NCBI GenBank assembly: GCA_025800105.1
Contig: JAOXSG010001222.1
Location: 1 to 39,494, forward strand
Length of the DNA stretch: 39,494 bases
Direction: 5' to 3'
From: Cohaesibacter sp.
GTDB lineage: Bacteria > Pseudomonadota > Alphaproteobacteria > Rhizobiales > Cohaesibacteraceae
The notes beneath the pieces are model-generated. The model had not been told where the DNA came from, ran no database searches, and saw only the letters and a list, made by a program, of their open reading frames with translations. Shown here piece after piece: positions 1 through 39,494 of the stretch. Position numbers and translations under genes: made by a program. Within the stretch, counting starts at the first letter, position 1. Each line of letters begins with the position of its first letter.

Positions 1-982
1 TGCAAGATGCTGATGGTCTGACAGACAGTGCAACCGTTACGGTCACCGTCAATCCGGTGAATGATGCCCCTGTCGCGATGGATGACACGGCAACAACTGA
101 TGAAAACACAAAAGTTGTCATTGATGTGCTGGCCAATGACAGTGATCCGGATGGGGATGACCTCACCATTATCAATCCAACAGTTGATGCAGCGCAAGGA
201 ACTGCCATTGTTGAGGATGGCAAGATCGTCTTCACACCTGCCGCAGGTTTTAGCGGCGAGGCAAGCATTGCTTATAGCGTGCAAGATGCGGGCGGCCTGA
301 CCGACAGTGCAACAGTCACGGTCACCGTCAATTCGGTGAATACACCACCTTTGGTGGATGGACCCTTGGCCTCTGAAACAGCAGAAGATGAAGCAGCTTA
401 CGAATTTGATCTGCTTGTTGGGGCCAGTGATGCCGATGGCGGGACACTCTTAGTTGATGAAACAAGCATCAAGACTGACGGTGAGGATGGACTTGCGGAT
501 GGCTTTACGCTGGATGGCAAGATGCTCACCATTGATCCTGCCAATGCTGCTTTCCAATCGCTCAAAGCCGGTGAGACAAAAGATATCGTCATCACCTATA
601 ATATTCTTGATGGACAAGGCGGATCTGTCTCACAGACCGCGACCATTACCATCACAGGCGTCAATGATGCGCCTACAATTACCGGCCCATTGAGCTATGA
701 GACGAGCGAAGACAATGGCGTTTATCCTCTCAATTTGCTGGAAACCGCAAATGATATTGATGGGGATGATTTGAACATTGCTAACCTGTCAGGGCTGGAA
801 GATGGTCTTGTTCTGGATGGCAATGTGCTTAAAATTGATCCATCCAATGCAGCTTTTCAGGCTCTTGCAGAGGGCGAGACAAAAGTCATCGACCTCAGCT
901 ATGATATTGTTGATGGGCAAGGTGGATCTGTCTCGCAGACAGCCAAAATCACGATCAATGGCGTGAATGATGATCCTGTTAT
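1..982 (+). repeat. Intragenic tandem repeats of the cadherin/VCBS gene
   Basis: Bases 1-60 recur at about 280-341 (period 279 bases, 93 codons) with only a few substitutions around TGCAAGATGC and GTCACGGTCACCGTCAAT. A second repeat type at about 600-680 recurs at about 902-980, around GATGGACAAGG/GATGGGCAAGG and GGATCTGTCTC. Conservation at the DNA level suggests recent duplication or ongoing recombination between repeats. Confidence 0.8.
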
Positions 983-2120
983 AAGCGGGGATTTCTCTGG
1001 TGATGTCAGTGAAGATGACGTTGTCAGTGCAAGCGGGGTTTTAAGCATTGCGGACCCTGATAATGGGCAAAGCAGCTTTACGCCAGCAACAGACCTTGCA
1101 GGCACCTATGGTATGCTTGACATTGCTGCGGATGGAAGCTGGACTTACACATTGGATAACGACAATCCTTTGGTGCAGGCCTTGTCTGCCAAAGATAGTG
1201 TAACGGATAGCATCACCGTCACCTCTGTTGATGGCACGGAACAGGTTATTACCCTTACACTTACCGGTGCCAATGATCTCCCTGAGATAGAAGGGAAAGC
1301 TCAGAAGAGAACAGTGGATGAAAGCAGCTCTGCTGAGAGTCCGGTAACAGCCGATGGGCTTTTCTCTGTGATTGATCTGGATACAGTTGCTAACGCCAGT
1401 GCATCGGTTGAGCTGATCCAATTGAAAGGCAATGGCAAAAACAAGTTTGATCGCGACGCATTAAGTGATCTTGATATGCTGGATTTGGATCTGCAACCAA
1501 CTGATGATCCGACCAAGGGCGCCTTGAACTGGACCTTTAACAGTGAAAGTGACGATGGAAGCATCGAGACATTTGGTGCTTTGGGTGCAAATCAGACGCT
1601 GAAGCTTGTTTATAAAATCACTGTCGAGCATGCCGATGATCCATCCCTTAACGATAGTAAAAATATCACCATCACCATCAAGGGCGCGGAAGGCAATGCA
1701 CAGCCTGAAATCGTCCCGACTGTAGAGGAAGCAGAAGCTGAGACTGAAGATCTGGCACCAGACACCAATGCTGATGCAGGGGATGTGGTCCCGGTTCAGG
1801 CGTTGCCATCACTGGCGGATGCTTCCTTTGGTCCAAGTGCCGAAACCGAGCCTGCACCGCAAACCTTGGAAAGAGATGCAGCGTCAGAACTGTTTGAAGG
1901 CATGAGCATGGATAGCAGTCATTTAGGTGAGATGATTGCTATGGTGAATGCCAATAGTGACCTTATTGAACGGGGCAGCCCGCTTACAGGTGTCAAAGTC
2001 TCCAAGGAAGGCAATCAAGCTGGTGATTTACACTCCATTGATGCCGCTGTTGTTGATCAACTGGCCGAGGAGCTGGCGCTCTTCCATCAGGAAAGTGCAG
2101 AACAGGATTTGATGGCATAA
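1..2120 (+). CDS. Large cadherin-like / VCBS-repeat surface or secreted protein, C-terminal part (5' end outside window)
   Basis: The reading frame is open from the left edge (first full codon at base 3), so the start lies upstream; the GTG at 57 is internal. About 700 residues are visible. They form a chain of roughly 95-105-residue beta-sandwich repeats of the tandem-95/cadherin-like and VCBS type. Each carries Ca-binding-like DxDGDDL or DADGG motifs and ends in a TVTVTVNxVNDAP or TITITGVNDAP linker. A VCBS-like repeat (about residues 310-415) is followed by a divergent repeat containing KITVEHADDPS. The last about 140 residues are acidic and low-complexity, then a predicted helical tail ending EQDLMA. 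No RTX nonapeptides, sortase motif or membrane anchor are visible. Such repeats are typical of large adhesins or matrix proteins, often exported by type I secretion; the export route here is inferred. A strong hairpin terminator follows. Confidence 0.85.
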   Translation, partial: QDADGLTDSATVTVTVNPVNDAPVAMDDTATTDENTKVVIDVLANDSDPDGDDLTIINPTVDAAQGTAIVEDGKIVFTPAAGFSGEASIAYSVQDAGGLTDSATVTVTVNSVNTPPLVDGPLASETAEDEAAYEFDLLVGASDADGGTLLVDETSIKTDGEDGLADGFTLDGKMLTIDPANAAFQSLKAGETKDIVITYNILDGQGGSVSQTATITITGVNDAPTITGPLSYETSEDNGVYPLNLLETANDIDGDDLNIANLSGLEDGLVLDGNVLKIDPSNAAFQALAEGETKVIDLSYDIVDGQGGSVSQTAKITINGVNDDPVISGDFSGDVSEDDVVSASGVLSIADPDNGQSSFTPATDLAGTYGMLDIAADGSWTYTLDNDNPLVQALSAKDSVTDSITVTSVDGTEQVITLTLTGANDLPEIEGKAQKRTVDESSSAESPVTADGLFSVIDLDTVANASASVELIQLKGNGKNKFDRDALSDLDMLDLDLQPTDDPTKGALNWTFNSESDDGSIETFGALGANQTLKLVYKITVEHADDPSLNDSKNITITIKGAEGNAQPEIVPTVEEAEAETEDLAPDTNADAGDVVPVQALPSLADASFGPSAETEPAPQTLERDAASELFEGMSMDSSHLGEMIAMVNANSDLIERGSPLTGVKVSKEGNQAGDLHSIDAAVVDQLAEELALFHQESAEQDLMA

Positions 2121-2145
2121 CAGGCTTTTATGCCTCACTCTAATG

Positions 2146-2178
2146 AAAAGCCCCCGTCATATGATGGGGGCTTTTTTT
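2146..2178 (+). terminator. Rho-independent terminator, usable on both strands
   Basis: A hairpin with arms AAAGCCCCC and GGGGGCTTT around GTCATATGAT is followed by a run of seven T. It ends the repeat-protein gene. The A-run on the left arm also makes it suitable as the terminator of the convergent SDR gene on the minus strand. Confidence 0.9.
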
Positions 2179-2179
2179 A

Positions 2180-2899
2180 TTAAGGCGCTATTTCCTGACC
2201 GTCCCAGGCAAAGCATTTGCCGCTTTGATCGGGTGTCAGTTTTTGCATTATGGTCAGGAGCTTTTGAGCGGAAAAATCAGGGGTAAAGAGCTTGCCGTCC
2301 GGCACTGCCTTTTGAAAGGGTTTGGACAAATCGCTGTCAACCGTCCCCGGATGCAGGCCGACAATGATGGCTTGTTTGTTGCGGCGAGCTGTTTCAATGG
2401 CGGCATTTTTGATGATCATATTCAGCGCTGCTTTTGAGGCCCGATACGCATACCAGCCACCGAGGCGGTTGTCCGATATGCTACCAACCCGTGCTGAAAG
2501 GGCTGCAAAAACAGAGCGATTTTGCCGGTTTAATTCAGGCAGAAAATGCTTTGCCAGCAGGGCAGGTATGATGGCATTGCTTTGAAAAAGATGCTGGAAA
2601 TTTCTTTCTGATATATCACGCAAGGATTTTTCCGGCAATATATCCCCATCATGCAATTGCCCAATCGCCACAAAAACCAAATCAAGGGGTTTGTCCTGTG
2701 CGGCGCGTTTTGCCGCCTGCTTGATGGAGGCTTCTTCCTGATAATCAATCCCATGATAATGCACGCCTGCTATAGCACTGCCTTGCTCCCCTCTTGAAAA
2801 AGCATGGATGCTTGCCGTTTTATAGCGAGCGGCCAGACAGTTTGTCATTGCCGTGCCAATCGCACCGGAGCTGCCAATAACAGCGATATTGAGGCTCAT
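2180..2899 (-). CDS. Short-chain dehydrogenase/reductase (SDR)
   Basis: A 239-residue classical SDR with an N-terminal nucleotide-binding glycine motif GSSGAIG (residues 9-15). Ser140 and the YxxxK pair Tyr152/Lys156 (YRASK) give a complete catalytic set. It resembles the C-factor/CsgA-like group of cytosolic NAD(P)-dependent oxidoreductases; the substrate is unknown. It is a separate transcription unit downstream of the FAD oxidoreductase operon on the same strand. Its promoter region carries a TATACA-N5-TATACTC word almost identical to one in front of the DapA-family gene, so it probably belongs to the same regulon and acts in the same amine-degradation pathway (inference). Confidence 0.85.
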   Translation of the reverse strand: MSLNIAVIGSSGAIGTAMTNCLAARYKTASIHAFSRGEQGSAIAGVHYHGIDYQEEASIKQAAKRAAQDKPLDLVFVAIGQLHDGDILPEKSLRDISERNFQHLFQSNAIIPALLAKHFLPELNRQNRSVFAALSARVGSISDNRLGGWYAYRASKAALNMIIKNAAIETARRNKQAIIVGLHPGTVDSDLSKPFQKAVPDGKLFTPDFSAQKLLTIMQKLTPDQSGKCFAWDGQEIAP

Positions 2900-2908
2900 A
2901 TTTCACTC

Positions 2909-2940
2909 ACTATACAATCTTTATACTCCTATTTTGTACA
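2909..2940 (-). promoter_or_regulatory. Candidate GntR-regulon operator/promoter (site a)
   Basis: TATACA (2911-2916), five bases, TATACTC (2922-2928), then TTTGTACAG nearby (2933-2941). The arrangement matches 6802-6819 with the same 5-base spacing and nearly the same bases. It lies 12-29 bases before the SDR start codon, where it would overlap the promoter or transcript start. Binding by the GntR protein at 6951-7640 is inferred. Confidence 0.5.
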
Positions 2941-2975
2941 GAGGAGCCGCTTGGTCAGATCATAGAGAGAAGAAA

Positions 2976-2996
2976 GAAAGCGACAGCTTGCTTTCA
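2976..2996 (-). terminator. Weak hairpin after the FAD oxidoreductase operon
   Basis: Arms GAAAGC and GCTTTC enclose eight bases. On the minus strand they are followed by a pyrimidine-rich TTTCTTTCTTC tract. It lies just after the stop codon at 3009 and is a plausible but weak terminator of the three-gene operon. Confidence 0.35.
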
Positions 2997-3008
2997 TACC
3001 AACGGGTT

Positions 3009-4361
3009 TTAGGCTTCTTTGCCCGCCCGCCATTCGCGCCAGCGCATGAGCGCATTGGCCCCAAGCCATGAGAGCGGCTCGGGTGGCAAGCGGCTTGGTG
3101 GCTCTTGCTTTAGCAATTGGGTCAGATGGTCTGAGGCATTGCCCATTGCCAAATCTGCCGCCATCATGCCGGAAAATGTGCCTTTGGAAGCGCCCAAGCC
3201 ATTTTGGCAGCAAGCAGAGAAGATATTCTCGTCAATCTCTCCAAAGGCAGAGACGCCATTATAACTCAAACATAAACGCCCCGCCCAGATATAATCCATT
3301 TTCATATCACCCAGCATGGGAAAGCGTCGTTTGAAAGCTTTTTGCTGGCTTTGGCCAACAGATTCCAGTCTGGCTTTGGAAATTTCCATCGATGGATCAT
3401 AGGTGAAGCGGGTGCGCGTCACGATCCTGTCTCCACCGATACCGGAAATTTTGCGAATGGTTGCCCCCATCGGGTCAGCCGGGGTCAGGCACCAGCTTGA
3501 GCGCCCCCCAAGACGTTTGATTTCGTCTTCACCAAGCGCTCTTGTCATGGATGCATAGGTAAAGACATGCATCAATCTATGCTCGAAATAGCCAAAGCTT
3601 TGCGCATGACCATTAACGGCGAGAATGATTTTTGGGGCTTCAACAGAGCCTTTTGGGGTTTCAACCAGCCAGTTTTGGCCTTTTCTGGAGAATTTGATGA
3701 CCGGCGAATTTTCAAACAAACCAATGGATGGGCGCAAATGATCGGCCAAGGCCCGCACATAGGCGGCGGGTTGCAGCATGACTGTCCCCGGAGAATATAG
3801 CCCGCCCAGATAATAATCTGTTCCTGTAATCTCTTGCATGGCTGCGGCGTCGAGCATTTCATGCGCTTCACCAGCTTGAGCCAGCGTACGGGCATAATCC
3901 TCGTTATGAGCCATGCCTTTTTGTGTGGCCGCACCATTGATCTTGCCACAAGGATCAAAGACCTCGCGGGCCATATGACACTCTTTTGCCGCTTCATGGG
4001 CAAATTGAATGGCCGCGCGATTGAAATCGGTTTGTGACTGATCGGATTGGGATGTTTCTGTCGCATAATTGTCCGAGGACAAGTCATGGGGCAGATCAAT
4101 CATGAAACCGGAATTGCGTCCCGCAGGCCCCTCGCCGACCCGTCTTGCTTCCAACAGGGTGATGCGCTCGCCCGGGCAGCTTTGTTGCAATCTGCGTGCT
4201 GCTGACAGGCCTGCAAATCCGCCACCAATGACCAACCAGTCACTGGTGATGGATTGCTCTAGCACTTGCCCCTGTTCTGGCTCTGGCAAAATAGCATACC
4301 AGCCAGAGAGGCCGGGATCGACGGGTTGTTTTGAGATGATGCGGGACGCCTTGTCTTTCAT
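3009..4361 (-). CDS. FAD-dependent oxidoreductase, DAO family (PuuB/D-amino-acid dehydrogenase-like)
   Basis: A 450-residue protein with a Rossmann FAD-binding motif VIGGGFAGLSAARRL near residues 45-59, a RRVGEGPAGRNSGF segment typical of DAO-fold amine/amino-acid oxidases, and a C-terminal FAD-contact stretch around NGLGASKGTFSG. Family members oxidise secondary or primary amines such as gamma-glutamylputrescine, sarcosine-like compounds or D-amino acids, yielding an imine or aldehyde. The start is two bases after the stop of the upstream aldehyde dehydrogenase gene, so the two are co-translated. With the aldehyde dehydrogenase and the DapA-family enzyme it forms an oxidation module probably acting on a demethylated betaine product. 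The exact substrate cannot be read from the sequence. Confidence 0.85.
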   Translation of the reverse strand: MKDKASRIISKQPVDPGLSGWYAILPEPEQGQVLEQSITSDWLVIGGGFAGLSAARRLQQSCPGERITLLEARRVGEGPAGRNSGFMIDLPHDLSSDNYATETSQSDQSQTDFNRAAIQFAHEAAKECHMAREVFDPCGKINGAATQKGMAHNEDYARTLAQAGEAHEMLDAAAMQEITGTDYYLGGLYSPGTVMLQPAAYVRALADHLRPSIGLFENSPVIKFSRKGQNWLVETPKGSVEAPKIILAVNGHAQSFGYFEHRLMHVFTYASMTRALGEDEIKRLGGRSSWCLTPADPMGATIRKISGIGGDRIVTRTRFTYDPSMEISKARLESVGQSQQKAFKRRFPMLGDMKMDYIWAGRLCLSYNGVSAFGEIDENIFSACCQNGLGASKGTFSGMMAADLAMGNASDHLTQLLKQEPPSRLPPEPLSWLGANALMRWREWRAGKEA

Positions 4362-4363
4362 GG

Positions 4364-5881
4364 TCAGCTCACCGCTTCGTCTTTTGCGCGATCTGACAGA
4401 TCAATCCAGATGGTTTTAAGCTCTGTATATTGATCATGGGCATGAAGGGAATTGTCCCGACCACCAAAGCCGGATTGCTTATAGCCGCCAAAGGGGGTGG
4501 AGATATCGCCTTCCCCAAAGCTATTGACCGTCACAGTGCCGGCGCGAATGGCGCGTGCGGCACGGATGGCCCTTTTGCCATTGGCAGTGAAGACAGCTGC
4601 GGCCAGACCATAATCTGTGTCATTGGCAACAGCGATGGCTTCATCAAAATTGCTGATGGTGACGACAGAGAGGACCGGACCGAAGATTTCTTCGCGCAAG
4701 AGTGCGGCATCATCGCCAACATTGTCAAAGACGGTTGGCTCGACATAAGCCCCATCATGGGATGCACCACCCAGAACCAGATTTGCCCCTTCAGCCGGGC
4801 CTTTTTCCAAATAGCTACAGACTTTGCCAAAATGCTCTTTATCCACCAAGGCACCAAGACGATTGGCTGGATCCAAAGGATCACCCATGCGCCATTCATT
4901 GGCATAAGCCTTGACCCGCTCTAGCAAATCATCCTTGACCTTTTCATGAACGATCAGGCGAGAGGTTGCAGAGCAGTTTTCTCCCATATTCCAGAAGGCG
5001 CCATTGACGACATGTTCTGCCACCAGATCCAGATCTTGCGCATCATCCATGACGATGCATGGATTTTTACCACCACATTCCAGCACAACTTTTTTCAGGT
5101 TGGAATCGGCAGCATAATGCAAGAAACGGCGGCCGGTCTGGGTGGAGCCGGTGAAGCTGACCATATCAACATCCATATGGCGGCCCAATGGCTCTCCCAC
5201 ATCTGGCCCCAAGCCTGTGACAATATTCAGAACGCCTGCAGGCACGCCTGCTTCCATAGCAAGTTCTGCAAGACGCAGAGCTGTCAATGAGGTTTGTTCC
5301 GCTGGCTTGACGATAACAGAACAACCGGCGGCAAGAGCGGGGCCAATTTTCCAGGCCATCATCAAGAGCGGGAAATTCCAAGGCAGGACACAGGCCACAA
5401 CGCCGATTGGCTCGCGCACAATCATGGCGATGGCATCATCGCCAGCGGGGGCTGTCTGATCATAGATTTTGTCAATCGCTTCGGCATGCCATTTGATGGT
5501 GTGAACCACTTCAGGAATGTCAATAGAGACACAATCCTGAATGGGTTTGCCGCTATCCAGACATTCCATCACCGCAAGCTCGCGCGCATTGCGGGTGATC
5601 AATTTGCAAAGGCGGATCAGGATGTCTTTACGCTCGGACGGATGCAGGCGAGACCAACGGCCATCTTCAAAGGCTTCTCTTGCCTTTTCGACTGCAAAAT
5701 CAACATCCTGTGCATCGCATGCGGCAATATTGGCCAAAGCATCGCCCGTTGCCGGATTGACGCTTTCAAAGCTATTGCCTGTGTGAGAGGGGCGGAAACT
5801 GCCATCAACAAAGCTGTTCACAGGCAAAGTCAGCGAAGCCGCAATGGCGGCATATTCTTCGCGGGTCAATAATTCGCTCAT
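4364..5881 (-). CDS. NAD(P)-dependent aldehyde dehydrogenase (PuuC-like)
   Basis: A 505-residue member of the aldehyde dehydrogenase superfamily with the full catalytic set: Asn169 in PWNFPLL, Glu268 in LECGGKNP and nucleophile Cys303 in GENCSATSR. It oxidises an aldehyde to a carboxylate in the cytosol. The closest recognisable style is gamma-glutamyl-gamma-aminobutyraldehyde / betaine-aldehyde-type dehydrogenase. Its start codon overlaps the stop of the DapA-family gene (ATGA) and the FAD oxidoreductase follows after two bases. The oxidase-to-aldehyde dehydrogenase pairing suggests it removes the aldehyde generated by its neighbour. Substrate unknown. Confidence 0.9.
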   Translation of the reverse strand: MSELLTREEYAAIAASLTLPVNSFVDGSFRPSHTGNSFESVNPATGDALANIAACDAQDVDFAVEKAREAFEDGRWSRLHPSERKDILIRLCKLITRNARELAVMECLDSGKPIQDCVSIDIPEVVHTIKWHAEAIDKIYDQTAPAGDDAIAMIVREPIGVVACVLPWNFPLLMMAWKIGPALAAGCSVIVKPAEQTSLTALRLAELAMEAGVPAGVLNIVTGLGPDVGEPLGRHMDVDMVSFTGSTQTGRRFLHYAADSNLKKVVLECGGKNPCIVMDDAQDLDLVAEHVVNGAFWNMGENCSATSRLIVHEKVKDDLLERVKAYANEWRMGDPLDPANRLGALVDKEHFGKVCSYLEKGPAEGANLVLGGASHDGAYVEPTVFDNVGDDAALLREEIFGPVLSVVTISNFDEAIAVANDTDYGLAAAVFTANGKRAIRAARAIRAGTVTVNSFGEGDISTPFGGYKQSGFGGRDNSLHAHDQYTELKTIWIDLSDRAKDEAVS

Positions 5882-6789
5882 TCCTTGTCCTCCGCTTCAA
5901 TGGCTGCAATGGTGGTTTTAAGGGTACGCACAACCTGTTCAAGGGCGCGTTTGTCATCCTTGTTCAAGGGGCGCAAGGGGGCACGGGGTGGGCCTGCATG
6001 AAAGCCGTCCATTTCGCATCCATGTTTGACGCATTGAATGAATTTGCCGCCCTGTTCGAGGATACGCATCAAAGGCAACATGGCAGACATGATGCGGCGA
6101 CCCTTGTCAAAATTGCCTTCAATCACACAGGCTCTATGCAAGGCTACATGCTCTTTTGGCAGGAAGTTGGACCCGGCACAGACCCAGCTTTTTGCCCCCC
6201 ATGCAAAAAATTCCAGCGCCTGATCATCCATGCCGCAGGACATTTGAATATGGGGATAATCACGGGCCAGCAGATGCACCCGATTGATATCGCCAGAGCT
6301 TTCCTTGATCGCCACAACATTTTTCGAGCGGCCAACCCGGTCCAGATATTCCTCGCCCATACAGACGCCCATCCGACCCGGATAATTATAGAGCATGATC
6401 GGCATGTTGGCTGCCCGATCAACTGCCAAGGCATGAAGGGCATTTTCGCGCTCGGTTGGTACCGCATAAGGCGGGGTGGCAACCAATAATGAGTCTGCTC
6501 CGGCCTCTTTTGCGGCCTGTGCGTAAGCAATGGATTCCTCTGTTCTGATTGCGCCTGTCCCAATAATGAGCGGCAGGCGATCTTTAAGGATATCCTTTGC
6601 CAAATGCATCAAGTCGATACGCTCTTGGCTTGTCTGGGCATAATATTCGCCCGTCGATCCACCAACAATGACACCATGGACACCACTGGCAACCAAATGC
6701 TCAATCATGGCGGCAAACCCGTCACGATCGATCGCTCCGTCTTCCCCATATGGTGTGATCACCGGGGTATAAATACCATCATAAATCAT
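5878..6789 (-). CDS. DapA-family (dihydrodipicolinate synthase/NAL superfamily) lyase or deaminase
   Basis: A 303-residue Schiff-base aldolase of the DHDPS/N-acetylneuraminate lyase superfamily: GGSTGEYY (residues 43-50) in the substrate loop, Tyr134 in LYNYPGR and the Schiff-base Lys162 in VVAIKESSG. I use the ATG at 6789 (MIYDGIYTPVITP) because it matches the family N-terminus and follows GAGAG; the longer frame to 6876 adds about 29 unrelated residues and would swallow the promoter. It is the first gene of the operon with the aldehyde dehydrogenase and FAD oxidoreductase. A true lysine-biosynthetic DapA is unlikely in this context. In hydroxyproline-type pathways a family member deaminates a pyrroline carboxylate made by a DAO-type oxidase, and that is one possible role (inference). 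Confidence 0.85.
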   Translation of the reverse strand: MIYDGIYTPVITPYGEDGAIDRDGFAAMIEHLVASGVHGVIVGGSTGEYYAQTSQERIDLMHLAKDILKDRLPLIIGTGAIRTEESIAYAQAAKEAGADSLLVATPPYAVPTERENALHALAVDRAANMPIMLYNYPGRMGVCMGEEYLDRVGRSKNVVAIKESSGDINRVHLLARDYPHIQMSCGMDDQALEFFAWGAKSWVCAGSNFLPKEHVALHRACVIEGNFDKGRRIMSAMLPLMRILEQGGKFIQCVKHGCEMDGFHAGPPRAPLRPLNKDDKRALEQVVRTLKTTIAAIEAEDKE

Positions 6790-6799
6790 GTGCACTCTC

Positions 6800-6819
6800 T
6801 GTATACATTTTTTATACTC
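6800..6819 (-). promoter_or_regulatory. Candidate GntR-regulon operator (site b) before the DapA-family operon
   Basis: TGTATACA-like palindrome core (GTATAC at 6801-6806), then TATACTC at 6813-6819. It lies 12-30 bases before the ATG of the DapA-family gene. The TATACA-N5-TATACTC layout is the same as at 2911-2928. It is about 130 bases from the 3' end of the GntR gene. Confidence 0.55.
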
Positions 6820-6950
6820 ATAACAGAGGGTATGCGTGTTCGCAAGCTGGGGCGTTAAAATTTCTCCAGCAGGCAAAGCTGATTGATTGATATGTGAGAC
6901 AAAAACTTTTGAAATTCAGCGCTTTTTCGAACGCGTTTTATATCAAAATT

Positions 6951-7640
6951 TTATGGCAGAGGCTTGATATCCACCGACAAGGATTGCGGTGTGATAAACA
7001 GCTCGATCTGGTTTCGCGACAAAGCCCAGTGTTTCTCGACCAGATCTGCCACCCCATCTTCATCGCCTTTTTCAATCAGATCGATGAATTGATCATGCTG
7101 ATCTGCGGCAATTTCCAGCCGTGCTGCCATGTCTTCATCTTTGGGGCGGTAGAAAGTTTGGCCGATGCGGGCATGATCGATGAGCAGACGGCGTAGGCTG
7201 GGCAACAAATAAACATTGTTGGCCATTTCGCCCATGATGGCGTGAAAGCGATCATTGTAAAAAACCAGATCTTCTGCATTTCTTTGGTCTTTGGCTTTGC
7301 GAAAGCCTTTTTGCGCTTCCTTGAGCTCTTCAATTTGATCCGGTGTTGCATTATTGGCGGCAAGACGACCAATAGCGGCATAAATCATCGGTGCGACGAG
7401 AAAGAAATCGCGCAGCATATTGTGCGACATGGGGGCCACACAGGCGCCTTTGTTGTTGCGAATTTCAAGATAGCCCTCTCCGGCCAATTGGCGAAAGACA
7501 TCACGTAAGGGTGTGCGCGATATGCCATATTGCTTGCTGAGGACGACTTCATCCAGATCGCTGCCGGGTTGTAATTTTAATGTCAGGACTGCCCGTTTGA
7601 GATGATTATAAAGGTCTTGTTTGCCAGATTTTGAGGGCAT
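6951..7640 (-). CDS. GntR-family transcriptional regulator, FCD (FadR-type) subfamily
   Basis: A 229-residue protein with an N-terminal winged helix-turn-helix (residues 5-70, including ISRTPLRDVFRQLAGEGYLEI) and a C-terminal all-helical FCD ligand domain with the expected metal-type positions (DRFHAIMGE and a later QHDQF). Family members bind small carboxylates or amino acids and usually repress adjacent catabolic genes. The start is supported by AGGAAAG seven bases upstream. It sits between the DapA-family operon and the divergent importer. GTATACAA-like sites occur before both and before other genes of the region, so it is the best candidate regulator of the cluster (inference). Confidence 0.9.
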   Translation of the reverse strand: MPSKSGKQDLYNHLKRAVLTLKLQPGSDLDEVVLSKQYGISRTPLRDVFRQLAGEGYLEIRNNKGACVAPMSHNMLRDFFLVAPMIYAAIGRLAANNATPDQIEELKEAQKGFRKAKDQRNAEDLVFYNDRFHAIMGEMANNVYLLPSLRRLLIDHARIGQTFYRPKDEDMAARLEIAADQHDQFIDLIEKGDEDGVADLVEKHWALSRNQIELFITPQSLSVDIKPLP

Positions 7641-7905
7641 TGTTCGTCTTTCCTGTCATATTTTTATATGCGAGCGCAAAAATATCAGCACTCCAAGCAG
7701 CCTTTGACTTTTCTTCTTCGTCCAGTCAGCGCCCCTTTAAAACCGCAAAAAGCCAAGGTCTTCAAGCTTTTTCGCGTTTTTTTGTCGCTTATATGCTACG
7801 ATTTGGTCGCCTGATCACCTTCCGATAAAGCATACACCAATATTATACAGCTTGCATACAATTTAAAATGATGCATGATAGTGGGAAACAATAGGGGAGG
7901 ATATT
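7641..7905. promoter_or_regulatory. Divergent promoter region between the GntR gene and the importer, with site c
   Basis: No gene is seen. Next to the GntR start is an inverted repeat CATATTTTTATATG (7657-7670). Near the importer are TTATACAG (7843-7850) and TTGCATACAA (7852-7861), the latter one base from the palindrome TTGTATACAA seen at 15704. AGGGGAGG at 7893-7900 is the ribosome-binding site of the importer ATPase. Confidence 0.5.
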
Positions 7906-8997
7906 GTGCCGGAGACCAATCAGGAGACTGACGCAAAAAGTCCGATGATCGAATGCCATGACTTATGGAAAATTTTCGGATCCAATTCCGATAAAGCCAT
8001 GGCAGCGGTTAAAAATCAGGGCTTGTCCAAGCTGGAAGTTCGCGACAGCTTTAATTGCGTGGTAGGGGTGCAAAATGCCTCTTTCAGCGTGAATGAAGGC
8101 GAGATTTTTTGTATTATGGGCCTGTCAGGCTCCGGGAAATCCACCCTTATTCGCCATATTAACCGCTTGATCGAGCCGACCTATGGCACGGTTAAAATTG
8201 ACGGGCAGGATATCAACAAGCTCAATGCCAAGGAATTGCGCCAATTGCGGGCTGAGAAAATTGGCATGGTTTTTCAGAGCATGGCCTTGATGCCCCATCG
8301 CACGGTGCGCGAGAATGTTGCTTTTTCGCTGGAAGTGCGTGGCATTGACAAAAAAGAACGCGATGAAGTGGCCGACCGCGCCATTGATGCAGTGGATCTG
8401 AATGGCTGGGATATGAAATATCCTGACGAATTGTCCGGTGGTATGCAGCAACGGGTTGGCCTTGCGCGTGCCATTGCAGCGGATCCTGCAATTTTGCTGA
8501 TGGATGAGCCTTTCTCGGCTCTGGATCCGCTCATTCGCCGACAGCTTCAGGATAAGTTCATGGCCTTGTCAGCGGAGATGAAAAAAACCACCCTCTTCAT
8601 TACCCACGATCTGGATGAAGCCATTCGCATTGGTGATCGCATCGCCATTATGAAAGATGGTGTGATTGTGCAAATCGGCACGCCAGAGGAGATTGTCACA
8701 GCTCCTGCTGATGATTATGTCGCCGATTTTGTGGCTGGCATTTCCAAACTGGAATTGATCACCGCCCAGAAAGTCATGGAACCTGTCTCCAGTTATGAAA
8801 GCCGCAATGGCCCGATTAAGGAAGAGAAATTCCCCGAAGCTGCCCCAACCGACAATCTGGATACCTTGGTCGATATTTCAATCGATACCAATCATCCCAT
8901 TATTGTTAAGGGATCTGATGGCAGACCAACCGGCATTGTTACCAAACATGCCTTGTTGCGCGGCATTCAGGGCCGCATCGAAGAAGATGAGGCATAA
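7906..8997 (+). CDS. proV: Quaternary amine (glycine/proline betaine-type) ABC transporter ATPase
   Basis: A 363-residue ATPase of the ProV/OpuAA group, starting at a GTG backed by a strong AGGGGAGG site. Visible motifs are Walker A GLSGSGKST (about residues 73-81), signature LSGGMQQRVGLARA, Walker B ILLMDEPFSALDP and the switch His in FITHDLDEA. The N-terminal extension with a long insert before the core (KNQGLSKLEVRD) is characteristic of ProV-type proteins. The C-terminal about 80 residues look like a CBS-domain remnant. It powers uptake of betaines together with the permease and binding protein that follow on the same strand. Confidence 0.93.
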   Translation: MPETNQETDAKSPMIECHDLWKIFGSNSDKAMAAVKNQGLSKLEVRDSFNCVVGVQNASFSVNEGEIFCIMGLSGSGKSTLIRHINRLIEPTYGTVKIDGQDINKLNAKELRQLRAEKIGMVFQSMALMPHRTVRENVAFSLEVRGIDKKERDEVADRAIDAVDLNGWDMKYPDELSGGMQQRVGLARAIAADPAILLMDEPFSALDPLIRRQLQDKFMALSAEMKKTTLFITHDLDEAIRIGDRIAIMKDGVIVQIGTPEEIVTAPADDYVADFVAGISKLELITAQKVMEPVSSYESRNGPIKEEKFPEAAPTDNLDTLVDISIDTNHPIIVKGSDGRPTGIVTKHALLRGIQGRIEEDEA

Positions 8998-9008
8998 GGG
9001 GACGCACC

Positions 9009-9956
9009 ATGGCAGAGACAAATCAATTCAGTATTCTTGATCCGTTCAGAACAACCGATCTCAATATTGCCGATTGGGCCGATGGCGTGAAAGGCTGGGC
9101 CATTTCCAATCGCAGTGTCATTCAACCGTTCAAAAATGCCCTCAATGACTTGATTCAAGGCATTGAAGCGGGCCTGCAAGCGGTTCCCCCTTCTATCATG
9201 CTGATCATTATTTCGCTGATTGCCTGGCAGACCGCTGGCCGCAAAATTGGCTGGCTTGTTTTTGGCTGTCTTATTGCACTGGGATTCCTTGACCCACGGG
9301 CATGGGGTCTGGCTATGACCACGTTGGCCATTGTCATTGCCTCGGTTATTCTCTGTGTGATTGTTGGATTGCCGCTAGGGGTTCTGGCTGGCAAAAGTGA
9401 TCGCTTTGAAGCCTTTTTGCGACCTGCTCTTGATACGATGCAAACCATTCCGGCTTTTGTTTATCTGGTGCCGGTTGTGATGCTGATCGGCATTGGCAAT
9501 GTGTCCGGTGTGATCGTGACTATTATTTTTGCCCTGCCGCCGCTTGTGCGCTTGACCTCGCTTGGCATTCGTCAGGTGGATGAGAGCGTTGTTGAGGCGG
9601 CCAAGGCCTTTGGGGCCTCTCCGCGTGATGTTTTGGTGAAAGTTGAAGTGCCCCTTGCCATGCCAACCATTTTGGCAGGCTTGAACCAGACGATCATGCT
9701 GTCCCTTTCCATGGTTGTGATTGCTTCGATGATCTCGGTTAAGGGCTTGGGCAATGAAGTGTTGCGCGCCATGGGCCGTCTTGATGCCGGTAAGGCATTG
9801 GTTGGCGGTCTGGGGATTGTTATTCTGGCCATCGTGCTTGACCGCATCACACAAGGATTGGGCCGCTCTGGCAGAGATCGTGGCCATCGCCATTGGTGGG
9901 AAACCGGGCCTGTTGGCTTCCTTGTCAATTTGACCAAATCCCCTTCAAAAGACTAG
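9009..9956 (+). CDS. proW: Quaternary amine ABC transporter permease
   Basis: A 315-residue inner-membrane permease of the ProW type with several hydrophobic segments (about residues 60-240). The cytoplasmic EAA-like loop is ESVVEAAKAFGASPRDVLVKVEVPLAMPTI. The start is preceded by AAGGGGACGCACC, 11 bases after the ATPase stop, so the genes are co-transcribed. An N-terminal soluble tail of about 50 residues precedes the first membrane segment, as in other ProW proteins. Confidence 0.93.
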   Translation: MAETNQFSILDPFRTTDLNIADWADGVKGWAISNRSVIQPFKNALNDLIQGIEAGLQAVPPSIMLIIISLIAWQTAGRKIGWLVFGCLIALGFLDPRAWGLAMTTLAIVIASVILCVIVGLPLGVLAGKSDRFEAFLRPALDTMQTIPAFVYLVPVVMLIGIGNVSGVIVTIIFALPPLVRLTSLGIRQVDESVVEAAKAFGASPRDVLVKVEVPLAMPTILAGLNQTIMLSLSMVVIASMISVKGLGNEVLRAMGRLDAGKALVGGLGIVILAIVLDRITQGLGRSGRDRGHRHWWETGPVGFLVNLTKSPSKD

Positions 9957-10016
9957 AATCACCTTCAATAAACCATAAAAATGCAATCATCACCTTGAAT
10001 ATGGGAGAGAAAATCT

Positions 10017-11015
10017 ATGTTTCTGAAAAGCCTTAAGACCACGACCCTTGCAGCCAGTTTGCTTGTCTCGGCCACGGCCATCGGCTTTGCCATGGACAAG
10101 CCCGGCGATGGTGTCACCGTGCGCCCGGTTATGGCGCCATCTCTTGAGGAGCGCTTTCAGCATGAAATTCTGTTCTCTGCCTTGAAAGATCTGGGCTATG
10201 AAATAGCCGATCCTCAAGAAGTGGAATATCAGACCGTTCATATTGCTGTTGGCACCGGTGATGCCGATTTTACAGCGGTTAGCTGGCACAAACTGCATGA
10301 TGCCTTCTTTCAGGAATCTGGCGGTGACGCCGTTATGACCAAAGTCGGGACTTATATTGAAGGGGCCTTGCAGGGCTATCTTGTCGATAAAGCCTCCTAT
10401 GATGCTGGTGTGACCAATCTTGGTGATCTGGCCAAACCTGATATTGCCAAACGCTTTGATTCTGATGGCGATGGCAAAGCCGATCTGGCGGGCTGTGTTC
10501 CGGGTTGGGGCTGTGAGCGTGTGATTGAGCATCAATTGACAGAGTTTAAATTGCGCGACACTGTGAGCCACAATCAGGGCGCTTATAATGCCATCATCGC
10601 CGATTCCATTGCCCGCAATCAGGCTGGTGAATCGATCCTTTATTACACCTGGACCCCATATTGGGTGTCTGGCGTTCTGGTGCCGGGTGAGAATGTAGAA
10701 TGGCTGTCTGTGCCTTATACCTCTTTGCCTGATGGACAGACCGGCGAGACCACTTTCAAGGATAAAAATCTCGGCTTCTCCGTTGATTCCATCGGCGTAG
10801 TGGCAGCCAATTCTTTCCTTGATGCCAATCCGGCGGCCCGCAAATTGTTTGAAGTTGCCAAACTGGACATCAATGACATCTCTGCCCAGAACAAGAAAAT
10901 TCAGGATGGAGAAGACAATGATGACGATATTGCGCGTCATGCCCAAGAATGGATTGCAGCCAACCGCGCTGATTATGACAGCTGGCTGAAAGCTGCACGG
11001 GATGCAGCGAAATAA
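10017..11015 (+). CDS. proX: Periplasmic betaine-type substrate-binding protein
   Basis: A 332-residue OpuAC/ProX-type binding protein with a Sec signal peptide (cleavage near ATAIGFA-M, about residue 26). It contains the family segments TVHIAVGTGDADF, a calcium-loop-like DSDGDGKADL next to CVPGWGCE (probably a Cys-Cys bridge), and several Trp residues (AVSWHK, YYTWTPYW) suited to a cation-pi box for a trimethylammonium-type ligand. GGGAGAG precedes the ATG. It is the last gene of the importer operon and is followed by a strong terminator. Which betaine it binds is not readable. Confidence 0.92.
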   Translation: MFLKSLKTTTLAASLLVSATAIGFAMDKPGDGVTVRPVMAPSLEERFQHEILFSALKDLGYEIADPQEVEYQTVHIAVGTGDADFTAVSWHKLHDAFFQESGGDAVMTKVGTYIEGALQGYLVDKASYDAGVTNLGDLAKPDIAKRFDSDGDGKADLAGCVPGWGCERVIEHQLTEFKLRDTVSHNQGAYNAIIADSIARNQAGESILYYTWTPYWVSGVLVPGENVEWLSVPYTSLPDGQTGETTFKDKNLGFSVDSIGVVAANSFLDANPAARKLFEVAKLDINDISAQNKKIQDGEDNDDDIARHAQEWIAANRADYDSWLKAARDAAK

Positions 11016-11040
11016 GCGATTTGCTTTTGCATAAAAATCC

Positions 11041-11072
11041 AAGCCACGGTGCTAGCGCATCGTGGCTTTTTT
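11041..11072 (+). terminator. Terminator of the importer operon
   Basis: Hairpin arms AAGCCACG...CGTGGCTT with an inner TGC/GCA extension, followed by six T. It ends the ATPase-permease-binding protein operon and is followed 11 bases later by the CTAGGCTCAGGACT word. Confidence 0.9.
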
Positions 11073-11082
11073 GTTTCAAAGC

Positions 11083-11096
11083 CTAGGCTCAGGACT
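11083..11096 (+). repeat. Dispersed word CTAGGCTCAGGACT, copy 1
   Basis: Fourteen bases identical to 25527-25540; the first 12 are also at 21650-21661. Here it lies directly after the importer terminator, seven bases before the end of the convergent SDR gene. Confidence 0.6.
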
Positions 11097-11102
11097 ATCC
11101 GT

Positions 11103-11843
11103 TCACGGCAAGCTTAATTTGGCCATGCGACCGCCATCCACGCTCATAATTTGGCCGGTGACAAAGCTTGCCTCAGATGAGGCAAGCCAACGCACAAGGG
11201 CCGCCACTTCTTCAGGACGGCCTGTGCGCCTTAGCGGATGAATGGTGCCTATTTTTTGTCTGAAAGCCTCTGGATCCGGCATGGCCTCAATAAAATCAAG
11301 GTTCAGCTCGGTATCTATCCATCCCGGAGCCACCGCATTGCAGCGGATGCCATATTCACCTTCATCCACCGCAATGGCGCGGGTCAAACCATGCAAACCG
11401 GCTTTGGAGGCGCAATAGGCCCCATGGCCGGGATTGGCTCCCAAGCCTTCAATAGAGCCGATATTGACAATCGCCCCACCACCACGGGCGCGCATTGAGG
11501 GCAAGGCATATTTGGTCAGCAAGAACGGCGCACGCAAATTGACCGCCATTGAGCGATCCCACTCTTCTAGCGACATATCATCAAGGCGGGCTTGCTGCAT
11601 CATGCCCGCATTGTTGATCAAGATATCCAAGCCGCCAAAACGCTCTATGATCTCATCAATCACGGCTTTACAGCTCTGTGGCTCGGCAAAGTCAGCGGCG
11701 ATATAGGTTGCGTCTTCAAGATCACAGGGGGAGCGCTGGGCTATGAACACGCTAGCGCCTGCTTGCAAAAAGGCTTTGGAGATGGCACGGCCAATGCCTT
11801 TGCCGCCGCCGCTCACCAAAACTGTTTTTTTCGAAAAATCCAT
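11103..11843 (-). CDS. Short-chain dehydrogenase/reductase (SDR), second of the MttB-linked pair
   Basis: 246 residues using the ATG at 11843 ([13 protein letters not shown]), which has AGGA eight bases before it; upstream in-frame ATGs at 11849 and 11852 are possible. Classical [11 protein letters not shown] (residues 11-18), NNAG 77-80, Ser130, Tyr143 and Lys147, and the C-terminal [11 protein letters not shown] typical of FabG-like enzymes. It probably oxidises or reduces an alcohol/ketone with NAD(P)H in the cytosol. It follows the other SDR gene by about ten bases, so they form one operon. Substrate unknown. Confidence 0.88.
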
Positions 11844-11853
11844 TGGCATCATC

Positions 11854-12630
11854 CTAATAAACCGGTTTGCCGCCATTCACTTCAACCAAGGCCCCGCACA
11901 TATAGCGCGAGTGGTCGGATGCCAAAAACAGCACGACATCTGCAATCTCTTGCGGCTCGGCAATATGACCCAAAGGGACGGTTGCATTTAAATCTGCAAT
12001 GGCGCTGTCAGGATCAAGGCCGCGGATTGCAAAGCCTGTTCGCAACATTGGGGTGTTGACCTCATTGGGGCAGACAGCATTGACGCGGATATTCTGATGC
12101 GCGTGATCGCGCCCAAGGCAGCGTGTCATAGCGGCAATGGCCGCTTTGCTGGTGCAATAGACCAGATGATCAGGGCCGGGATAGACACCCCAACAAGAAG
12201 CGGTGTTGACGATTGTCCCACCGCCTCTGTCGGCCATCACCGGTATGGCGGAGCGGATCAATCGGAAAGGCGCTTCGACATTAACCGCCATGGACAGGGC
12301 AAAATCCTCATCGCTTGCCTCGGTAATATTGCCACGGCGCATCAAACCGGCATTGTTGATGACAATATCAAGGCCACCCAATGCCTTTAGGGTTGCTGCG
12401 ACCAGACCATCGCAATAGGCCTTGTCTGTCAGATTGCCGGGAAGCGCCACAGCCTGCCCGCCCTTCTCGTGGATGTCCTGTGCCAGATTTTCAGCCAGAT
12501 CTGCCGACATATCCGCAAGAGCAACCATCGCTCCTTTGGCAGCCAGTTTTTCAACAACAGCCTGACCAATGCCGCCAGCAGCCCCTGTTACCAGAGCAAT
12601 TTTGCCCTGTAGTTCCCCCTGTTGCCCCAT
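11854..12630 (-). CDS. Short-chain dehydrogenase/reductase (SDR), first of the MttB-linked pair
   Basis: 258 residues from the ATG at 12630, chosen for its AGGAAAG ribosome-binding site; the frame extends to 12666 but would run through the terminator hairpin. Features are TGAAGGIG (residues 15-22), NNAG 92-95, Ser145, Tyr158 and Lys162, and a C-terminal [10 protein letters not shown]. It is a FabG-like cytosolic oxidoreductase. It lies downstream of the MttB-family gene on the same strand, separated by a strong hairpin, so its expression would depend on read-through or a nearby promoter. Substrate unknown. Confidence 0.88.
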
Positions 12631-12652
12631 AGTCTTTCCTTTCTTTTTTGAC

Positions 12653-12690
12653 AAAAAAGCTCCCAATATTGAGCAATATTGGGAGCTTTT
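12653..12690 (-). terminator. Strong hairpin between the MttB-family gene and the two SDR genes
   Basis: The long arms AAAAGCTCCCAATATT and AATATTGGGAGCTTTT are separated by four bases (gagc). On the minus strand a run of six T follows, so it should terminate transcripts leaving the methyltransferase gene, fully or partly. Confidence 0.85.
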
Positions 12691-12719
12691 ACAGATTTCA
12701 CACGCAATCAGACCGGTGA

Positions 12720-14270
12720 TTAATAATCTTCATTCAAGCCGCCATTTTCAGGAATTTCGCTTTCGCGTTTTTCAATGAAAGCCAGCAATTCTTCGTTTTT
12801 GGCGTCGTCAAGCTTTGGCTCTTCATACTCCTTGAGCATGCTTTCTGCCATTTCCAGTGCGCGCTGGGTGATCTCTTTTGCACCATCCGCTTCCCATTGT
12901 TCGATGCTGTTATTGTCAAACAATTTGGGCATGAAGAATGCCCGCTGGAAATTGGCTTGGGTGTGATCGTGACCCAGATAATGACCACCGGGACCGACAT
13001 CACGCACGGCGGCCAGTGCTTCATCAAAGTCATCCCATCTTACGCCTGATGCCATGCGATGGCCCATGGCGCATTGTTCTGCATCGACCACAAACTTGGC
13101 CATAGAGCAATGCATGCCCGCTTCATTCCAGCCCGCTGAATGCCAGATATAATTGGCTCCGGCCATGAGCACGGCCATCATGGTGGTGGCACTTTCATAA
13201 CCTGCTTGTGCATCATAGGTTTTGGCCCCGCCCAATGTGTTGGAAGTTCTCCATGGCACATCATAGAAACGCGCCATTTGCCCGATCATAAAATTCATCA
13301 GGGAGATTTCCGGCGTGCCGGCCATTGGCGCGCCAGAGGCCATGGACACAGTCGAGAGATAGTGACCATAAATGGCGGGTGCACCTTTTCGGATAACCTG
13401 GGTATAGGCCAATCCTGACAGGGCTTCGGCATTCAATTGCGCGACTGCAGGCGCGGTCGATGCCGGGGTGTTGGCTCCGCCCAGAACGAAGGGGGAGCAG
13501 AGCACAGGCTGGCGGCGTTTGACGAATGAGCGCATAGCACCCAGCATGGTTTCATCCCAGACAAGGGGTGAGTTGCCGTTGATATTGCCTGTGGTGACGG
13601 CATGATCTTCGAGGAACTCTTTACCAAACAGGATTTCACACATTTTCATGACGTCTTCGGCATTTTTGCCAGAGGTGGTCATGCCCATGAAAATCTTGTC
13701 GGAATGTTTCATTGAGGAATAGGTGATGCGCAAATGACGCCAGGCCACAGGATGATCCATAGGCTCGACAATATGATGGGCGCTGGAATGCAGAGCCGGG
13801 CTCATATGAGCCAGTTTGTGAAAATCTCCCAAATCCTTGAGCATGGGCAGGCGGCGCTCATTGTCCAGACCGCGCATGAAAGGGGCACCGGTCATGGGAA
13901 CGAAAATGGATTTGCCATCGCCAACGGCAACATTGTTGTCAGGATTGCGGGCAAAATAATCAATTTGGGAAGGAATGCTGGAGATCAACTCGCGAATATG
14001 TTCCCGATCAAATCTGACCCGCTCCCCATCGACTTTTGCCCCGGCCTTTTTCCAGTCTTGCAGAGCAATGGGGTCTCGAAAGACCACCCCAACTTCCTCA
14101 AGAATTGCCATAGATGCATCGTCAATTTTGTGGATTTGCTCTTCCGACATCGGTTCGGTATAGGGCAAGCCATGTTTGAGGGTTGGCAACATGCTGGTCG
14201 GGCGTGCATTGCGGACAGCCTTGCGGGCAGAGCGACCGCCACGACGTGTTTTTAATTCTGTATTTGCCAT
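12720..14270 (-). CDS. MttB-family (non-pyrrolysine) trimethylamine/betaine methyltransferase homologue
   Basis: 516 residues from the ATG at 14270 (MANTELKTRRGGRSARK), preceded by AAGGATCATCACC. The protein aligns by eye with the MttB superfamily: an N-terminal basic RRGGRSARK stretch common in proteobacterial members and a TIM-barrel body with repeated small-residue segments such as GANTPASTAPAVAQLNAEAL and GGHYLGHDHTQANF near the C-terminus. There is no in-frame TAG, so it is not the pyrrolysine enzyme. Characterised non-pyrrolysine members (MtgB, MtpB) move a methyl group from glycine betaine or proline betaine to a corrinoid protein. No corrinoid protein or reductive activator is encoded in this window. 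It is probably the demethylase of the betaine region, but the acceptor is unknown. Confidence 0.88.
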   Translation of the reverse strand: MANTELKTRRGGRSARKAVRNARPTSMLPTLKHGLPYTEPMSEEQIHKIDDASMAILEEVGVVFRDPIALQDWKKAGAKVDGERVRFDREHIRELISSIPSQIDYFARNPDNNVAVGDGKSIFVPMTGAPFMRGLDNERRLPMLKDLGDFHKLAHMSPALHSSAHHIVEPMDHPVAWRHLRITYSSMKHSDKIFMGMTTSGKNAEDVMKMCEILFGKEFLEDHAVTTGNINGNSPLVWDETMLGAMRSFVKRRQPVLCSPFVLGGANTPASTAPAVAQLNAEALSGLAYTQVIRKGAPAIYGHYLSTVSMASGAPMAGTPEISLMNFMIGQMARFYDVPWRTSNTLGGAKTYDAQAGYESATTMMAVLMAGANYIWHSAGWNEAGMHCSMAKFVVDAEQCAMGHRMASGVRWDDFDEALAAVRDVGPGGHYLGHDHTQANFQRAFFMPKLFDNNSIEQWEADGAKEITQRALEMAESMLKEYEEPKLDDAKNEELLAFIEKRESEIPENGGLNEDY

Positions 14271-14459
14271 GGTGATGATCCTTAAAATACAAACTGTGTA
14301 CAAATACTTTAAGTGTCATATGGATGACTGACTATCAGGCAAGCGGCAAAAGCGCCCATTCCATGTCGTCCTTGGAATATTTTAGGACGTAAATTCATAA
14401 ATCCGATGTCTTTGGCGTTTAAATGGCCCGCTATCGCGCGAAAAAGTGTGCAGGATGGG
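14271..14459. other. Intergenic region between the MttB-family gene and the GlxA-type regulator
   Basis: About 190 bases without a gene. It holds the promoter of the MttB-family gene with site d (14286-14307). I see no clear terminator for the regulator gene that ends at 14460. Confidence 0.6.
14286..14307 (-). promoter_or_regulatory. Candidate regulon operator (site d) before the MttB-family gene
   Basis: ATACAAA (14288-14294), then TGTGTACAAATAC (14295-14307), on the minus strand TTGTACACAG and TTGTATTT. It is 20-35 bases from the ATG and resembles the GTATACAA-type words at 6801, 7852 and 15704. Confidence 0.45.
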
Positions 14460-15524
14460 CTAATTTTCTTTCAAATCGATTGTCTTTGCCCCATTGCCTT
14501 CATTGGCCTTGGCCGGTATCTCGGTTGCCCAGATCGAGGCCTGACGTTCCTTGGATGGTGTATGGCCATAATATTCTCGGAAACATTTGGTGAAATGTGA
14601 TGTGGATGAAAAGCCGGTTGCCAGCGACACATCAAGGATGGAGCGGCTGGTTCGGCGCAGAAGGTCGCGCGCTGCATCCAGTCGCAAACGCAAATAATAT
14701 TGCCCCGGCGTACAATCGAAATATTTCTTGAACAGGCGTTCGAGCTGACGTGTGGAGATATTGATTGATTGGGCAATTTGCTGGCAGCTCAACAAATCTT
14801 CAATATGATCGGTCATGGCATCAATCGCGCCCAGAACCGAGCGGTTGGAAATGCCAAGACGGCTTTCCAAATCATAGCGCTGTTCTTCCTTGCCCTCGCG
14901 AATGGCCTGATGGAGATTGACCTCTGCAATTTCCCGCGCCAGTTCCACCGACTGGCCATGGGCAATATACATCAGCATCATATCCAGCGCGGCGGTGCCC
15001 CCTGCACAGGTCATGCGGTTGCCATCAATTTCAAACACATCGCTGCATAGATTAACATGAGGAAATTCTTCGCGAAAGGCGCGGCTATTTTCCCAATGGA
15101 TGGTACAGCGATGCTTTTCCAGCAATTTCAATTTTGCCAGAATATATGTGCCTGTGCATAGAGAGCCCAATATAGCGCCGCGCGACGCAAGGGCGCGCAG
15201 CTTTTGACCAAGCAAAGGCGGCCTTTCCAGCTTTTCGACGTCAACGCCGGTGCAGATCAAAATAATATCTGCCTCGCCCAACTCGGACAGGGGCGCATCT
15301 GGCGTTACTTTAACCTCAGAGCTAGAGGTGACGGGCAACCCATCCATGGTATGCACAGACCAGGTGAACAAATCTCTGGCTATGATGCGATTGGCAAGGC
15401 GCAAAGGTTCAATTGCCGACGAAAAGGCCACCATTGAAAAGCGTTCAAAAATGAGGAAGGCAACCTTTTGCGGGCGCTCGAAAAGATTTGTCATGCTGGA
15501 AAATTTGATATCACCAACCGCCAT
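14460..15524 (-). CDS. GlxA/GbdR-type AraC-family transcriptional regulator
   Basis: A 354-residue two-domain regulator. Residues about 18-190 form a DJ-1/PfpI (class I amidotransferase-like) domain with the pseudo-nucleophile elbow GSLCTGTYILA. Residues about 230-335 form the AraC double helix-turn-helix (QLERLFKKYFDCTPGQYYL, then LATGFSSTSHFTKCFREYYGHTPS). The start at 15524 has AGAGGA four bases upstream. This architecture defines the GbdR/CdhR/SouR group, which senses glycine betaine, carnitine or sarcosine and activates their catabolic genes. Its place next to the MttB-family gene supports a betaine-type inducer (inference). Confidence 0.9.
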   Translation of the reverse strand: MAVGDIKFSSMTNLFERPQKVAFLIFERFSMVAFSSAIEPLRLANRIIARDLFTWSVHTMDGLPVTSSSEVKVTPDAPLSELGEADIILICTGVDVEKLERPPLLGQKLRALASRGAILGSLCTGTYILAKLKLLEKHRCTIHWENSRAFREEFPHVNLCSDVFEIDGNRMTCAGGTAALDMMLMYIAHGQSVELAREIAEVNLHQAIREGKEEQRYDLESRLGISNRSVLGAIDAMTDHIEDLLSCQQIAQSINISTRQLERLFKKYFDCTPGQYYLRLRLDAARDLLRRTSRSILDVSLATGFSSTSHFTKCFREYYGHTPSKERQASIWATEIPAKANEGNGAKTIDLKEN

Positions 15525-15659
15525 TTGATCCTCTTGGCACAGTTTCTTGCTTCATTTTTGGTCTTGCCAGCAACCTCTAAGATGGCCTCTTTTGCGCTGT
15601 TGCCCAAATTCCATCTTAGCGCAGGGCCTTATCTGTGGGTATTTGGCTGATTGAGTCCT

Positions 15660-15677
15660 GCATTCTAACTAGAATGC
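15660..15677. promoter_or_regulatory. Inverted repeat upstream of the GlxA-type regulator
   Basis: GCATTCTAACTAGAATGC: perfect 7-base arms around four bases, 136 bases upstream of the regulator ATG. It is a candidate operator, perhaps for autoregulation; the T-tract after it on the plus strand serves no plus-strand gene. Confidence 0.4.
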
Positions 15678-15703
15678 GTGTTTTTGGCAATTTTGTCTAC
15701 TTC

Positions 15704-15713
15704 TTGTATACAA
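15704..15713. promoter_or_regulatory. Palindrome TTGTATACAA (site e)
   Basis: A perfect 10-base palindrome and the best example of the word found before the other genes of the betaine region. It lies 180 bases upstream of the GlxA-type regulator and 36 bases from the end of the LysR gene. TNGTNNNACNA-like palindromes are usual targets of FCD-type GntR proteins. Confidence 0.5.
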
Positions 15714-15748
15714 AGAAAGATCTCTTGCAAGATAATCTTTACCCGCTC

Positions 15749-16663
15749 TTAGACTTTTGCTTTTTCCTCCATAAGATTTTGATAGTTTTTAGCAAAATTT
15801 TTCTTCAAAAAGGTCATAAGACGGCGCACGCGGGCCAGCTGGTGGCGGGCCGGAGGGCAGACCAGTGAGAGGGGCGTTTGCTGTGACCAATCGGGCAGGA
15901 TTTCAATCAGACGGCCCTGCGCCAGATCCGCCTCGACATAGATTTCTGCAACACGGGTCACGCCCAAGCCCGCCAATGCTGCTTTTCGCATCAAACGGCC
16001 CGAGACAATTTTCATGCCCTCTTGCACCGGGATGATAATTTGCTCCTGCCCGTTGGACAAAGTCCAATGCGCGACACTGCCATAAATCAACGGCAGGTTT
16101 TTTAGCGCCATTGGATCTGTGATCGGGCCATGTTGTTGCAAAAAATCCGGGCTAGCCACATAGCGGGTGGTCAATTGATAGAGCCTGCTGGCAATCAGGC
16201 TGGAATCGGGCAAGTCCCCCATGCGCACAACCAGATCATATTGTCGCTCGATCAGATCGACTTTTGGCGAGGAGAAATCGAGCTGGATTTGAATTTGAGG
16301 ATGCTGTTTTTGAAACTCTATGGCCAGAGGGCCAATCAGGTCTTCTCCGATTGGGCCACCGACGCAATTGAGGCGAATGATGCCTTTCAGCTCTTCTGTG
16401 GTTTGACTGGCCCATTCCGCTGCGCTGTCCAATTGACGCATGGCTTTGTGACATTGCTCATAATAGCCCTGCCCTATTTCTGTCAGGCGCAAGGCGCGGG
16501 TGGTGCGAATGAGCAATTGCACGCCAAGCGCGGCTTCCAGCTCGCTGACTTGCTGGCTCAAATTGGCTTTGGATTGATTGGCTGCATTGGCGGCGGCGGT
16601 AAAACTGCCATGATCGGCCACAAGCAAGAAAGAGCGAATGAAGCGCCAGGATATATCGTTCAT
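15749..16663 (-). CDS. LysR-family transcriptional regulator
   Basis: 304 residues with an N-terminal winged helix-turn-helix (residues 3-62: FTAAANAANQSKANLSQQVSELEAAL as two halves) and a periplasmic-binding-protein-like effector domain (about 90-295). It belongs by appearance to the group that regulates a divergent oxidoreductase. It is divergent from the SDR gene at 16785 across a 121-base gap with a palindrome, the normal layout for a LysR regulator and its target. Effector unknown. Confidence 0.9.
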   Translation of the reverse strand: MNDISWRFIRSFLLVADHGSFTAAANAANQSKANLSQQVSELEAALGVQLLIRTTRALRLTEIGQGYYEQCHKAMRQLDSAAEWASQTTEELKGIIRLNCVGGPIGEDLIGPLAIEFQKQHPQIQIQLDFSSPKVDLIERQYDLVVRMGDLPDSSLIASRLYQLTTRYVASPDFLQQHGPITDPMALKNLPLIYGSVAHWTLSNGQEQIIIPVQEGMKIVSGRLMRKAALAGLGVTRVAEIYVEADLAQGRLIEILPDWSQQTPLSLVCPPARHQLARVRRLMTFLKKNFAKNYQNLMEEKAKV

Positions 16664-16689
16664 TTTTTCCGAACAATCATTTCACATTG

Positions 16690-16712
16690 GAGATATTTTT
16701 TAGATTAATCTC
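16690..16712. promoter_or_regulatory. Candidate LysR-binding region in the divergent promoter
   Basis: GAGAT (16690-16694) and ATCTC (16708-16712) form an inverted repeat, with the perfect palindrome AGATTAATCT inside at 16702-16711. The A/T-rich dyad with a T-N11-A core in the LysR/SDR divergent gap is a typical LysR box setting. Confidence 0.45.
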
Positions 16713-16784
16713 ATGAGTTATTGTGTGTCCAGTTGAAAATATTGGCGGTTCGGTGCCGCCCCGCCTTTCAAGTGGAGATCTCTC

Positions 16785-17507
16785 ATGACCAAACCTCTTA
16801 TTGTTATCACCGGTGCAAGCTCTGGCATTGGCGCTGCTATGGCCAAGCATTTTTCTGACGCTGGTCATCCTTTGCTGCTTTTGGCCCGGCGCGTTGAAAA
16901 GCTGGAAGCCCTGAATTTGCCAAATTGCCTGTCGCGCAAGGTTGATGTGACAGACGCCAAGGCTATGGCTGCTGCCATTAAAGAAGCAGAAACCAAATAT
17001 GGGCCGGTCGATTGTCTGATCAACAATGCGGGCCTGATGATGCTGGGGCAGTTGGACACACAGGATGCCAGTGAATGGCAGCGTATGTTTGATCTCAATG
17101 TCATTGCCTTGATGCAGGGGATGCAAAGCGTTCTTGGTGATATGAAAGCCCGCAAGTCTGGCACAATCCTCAATGTCAGCTCGGTTGCTGGCAAAAAGGC
17201 CTTCCCCAATCATGCTGCTTATTGTGGCACCAAATTTGCCGTCTCTGCCATTACGGAAAATGTGCGTGAGGAAGTGGCCGAGCATGATGTGCGCGTGATG
17301 GCTTTGTGCCCGGGTGCTGTTGAAACCGAATTGCTTGGTCATACCAGCTCTCAAGACATCATTGATGGGTATGAAGACTGGAAAACCGCTATGGGGGGTG
17401 TTCTGGTTGCCGATGACATCGCCCGCACTGCCCTGTTCATGTATCAGCAACCACAAAATGTCTGCATTCGCGATGTGGTGATCACTGCCACCCGCCAACA
17501 GCCATAA
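16785..17507 (+). CDS. Short-chain dehydrogenase/reductase (SDR), probable LysR target
   Basis: A 240-residue classical SDR with TGASSGIG (residues 9-16), NNAG 80-83, Ser133, Tyr146 and Lys150 (YCGTK). GGAG sits seven bases before the ATG. It resembles the YdfG-like NADP-dependent group that acts on 3-hydroxy acids or small alcohols; the substrate is unknown. It is a single-gene unit divergent from the LysR gene and closed by a strong terminator. Confidence 0.88.
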   Translation: MTKPLIVITGASSGIGAAMAKHFSDAGHPLLLLARRVEKLEALNLPNCLSRKVDVTDAKAMAAAIKEAETKYGPVDCLINNAGLMMLGQLDTQDASEWQRMFDLNVIALMQGMQSVLGDMKARKSGTILNVSSVAGKKAFPNHAAYCGTKFAVSAITENVREEVAEHDVRVMALCPGAVETELLGHTSSQDIIDGYEDWKTAMGGVLVADDIARTALFMYQQPQNVCIRDVVITATRQQP

Positions 17508-17530
17508 GCTTTCTCTTATTTTCGTCATGA

Positions 17531-17566
17531 AAGCGGGCCTGAGCCTTATCTCAGGCCCGCTTTTTT
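17531..17566 (+). terminator. Strong terminator after the LysR-linked SDR gene
   Basis: 13-base arms AAGCGGGCCTGAG and CTCAGGCCCGCTT around six bases, then a T run. Confidence 0.95.
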
Positions 17567-17584
17567 ATGGCTTATTGGTGTCAA

Positions 17585-17647
17585 AACGAATTTAAACGAA
17601 AATTATCGAACTTAAATATTGACTTTTCGAACTCTTAGCGACTAATT
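17585..17647 (+). promoter_or_regulatory. glp operon promoter with phased GlpR-type operator half-sites
   Basis: CGAA occurs at 17587, 17597, 17607 and 17628, that is at steps of 10, 10 and 21 bases, within AACGAA, AACGAA, ATCGAA and TTCGAA contexts. One-turn-spaced direct half-sites fit DeoR-family regulators such as GlpR. A possible -35 TTGACT (17619-17624) and -10 ACTAAT (17641-17646) flank the last half-site, so binding would block the promoter. GGAGAG at 17661-17666 is the ribosome-binding site. Confidence 0.65.
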
Positions 17648-17670
17648 TCGCGCATATCATGGAGAGTTTG

Positions 17671-18477
17671 ATGGATCCCCTCTTGCCCAGACAAAGCGAT
17701 ATTCTGGACCTTGCCAAACGTCAGGGGCGTGTCGATGTGGACGGTTTGTCTGCGCATTTTGATGTCACGCCGCAGACCATTCGCAAGGATCTGAACCTGC
17801 TTTGCGAGCGCGAATTGCTGGAGCGGGTGCATGGGGGGGCGGTTTATCCTTCCGGGGTTGCCAATCTGGCCTATGAAGCGCGCAGGCTTTTGGCCAGCGA
17901 TGCCAAAGCGGCCATTGGCCGAAAAGCTGCAGGCCTTATTCCTGACAACAGCTCGCTGATTTTAAACATTGGCACCACGACCGAGCAGGTGGCCCATGCT
18001 CTTCGCCATCATCAGGGTTTGATGGTCATTACCAACAATCTCAATGTTGCCAATATTTTGCATCCGGTTGACGGGTTGGAATTGGTCGTTGCAGGCGGCA
18101 TGGTGAGGCGCTCTGATGGCGGCATTGTGGGAGAAAGCAGTGTCGATTTCATCCGCCAGTTCAAGGTTGATTATGCCATTATTGGCACCTCTGCCATTGA
18201 TCCAGATGGCTCTTTGCTGGATTTTGATTATCGCGAAGTGCGGGCGGCCAAAGCCATTATTGATCATGCCCGCAAGACCATTTTGGTTTGTGATCATATG
18301 AAATTCGAGCGGCAGGCTCCGGTCTGTATCGCCCATTTATCCGATATTGATGTGTTTGTGACGGACAAGATGCCAAGTGACGATATTCTTGCTTTATGCA
18401 AGAGCCACGCGGTGGAGCTGGTTCTCACAGATTTCGTTAACAAGCAGGCTGCGGCCCAATCAGAGATGTGCAGATAA
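17671..18477 (+). CDS. glpR: DeoR-family glycerol-3-phosphate regulon repressor
   Basis: 268 residues from the ATG at 17671, preferred over the ATG at 17659 because GGAGAG lies four bases before it. An N-terminal DeoR helix-turn-helix (RQSDILDLAKRQGRVDVD and the family signature LLERVHGGAV, residues about 6-55) is followed by a sugar-phosphate-sensing DeoRC domain with the LNIGTTTEQVA phosphate-binding loop. Because glpD and glpK follow, it is GlpR, the repressor released by glycerol 3-phosphate. The CGAA array upstream suggests autoregulation of the whole operon. Confidence 0.9.
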   Translation: MDPLLPRQSDILDLAKRQGRVDVDGLSAHFDVTPQTIRKDLNLLCERELLERVHGGAVYPSGVANLAYEARRLLASDAKAAIGRKAAGLIPDNSSLILNIGTTTEQVAHALRHHQGLMVITNNLNVANILHPVDGLELVVAGGMVRRSDGGIVGESSVDFIRQFKVDYAIIGTSAIDPDGSLLDFDYREVRAAKAIIDHARKTILVCDHMKFERQAPVCIAHLSDIDVFVTDKMPSDDILALCKSHAVELVLTDFVNKQAAAQSEMCR

Positions 18478-20018
18478 TGGTTCAGACAGTTCAGGATCTT
18501 TTTATCATTGGCGGCGGAATCAATGGATGTGGGATTGCCCGCGATGCCGCAGGTCGCGGCTATAGCGTCACATTGGCCGAAATGAATGATCTGGCCAGCG
18601 CCACCTCCTCTGCTTCCACCAAGCTGATCCATGGCGGCTTGCGTTATCTGGAATATTATGAATTTCGTCTGGTGCGCGAGGCCTTGAAAGAGCGTGAAGT
18701 GCTGCTTGGCAATGCCCCTCATATCATCTGGCCTTTGCGCTTTGTCTTGCCCCATCACAAAGGTCTGCGTCCGGCGTGGTTCCTGCGTCTTGGTCTGTTC
18801 TTTTATGATCATTTGGGCGGGCGCAAATTGCTGCCCGGCACCAAGACCCTTGATATGCGCAGTCATGACGTTGGCAAGCCTTTGAAAGCCTTGTTCAGCA
18901 AAGGCTTTGAATATTCCGATTGCTGGGTGAATGATGCCCGTCTGGTTGTGCTCAATGCCATGGATGCCAAGGCCAAAGGGGCCAATATTCTAACCCGCAC
19001 CAAAGTGATCAGCGCCCAAAAGCAAGGCGATCATTGGGAAATTGTCACACAGGATCAGCTCAGTGGTGAGCAGGTAACACACATGGCCCGGATGGTGATC
19101 AATGCCGCCGGGCCATGGGTGGATGACATCCTCAATGGCGCTATGGAGCGCGGCGGCGTTCAAAATATCCGTCTGGTTCAAGGCAGTCATATTGTGGTGC
19201 CCAAAGTGTTTGACCATGATCGTTGCTATATTTTCCAAAATAAAGATGGCCGGATTATTTTTGCCATTCCTTATGAGGAGGATTTTACGCTGATTGGCAC
19301 CACGGATCAGGATTACACGCAGTCTTTGGACAAAGTGGAGATCAGTCAGGCGGAAATTGACTATTTGTGTTCAGCCGCCAGCGAATATTTCACCAAAGAG
19401 ATTACGCCAGATCAGGTGGTCTGGACCTATTCTGGTGTGCGTCCGCTTTATGATGATGGCGCAAGCGCGGCGCAGGAAGCCACACGCGATTATATTTTGA
19501 AGCTGGAAGGGGCCGCAAAAGACGGCATTCAGAAAAATGGCGCTGAACAGGCTGATCTGCCTTGCCTTCATATTTTTGGCGGCAAAATCACCACCTATCG
19601 CAAGCTGGCGGAATCGGCTCTTGAAAAAATTGAGGAAAGCCTTGGCCGCAAGGGATCTGTCTGGACCCGATCTGCTGATTTGCCCGGCGGGGATTTTGAG
19701 CCGCAAGACTTTGATAGCAAACTGGCAGAGCTTCAAAACGACTATGCCTTTTTGGAAGCTGACCATGCCCGGCGTTTGTTGCGGCTTTATGGCAGCCTTG
19801 CCTGGTCGGTGCTGGGGGATGCGAAAAGTCTGAATGATTTGGGCCAATGGTTCGGTTCTGATCTGTATGAGCGCGAGGTTCGATATCTGGTTGATCAGGA
19901 ATGGGCTATAAGCGCTGAGGATATTTTATATCGGCGCACCAAACGCGGCTTGCATTTGGATGATACGCAACAAGATGCCTTGCAGCTTTATTTGCAAACA
20001 GCCAATAATGCTGCGTGA
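18477..20018 (+). CDS. glpD: Aerobic glycerol-3-phosphate dehydrogenase
   Basis: 513 residues from the ATG at 18477, which overlaps the glpR stop (TAATG) and implies translational coupling; a GTG at 18468 is possible. It has the FAD-binding motif IIGGGINGCGIARDAAGRG (residues 8-26) and the family signatures STKLIHGGLRYLE, GPWVDDIL and VWTYSGVRPL. It is a membrane-associated FAD enzyme that oxidises glycerol 3-phosphate to dihydroxyacetone phosphate and passes electrons to quinone. The C-terminal GlpD/GlpO cap (from about 390) is present, so the protein is full length. Confidence 0.95.
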   Translation: MVQTVQDLFIIGGGINGCGIARDAAGRGYSVTLAEMNDLASATSSASTKLIHGGLRYLEYYEFRLVREALKEREVLLGNAPHIIWPLRFVLPHHKGLRPAWFLRLGLFFYDHLGGRKLLPGTKTLDMRSHDVGKPLKALFSKGFEYSDCWVNDARLVVLNAMDAKAKGANILTRTKVISAQKQGDHWEIVTQDQLSGEQVTHMARMVINAAGPWVDDILNGAMERGGVQNIRLVQGSHIVVPKVFDHDRCYIFQNKDGRIIFAIPYEEDFTLIGTTDQDYTQSLDKVEISQAEIDYLCSAASEYFTKEITPDQVVWTYSGVRPLYDDGASAAQEATRDYILKLEGAAKDGIQKNGAEQADLPCLHIFGGKITTYRKLAESALEKIEESLGRKGSVWTRSADLPGGDFEPQDFDSKLAELQNDYAFLEADHARRLLRLYGSLAWSVLGDAKSLNDLGQWFGSDLYEREVRYLVDQEWAISAEDILYRRTKRGLHLDDTQQDALQLYLQTANNAA

Positions 20019-20042
20019 GACTGCGAAATCCGGGGGGAGAGA

Positions 20043-21554
20043 ATGAGCAAATCCTATATCCTGTCTATTGATCAGGGCACAACATCATCCCGTGCCATCC
20101 TGTTTGATGATCAATATCAGATCCGTTCTGTTGCCCAGCGCGAATTTACCCAGCATTTCCCCGATAGTGGCTGGGTGGAGCATGACCCGGAAGAGATCTG
20201 GCAAAGCGTTGTCGAGACATGCCGTGAGGCCATGGCCAATCTCTATATTGGGGCAAAAGATATTGCTGCGATTGGCATCACCAATCAGCGCGAGACCACA
20301 TTGGTTTGGGACAAGGCAACGGGCAAGGCGGTTTATCCTGCCATTGTCTGGCAAGATCGACGGACCTCTGATTTTTGCAAAGAGCTGAAAGAAGCAGGGC
20401 ATGAGCCTTTGGTCACCCAGACCACAGGCCTGTTGCTGGATCCTTATTTTTCCGGCACCAAGGTTGCGTGGATTTTGGACAATGTGGCTGGTGCGCGGGC
20501 GCGAGCTGAAGCGGGTGAATTGGCATTTGGCACCATTGACAGTTTTTTGCTCTGGCGTTTGACCGGTGGCAAAGTCCATGCCACAGACGCGACCAATGCC
20601 TCACGCAGTCTGCTCTATGACATTGGCAAGGGTGAGTGGAGCCAAGAGCTGCTTGAGCTTTTGTCTATTCCCAAAGGCCTTGCCTTGCCCCGCGTGATGG
20701 ATTGTGCGGCTGATTTTGGCGAGAGTGAGGCGGATCTGTTTGGCGCAGCCATTCCCATTGCCGGGATTGCAGGCGATCAGCAAGCCGCCACCATTGGTCA
20801 GGCCTGCTTTGATGCGGGGATGATGAAATCAACCTATGGCACCGGCTGCTTTGCGCTGCTCAATATTGGTGATCAACCAACCATTTCGCAAAATAGATTG
20901 CTCACCACCATTGCCTATCAATTTGATGGCAAACCGACTTATGCGCTGGAAGGTTCGATCTTTGTGGCAGGTGCGGCGGTGCAATGGCTACGTGATGGTT
21001 TGAAAGTGGTGGAGCATGCTGGACAGACCGGCAGCATGGCTGAGGCCGCCGATGAGCATCAGGATGTGTATCTGGTGCCCGCCTTTGTGGGCATGGGCGC
21101 CCCCTATTGGGATGCCGATTGTCGTGGGGCGCTTTATGGATTGACCCGTGGCACGGGGCCTAATGAGCTGGCCCGTGCGGCTTTGGAGGCCGTCTGTTAT
21201 CAGACGCGGGATTTGCTCTGTGCCATGCAAAAAGACTGGGCGCAAAGTGGTGCTGAGGAAGGCGATACGGTTTTGCGCGTTGATGGCGGCATGGTGGCCT
21301 CTGACTGGACCATGCAATTCTTGTCCGATTTGCTTGATGCGCCGGTTGATCGGCCGAAAGTGCTGGAGACCACGGCTCTGGGGGCCGCTTATCTGGCGGG
21401 CTATCAGGTCGGCTTTTATCCTGCCCCGGATGTCTTTGCAAAAAGCTGGAATCTGGAACGGCGGTTTGAAGCCAACATGGATGACGCCACGCGCACTCAA
21501 AAATATGCTGGCTGGCAAGATGCCGTCTCGCGCACCCTTTCCAAGCCAGACTAA
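20043..21554 (+). CDS. glpK: Glycerol kinase
   Basis: 503 residues, the usual length. The FGGY-kinase signatures are visible: [13 protein letters not shown] (residues 8-20, phosphate loop), the substrate region [10 protein letters not shown], and the C-terminal ATP-site stretch [21 protein letters not shown] with [11 protein letters not shown]. It phosphorylates glycerol to glycerol 3-phosphate in the cytosol for GlpD. A strong GGGGGGAGAGA lies before the ATG. No glpF or glycerol ABC importer is in the operon or window, so uptake is encoded elsewhere or by diffusion. Confidence 0.97.
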
Positions 21555-21603
21555 GGGATCGATTTAAAAGTTCCTTTTTCAAACCCCTTGAAAAAGCCCC
21601 TTG

Positions 21604-21639
21604 AACCGACCTCTTCTCAAAGGGGTCGGTTTCTTTTTT
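21604..21639 (+). terminator. Terminator of the glp operon
   Basis: Arms AACCGACC and GGTCGGTT are followed by a T-rich tract TCTTTTTT. Confidence 0.85.
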
Positions 21640-21649
21640 GCTTTTGTCT

Positions 21650-21661
21650 CTAGGCTCAGGA
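21650..21661 (+). repeat. Dispersed word CTAGGCTCAGGA, copy 2
   Basis: Eleven bases after the T-tract of the glpK terminator, the same relative placement as copy 1 after the importer terminator. Confidence 0.6.
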
Positions 21662-21695
21662 TATATTGCCTGCCCATCAAAGCGTTGTTTGATAC

Positions 21696-21724
21696 AAAAA
21701 CGGGCCCCGTTGGAGCCCGTTTTC
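21696..21724 (-). terminator. Terminator of the symporter gene
   Basis: Arms AAAACGGGC and GCCCGTTTT around nine bases; read on the minus strand a T run follows. It lies 38 bases after the symporter stop codon. Confidence 0.85.
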
Positions 21725-21761
21725 TTATTCATATCTGCTTTTGACTTGGAGCTAATCTCGA

Positions 21762-23090
21762 TCAGATCAGGCCATTGATCAGGATTGCAGCAATGGCGGC
21801 TGGGGCCACAAAGCGCAGGATGAAAATCCAGACTTTGGTCAAAGTGTTGCCCGCTTCCGAGCCGCTGACTTCTTTGACAGCCAGCGGGGCAATTACCCAA
21901 CCAACGAAGAGGGAAATCAGCATGCCACCCAATGGCAACATGATATTGGCCGTTGCGAAATCGAACAGATCAAGGAAGCCTTTGTCGAAGAATTTCACAT
22001 CGCCCCAGATGCCCATGGACAGGGAAGACGGAATACCCAGCAGGAAGACAATCACGCCAGAGACCACAGTGATCTGGAAGCGGGTAAAGCCTTTTTCGCG
22101 GAAATAGGCAACCACTGGCTCCAACAGGGAGATGGAAGATGTCAGAGCGGCAATGGTCAACAGCACGAAGAAGATGATGCCGAAAATATAACCGCCGGGC
22201 ATTTCCAAAAAGACGGTTGGCAAAGTGACGAATGTCAGACCGGGGCCTGCACCGGGATTCATACCAAAAGCAAAAACGGCTGGCAAAATGGCAAGACCTG
22301 CCAAAATAGCAACGCCTGTATCGAGAATGGCCACATACCAAGCAGATTTGCCCAGATTTGCATCTTTATCCAGATAAGAGCCGTAAGTCAGAACCGCGCC
22401 CATGCCCAAAGACAGGGAGAAGAAAGCCTGACCCAGTGCTGCAACAAAAGTGGAGCCGTTGATTTTAGACCAATCCGGGGAGAGGAAGAAATCAAGGCCT
22501 TTTTCTGCGCCCGGCAAGGTAACAGAGCGGATCACCAAAGCAATCAGGATGACGAAAAGCAAAGGCATCAGGACTTTGCCTGCGCGCTCAATGCCGTTGG
22601 CAACACCACCCAGAACCACAATCACGGTCAGGGCAACGAAAATGGCCTGATAGAGGATTGGCTCAACTGGAGCGGAAATGAAGCCGCCAAACGCACCGCC
22701 AATGGCCTCTGCGTCCATACCTTGGAAGGAACCGCCTGCAAATTTGATAATATAGGCAATGGTCCAGCCTGCAACCACGCAATAGAAAGACAGGATCATA
22801 AAGGCGGCCAGAATGCCCATATAACCAATCACAGACCATTGACCATGACCCAGCTTTTTGAAGGCATTAACCGCATCAGACTGGGATGCTCGACCGATGA
22901 CAATTTCTGCCAACAGGACAGACAGGCCGATGGTAAAGACCAGACCCAGATAGAGCAGAATGAAGGCTGCGCCACCATTTTCGCCGGTGATATAGGGGAA
23001 TTTCCAAATATTGCCAAGGCCGATAGCAGAGCCTGCTGTCGCCATGATGAAGCCCAAACGAGAGCCCCAATTTTCACGTGTAATAGCCAT
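21762..23090 (-). CDS. Sodium:neurotransmitter symporter (NSS/SNF family) transporter
   Basis: 443 residues from the ATG at 23090, which has AGGAAAA directly upstream and gives the usual bacterial NSS length. The longer frame to 23240 adds 50 polar residues without a good ribosome-binding site. The N-terminal Na+/substrate signature GSAIGLGNIWKFPYITG (about residues 21-37) is intact, and about 11-12 hydrophobic segments follow. LeuT-fold members import amino acids or related amines with sodium. It is divergent from a PLP-dependent Cys/Met-type enzyme and may feed it; the substrate is not known. Confidence 0.93.
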   Translation of the reverse strand: MAITRENWGSRLGFIMATAGSAIGLGNIWKFPYITGENGGAAFILLYLGLVFTIGLSVLLAEIVIGRASQSDAVNAFKKLGHGQWSVIGYMGILAAFMILSFYCVVAGWTIAYIIKFAGGSFQGMDAEAIGGAFGGFISAPVEPILYQAIFVALTVIVVLGGVANGIERAGKVLMPLLFVILIALVIRSVTLPGAEKGLDFFLSPDWSKINGSTFVAALGQAFFSLSLGMGAVLTYGSYLDKDANLGKSAWYVAILDTGVAILAGLAILPAVFAFGMNPGAGPGLTFVTLPTVFLEMPGGYIFGIIFFVLLTIAALTSSISLLEPVVAYFREKGFTRFQITVVSGVIVFLLGIPSSLSMGIWGDVKFFDKGFLDLFDFATANIMLPLGGMLISLFVGWVIAPLAVKEVSGSEAGNTLTKVWIFILRFVAPAAIAAILINGLI

Positions 23091-23533
23091 TTTTCCTGAA
23101 ACCTTGTCTGCCTTTGGCTCTTTCAAAGAGGGCCGTGAAGGCTGGTTCATTATCTTAAGCGATTGCTTGCTGCCTTTTTGTGCCAAGATATCCAGATCCA
23201 AGCCCCCTGTGGGATCGTCCGGTTGTCTTAAGCGCATCAAAGGGGCGTGACGATTGTCTCTTAATATTTCGTTACTGCCGCAATCGGGGCCATGTCTTGA
23301 CGCAATTGCAGCAAAGAGTCGACTAAAGACTTAAGGCAAATGAATGAAATATGCAGATAATCACAGAAAATGCGCGAAAATGCTCCATTTTGCCGCTTAA
23401 AAAGCGCAAGATTTCGAAAAAGTGCATCATTTTTCTCTGCTGACAGAAGCAGATTTTTTTGACCCATTGGAGAAGGGGTGAGCTTTTGATAGGGTGCGTT
23501 TGACGGTTTTTTTATTCATCATGGATTGTTTTT
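23091..23533. promoter_or_regulatory. Divergent regulatory region between the symporter and the PLP enzyme
   Basis: About 440 bases without a convincing gene. It contains an A/T dyad AAAATG-CTC-CATTTT (23377-23391), a terminator-like hairpin (see 23436-23460), and the promoters of the two divergent genes. No riboswitch consensus was recognised. Confidence 0.55.
23436..23460 (+). terminator. Terminator-like hairpin in the leader of the PLP-enzyme gene
   Basis: TCTGCT and AGCAGA arms around GACAGA are followed by seven T. It stands about 74 bases before the start codon and no plus-strand gene lies upstream of it. It could attenuate its own gene's leader transcript. Confidence 0.55.
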
Positions 23534-24643
23534 ATGGAAAAAGACTCCAGCCCTTCCATGGCAGATTTTCTGCATTTGCGCGGCAACGAACTGGCCAAGG
23601 GCGATCCGTTGGTCCTGCCTCTGGTTCAAAGTTCCATGTATCATTTACCCGGCTTGGCTGAGACTTATCCTTTTTATGGGCGCGTCAGCAATCCCACATG
23701 GGAGGCGCTTGAAACATCTTTATCGCATCTGGAAGGCGCGCCTTGTCTTTCTTTTCCCTCTGGCATGGCTGCCATCACTGCGGCCCTTTTTGCAAACCTG
23801 AAAGCAGGCAATCGCCTTCTGATCCCATCAGACGGCTATTATGTGACCCGCCTTTTGAGCAGCAATTTTCTGGCCAATCTGGCTATTGAGGTTGAGGAGC
23901 GCGCCACATCGGCTTTTCTTGAGGGTGGATTTGAAGGCTTTGATGTGGTTTTGGTGGAAAGCCCGTCCAATCCCGGTCTTGATGTTGTGGATCTGCGCCA
24001 AGTAGCCAGTCACGTGCAGGCTTGTGGCGGCATCAGCCTTTGCGACAATACCACCTTGACCCCTTTGGGCCAAAGGCCGCTGGATTTGGGCTTTGATCTT
24101 GTGGTCTCTTCGGACACCAAAAGCATGGGCGGGCATTGCGATCTTTTAATGGGGCATGTCGCAAGCCGCCGGGCTGATTTGATGGAGCCTATCAAAAGTT
24201 GGCGCACCATTTCTGGATCGATCCCCGGACCTCATGAGGCTTGGTTGCTGCATCGCGGCCTTGAGACGCTGGAGGTGCGGTATGAGCGTATGTGTGCTTC
24301 TGCGCTGATCATCGCGCAGCGTCTTGCCGATCATAAGGCCGTTCAGGCCATCCGCTTTCCCGGATTGCCAACAGATCCATCCTATTCAATAGCGACAGCG
24401 CAGCAGCGCCGTTACGGATTTCTGATTGCCCTGACGCTTGAAAGCGAAGACAAGGCCGAAGACTTCATCACGCACTGTCCGCTTTTACGTCCAGCGACTT
24501 CCTTTGGCGGCCTTCACAGCTCGGCTGAGAGACGCGCCAGATGGGGCGATGCTGTGGACCCTGCCTTTGTCCGGCTCTCGGTTGGATGCGAGCCTGTCGA
24601 AGAGCTTTGGGATGCCCTTTGTCATAGTCTGGACCAATTGTGA
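23534..24643 (+). CDS. Cys/Met-metabolism PLP-dependent enzyme (cystathionine lyase family)
   Basis: A 369-residue fold-type I PLP enzyme of the Cys_Met_Meta_PP family. Visible are YGRVSNPTW (cofactor-phosphate side), FPSGMAAITAAL, the Asp of LCDNTTLTP that pairs with the PLP ring, and the Schiff-base Lys196 in SSDTKSMGGH. These fit a cystathionine beta- or gamma-lyase-like reaction in sulfur amino acid metabolism. It is slightly shorter than MetC (about 395), and the spacing of the substrate-specificity residues cannot be judged by eye. The ATG has GGA eight bases upstream. The symporter is divergent and a ProC-like reductase follows on the same strand. Confidence 0.88.
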   Translation: MEKDSSPSMADFLHLRGNELAKGDPLVLPLVQSSMYHLPGLAETYPFYGRVSNPTWEALETSLSHLEGAPCLSFPSGMAAITAALFANLKAGNRLLIPSDGYYVTRLLSSNFLANLAIEVEERATSAFLEGGFEGFDVVLVESPSNPGLDVVDLRQVASHVQACGGISLCDNTTLTPLGQRPLDLGFDLVVSSDTKSMGGHCDLLMGHVASRRADLMEPIKSWRTISGSIPGPHEAWLLHRGLETLEVRYERMCASALIIAQRLADHKAVQAIRFPGLPTDPSYSIATAQQRRYGFLIALTLESEDKAEDFITHCPLLRPATSFGGLHSSAERRARWGDAVDPAFVRLSVGCEPVEELWDALCHSLDQL

Positions 24644-24807
24644 AGACATCCGCATGCCATACGTAAAGAGAGAATATCTTTAAGAGTCCTTTGGGTTGTG
24701 TGAAGGATCTTTTGATCTCTTGCTGATTTTTATTTTGCGTTTTCTGGTCGCTGATATGATAGTTGTGTCCCTGTCTCTCTATCTATCAGCCAGAAGGATA
24801 TCGGCTC

Positions 24808-25530
24808 ATGAAACTTGGCATCATCGGAACAGGAACCATTGCGAGCGCTGTTGTTGAGGGCGTGGTTGGACATGGTTATCCCATTTTGGTGTCACGTCGC
24901 AGTGAAGCCCAGTCCAGTCGCCTTGCTGCGGCCTATGAAAATGTTGCGGTTGCCGATAATCAGGATGTGATTGATCAGGCTGATGTTATCTTTTTGGGCT
25001 TGCTTGGTGATCAGGCCCCCGACATTCTTGGTAATCTGAGCTTTCGAGCCGATCAGAGGGTGATTTCTTTCATGGTTGGTCCTTCTTTGGAGACGGTGGG
25101 GCAGATGGTTGCCCCTGCTGTGGCTGATGCCATCATGCTGCCCTTTCCCAATATTGCCAAAGGGGGATCGCCTATTCTGGCTTTGGGCGATACAAGCCTC
25201 ATCAATCAGTTATTTGGTGCCAATAATGCCATTTTCACAATGCGCAATGAAGCAGAGCTTGAGGCCTATCTGTGCGCGCAGGCGGCGCTGTCTCCTGCCC
25301 TTTTGTTGGTGCATATAGCCGGCTCATGGCTGGGTGAGCGGGTGGTTGATCGTGAGCAAGGCGAGGCCTTTCTTCGCTTGCTCATTGGATCAAACCTGTT
25401 GTCCGGTTCCAACTGCGCAGACATGATTGAAGCGCTGAACACGCCGGGTGGCTATAATCAGCGCCTTCGTCTGCATATGGAAGAAACAGGATTGCGTGAG
25501 CATCTGCAAGACGGGCTATCGAAGCTCTAG
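24808..25530 (+). CDS. ProC-like NAD(P)-binding protein (pyrroline-5-carboxylate reductase family)
   Basis: 240 residues from the ATG at 24808 (MKLGIIGTGTIASA), preferred over the frame start at 24763 because of AAGGA upstream and a proper family N-terminus. It has the Rossmann motif GTGTIA (residues 7-12) and a ProC-like C-terminal dimerisation domain with TPGGYNQ in place of the usual SPGGTT-type motif. It is shorter than typical ProC (about 270), so it may act on another imine rather than pyrroline-5-carboxylate. Its TAG stop lies inside a dispersed CTAGGCTCAGGACT word. Confidence 0.8.
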   Translation: MKLGIIGTGTIASAVVEGVVGHGYPILVSRRSEAQSSRLAAAYENVAVADNQDVIDQADVIFLGLLGDQAPDILGNLSFRADQRVISFMVGPSLETVGQMVAPAVADAIMLPFPNIAKGGSPILALGDTSLINQLFGANNAIFTMRNEAELEAYLCAQAALSPALLLVHIAGSWLGERVVDREQGEAFLRLLIGSNLLSGSNCADMIEALNTPGGYNQRLRLHMEETGLREHLQDGLSKL

Positions 25531-25540
25531 GCTCAGGACT
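25527..25540 (+). repeat. Dispersed word CTAGGCTCAGGACT, copy 3
   Basis: Overlaps the stop codon of the ProC-like gene; identical over 14 bases to copy 1. Confidence 0.6.
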
Positions 25541-25857
25541 CATAAGCATTTTTTCATATGCGACATTTTGGAGCAGGTGAAGCTTTACGATGCCTGTCTT
25601 TGTCTTGCCTTTTCCTATCCTTCAGAAACCAGAGTAGGACCTGATCTCTATATCTTGTTATTTTTCATGCAATTGCGCTGATCTTTATTGATTGATTGTC
25701 TCTTTGCCCATCCATCATGCCCGTTGCTGTCTCTCACTCGTTCTTTTTATAACGCCAGAATCGCCGGATTTTCGTTCTTTTTTCCTTTATTTATGACTCT
25801 TTTTCTCATATTTAAAAGATAAAATGAGTCCAGAACTCAAAAAATAAAGGTCAAAAA
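25531..25857 (+). promoter_or_regulatory. Upstream region of the heme receptor gene with an inverted repeat
   Basis: About 330 bases with no convincing gene. Near the receptor start it contains CTCAT (25805-25809) and ATGAG (25824-25828) around an A/T-rich core, a dyad about 30 bases before the ATG. It is a candidate iron-responsive operator but does not match a Fur, RirA or Irr consensus well enough to name. AAAGG lies before the ATG. Confidence 0.4.
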
Positions 25858-28053
25858 ATGGTTCAAAAATTTGTTGGGGTGTCTTTGAGAACCGCTCTTC
25901 TTCTCAGTGCCTCTTGTTTAACATTGCCAGCCCTTGCACAGAGCCTTGAAGGCGCTGTGCAGGATGAGACATTGCGCACGCTTGTCGTCACTGCCAGCCG
26001 CACAGAGCAGAGCCTGATGGATGTCACACGCTCCGTTGCTGTGGTTGAAAAAGAGCAGATCGAGCAGCAAAATGCCAATGATGTTGCAGATCTGTTGCGC
26101 GATATTCCCGGTGTTGCCATTTTGGAAGGCGCTTCTCCGGGGCTGCGGCGCATTTCCATTCGCGGTGAAGGACAGGCGCGCAATACCATTTTGATTGACG
26201 GGCAGGAAGTCTCTGATCATTCCACCTATGGCTCGCTGTTCATGATTGATCCAGCCAATATTGAGCGCGTGGAAGTTGTTAAAGGCCCTTCTTCTGTGTT
26301 GCATGGCTCCAAGGCCATTGGCGGTGTGGTCAATATCATTACAAAAAAAGGGGCAGACAAGCCGCTGGAAATCAGCATCGGCGGTGGCTATGACAGCTCT
26401 ACGGGCGGCTATCAGTCCAATGCAAGTGCTGCTGGCTCCAGCGATGATTGGGACTATCGCCTGTCCCTGACAAAATCCGATCATGGAGACCGCAAAAGCG
26501 GCAGCGGCACGCTGAAGGCCAGCGCCCTTACCAATGGCAGCGCCTTTGAAAACCAGAGCATTTCAGCCAATATTGGCTATAGTCATGGCAATCACAGTCT
26601 TCGTCTGGTGGCTGAAAAGGTTGATATGGCTTCGGATGCCTATGTGGATCCCAAAAGCCTGTCGGCAGCCCGCACTGCTGGCCTTAGCAAATTCATCCTT
26701 GATTTGCCAAAGCGTGATCGCACCAAATTTGGCGTTTTTTATGATGGCACGGATTTGAATGATGTCGTGAAAAAAGTGCATATGGATGCGTATATCCAGC
26801 AGATTGAACGGGTGGTGGATATTGACTTCACACGGGCCACTCCCAATCGGGCAACTTTCCCCTTTGGAACCGAGATCAGCACCAAAAACAAAACAAGCGA
26901 TGATCAAGTGGCCATTGGCTTCAATAGCCAGATTGATCTGACACTTCTCGACAATCACTTAACAATATTTGGCGCGCAAATTGTCCATGACAGTGTTGAT
27001 CGCAATGACAAACGCAATGGCACCAATACACGCATTGTCTTCAATCCAAGAAGCCCCAATTTCAGCTATAATCCGGCTGGTCGCCCCAGCCTGATCAATG
27101 ATAATTTTGACAAGGAAGCCTCTATCACCACTTTCTCTGCTTTTGTGCAGGATGAATGGAGTGTGAGTGATGATTTCTCTATCACCGGGGGCTTGCGTTA
27201 CTTCTATATTGACAGCGAATTGTCAAAAACCAATCAGCCGGGCTATGCACCTTTTAGCAAAAGTGATGATGCATTCATCGGCTCCCTTGGCGTCAATTAT
27301 ACCGGGATCGACAATGTTGCCTTGCGCGGCAACATTTCCCAAGGCTATGTCTATCCGACCCTATTGCAAAATATGCTTGGATCGGTTTTCAGCCCCGGCA
27401 ATGTGATCGAAGCCAATCCGAATTTGAAGGCAGAAAAGAGCATCAATTATGAGATTGGCGCGCGTTTTGACAATGGCGTTGCCATGCTTGATGCCGCCGC
27501 TTTCTATAGCGTTGCTGAGGATTATATCGATTCTGTCTCTTGTGGTCGCTTTGGGGCCGTCTGTACCACAGCGGCTGCGTCCGAGCGCTATGTCAATATT
27601 GACGAGGCAACCACCTATGGGCTTGAGGTTTCCGGCTCCTATCATTTGCAAGCCTGGTCCTTGACGCCTTATTTCTCGGCCACCTTAATGACCCGCGACT
27701 ATAAAGCCTCTGGCATTGAGACCAACAATACCGACATTCCAGCCTTTACCGGCCGGTTTGGTGTGCGCAAATATTGGGATCTGGATGATGATATCGAGTT
27801 TATGAGCGATCTCTATATCCGCACAGCGTCCGAGCGGGAGCTGAATGAGCCATCAAGCCGCGATTATGAAAAGCATGCTGCTTTTACAACGCTCAATTTT
27901 GCCAGCAGTCTGACTTATCAATTTAGTGAGGAACGGAGCCTGCGTCTGAATGCCTCTGTCGAGAATATTTTTGACAAATCCTATACCGAGTCACTCAGCA
28001 GCACCCCTGCGGCGGGACGGGCCTTTAAATTGTCTGGTCAATTGACCTTTTAA
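25858..28053 (+). CDS. TonB-dependent heme/hemoglobin-type outer-membrane receptor
   Basis: 731 residues. A signal peptide (about 1-27, ending ALAQS) is followed by a TonB box-like TLVVTAS near residue 42. The plug domain (about 50-160) includes IRGEGQARNTILIDGQEV and VEVVKGPSSVLHGSKAIGGVVNIIT. The rest is a 22-strand beta-barrel ending in Phe (LSGQLTF). The heme-receptor motif NPNL occurs near residue 519 (EANPNLKAEKS) and a degenerate FRAP-like stretch GYVYPTLLQNM precedes it. It imports heme or hemoglobin-derived heme across the outer membrane. The neighbouring genes (HmuTUV, IsdG-like oxygenase, ExbB/ExbD/TonB) support this. Confidence 0.92.
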   Translation: MVQKFVGVSLRTALLLSASCLTLPALAQSLEGAVQDETLRTLVVTASRTEQSLMDVTRSVAVVEKEQIEQQNANDVADLLRDIPGVAILEGASPGLRRISIRGEGQARNTILIDGQEVSDHSTYGSLFMIDPANIERVEVVKGPSSVLHGSKAIGGVVNIITKKGADKPLEISIGGGYDSSTGGYQSNASAAGSSDDWDYRLSLTKSDHGDRKSGSGTLKASALTNGSAFENQSISANIGYSHGNHSLRLVAEKVDMASDAYVDPKSLSAARTAGLSKFILDLPKRDRTKFGVFYDGTDLNDVVKKVHMDAYIQQIERVVDIDFTRATPNRATFPFGTEISTKNKTSDDQVAIGFNSQIDLTLLDNHLTIFGAQIVHDSVDRNDKRNGTNTRIVFNPRSPNFSYNPAGRPSLINDNFDKEASITTFSAFVQDEWSVSDDFSITGGLRYFYIDSELSKTNQPGYAPFSKSDDAFIGSLGVNYTGIDNVALRGNISQGYVYPTLLQNMLGSVFSPGNVIEANPNLKAEKSINYEIGARFDNGVAMLDAAAFYSVAEDYIDSVSCGRFGAVCTTAAASERYVNIDEATTYGLEVSGSYHLQAWSLTPYFSATLMTRDYKASGIETNNTDIPAFTGRFGVRKYWDLDDDIEFMSDLYIRTASERELNEPSSRDYEKHAAFTTLNFASSLTYQFSEERSLRLNASVENIFDKSYTESLSSTPAAGRAFKLSGQLTF

Positions 28054-28080
28054 ACGCTCTCAAGTCTGTTTTCTTGAGAC

Positions 28081-28109
28081 AAAAAGGGCGGCTCTTGGTC
28101 GCCCTTTTT
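28081..28109. terminator. Bidirectional terminator between receptor and heme monooxygenase genes
   Basis: Arms AAAAAGGGCG and CGCCCTTTTT around nine bases serve both convergent genes. A small second hairpin AGGTC-TGTCA-GACCT with a T run lies at 28119-28138. Confidence 0.9.
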
Positions 28110-28143
28110 CATGGTGACAGGTCTGTCAGACCTTTTTTGATTT

Positions 28144-28467
28144 CTATTCTTTTGGAATGGACAAATCTTCCAGTGTTTCAAAACCGACGAAACGCGGCGG
28201 GCCTTTATATTCCACTTTGGGCTTTGGACGGCGGTGGGATGCCTTGAACTGATCGCTTTTGGTCCAGCCTTCAAACGCCTCGCGCGTTGTCCAAACGGCG
28301 TGAGAAGCATAAAGGATGAAACCGTCTTCATCTTCATGGGCCTTTAGCATCTCGAAACTGATAAATCCTTCAAATTCGTGCAATTTGCTGTCGCGGCTGC
28401 GCCAGATTTCTTCGAAAGCGCTTTCATAGCCCGCTTTCACAAGAAAATGGTTCATTGCAATAAACAT
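28144..28467 (-). CDS. IsdG-type heme-degrading monooxygenase (HmoA/HmuQ-like)
   Basis: 107 residues from the ATG at 28467, which has GGAG seven bases upstream; the 28494 start adds nine residues without support. It is a compact ABM-fold ferredoxin-like protein. The catalytic triad of the IsdG family is intact: Asn6, Trp68 and His78 (FKASHRR) at spacing matching IsdG/IsdI. It should bind heme in the cytosol and open the ring, releasing iron. It stands between the receptor and hmuT, on the opposite strand, and takes the role often filled by HmuS in such loci. Confidence 0.9.
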   Translation of the reverse strand: MFIAMNHFLVKAGYESAFEEIWRSRDSKLHEFEGFISFEMLKAHEDEDGFILYASHAVWTTREAFEGWTKSDQFKASHRRPKPKVEYKGPPRFVGFETLEDLSIPKE

Positions 28468-28621
28468 TTCTGTCTCCTTTTTTATTGCATTCATGGCATC
28501 ATGGACATTTAGAGCTTCTAGGCCAAATCCTGCGCCCAGATCTTGTCTGTCATTGTGCCATGACTGGTCTGGTCTTCATTGATTTTTCGAAAATATGAGT
28601 TTAAAAAGCAAGAAAATTAAC

Positions 28622-28638
28622 TTGAATGCCGCATTCAA
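28622..28638. promoter_or_regulatory. Perfect inverted repeat TTGAATGCCGCATTCAA between the heme monooxygenase and hmuT
   Basis: Seven-base arms and a 3-base centre, the same geometry (7-3-7) as an Irr box but a different sequence. It sits 46 bases before the hmuT ATG and 155 bases from the divergent monooxygenase start. Candidate operator of an iron regulator. Confidence 0.5.
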
Positions 28639-28683
28639 ATTGGTTTTGATGCAGCACATCTCCACATTTTGCAGGATAATGAC

Positions 28684-29682
28684 ATGAAGATAAGTGTTGA
28701 TCGGCTCCATAGCTCTTTGAAGATGGTTGCCCTCTTTGCAAGCTTTTCTTGCGTTGCTTTGCTGTCTTCGCCCCAACTTCATGCCCAGAACCATGCTCAA
28801 TCGGTCCTCACAGATGCCAATGGCCAGCCTTTGCCTGAGAATGCCAGCGAAAAGGTGGTCAGTGTTGGTGGCTCTCTAACGGAAATTGCCTATGCCCTTG
28901 GCAAAGAAGATGCCTTGATTGCGGTTGATACCACGTCTGTTTTTCCGCCTCGTGCCCTGAAAGACAAGCCCAATGTCGGCTATATGCGGGCGCTGTCTGC
29001 CGAAGGCATTCTGGCTTTGGAACCAACGCTAATTTTGGCAGAAGACGGGGCTGGGCCAGCTGATGTCATTGCCCTGTTGCAAGAGGCGCGGGTGCCATTT
29101 GCCAGCATTCCGGCCCGTTATGACGCGCAAGGCATTATCGACAAGATCCAATTGGTTGGTCAGGCCCTTGCTGCACAAAAAGAAGCCCGTCACTTGGCCG
29201 ATCAGGTGCGCAAGGATCTTGACCTTCTTCAAAGCAAAGTTGCCAATATCCCACCGGCAGAAAAGAAAAAAGTGCTGTTCCTCTTTTCCCTGCGCGGAGA
29301 TCGGTTGATGGTCTCAGGAAAAAACAGTCAGGCATCAGCCATTATCGAGATGGCCGGTGGCGAAAATGTCATGACCAGCTTTGATGGCTTTAAACCTGTC
29401 AGCAATGAAGCCGTTCTCTCAGCTGATCCTGATGTTATCCTGATGATGAGCCGGGCAGGCACTCCCACTGCCTCGCGCGAGCAAGTGCTGTCTCACCCGG
29501 CTCTCTCAGCTACCAAAGCCGCTCAATCCGGTTCTCTTGTGGTGATGCCGGGCATGTATTTGCTGGGCTTTGGGCCAAGGACGGCTCATGCAGTTGCAGA
29601 TCTTGCCGATCATCTTTATCCCGATCACAATCTTGGCTCTTCCGCTCTCTTTTCAGAACAGAAAACAGGGAGCGCTCACTAA
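28684..29682 (+). CDS. hmuT: Heme ABC transporter periplasmic heme-binding protein
   Basis: 332 residues from the ATG at 28684, backed by AGGA seven bases upstream; the TTG at 28669 is less likely. It has an N-terminal signal peptide (through about residue 35, LHAQ) and then a PeripBP/TroA-like two-lobe fold beginning KVVSVGGSLTEIAYALG. The NVGYMRALSAEGILALEPTLIL segment carries the Tyr expected to coordinate heme. It receives heme from the outer-membrane receptor and hands it to HmuU. It is followed by hmuU after two bases and is the first gene of the transport operon. Confidence 0.92.
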   Translation: MKISVDRLHSSLKMVALFASFSCVALLSSPQLHAQNHAQSVLTDANGQPLPENASEKVVSVGGSLTEIAYALGKEDALIAVDTTSVFPPRALKDKPNVGYMRALSAEGILALEPTLILAEDGAGPADVIALLQEARVPFASIPARYDAQGIIDKIQLVGQALAAQKEARHLADQVRKDLDLLQSKVANIPPAEKKKVLFLFSLRGDRLMVSGKNSQASAIIEMAGGENVMTSFDGFKPVSNEAVLSADPDVILMMSRAGTPTASREQVLSHPALSATKAAQSGSLVVMPGMYLLGFGPRTAHAVADLADHLYPDHNLGSSALFSEQKTGSAH

Positions 29683-29684
29683 TC

Positions 29685-30773
29685 ATGAGATCGGCTGCAC
29701 ATCCCGGTTCCGCATCCCTGTCTGGTGACAGATCACTGCTTGGCTGGACCAGCTTGCTGGTTCTCTCGCTGATCCTGATTTGTGTGGCTATTGTCTCTGT
29801 AACGCAAGGGGCCAGTGATCTGAGTGCCGTCCGGCTTCTTTCTTTTCTGTCAAGCTGGATAACAGATCAGAATGAGGGCATGAGCCGCCGCGATGCGATT
29901 ATTCTGTTTGATATTCGCCTGCCGCGTCTGGCTTTGGGATTGCTGGTTGGTGCGGCGCTGGCCACCTCCGGGGCCTGCCTGCAAGGATTGTTCCGCAACC
30001 CTTTGGCTGATCCGGGCATCATTGGCATTTCTGCCGGGGCTACGCTTGCCGCTATTCTGGCCATTGTGCTGGGCAATAGTCTGTTTGCGCCCCTAGAGGC
30101 ATTCTTGGGGCTATATATGCTGCCGGTTTTTGCCTTTTTTGGCAGTCTGATTGCCACCATCACCCTTTACACCATTGCCACACATCGCGGGCAAACCTCG
30201 GTTGCCACCATGTTGCTGGCCGGGATTGCCCTTGCCGCCATCTTGGGCGCTGGAGCGGGGATCCTGACCTATCTCTCGGATGATCAGCAGCTGCGTGATT
30301 TGACATTTTGGTCCATGGGCGGACTGGGTGGTGCCACATGGGGCAAGGTTTTCACCTGCCTTCCCTTCATCGCTCTTTCGCTTTTTGCCATTCCCTTCTT
30401 TGCCAAGGGCTTAAATGCCCTCTTGCTGGGGGATCATCAGGCGCGTCATATGGGCATTGATGTTCAGACATTGAAGCGATCTTTGGTTTTGTGCATTGCT
30501 TTGGCGGTTGGGGCTGCGGTCTCTGTTTCTGGCACCATTGGTTTTCTTGGCATCATTGTGCCGCATATTTTGCGTCTTGTGATTGGGCCGGATCACCGTT
30601 TTTTGCTGCCTGCATCAGCGCTTTTGGGGGCGATTATTCTGGTTCTTGCCGATATGATTGCGCGCACCATTGTTGCCCCTGCTGAACTTCCCATTGGCAT
30701 TATCATGTCAGCGCTTGGGGGGCCTTTCTTCTTGTGGCTTTTGCTGAAAAACAGACAGGTGCTGGCCCTATGA
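29685..30773 (+). CDS. hmuU: Heme ABC transporter permease (FecCD/BtuC family)
   Basis: 362 residues with about ten membrane segments and the FecCD signatures LPRLALGLLVGAALATSGACLQGLFRNPLADPGIIGIS (in two pieces), SGTIGFLGIIVPHI and ELPIGIIMSALGGPFF. It forms the membrane channel of the heme importer. It overlaps hmuV by four bases (ATGA), which supports one operon hmuT-hmuU-hmuV. Confidence 0.95.
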   Translation: MRSAAHPGSASLSGDRSLLGWTSLLVLSLILICVAIVSVTQGASDLSAVRLLSFLSSWITDQNEGMSRRDAIILFDIRLPRLALGLLVGAALATSGACLQGLFRNPLADPGIIGISAGATLAAILAIVLGNSLFAPLEAFLGLYMLPVFAFFGSLIATITLYTIATHRGQTSVATMLLAGIALAAILGAGAGILTYLSDDQQLRDLTFWSMGGLGGATWGKVFTCLPFIALSLFAIPFFAKGLNALLLGDHQARHMGIDVQTLKRSLVLCIALAVGAAVSVSGTIGFLGIIVPHILRLVIGPDHRFLLPASALLGAIILVLADMIARTIVAPAELPIGIIMSALGGPFFLWLLLKNRQVLAL

Positions 30774-31600
30774 CGACCGAGATTATTCTGGAAAATATCA
30801 GCCTGACGCTTGGTAGCAAACGCGTTTTAAAGCCGCTTGATTTGTCTTTGCGCTCTTCAGACCTCACCATTTTGGTCGGGCCCAATGGTGCGGGCAAATC
30901 CAGTTTGTTGAAACTGATTTGTGGTGACCATCAGCCCGATCAGGGACGCATTCTTTTTGATCAAATCGCTTTGCCTCACTGGCCGCTTGATAAACTGGCC
31001 CGGCGCCGCGCCGTGATGACCCAATCAAGCGAGATTGCCTTTCCCTTTACCGTTCTGGAAGTGGTGCGGATGGGGGCCAATCTTCAAGCCGTTGATGCGC
31101 ATGATGCTGACAGGCGCGCCATGCTGGCCCTTGAAGCGGTTGATATGGAGAGGTTGGCGGGGCAACGCTTTCAAGCCCTATCCGGTGGCGAGCAACAACG
31201 CGTGCAACTGGCCAGAACTCTTGCTCAGGTCTGGTCGCCTTGTCATGAAGGGCAAGCCAATTTCCTGCTTCTTGATGAGCCTATTTCCAATCTGGATATC
31301 CGTCATCAAATTGAATTGTTGCAATTGGCCAAGGATTATACAAAATCCGGCGGCGGCTGTCTGGCTGTCCTGCATGATTTGAATATTGCCTCGATGTTTG
31401 CCGACCGCTTGCTGGTGATGCAACAGGGGCAAATTGTGGGTGATGGCCCGCCCAATGAGATCTTGACCAATGACTTGATTGCCCAGATTTTTGGAATCAG
31501 GTTACAGGTCAATCGTCCTCCGGGTTGTCCTATCCCCTATATTCTTCCACAAACCTTCTTTGATGCCGCCGAACCCCAACATATGTCAAATCCAAGCTGA
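30770..31600 (+). CDS. hmuV: Heme ABC transporter ATP-binding protein
   Basis: 276 residues from the ATG overlapping the hmuU stop; the longer frame at 30734 lies inside hmuU. Walker A GPNGAGKSSLLKL (about residues 37-49), signature LSGGEQQRVQLART, Walker B FLLLDEPISNLDI and switch His in VLHDLN are all intact. It drives heme entry to the cytosol. Confidence 0.95.
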   Translation: MTTEIILENISLTLGSKRVLKPLDLSLRSSDLTILVGPNGAGKSSLLKLICGDHQPDQGRILFDQIALPHWPLDKLARRRAVMTQSSEIAFPFTVLEVVRMGANLQAVDAHDADRRAMLALEAVDMERLAGQRFQALSGGEQQRVQLARTLAQVWSPCHEGQANFLLLDEPISNLDIRHQIELLQLAKDYTKSGGGCLAVLHDLNIASMFADRLLVMQQGQIVGDGPPNEILTNDLIAQIFGIRLQVNRPPGCPIPYILPQTFFDAAEPQHMSNPS

Positions 31601-31656
31601 TACAAACAATCTAGTCTTTGACATTCAGCTATAAACCAGCCTTCAGGAACAAAACC

Positions 31657-32076
31657 ATGCGCCCCTTGATTCTTTCTCTTGCCTTTGTCTTGATGCCTCT
31701 TTTTGGCGCTGCTCATGCGCAAGGCTCCCAATCTCTCGATCTGGAATTGAATAACAGCGTTCAGCATGATGGCGTTTGTCGTTTGAGTTTCATGGTGCGC
31801 AATGGCTTAAGCGTTCCTGTCACGGATCTGGGACTGGAAGTTGTCTTGCTCAACAAAGACGGGCTGGCTCAGGATTTTATGATGCTGCGCACAGGGGAAT
31901 TGATTTCTGGCAAGCGGCGCATTCGTCAATTTGATCTTCCAGATATCGCGTGTGGTGATATTGGCGAAATCCTGATCAATGATGTTGCTGATTGTCAGGG
32001 AGAAGACCTGACCCCCGCCTCCTGTCTGGTGAAACTCAAGCCCTCTTCTCGCACTGCTATCAAGCTTGGCCTGTAA
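31657..32076 (+). CDS. Secreted protein of unknown function in the heme/TonB operon
   Basis: 139 residues from the ATG at 31657 (AGGA nine bases upstream). A clear Sec signal peptide (about 1-23, ending AHAQG) precedes a small beta-rich domain with Cys at GVCRLSF, DIACGDI, VADCQG and ASCLV, possibly two disulfides. I do not recognise a named family. Its place between hmuV and exbB, with short gaps, suggests a periplasmic accessory of TonB energisation or heme handling. The alternative is a general secreted protein unrelated to heme. Confidence 0.75.
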   Translation: MRPLILSLAFVLMPLFGAAHAQGSQSLDLELNNSVQHDGVCRLSFMVRNGLSVPVTDLGLEVVLLNKDGLAQDFMMLRTGELISGKRRIRQFDLPDIACGDIGEILINDVADCQGEDLTPASCLVKLKPSSRTAIKLGL

Positions 32077-32106
32077 TTTGGGCCTGTAATTTGGGCCTGC
32101 AATCTG
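32068..32106 (+). repeat. Three-copy 13-base tandem repeat across the stop codon
   Basis: GGCCTGTAATTTG at 32068-32080 and 32081-32093, and GGCCTGCAATCTG at 32094-32106. The first copy contains the TAA stop of the secreted-protein gene. Copies two and three are untranslated spacer before exbB. Confidence 0.85.
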
Positions 32107-32140
32107 CTTCTTTCTTCTGGTGCTCCGAAAGTTCCTTGTT

Positions 32141-33103
32141 ATGACGTCGTCCTCTTTTTCTTCCCATACTTCTTTTCCCCAATTGGCGCAGGCCAGTCAG
32201 ACTGATGTAAATCCATCGCTCGTTCAGGATCCAATAACAGCGCAAGGCATTTCCGCTTCAACTGAGCCAAAGAGTGCTGACAGTGGGACAAGTCTTTCTG
32301 CCTCTCCAGTAACAGATACAGCCGTAACCGAGGCCGCCCCCATTGCATCCCAGCCCTCTCTTGCTATGGATCCAGATCTGGTTGTCTCGCCCCCTCCCCC
32401 GCCGCAAAGCTTTCTAGAGAATGCCATGGGGCAAATTCAGTCCATTATGGAAATGGGTGGCCCTGTTGTTGTGCTGTTGAGCATTTTGTCCGTTCTGTCG
32501 CTGACCGTAATCCTTTATAAATTGTGGCAATTTTCCTGGCTTGGCATTGGCCGTCACAAGCGGGCCCGCAAGGCGCTTTTGCAATGGCGCCAGGGCCAGC
32601 AAGTTGAAGCCATTGACTTGCTGGCCAAGGGCAAAGCACCGGTGAGTGTGGTTTTGCTTCATGCCATGCGCGGGCAATTGTTTCACCCTGACAAGGGCGC
32701 ACTGATCCGTGAAGATGTGGAGCGTGTGGCCCTTAGCAGCTTGTCCAAAACCCGGTTTTTGTTGCGGTTTTTGGAAACAGTTGGTCAGATTTCGCCTTTG
32801 CTGGGTCTGTTTGGGACTGTGATTGGCATGATTGAGGCCTTCCAGCGGTTGCAACAGGCTGGTGCCAGCGTTGATCCATCTGTTTTGGCGGGCGGCATTT
32901 GGGTTGCGCTTTTGACCACGGCAGTGGGCCTTGCGGTTGCGATCCCTGCCAGCCTGTTTGCAGACTGGTTCAGCTCACGGGTGGAACGAGAGCAGGATGT
33001 GATTGAAGAATTGGTAACTTCGGTTCTGACTGGTCAAATTACCGATGCGTCTTCCACGCCTGCCAGTTCTGTGGTTCATGGAGATCCGGCTTATGCGACT
33101 TAA
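32141..33103 (+). CDS. exbB: ExbB/TolQ/MotA-family energiser subunit
   Basis: 320 residues from the ATG at 32141; a GTG at 32120 is an alternative and neither has a strong ribosome-binding site. A long polar N-terminus (to about residue 85, ending in VSPPPPPQ) precedes three membrane segments (about 108-128, 205-225, 250-270) with LGLFGTVIGMIEAF and GGIWVALLTTAVGLAVAIPA. It forms the inner-membrane ring that drives TonB using proton motive force. At the position of the usual Glu (E. coli ExbB Glu176, GIAEALL) it has Val255 (GIWVALL). It overlaps the first exbD. Confidence 0.9.
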   Translation: MTSSSFSSHTSFPQLAQASQTDVNPSLVQDPITAQGISASTEPKSADSGTSLSASPVTDTAVTEAAPIASQPSLAMDPDLVVSPPPPPQSFLENAMGQIQSIMEMGGPVVVLLSILSVLSLTVILYKLWQFSWLGIGRHKRARKALLQWRQGQQVEAIDLLAKGKAPVSVVLLHAMRGQLFHPDKGALIREDVERVALSSLSKTRFLLRFLETVGQISPLLGLFGTVIGMIEAFQRLQQAGASVDPSVLAGGIWVALLTTAVGLAVAIPASLFADWFSSRVEREQDVIEELVTSVLTGQITDASSTPASSVVHGDPAYAT

Positions 33104-33476
33104 TGCACCAAGGCGCAGACGCTCGGTGGTGGGGTTAACCTCGCTGATTGATGTGATCTTTTTGTTGCTGTTGTTTTTTATGCTGTCCTCTACCTTTTCG
33201 CGCTATAGCCAGCTTGATCTGGGGGTTGCAGGCACTGGCTCTGGCGCGGGAGAGCGGCCCAAATTGCTGATTTCCATTGCTGAGGTAGGTGCGATCCGTC
33301 TGAATGGCAAACCAACCAGTTTGGATGATCTGGATGCCGCCATTGAAGATTATCGGGATAAAGGGGTCAAACGGGCTGTGCTGGTGCCAAAAGGTGATGT
33401 GGCGGTGCAACGTCTGGTCATGACATTGGAGCGTCTGAAACAGAGCGGGCTTTCGTCCGTTTCCTTGGCCAATTAA
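33093..33476 (+). CDS. exbD: ExbD-family subunit 1 (membrane Asp present)
   Basis: 127 residues from the ATG at 33093 (overlapping exbB by 11 bases); earlier in-frame starts lie inside exbB without ribosome-binding sites. A basic N-terminus (RRRR) is followed by one transmembrane helix TSLIDVIFLLLLFFMLSS and a periplasmic ExbD domain. Asp20 matches the proton-carrying Asp25 of E. coli ExbD. With ExbB it converts proton flow into TonB motion. Confidence 0.92.
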   Translation: MRLNAPRRRRSVVGLTSLIDVIFLLLLFFMLSSTFSRYSQLDLGVAGTGSGAGERPKLLISIAEVGAIRLNGKPTSLDDLDAAIEDYRDKGVKRAVLVPKGDVAVQRLVMTLERLKQSGLSSVSLAN

Positions 33477-33489
33477 AGGGAAGGTACTT

Positions 33490-33948
33490 ATGCATCTGAC
33501 CAAAGCCAGACAGAAAAAGCGTGTGATGCCGGAAAATACCATTCCGCTGATCAATATCGTGTTTCTGATGCTGATTTTCTTTTTGATTGCAGGCACGGTT
33601 GCCCCGCCCGTCTCGACCAAGCTAAAGCCGCCCAAATCCGAAGAATTGCCTTTGATGCCGCCTGCGGGCAATGCTGTGGAAATACTTGCTGATGGGACTC
33701 TGATCCATCGCGGGCAAACGCTGACGCTGGACGAGATTTTGCTGCGTTTCCCAGCACCGGTCGTGGCAGAGACAGGCTTGCCAGCTCAAAGCAAAGAAGG
33801 CTTTGGCACGGATGGCAATGCGCAAGATGTGCTGCATATTCTGGCCGATAAAAAGCTATCCACCAGCAAGCTTATGCCTGTCCTACAGGCCTTTCGTGCC
33901 CATGGTCACAAGGCAATCCGTCTTGTGACGATCAGAGGAGGCAATTGA
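33490..33948 (+). CDS. exbD: ExbD-family subunit 2 with Asn in place of the membrane Asp
   Basis: 152 residues; ribosome-binding GGGAAGG before the ATG. Its transmembrane helix reads TIPLINIVFLMLIFFLIAG, so Asn22 stands where ExbD proteins have their essential Asp. The periplasmic domain (about 40-152) is longer than that of subunit 1. The gene is 13 bases after exbD 1 and overlaps tonB, so both subunits are produced together. It probably pairs with subunit 1 as an asymmetric ExbD dimer (inference). Confidence 0.9.
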   Translation: MHLTKARQKKRVMPENTIPLINIVFLMLIFFLIAGTVAPPVSTKLKPPKSEELPLMPPAGNAVEILADGTLIHRGQTLTLDEILLRFPAPVVAETGLPAQSKEGFGTDGNAQDVLHILADKKLSTSKLMPVLQAFRAHGHKAIRLVTIRGGN

Positions 33949-34874
33949 TGCGAACCTTTGGCCTGACGCTTTTTGCTCTTGTCTCGCTTGTTGTGCATGT
34001 CACTGCGGCGGCTTTTTTCCTGAGCAATAGCAATGAAATTCAGGAAGAGCGCGGCGCTGGAGCCACGGCCTTGGAAGTTGGCGATTTGTTCAATTCCAGT
34101 GCGCAGGAACAAGTCGAAGCGCAAGATTTGCCGGAAGCGAAAACCACGCCCAAAGAGCTGGAAGCCACAAAAGTGGTGCAAGCCATTCCTGTCAAAAGCT
34201 TTGTGCAGGAGCAGGTTCAGCCCAAACGCATTGAAAGTCCCAAGGCGCTTGAGGTTCCTGATACTTTGCTCAAAGAGCTGACAGCCAATAAAGAGCTTAC
34301 CAAACCGGATCTGTTCAAGCCACGCGAAATCAAACCGATTGAAGCCAAAGCTCTCAAGCCGAAAAAGAAGATCAAACAGGCCAAATTGCAAAAGCCCAAA
34401 GAGGTGAAAAAGGTTAAGCCCCCCAAGAAGGTCGTAAAAAGCAAACCTAAAAAGAAAATCGCCAAGAAAAAGAAGGTGAAAAAGAAAGCTCAGAAAGCCT
34501 CAAAGGCAAGTAAGAAAGGTGGCTTGAGCGCCAATAAGAAGGGCCGCAAAGGTGCAAGCGGAGGCAATGGTGGCAAAAAGCAAAATGTCAATGGCCGTGC
34601 TCTGACCACCAGCTATATGGCAAAAGTGCGCAGAAAGATCGAGCGCAAGAAACGCGCCCTTGGCCGCAGAAATACCGGCACCGCCGTGGTCCGCTTTACC
34701 ATTACGCCCGCTGGTCGTCTGGCGGGTGTTAAATTGGCGCGATCATCGGGCAATGCCCGCATTGATAAGGCGGCTTTGAGCATGGTGCGTCGCGCTGCGC
34801 CTTTTGGGGCTTTTCCCGCCGGGATGAGCAAAAAGAACCAGACACGCAGTCTGCCGATTAAATTTTCACGCTGA
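33948..34874 (+). CDS. tonB: TonB-family energy transducer
   Basis: 308 residues from the ATG overlapping the exbD 2 stop (TGATG) with AGAGGAGG upstream. One N-terminal membrane anchor (about 4-26), then a long spacer very rich in Lys and Pro (residues about 120-205, for example KPKKKIAKKKKVKKK), then a C-terminal TonB domain (about 220-308) including TAVVRFTITPAGRLAGVKL and SMVRRAAPFGAFP. It spans the periplasm and contacts the TonB box of the heme receptor. The spacer is more lysine-rich than the classic Glu-Pro/Lys-Pro spacer. Confidence 0.92.
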   Translation: MRTFGLTLFALVSLVVHVTAAAFFLSNSNEIQEERGAGATALEVGDLFNSSAQEQVEAQDLPEAKTTPKELEATKVVQAIPVKSFVQEQVQPKRIESPKALEVPDTLLKELTANKELTKPDLFKPREIKPIEAKALKPKKKIKQAKLQKPKEVKKVKPPKKVVKSKPKKKIAKKKKVKKKAQKASKASKKGGLSANKKGRKGASGGNGGKKQNVNGRALTTSYMAKVRRKIERKKRALGRRNTGTAVVRFTITPAGRLAGVKLARSSGNARIDKAALSMVRRAAPFGAFPAGMSKKNQTRSLPIKFSR

Positions 34875-34879
34875 GTATG

Positions 34880-34901
34880 ATTTGGGGGATTACCCCCAAA
34901 T
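34880..34901. terminator. Perfect hairpin between tonB and uppP
   Basis: Nine-base arms ATTTGGGGG and CCCCCAAAT around ATTA overlap the uppP stop codon. No long T run follows, so termination efficiency is uncertain. Confidence 0.55.
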
Positions 34902-35696
34902 TGCCAAGGCCACGAACCCCAGACTGCCAACAACGATCCGCCAGATTGCAAAGGGCATAAAGCCATGGCGGGAGACAAAATCGAGCAGCCGTTTCACCAC
35001 AAAGATACCGGAAATGAAGGCCACAATGAAACCGATGGCAATGATAGTGGCGTCATCGAGCTGAATGATCTCGCGGTTTTTATACAGATCATAGGCAAAG
35101 GCGCCGGTCATGGTTGGCATGGCAAGGAAAAAGGAAAATTCCGCAGCTGATCGTTTGTCTGTTCCCATTAATAAAGCGCCTGCAATGGTCGAGCCGGAGC
35201 GTGAGACACCCGGCACCATGGCAAGGCATTGGAATAGGCCGATTTTAAAAGCCAGCGACAAAGGATAATCCATCACATCTGTATAGCGGGGTTTTAAGTC
35301 AAGCTTATCCACCCAAGCCAACAAAATGCCACCGATGATCAGGGTTGAGCAGATCAATTGCGGGCTTTCAAACAAGACCGACTTGATAAAACCATGAGCG
35401 CTTGCCCCCACAATCGCGGCAGGCAAAAAGGCAAGCAAAATGGCCAGCACAAAGCGTCTTGCCTGACCAGACGATGGCAGAGCGATGGCAATATTCCAGA
35501 GCCGGGCGAAATACACCGTTAGAATGGCCAAGATTGCGCCAAGCTGGATCAGCACTTCAAAGCTTTTCCCCGCACTTTCAAAGCCAAGAAAATGCCCCGC
35601 CAGAAGAACATGACCCGTTGAAGAGACAGGCAAAAATTCTGTCAAACCTTCAACGAACCCCAAAAAGGCCGCCTCAAAATATGTGGCCAGATCCAT
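34890..35696 (-). CDS. uppP: Undecaprenyl-diphosphate phosphatase
   Basis: 268 residues, the normal length. The two BacA family motifs are intact: [13 protein letters not shown] (residues 16-28) and [12 protein letters not shown] (about 162-173), with about eight membrane segments. It dephosphorylates undecaprenyl diphosphate to recycle the lipid carrier of peptidoglycan and polysaccharide synthesis. AGGGAAG precedes the ATG. It is convergent with tonB and divergent from the GST gene. Confidence 0.97.
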
Positions 35697-35776
35697 TTTT
35701 TCTTCCCTTTGGCTGGTGAAATGCTCAAAGACTGACTATGGTGCGCCGCTGTGACGAGCCAGAACCGGCCTTTACA

Positions 35777-35804
35777 CCAATGGATTTGTTTTTTCATCCA
35801 TTGG
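35777..35804. repeat. Inverted repeat in the uppP/GST divergent region
   Basis: Nine-base arms CCAATGGAT and ATCCATTGG around ten bases. No T run follows. It could be an operator or an RNA hairpin in the GST leader; the region 35697-35932 otherwise holds no gene, with a possible -10 TATACT near 35868. Confidence 0.4.
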
Positions 35805-35932
35805 CTCTGATCTTGGGCAAAATTAATGCGACCTTAATTAACGGGTCGATAAAATTTCATCGGTTTTATACTCTGATCCATAAAAATTTCAACAAATGGC
35901 TTCGTGATTCACTGATCAGGATCTGTGCAAAC

Positions 35933-36625
35933 ATGCTCCAGCTTTATCATAATATGATGGATGTCCCATCCCGCTTTGCCCGCCTCTGTCTGGCCGAGGC
36001 AAAGGCAGGGGCCGAATTGAGCGAATTGATGCCATGGGCGCGTGATGAAGCTTTTTTGCTGCTCAATCCGGCAGGCAGTTTGCCCGTCTTGCGAGAAAAT
36101 GATGGCCCGCCCGTTTGTGGCGCGCAAGTCATTGCCGAATATCTGGACGAGACCCGTGGCTATGCTTTGGGCGAGCGGCGCTTGATGCCCGATCACCCCA
36201 ATGAGCGGGCAGAGACCCGGCGTTTGATGAATTGGTTTTTGGAAAAAGCGGTCACGGATACGGCGCAATATTTCATTGAAGAGAAAATCTATAAGCGCCT
36301 GAAACGCCCCTCTGAAGGGGGTGGGTCGCCCGACTCCAACATTTTGCGGGTTGCCCGTGCCAATTTGCGCATGCATTTGCAATATATCGGCTATCTGGCA
36401 GAACGGCGCAATTGGCTGGCAGGCAGTCGCATTTCCTATGCCGATCTGGCAGCCGGAGCCATGTTGTCGGTGATTGATTATATGGGCGAGGTGCCTTGGG
36501 ACAAAGAGCCTGTGGTCAAGGACTGGTATCAGCGGATCAAATCCCGCCCGTGTTTTCGCCCCATTCTGGCTGACAGCCTGAAAGGCATCCCTGCTGCAAA
36601 CCATTATATGGATCTCGATTTCTGA
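35933..36625 (+). CDS. Glutathione S-transferase-like protein
   Basis: 230 residues from the ATG at 35933 (MLQLYHNMMDVPSRFARL), where the thioredoxin-like N-terminal domain begins; the longer frame from 35738 adds unrelated residues. The NPAGSLPVL motif with its cis-Pro (residues about 44-52) and an all-helical C-terminal domain containing SRISYADLAAGAML (N-capping/hydrophobic staple) are visible. The catalytic Ser/Cys/Tyr is not obvious. It precedes queG, an arrangement I have seen in other alphaproteobacteria; role unknown. Confidence 0.85.
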   Translation: MLQLYHNMMDVPSRFARLCLAEAKAGAELSELMPWARDEAFLLLNPAGSLPVLRENDGPPVCGAQVIAEYLDETRGYALGERRLMPDHPNERAETRRLMNWFLEKAVTDTAQYFIEEKIYKRLKRPSEGGGSPDSNILRVARANLRMHLQYIGYLAERRNWLAGSRISYADLAAGAMLSVIDYMGEVPWDKEPVVKDWYQRIKSRPCFRPILADSLKGIPAANHYMDLDF

Positions 36626-36706
36626 TCCTTGTTGCGCTATGACAGGGCCTTATCAAGTCGGATTATCTTCCTTTTGCCCTTCATATAGTGAGCCTTGACA
36701 CGCTTT

Positions 36707-37873
36707 ATGACACAGGACCAAGCCATCGATCGCGCGGCGCAGAAAGCTGCCAAGGTCAAAGCTTATTTGAAAGATGAAGCTTTAAAGCTTGGCTTTGCCG
36801 ATTTGCGCGTTTGTTCCGTTGAGGAAGCCAAAAATTATGAGGACATTCTCAAGAGCTTCGTCCAGCTTGGCTATCATGGCTCGATGGAGTGGATGCGTGA
36901 GACATTGGCCCGCCGCTCTCATCCTCAAAATCTGTGGTCTGATGTGCAATCGGTGATCATGCTGGGCATGAATTATGGCCCTGATCAAGATCCCCGCTCT
37001 TTGCTGGCGCATGGCGACAAGGCCAATATTTCCGTTTATGCCAGAAATCGCGATTATCATGATTTGATCAAAGGGCGTTTGAAACAATTGGCCTCAAAAC
37101 TGGTCTCGCGGACGCGCGACTGGGACCAAGGCATTGAGGTCAAGGTGTTTGTTGATACTGCTCCGGTGATGGAAAAGCCTCTGGCTCATTTGGCTGGCCT
37201 TGGCTGGCAAGGCAAGCATACCAATCTGGTCAGCCGGGATTTTGGCTCCTGGCTATTTCTGGGCTCTATTTTCACCTCTCTGTCTCTGGAGCCGGACAAG
37301 GCAGAGATTGATCGCTGTGGCTCTTGTAACGCCTGTCAGAGTGCCTGCCCGACCGATGCCTTTCCCGCGCCTTATAAAATTGATGGATCGCGTTGTATTT
37401 CTTACCTCACCATTGAGAATAAGGACGAAATTCCCAGCTCTTTGCGAAAGGCCATGGGCAATCGCATTTACGGCTGTGATGATTGCCTCTCTGCCTGTCC
37501 ATGGAACAAATTTGCCCAACAGGCCAGCGAGATCAAACTGATTGCCCGCGATGATTTGACAGCACCGGATTTGGCCGATTTTCTGGGTATGGATGAAGCC
37601 GCTTTTCGCAGTCATTTTTCAGGCTCGCCTGTCAAGCGGATTGGCTGGAGCCGTTTTTTGCGCAATTGTCTTGTCGCTGCGGGCAATTCGGCCTGCGACA
37701 GTCTGATCCAGCCTATTCTGGCAAAGGTCAAGGAAGAGGATGCCCTGATCCGCCAGCATGCGGTTTGGGCCTTGGGACAATTGCTCTGCATTGAGCAATT
37801 TGCTCACTATCGCAGCCAATTGATGGGCGGGGAAAAAGATCCTCGCGTTCTGCAGGAATGGCAACAGCGATAA
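36707..37873 (+). CDS. queG: Epoxyqueuosine reductase
   Basis: 388 residues from the ATG at 36707 (a TTG at 36695 is possible). It has a cobalamin-binding N-terminal domain with the catalytic Asp in FVDTAPVMEK, then two ferredoxin-type [4Fe-4S] motifs CGSCNACQSACP and CDDCLSACPWNKF, and a C-terminal HEAT-like repeat (AVWALGQL). It reduces epoxyqueuosine to queuosine in tRNA using cobalamin and iron-sulfur clusters. Full length and no missing ligand seen. Confidence 0.96.
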   Translation: MTQDQAIDRAAQKAAKVKAYLKDEALKLGFADLRVCSVEEAKNYEDILKSFVQLGYHGSMEWMRETLARRSHPQNLWSDVQSVIMLGMNYGPDQDPRSLLAHGDKANISVYARNRDYHDLIKGRLKQLASKLVSRTRDWDQGIEVKVFVDTAPVMEKPLAHLAGLGWQGKHTNLVSRDFGSWLFLGSIFTSLSLEPDKAEIDRCGSCNACQSACPTDAFPAPYKIDGSRCISYLTIENKDEIPSSLRKAMGNRIYGCDDCLSACPWNKFAQQASEIKLIARDDLTAPDLADFLGMDEAAFRSHFSGSPVKRIGWSRFLRNCLVAAGNSACDSLIQPILAKVKEEDALIRQHAVWALGQLLCIEQFAHYRSQLMGGEKDPRVLQEWQQR

Positions 37874-37931
37874 GCAAGTAGAACAGATTGCCCTTAAAGG
37901 GGCTTGCCATCAGGGCAAAGGAGTGATGAGA

Positions 37932-38804
37932 ATGCGTCTTTTCATTTTTGGTTATGGCTATAGCGCCAAAGCCATTGCAAACGAATTGAAAGAAAGCTGT
38001 GAGTGGATTGCAGGCACCAGCCGCGATGCTGACAAAAGAGCCCGCATGGAAGCGGATGGCATCCGGGCCTATGCCTTTGATGGGCATGAGCGCAATGCCG
38101 AGATTAGCGCCGCTTTACAAGAGGCCACCCATCTTGTGATATCCGCAGGCCCCAATGCCCAAGGGGATCCGGCTTTAAATTGTCACCGACTTGATATTGC
38201 CAATGCGCCCAATCTGAAATGGATTGGCTATTTGTCCACTGTCGGCGTTTATGGCGATCATCAAGGGGCCTGGATTGATGAAAAGACCCCTTGCAAGCCT
38301 GTGTCCCAGCGCTCTGTTGAGCGGGTTGCTGCGGAAGGCAGCTGGCAGGATTTTGCCGAACAGCTGGATGTGCCCCTCGCCATCTTTCGTCTTGCCGGCA
38401 TTTATGGCCCGGGCCGCAATGGCATGATCAAATTGTCCAAAGGGCGCGGACGCCGTATTCATAAAGAGGGGCAGGTTTTCAACCGCATTCATGTGGATGA
38501 TATTGCACTGGCGGTTTCACTCGCCGCTCAATCGAAAAAAAGTGGCCTCTATAATATCAGCGATATGGAACCGGCACCGCCGCAAGATGTGGTGGAATAT
38601 GGGGCAAAGCTGATGGGCGTTGATGTCCCCCCTTTGCAGGATTTTGAGACGATGGATCTCAGCCCCATGGCCCGCTCTTTTTATGGCGAATGCAAGCGCT
38701 GCAAGAATGATAAATTGCTCAAGCTCATTGGCGGCCAGATGCGCTATCCCACCTATCGAGAGGCTTTCTCGCATATGTGGGAAAAAGATATCTGGCGTGG
38801 ATAA
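37932..38804 (+). CDS. NAD(P)-binding epimerase-like protein (extended SDR, YeeZ-like)
   Basis: 290 residues from the ATG at 37932, eight bases after AAGGAG. The Rossmann motif is FGYGYSAKAIA, the middle carries YLSTVGVYGDHQGAWIDE, FRLAGIYGPGRNGM and NRIHVDDIALAV as in NAD-dependent epimerase/dehydratases, but the active-site Tyr-x3-Lys is not present in standard form. It follows queG closely on the same strand. Function not known. Confidence 0.85.
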   Translation: MRLFIFGYGYSAKAIANELKESCEWIAGTSRDADKRARMEADGIRAYAFDGHERNAEISAALQEATHLVISAGPNAQGDPALNCHRLDIANAPNLKWIGYLSTVGVYGDHQGAWIDEKTPCKPVSQRSVERVAAEGSWQDFAEQLDVPLAIFRLAGIYGPGRNGMIKLSKGRGRRIHKEGQVFNRIHVDDIALAVSLAAQSKKSGLYNISDMEPAPPQDVVEYGAKLMGVDVPPLQDFETMDLSPMARSFYGECKRCKNDKLLKLIGGQMRYPTYREAFSHMWEKDIWRG

Positions 38805-38811
38805 GCCAATC

Positions 38812-38852
38812 AGCCTTGAAAGCTGCAGAAATCTGCCGCTTTCAAGGCTTTG
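38812..38852 (+). terminator. Hairpin after the queG/epimerase operon
   Basis: Twelve-base arms AGCCTTGAAAGC and GCTTTCAAGGCT around 14 bases, with only a short T-rich tail (TTGT). Confidence 0.7.
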
Positions 38853-38993
38853 TAAAGGCTAAAATAATCGGGGCTGTTAAAAAAATGCAGAAAAAGCAAA
38901 AAACGCCCTTGCCAACACGCCCGTAAGGCTTTAGACAACAGCCTCACTTGCCGGGCGGTAAACACAAACACCGCCACTTAATTGCAAGATTGG

Positions 38994-39494
38994 TCAGCGC
39001 TGGTAGCTCAGTTGGATAGAGCACCAGACTACGAATCTGGGGGTCGGGGGTTCGAATCCTCCCCAGCGCGCCATTTCTTTTTTACCCTCTCCAAAATACT
39101 CTAACACCTTAAACAGAAACGATTTTTCACGTTCGAAAACCCAGAGTTTCCAAGGGTTTGAGAGGAGGAGCATAGCGCGTTCGAACATTTCATCAAAGCG
39201 TCCCTTGGGTGCGTCGATTTTGGCCTGTTTTTCCTGCAATACCAATCTGGATTTCTCCAATTTGGCAATCTTGGCCTCATAGGCCGCAATCACGGTGCCA
39301 TTGTCTGTCTCAATGATCCGATCCAGTAATTGATCAATCTGCTGGTCGGTCTTGCCAATCTCTCGCTTGAGATCAGAGCGTGATTGTTTCTGCTGTCCTG
39401 CCATTTGCTCCCAAGCCTGCTTGAACATCAGCTTAGCCATATCAAATAATGTATCGGTTGGCTGCATGTCATACAGGAGTGTTTCAAACTCTCC
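38994..39494 (-). CDS. Site-specific serine recombinase, C-terminal fragment (5' end outside window)
   Basis: The frame is open to the right edge on the minus strand (the ATG at 39467 is internal). Visible residues match the C-terminal coiled region of large serine recombinases: LYDMQPTDTLFDMAKLMFKQAWEQ, a charged coiled-coil, then FDEMFERAMLLLSNPWKLW. The C-terminus then departs from the usual recombinase ending and the last about 25 residues are merely the antisense of the tRNA-Arg gene (MARWGGFEPPTPRFVV). The recombinase was therefore fused to or truncated at the tRNA, as at the edge of an integrated element, and may no longer be functional. Its catalytic N-terminus is not in the window. 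Confidence 0.7.
   Translation of the reverse strand, partial: GEFETLLYDMQPTDTLFDMAKLMFKQAWEQMAGQQKQSRSDLKREIGKTDQQIDQLLDRIIETDNGTVIAAYEAKIAKLEKSRLVLQEKQAKIDAPKGRFDEMFERAMLLLSNPWKLWVFEREKSFLFKVLEYFGEGKKEMARWGGFEPPTPRFVVWCSIQLSYQR
38997..39073 (+). tRNA. tRNA-Arg (anticodon ACG)
   Basis: Full cloverleaf: acceptor GCGCTGG (38997-39003) pairs with CCAGCGC (39063-39069), then discriminator G and encoded CCA. D-arm GCTC...GAGC. Anticodon arm CCAGA-CTACGAA-TCTGG with anticodon ACG (read as ICG after deamination). T-arm with GGTTCGAATCC. It reads CGN arginine codons. Confidence 0.97.

Follow-up and report, generated by a model that had tools for sequence, protein, structure and literature searches.

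An Asp-type and an Asn-type ExbD are paired in a conserved variant of the Ton energiser, read from a Cohaesibacter heme uptake locus

Introduction

In the Ton motor, two ExbD helices stand within an ExbB pentamer, with Asp25 of ExbD near Thr148 and Thr181 of ExbB (PMC6778125). This Asp has been described as strictly conserved (PMC9008036), and the E. coli variant ExbD(D25N) as inactive (PMC11658791). One TonB D-box peptide is gripped by two ExbD domains (PMC10907165), and the rotary models treated in PMC12215075 all suppose that each proton drives a turn of 36 degrees and that the channel switches back and forth between two essential Asp residues.

The stretch of Cohaesibacter sp. DNA analyzed here (contig JAOXSG010001222.1 of assembly GCA_025800105.1, 39,494 nucleotides; hereafter the window) carries two tandem exbD genes, and the second encodes Asn where the essential Asp is expected. 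Is this an accident of one genome or a conserved component of a Ton motor, and if it is a component, how might such a motor work?

A heme uptake locus with two different exbD genes

The window contains a heme uptake locus with the following genes.

25858..28053, + strand: TonB-dependent receptor, closest to the heme/hemoglobin type (276.2 bits, below the cut-off of 316.85)
28144..28494, - strand: HmuQ-like heme-degrading protein with an ABM domain (121.6 bits, below the cut-off of 130)
28669..29682, + strand: periplasmic binding protein of the heme/B12/siderophore kind (Peripla_BP_2)
29685..30773, + strand: FecCD-type permease (profile match)
30734..31600, + strand: heme ABC transporter ATPase (297.7 bits, cut-off 261)
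31618..32076, + strand: small secreted protein, modeled as a beta-sandwich, with no assigned function
32120..33103, + strand: exbB, GIW-type ExbB with a MotA_ExbB domain (profile matches, alignment)
33093..33476, + strand: exbD1, Asp-type ExbD, 127 aa (Pfam, HMMER alignment)
33490..33948, + strand: exbD2, Asn-type ExbD, 152 aa (Pfam, HMMER alignment, AlphaFold2 model)
33948..34874, + strand: tonB, with a TonB_C domain and an N-terminal SLVVH (S-xxx-H) motif (profile matches)

The energiser genes are tightly packed. The exbD1 ATG at 33093 lies within the 3' end of exbB (stop codon 33101-33103), 13 bp separate exbD1 from exbD2, and the start of tonB overlaps the exbD2 stop, in agreement with the preliminary description, which had both exbD genes coupled with exbB and tonB. 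The small secreted protein, whose gene usually precedes exbB in loci of the heme branch, had no Pfam or NCBIfam match; its four Cys residues were invariant among 44 aligned relatives, and its confident model (pLDDT 93.5) was closest among solved folds to E. coli IrmA (TMq 0.57). It is a possible Ton or heme accessory.

The translation of exbD1 reads ...GLTSLIDVIFLLLLFF, with Asp20 encoded by GAT, and that of exbD2 reads ...NTIPLINIVFLMLIFF, with Asn22 encoded by AAT, so that the residues and coordinates given in the preliminary description were correct. HMMER alignment placed Asn22 on the essential Asp25 of the ExbD chains 7ajq_F (Serratia) and 6tyi_Y (E. coli); at this position, ExbD1 has Asp and ExbD2 does not. 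Both proteins matched PF02472 (ExbD/TolR) above the Pfam cut-off of 25.4, with 70.4 bits for ExbD1 and 49.5 bits for ExbD2, and neither reached the cut-off of an NCBIfam ExbD equivalog model.

The AlphaFold2 model of ExbD2 (pLDDT 80.2) featured a single transmembrane helix (residues 18-36) holding residue 22, followed by a periplasmic alpha/beta domain. The top Foldseek match, over the periplasmic domain, was E. coli ExbD with the TonB D-box peptide (8vgc_A, TMt 0.76, probability 1.00); 8p9r_A and 8pek also matched with a probability of 1.00. As modeled, ExbD2 thus has the one transmembrane helix and the periplasmic domain of the ExbD/TolR fold.

Conservation of the Asp/Asn pairing

Related loci were collected by several routes. 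The best 80 of 469 confirmed relatives of the alignment of Asn-type proteins, a set biased to close kin, are referred to as the named loci and were located with peptide patterns that leave out the Asp/Asn site. All 80 encoded Asp in the first and Asn in the second ExbD (a D/N pair), and the closest named relative of the window within this set was Cohaesibacter marisflavi, with an ExbD2 identity of 61%. The wider net comprised profile searches of 192 class genomes and 397 phylum genomes, a Pfam search of 150 genomes, and 60 more places that were read. The profiles for the 192 and 397 genomes were made from Asn-type proteins, sampling was within the window's own phylum, and up to 10 candidates per genome were scored in the 397-genome search and in the first-ExbD search described below.

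In the family of the window, 13 of 20 genomes matched, the window's own included, at 16 places, and every second ExbD had Asn. The census (loci L003-L255, plasmids included) held 252 ExbD gene groups, or 244 without duplicates. Behind an ExbB with a GI[WF] motif, 164 of the 168 two-gene systems were D/N and four were D/D. Other ExbB types were accompanied by 63 single ExbDs, all with Asp, or by tandem pairs (seven, all D/D), and four D/N pairs among the 244 groups had no exbB on the locus. Outside the class, D/N pairs were carried by G420, G332, G324, and G363, belonging to at least three family codes among the matches listed for the 397 phylum genomes.

A further profile was built from 24 first ExbDs only, all from D/N operons, so its ranking favors D/N. 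In 387 class genomes, every listed place down to E 5.1e-27 was taken (n = 68) and the next gene was read. This kind of system was found at 66 of the 68 places; at the remaining two, the ExbB was of another type and was accompanied by a single Asp-type ExbD. The first ExbD had Asp in 66/66 systems; the second had Asn in 64 (63 plus the one-frame reading L118), Asp in one (L133), and Ser in one (L353). A GI[WF]-type exbB was on the locus in 65 of these systems and elsewhere in the genome in the remaining one (G198), and the D/N cases were spread over 57 genomes and 25 family codes of the class. In this search, with no second ExbD in the query, Asn was retained in 64 of 66 systems, more than chance would give, and we rejected an isolated mutation or a sequencing error.

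The pairing marks a distinct, conserved, and general variant of the Ton energiser. The preliminary description had spoken of a possible stable, poorly studied energiser class, which understated the case. It had also proposed an alignment of homologs, in which Asp in other second ExbDs would point to an isolated mutation; such an Asp proved to be the exception (4 of 168 GI[WF] systems, 1 of 66 systems from the first-ExbD query).

Codon usage, selection, and phylogeny

Among 168 distinct pairs chosen as D/N, Asn was encoded by AAC in 101 and by AAT in 67. Mean pairwise identity was 34% among second ExbDs and 35% among first ExbDs, with 22% between the two proteins of one locus. Positions -4 to +12 relative to the Asn held no ionisable residue in any of the 168 second ExbDs. 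In 11 close pairs, over frames that also took in some in-frame bases ahead of the start, dN/dS was 0.05-0.40 for exbD2; for exbD1, it was similar at 0.07-0.48, with a single pair reaching 1.04 from few changes. Decay of exbD2 was rejected on these values, which stayed below 0.41 in all 11 pairs.

In a tree of 262 rows, computed with the site removed and from few columns, first and second ExbDs were largely separate. One clade united 106 of 110 second ExbDs with an SH-aLRT of 89, below the 95 mark, and the four Asp-bearing second ExbDs sat at three separate points within it. This tree is compatible with an ancient replacement of Asp by Asn that was reversed on rare occasions, with modest support.

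The partner of ExbD2 within genomes

The single-contig genomes G008 and G018 each contained exactly three ExbD-family matches, namely a TolR encoded next to a TolQ-type gene and the two members of a single D/N pair, and the same set was found in G002 (20 contigs). TolR with a divergent D/N pair was found in G012. In these genomes, ExbD1 is therefore the only Ton-type ExbD available to ExbD2. Pairing of ExbD2 with some other Ton ExbD was rejected as a general rule, as none besides TolR was found in G002, G008, and G018 (E 0.001).

In G008, G198, and G544, no exbB adjoined the pair; a GIW-type exbB was located elsewhere in the genome (L363, L365, and L367, respectively) with no ExbD beside it, and in G008 a TonB match adjoined this exbB. 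Since the two exbD genes were adjacent in these three genomes, they stay together when the operon splits. Across eight loci, the genes overlapped or nearly touched, with gaps of -4 to +13 bp.

The accompanying ExbB and TonB proteins

Thr233 and Thr267 of the window ExbB correspond to T148 and T181 of E. coli ExbB, and both pore Thr residues were kept in 164/164 ExbBs of D/N systems. The window ExbB also has a long N-terminal stretch ahead of its first predicted membrane helix. Glu176 of E. coli ExbB, which we take to be the defining mark of the Ton energiser ExbB family, corresponds to Val262 in the window. Of 164 ExbBs of D/N systems, 119 had Val at this position and 30 had Glu; Val was found in all 100 ExbBs with a readable motif from a narrower set of D/N loci. 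Among other ExbB/TolQ proteins, 46 of 70 had Glu, so that this residue is no universal mark either. Since Glu was kept in 30 of 164, its loss is frequent yet not tied to Asn, and we rejected it as a strict companion of the Asn-type ExbD.

In 73 of the named loci (best 80 of 469), the gene for the small secreted protein was followed by exbB, the Asp-type exbD, the Asn-type exbD, and tonB in this order. A downstream tonB was present in 77 of these 80, the three without it being loci of 5.9-6.2 kb that end after the pair. SxxxH was found in 56 of the 77 TonBs, and the window TonB has both this motif and the TonB_C domain. Of 20 loci drawn from a wide range of families, 15 had a same-strand tonB match immediately downstream (13 of 18 D/N, 2 of 2 D/D), and the small secreted protein was found in one.

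When large neighboring genes were considered at 12 of these wide-family loci, TonB-dependent receptors were found in four: two of the heme kind (L257, L259), one siderophore receptor (L263), and one untyped (L262). The other large neighbors encoded unrelated enzymes, a helicase, a transporter, and surface proteins, and one plasmid copy adjoined a FepA-type siderophore receptor. With receptors of both the heme and the siderophore kind beside wide-family loci, the D/N set is a general Ton energiser type and not a heme-specific one. The statement of the preliminary description that an Asn-type ExbD occurs beside an Asp-type one in alphaproteobacterial heme loci holds insofar as such pairs are present there; they are confined neither to heme loci nor to the class.

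Comparison with known motors

Like the ExbB-ExbD-TonB (HasB) motors of E. coli and Serratia, the window system has an ExbB with both pore Thr residues, ExbDs with the common fold and transmembrane motif, a TonB with SxxxH and TonB_C, and a TonB-dependent receptor in the locus. It departs from them in its second, distinct exbD gene, which encodes Asn in place of Asp25, and in its GIW-type ExbB, which in the heme branch has Val at the position of E176.

A published gene set of the same kind is that of the heme operons of Ruegeria sp. TM1040 (hmuR, hyp, exbB, exbD1, exbD1a, tonB), described by Hogle and colleagues, who called exbD1a a duplicate of exbD1 (PMC5225302); by this description, the gene set is the same as that of the window. 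The TM1040 genes are cotranscribed within each cluster and rise 41-201-fold under iron stress (PMC5225302), and no mention of Asp or Asn was found in the text considered. Six Ruegeria loci in our collection (L021, L049, L054, L067, L082, and L098) were all D/N.

Two tandem exbDs are also found in the tonB-exbB-exbD1-exbD2 operon of Xanthomonas (PMC3551730). Judging from the tandems behind other ExbB types, of which seven of seven were D/D, the Xanthomonas pair is presumably D/D as well, in contrast to the D/N operon of the window. In the AglRQ/S gliding motor of Myxococcus, one MotA-like protein has two different MotB-like partners, both described as having the conserved Asp, and whether these form hetero- or homodimers is stated as unknown (PMC9389320). 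This two-partner axle resembles the D/N system, from which it differs by Asp in both partners and by driving gliding rather than TonB. In the 5:2 motors MotAB, TolQR, and GldLM, five ring subunits surround a pair of axle helices (PMC9389320); their axles are described as two copies of one protein, whereas here there are two different ExbDs. GldLM has its critical Glu on the ring protein and can do without the Glu of the axle (PMC8986121), so an axle acid is not universal.

In the passages considered, therefore, a two-partner axle and an acid-less axle each have a precedent or possible precedent, and an Asp/Asn pair has none. A 2026 review of the Ton and Tol motors discusses the asymmetry of the two Asp residues, with no second kind of ExbD in the parts considered (PMC12905483). 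No mention of a natural Asn-type ExbD was found in the open-access papers searched, though the "duplicate" exbD is known; prior notice elsewhere is possible. The same papers yielded nothing relevant on ExbB Glu176 or on mixed MotB dimers.

Discussion

Strict pairing and close gene spacing, taken together with the published structures and models, make a mixed axle with one proton site the simplest reading of the D/N systems. We consider it likely, from the pairing and its conservation, that an ExbD1/ExbD2 heterodimer forms the axle within the ExbB ring, in line with the asymmetric heterodimer with a single protonatable site predicted in the preliminary description. In such a motor, the ExbB pentamer would enclose an obligate dimer of ExbD1 (Asp) and ExbD2 (Asn). 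Protons would be carried by ExbD1 only, and ExbD2 would contribute the other axle helix and the other of the two periplasmic domains that grip TonB. Its Asn would act as a permanently neutral stand-in for a protonated Asp, much as D22N in MotB mimics the protonated state (PMC9389320). The stroke would then depend on a single proton site in each dimer and pass through neutral intermediates alone, with no alternation between two Asp residues, and the built-in asymmetry would decide which of the two ExbDs is turned toward TonB. As such an axle could never be doubly charged, protons would have to be swapped through neutral states, and the motor may take half the protons per turn. Since D25N is described as inactive in E. 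coli, an all-Asn motor is unlikely to work. Other ExbB:ExbD ratios, 5:1 and 6:3, have been reported (PMC9389320) and count against a heterodimer.

A motor with an ExbD1 homodimer as its axle would also fit the data. ExbD2 would then be a separate periplasmic partner in coupling or signaling that binds TonB or peptidoglycan and has a membrane anchor with no proton site. Its modeled periplasmic fold is that of the TonB-binding domain, and the exbD2 of Xanthomonas is required for pectate-induced signaling and dispensable for iron uptake (PMC3551730). A mere anchor, however, would need no specific Asn in the core of its membrane helix, yet the residue is kept in 64 of 66 systems and the site does not drift to hydrophobic residues; we regard this alternative as rather unlikely. 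The inactivity of E. coli D25N (PMC11658791) also means that mixed rings could be poisoned, in which case ExbD2 might act as a throttle, forming low-conductance or dead rings so that the proportion of ExbD1 to ExbD2 governs motor output or curbs proton leak. The narrow range of gaps at the eight loci suggests a constant ratio, poorly suited to tuning, and the two exbD genes formed a tandem at every D/N locus examined, with exbD2 never placed apart, which makes a throttle quite improbable.

That the Asn itself joins in ion transfer, through a water wire or by coordinating Na+, with both sites working, appears more improbable still. The single Ser replacement (L353) keeps a polar side chain, as this idea would have it, but Asn does not titrate near neutral pH and no other ionisable residue lies in the helix core of the 168 pairs. 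As for a chance or relaxed substitution without function, one base separates the Asp and Asn codons and four second ExbDs have Asp; against this stand 25 family groups in the class and three outside it (among the matches listed), dN/dS below 0.41 for exbD2 in 11 pairs, and the use of both Asn codons, so that this explanation is hardly credible.

Returning to the heterodimeric axle, the chances seem to us about even that the D/N systems form a widespread, ancient class of 5:2 motors with an obligately heterodimeric axle, a single proton site, neutral intermediates only, no two-site alternation, and perhaps half the protons per turn. If so, the conserved D/N pairing challenges the rotary models of Ton, Tol, and Mot that assume alternation between two sites. 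Whether the swap passes through a doubly protonated or a doubly charged state is described as not settled in any 5:2 motor (PMC9389320); in a naturally occurring D/N pair the doubly charged state is eliminated, and such a pair, if it forms a motor, answers this question directly. The pair also provides a genetic label for each of the two axle subunits in stoichiometric, crosslinking, and cryo-EM work. More generally, a distinct subunit can hide behind the label "duplicate exbD".

Exceptions and additional gene sets

In the census, the second ExbD had Asp at L133, L189, L171, and L025, and a downstream tonB was present at two of these loci (L273 and L274, from the genomes of L171 and L133). Asp at L133/L189, L171, and L025, or Ser at L353, means that the Asn is not absolutely required. 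The Ser (L353) and the Asp at L133, L189, and L171 provide natural test cases. On a Ruegeria conchae plasmid (L025:4510-10715), a related set of small protein-exbB-exbD-exbD (D/D) was followed by DUF4384 and caspase-family proteins with no tonB, and this set adjoined a type VI secretion cluster.

The only Asn-type gene of the census without a readable Asp-type partner was L007, where the adjoining exbD1 is frameshifted; this Cohaesibacter genome has two more D/N copies, L016 and L018, read as intact. At L118:1012-1893, within one more GI[WF] system beyond the 168 of the census, ExbD1 and ExbD2 were read in one frame of 294 residues with Asn in the second half. As the C-terminus of the ExbD1 half is unlike that of other ExbD1s, a natural fusion was dropped as a candidate; a frameshift at the junction is probably the cause, with a fusion possible.

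The Cohaesibacter genomes G003, G011, and G012 (L299-L301) carry a divergent D/N set, which comes with a GIW-type ExbB of its own. Paired matches at similar spacing suggest the same set in G005, G016, and G017, and G010 carries a divergent pair (L017).
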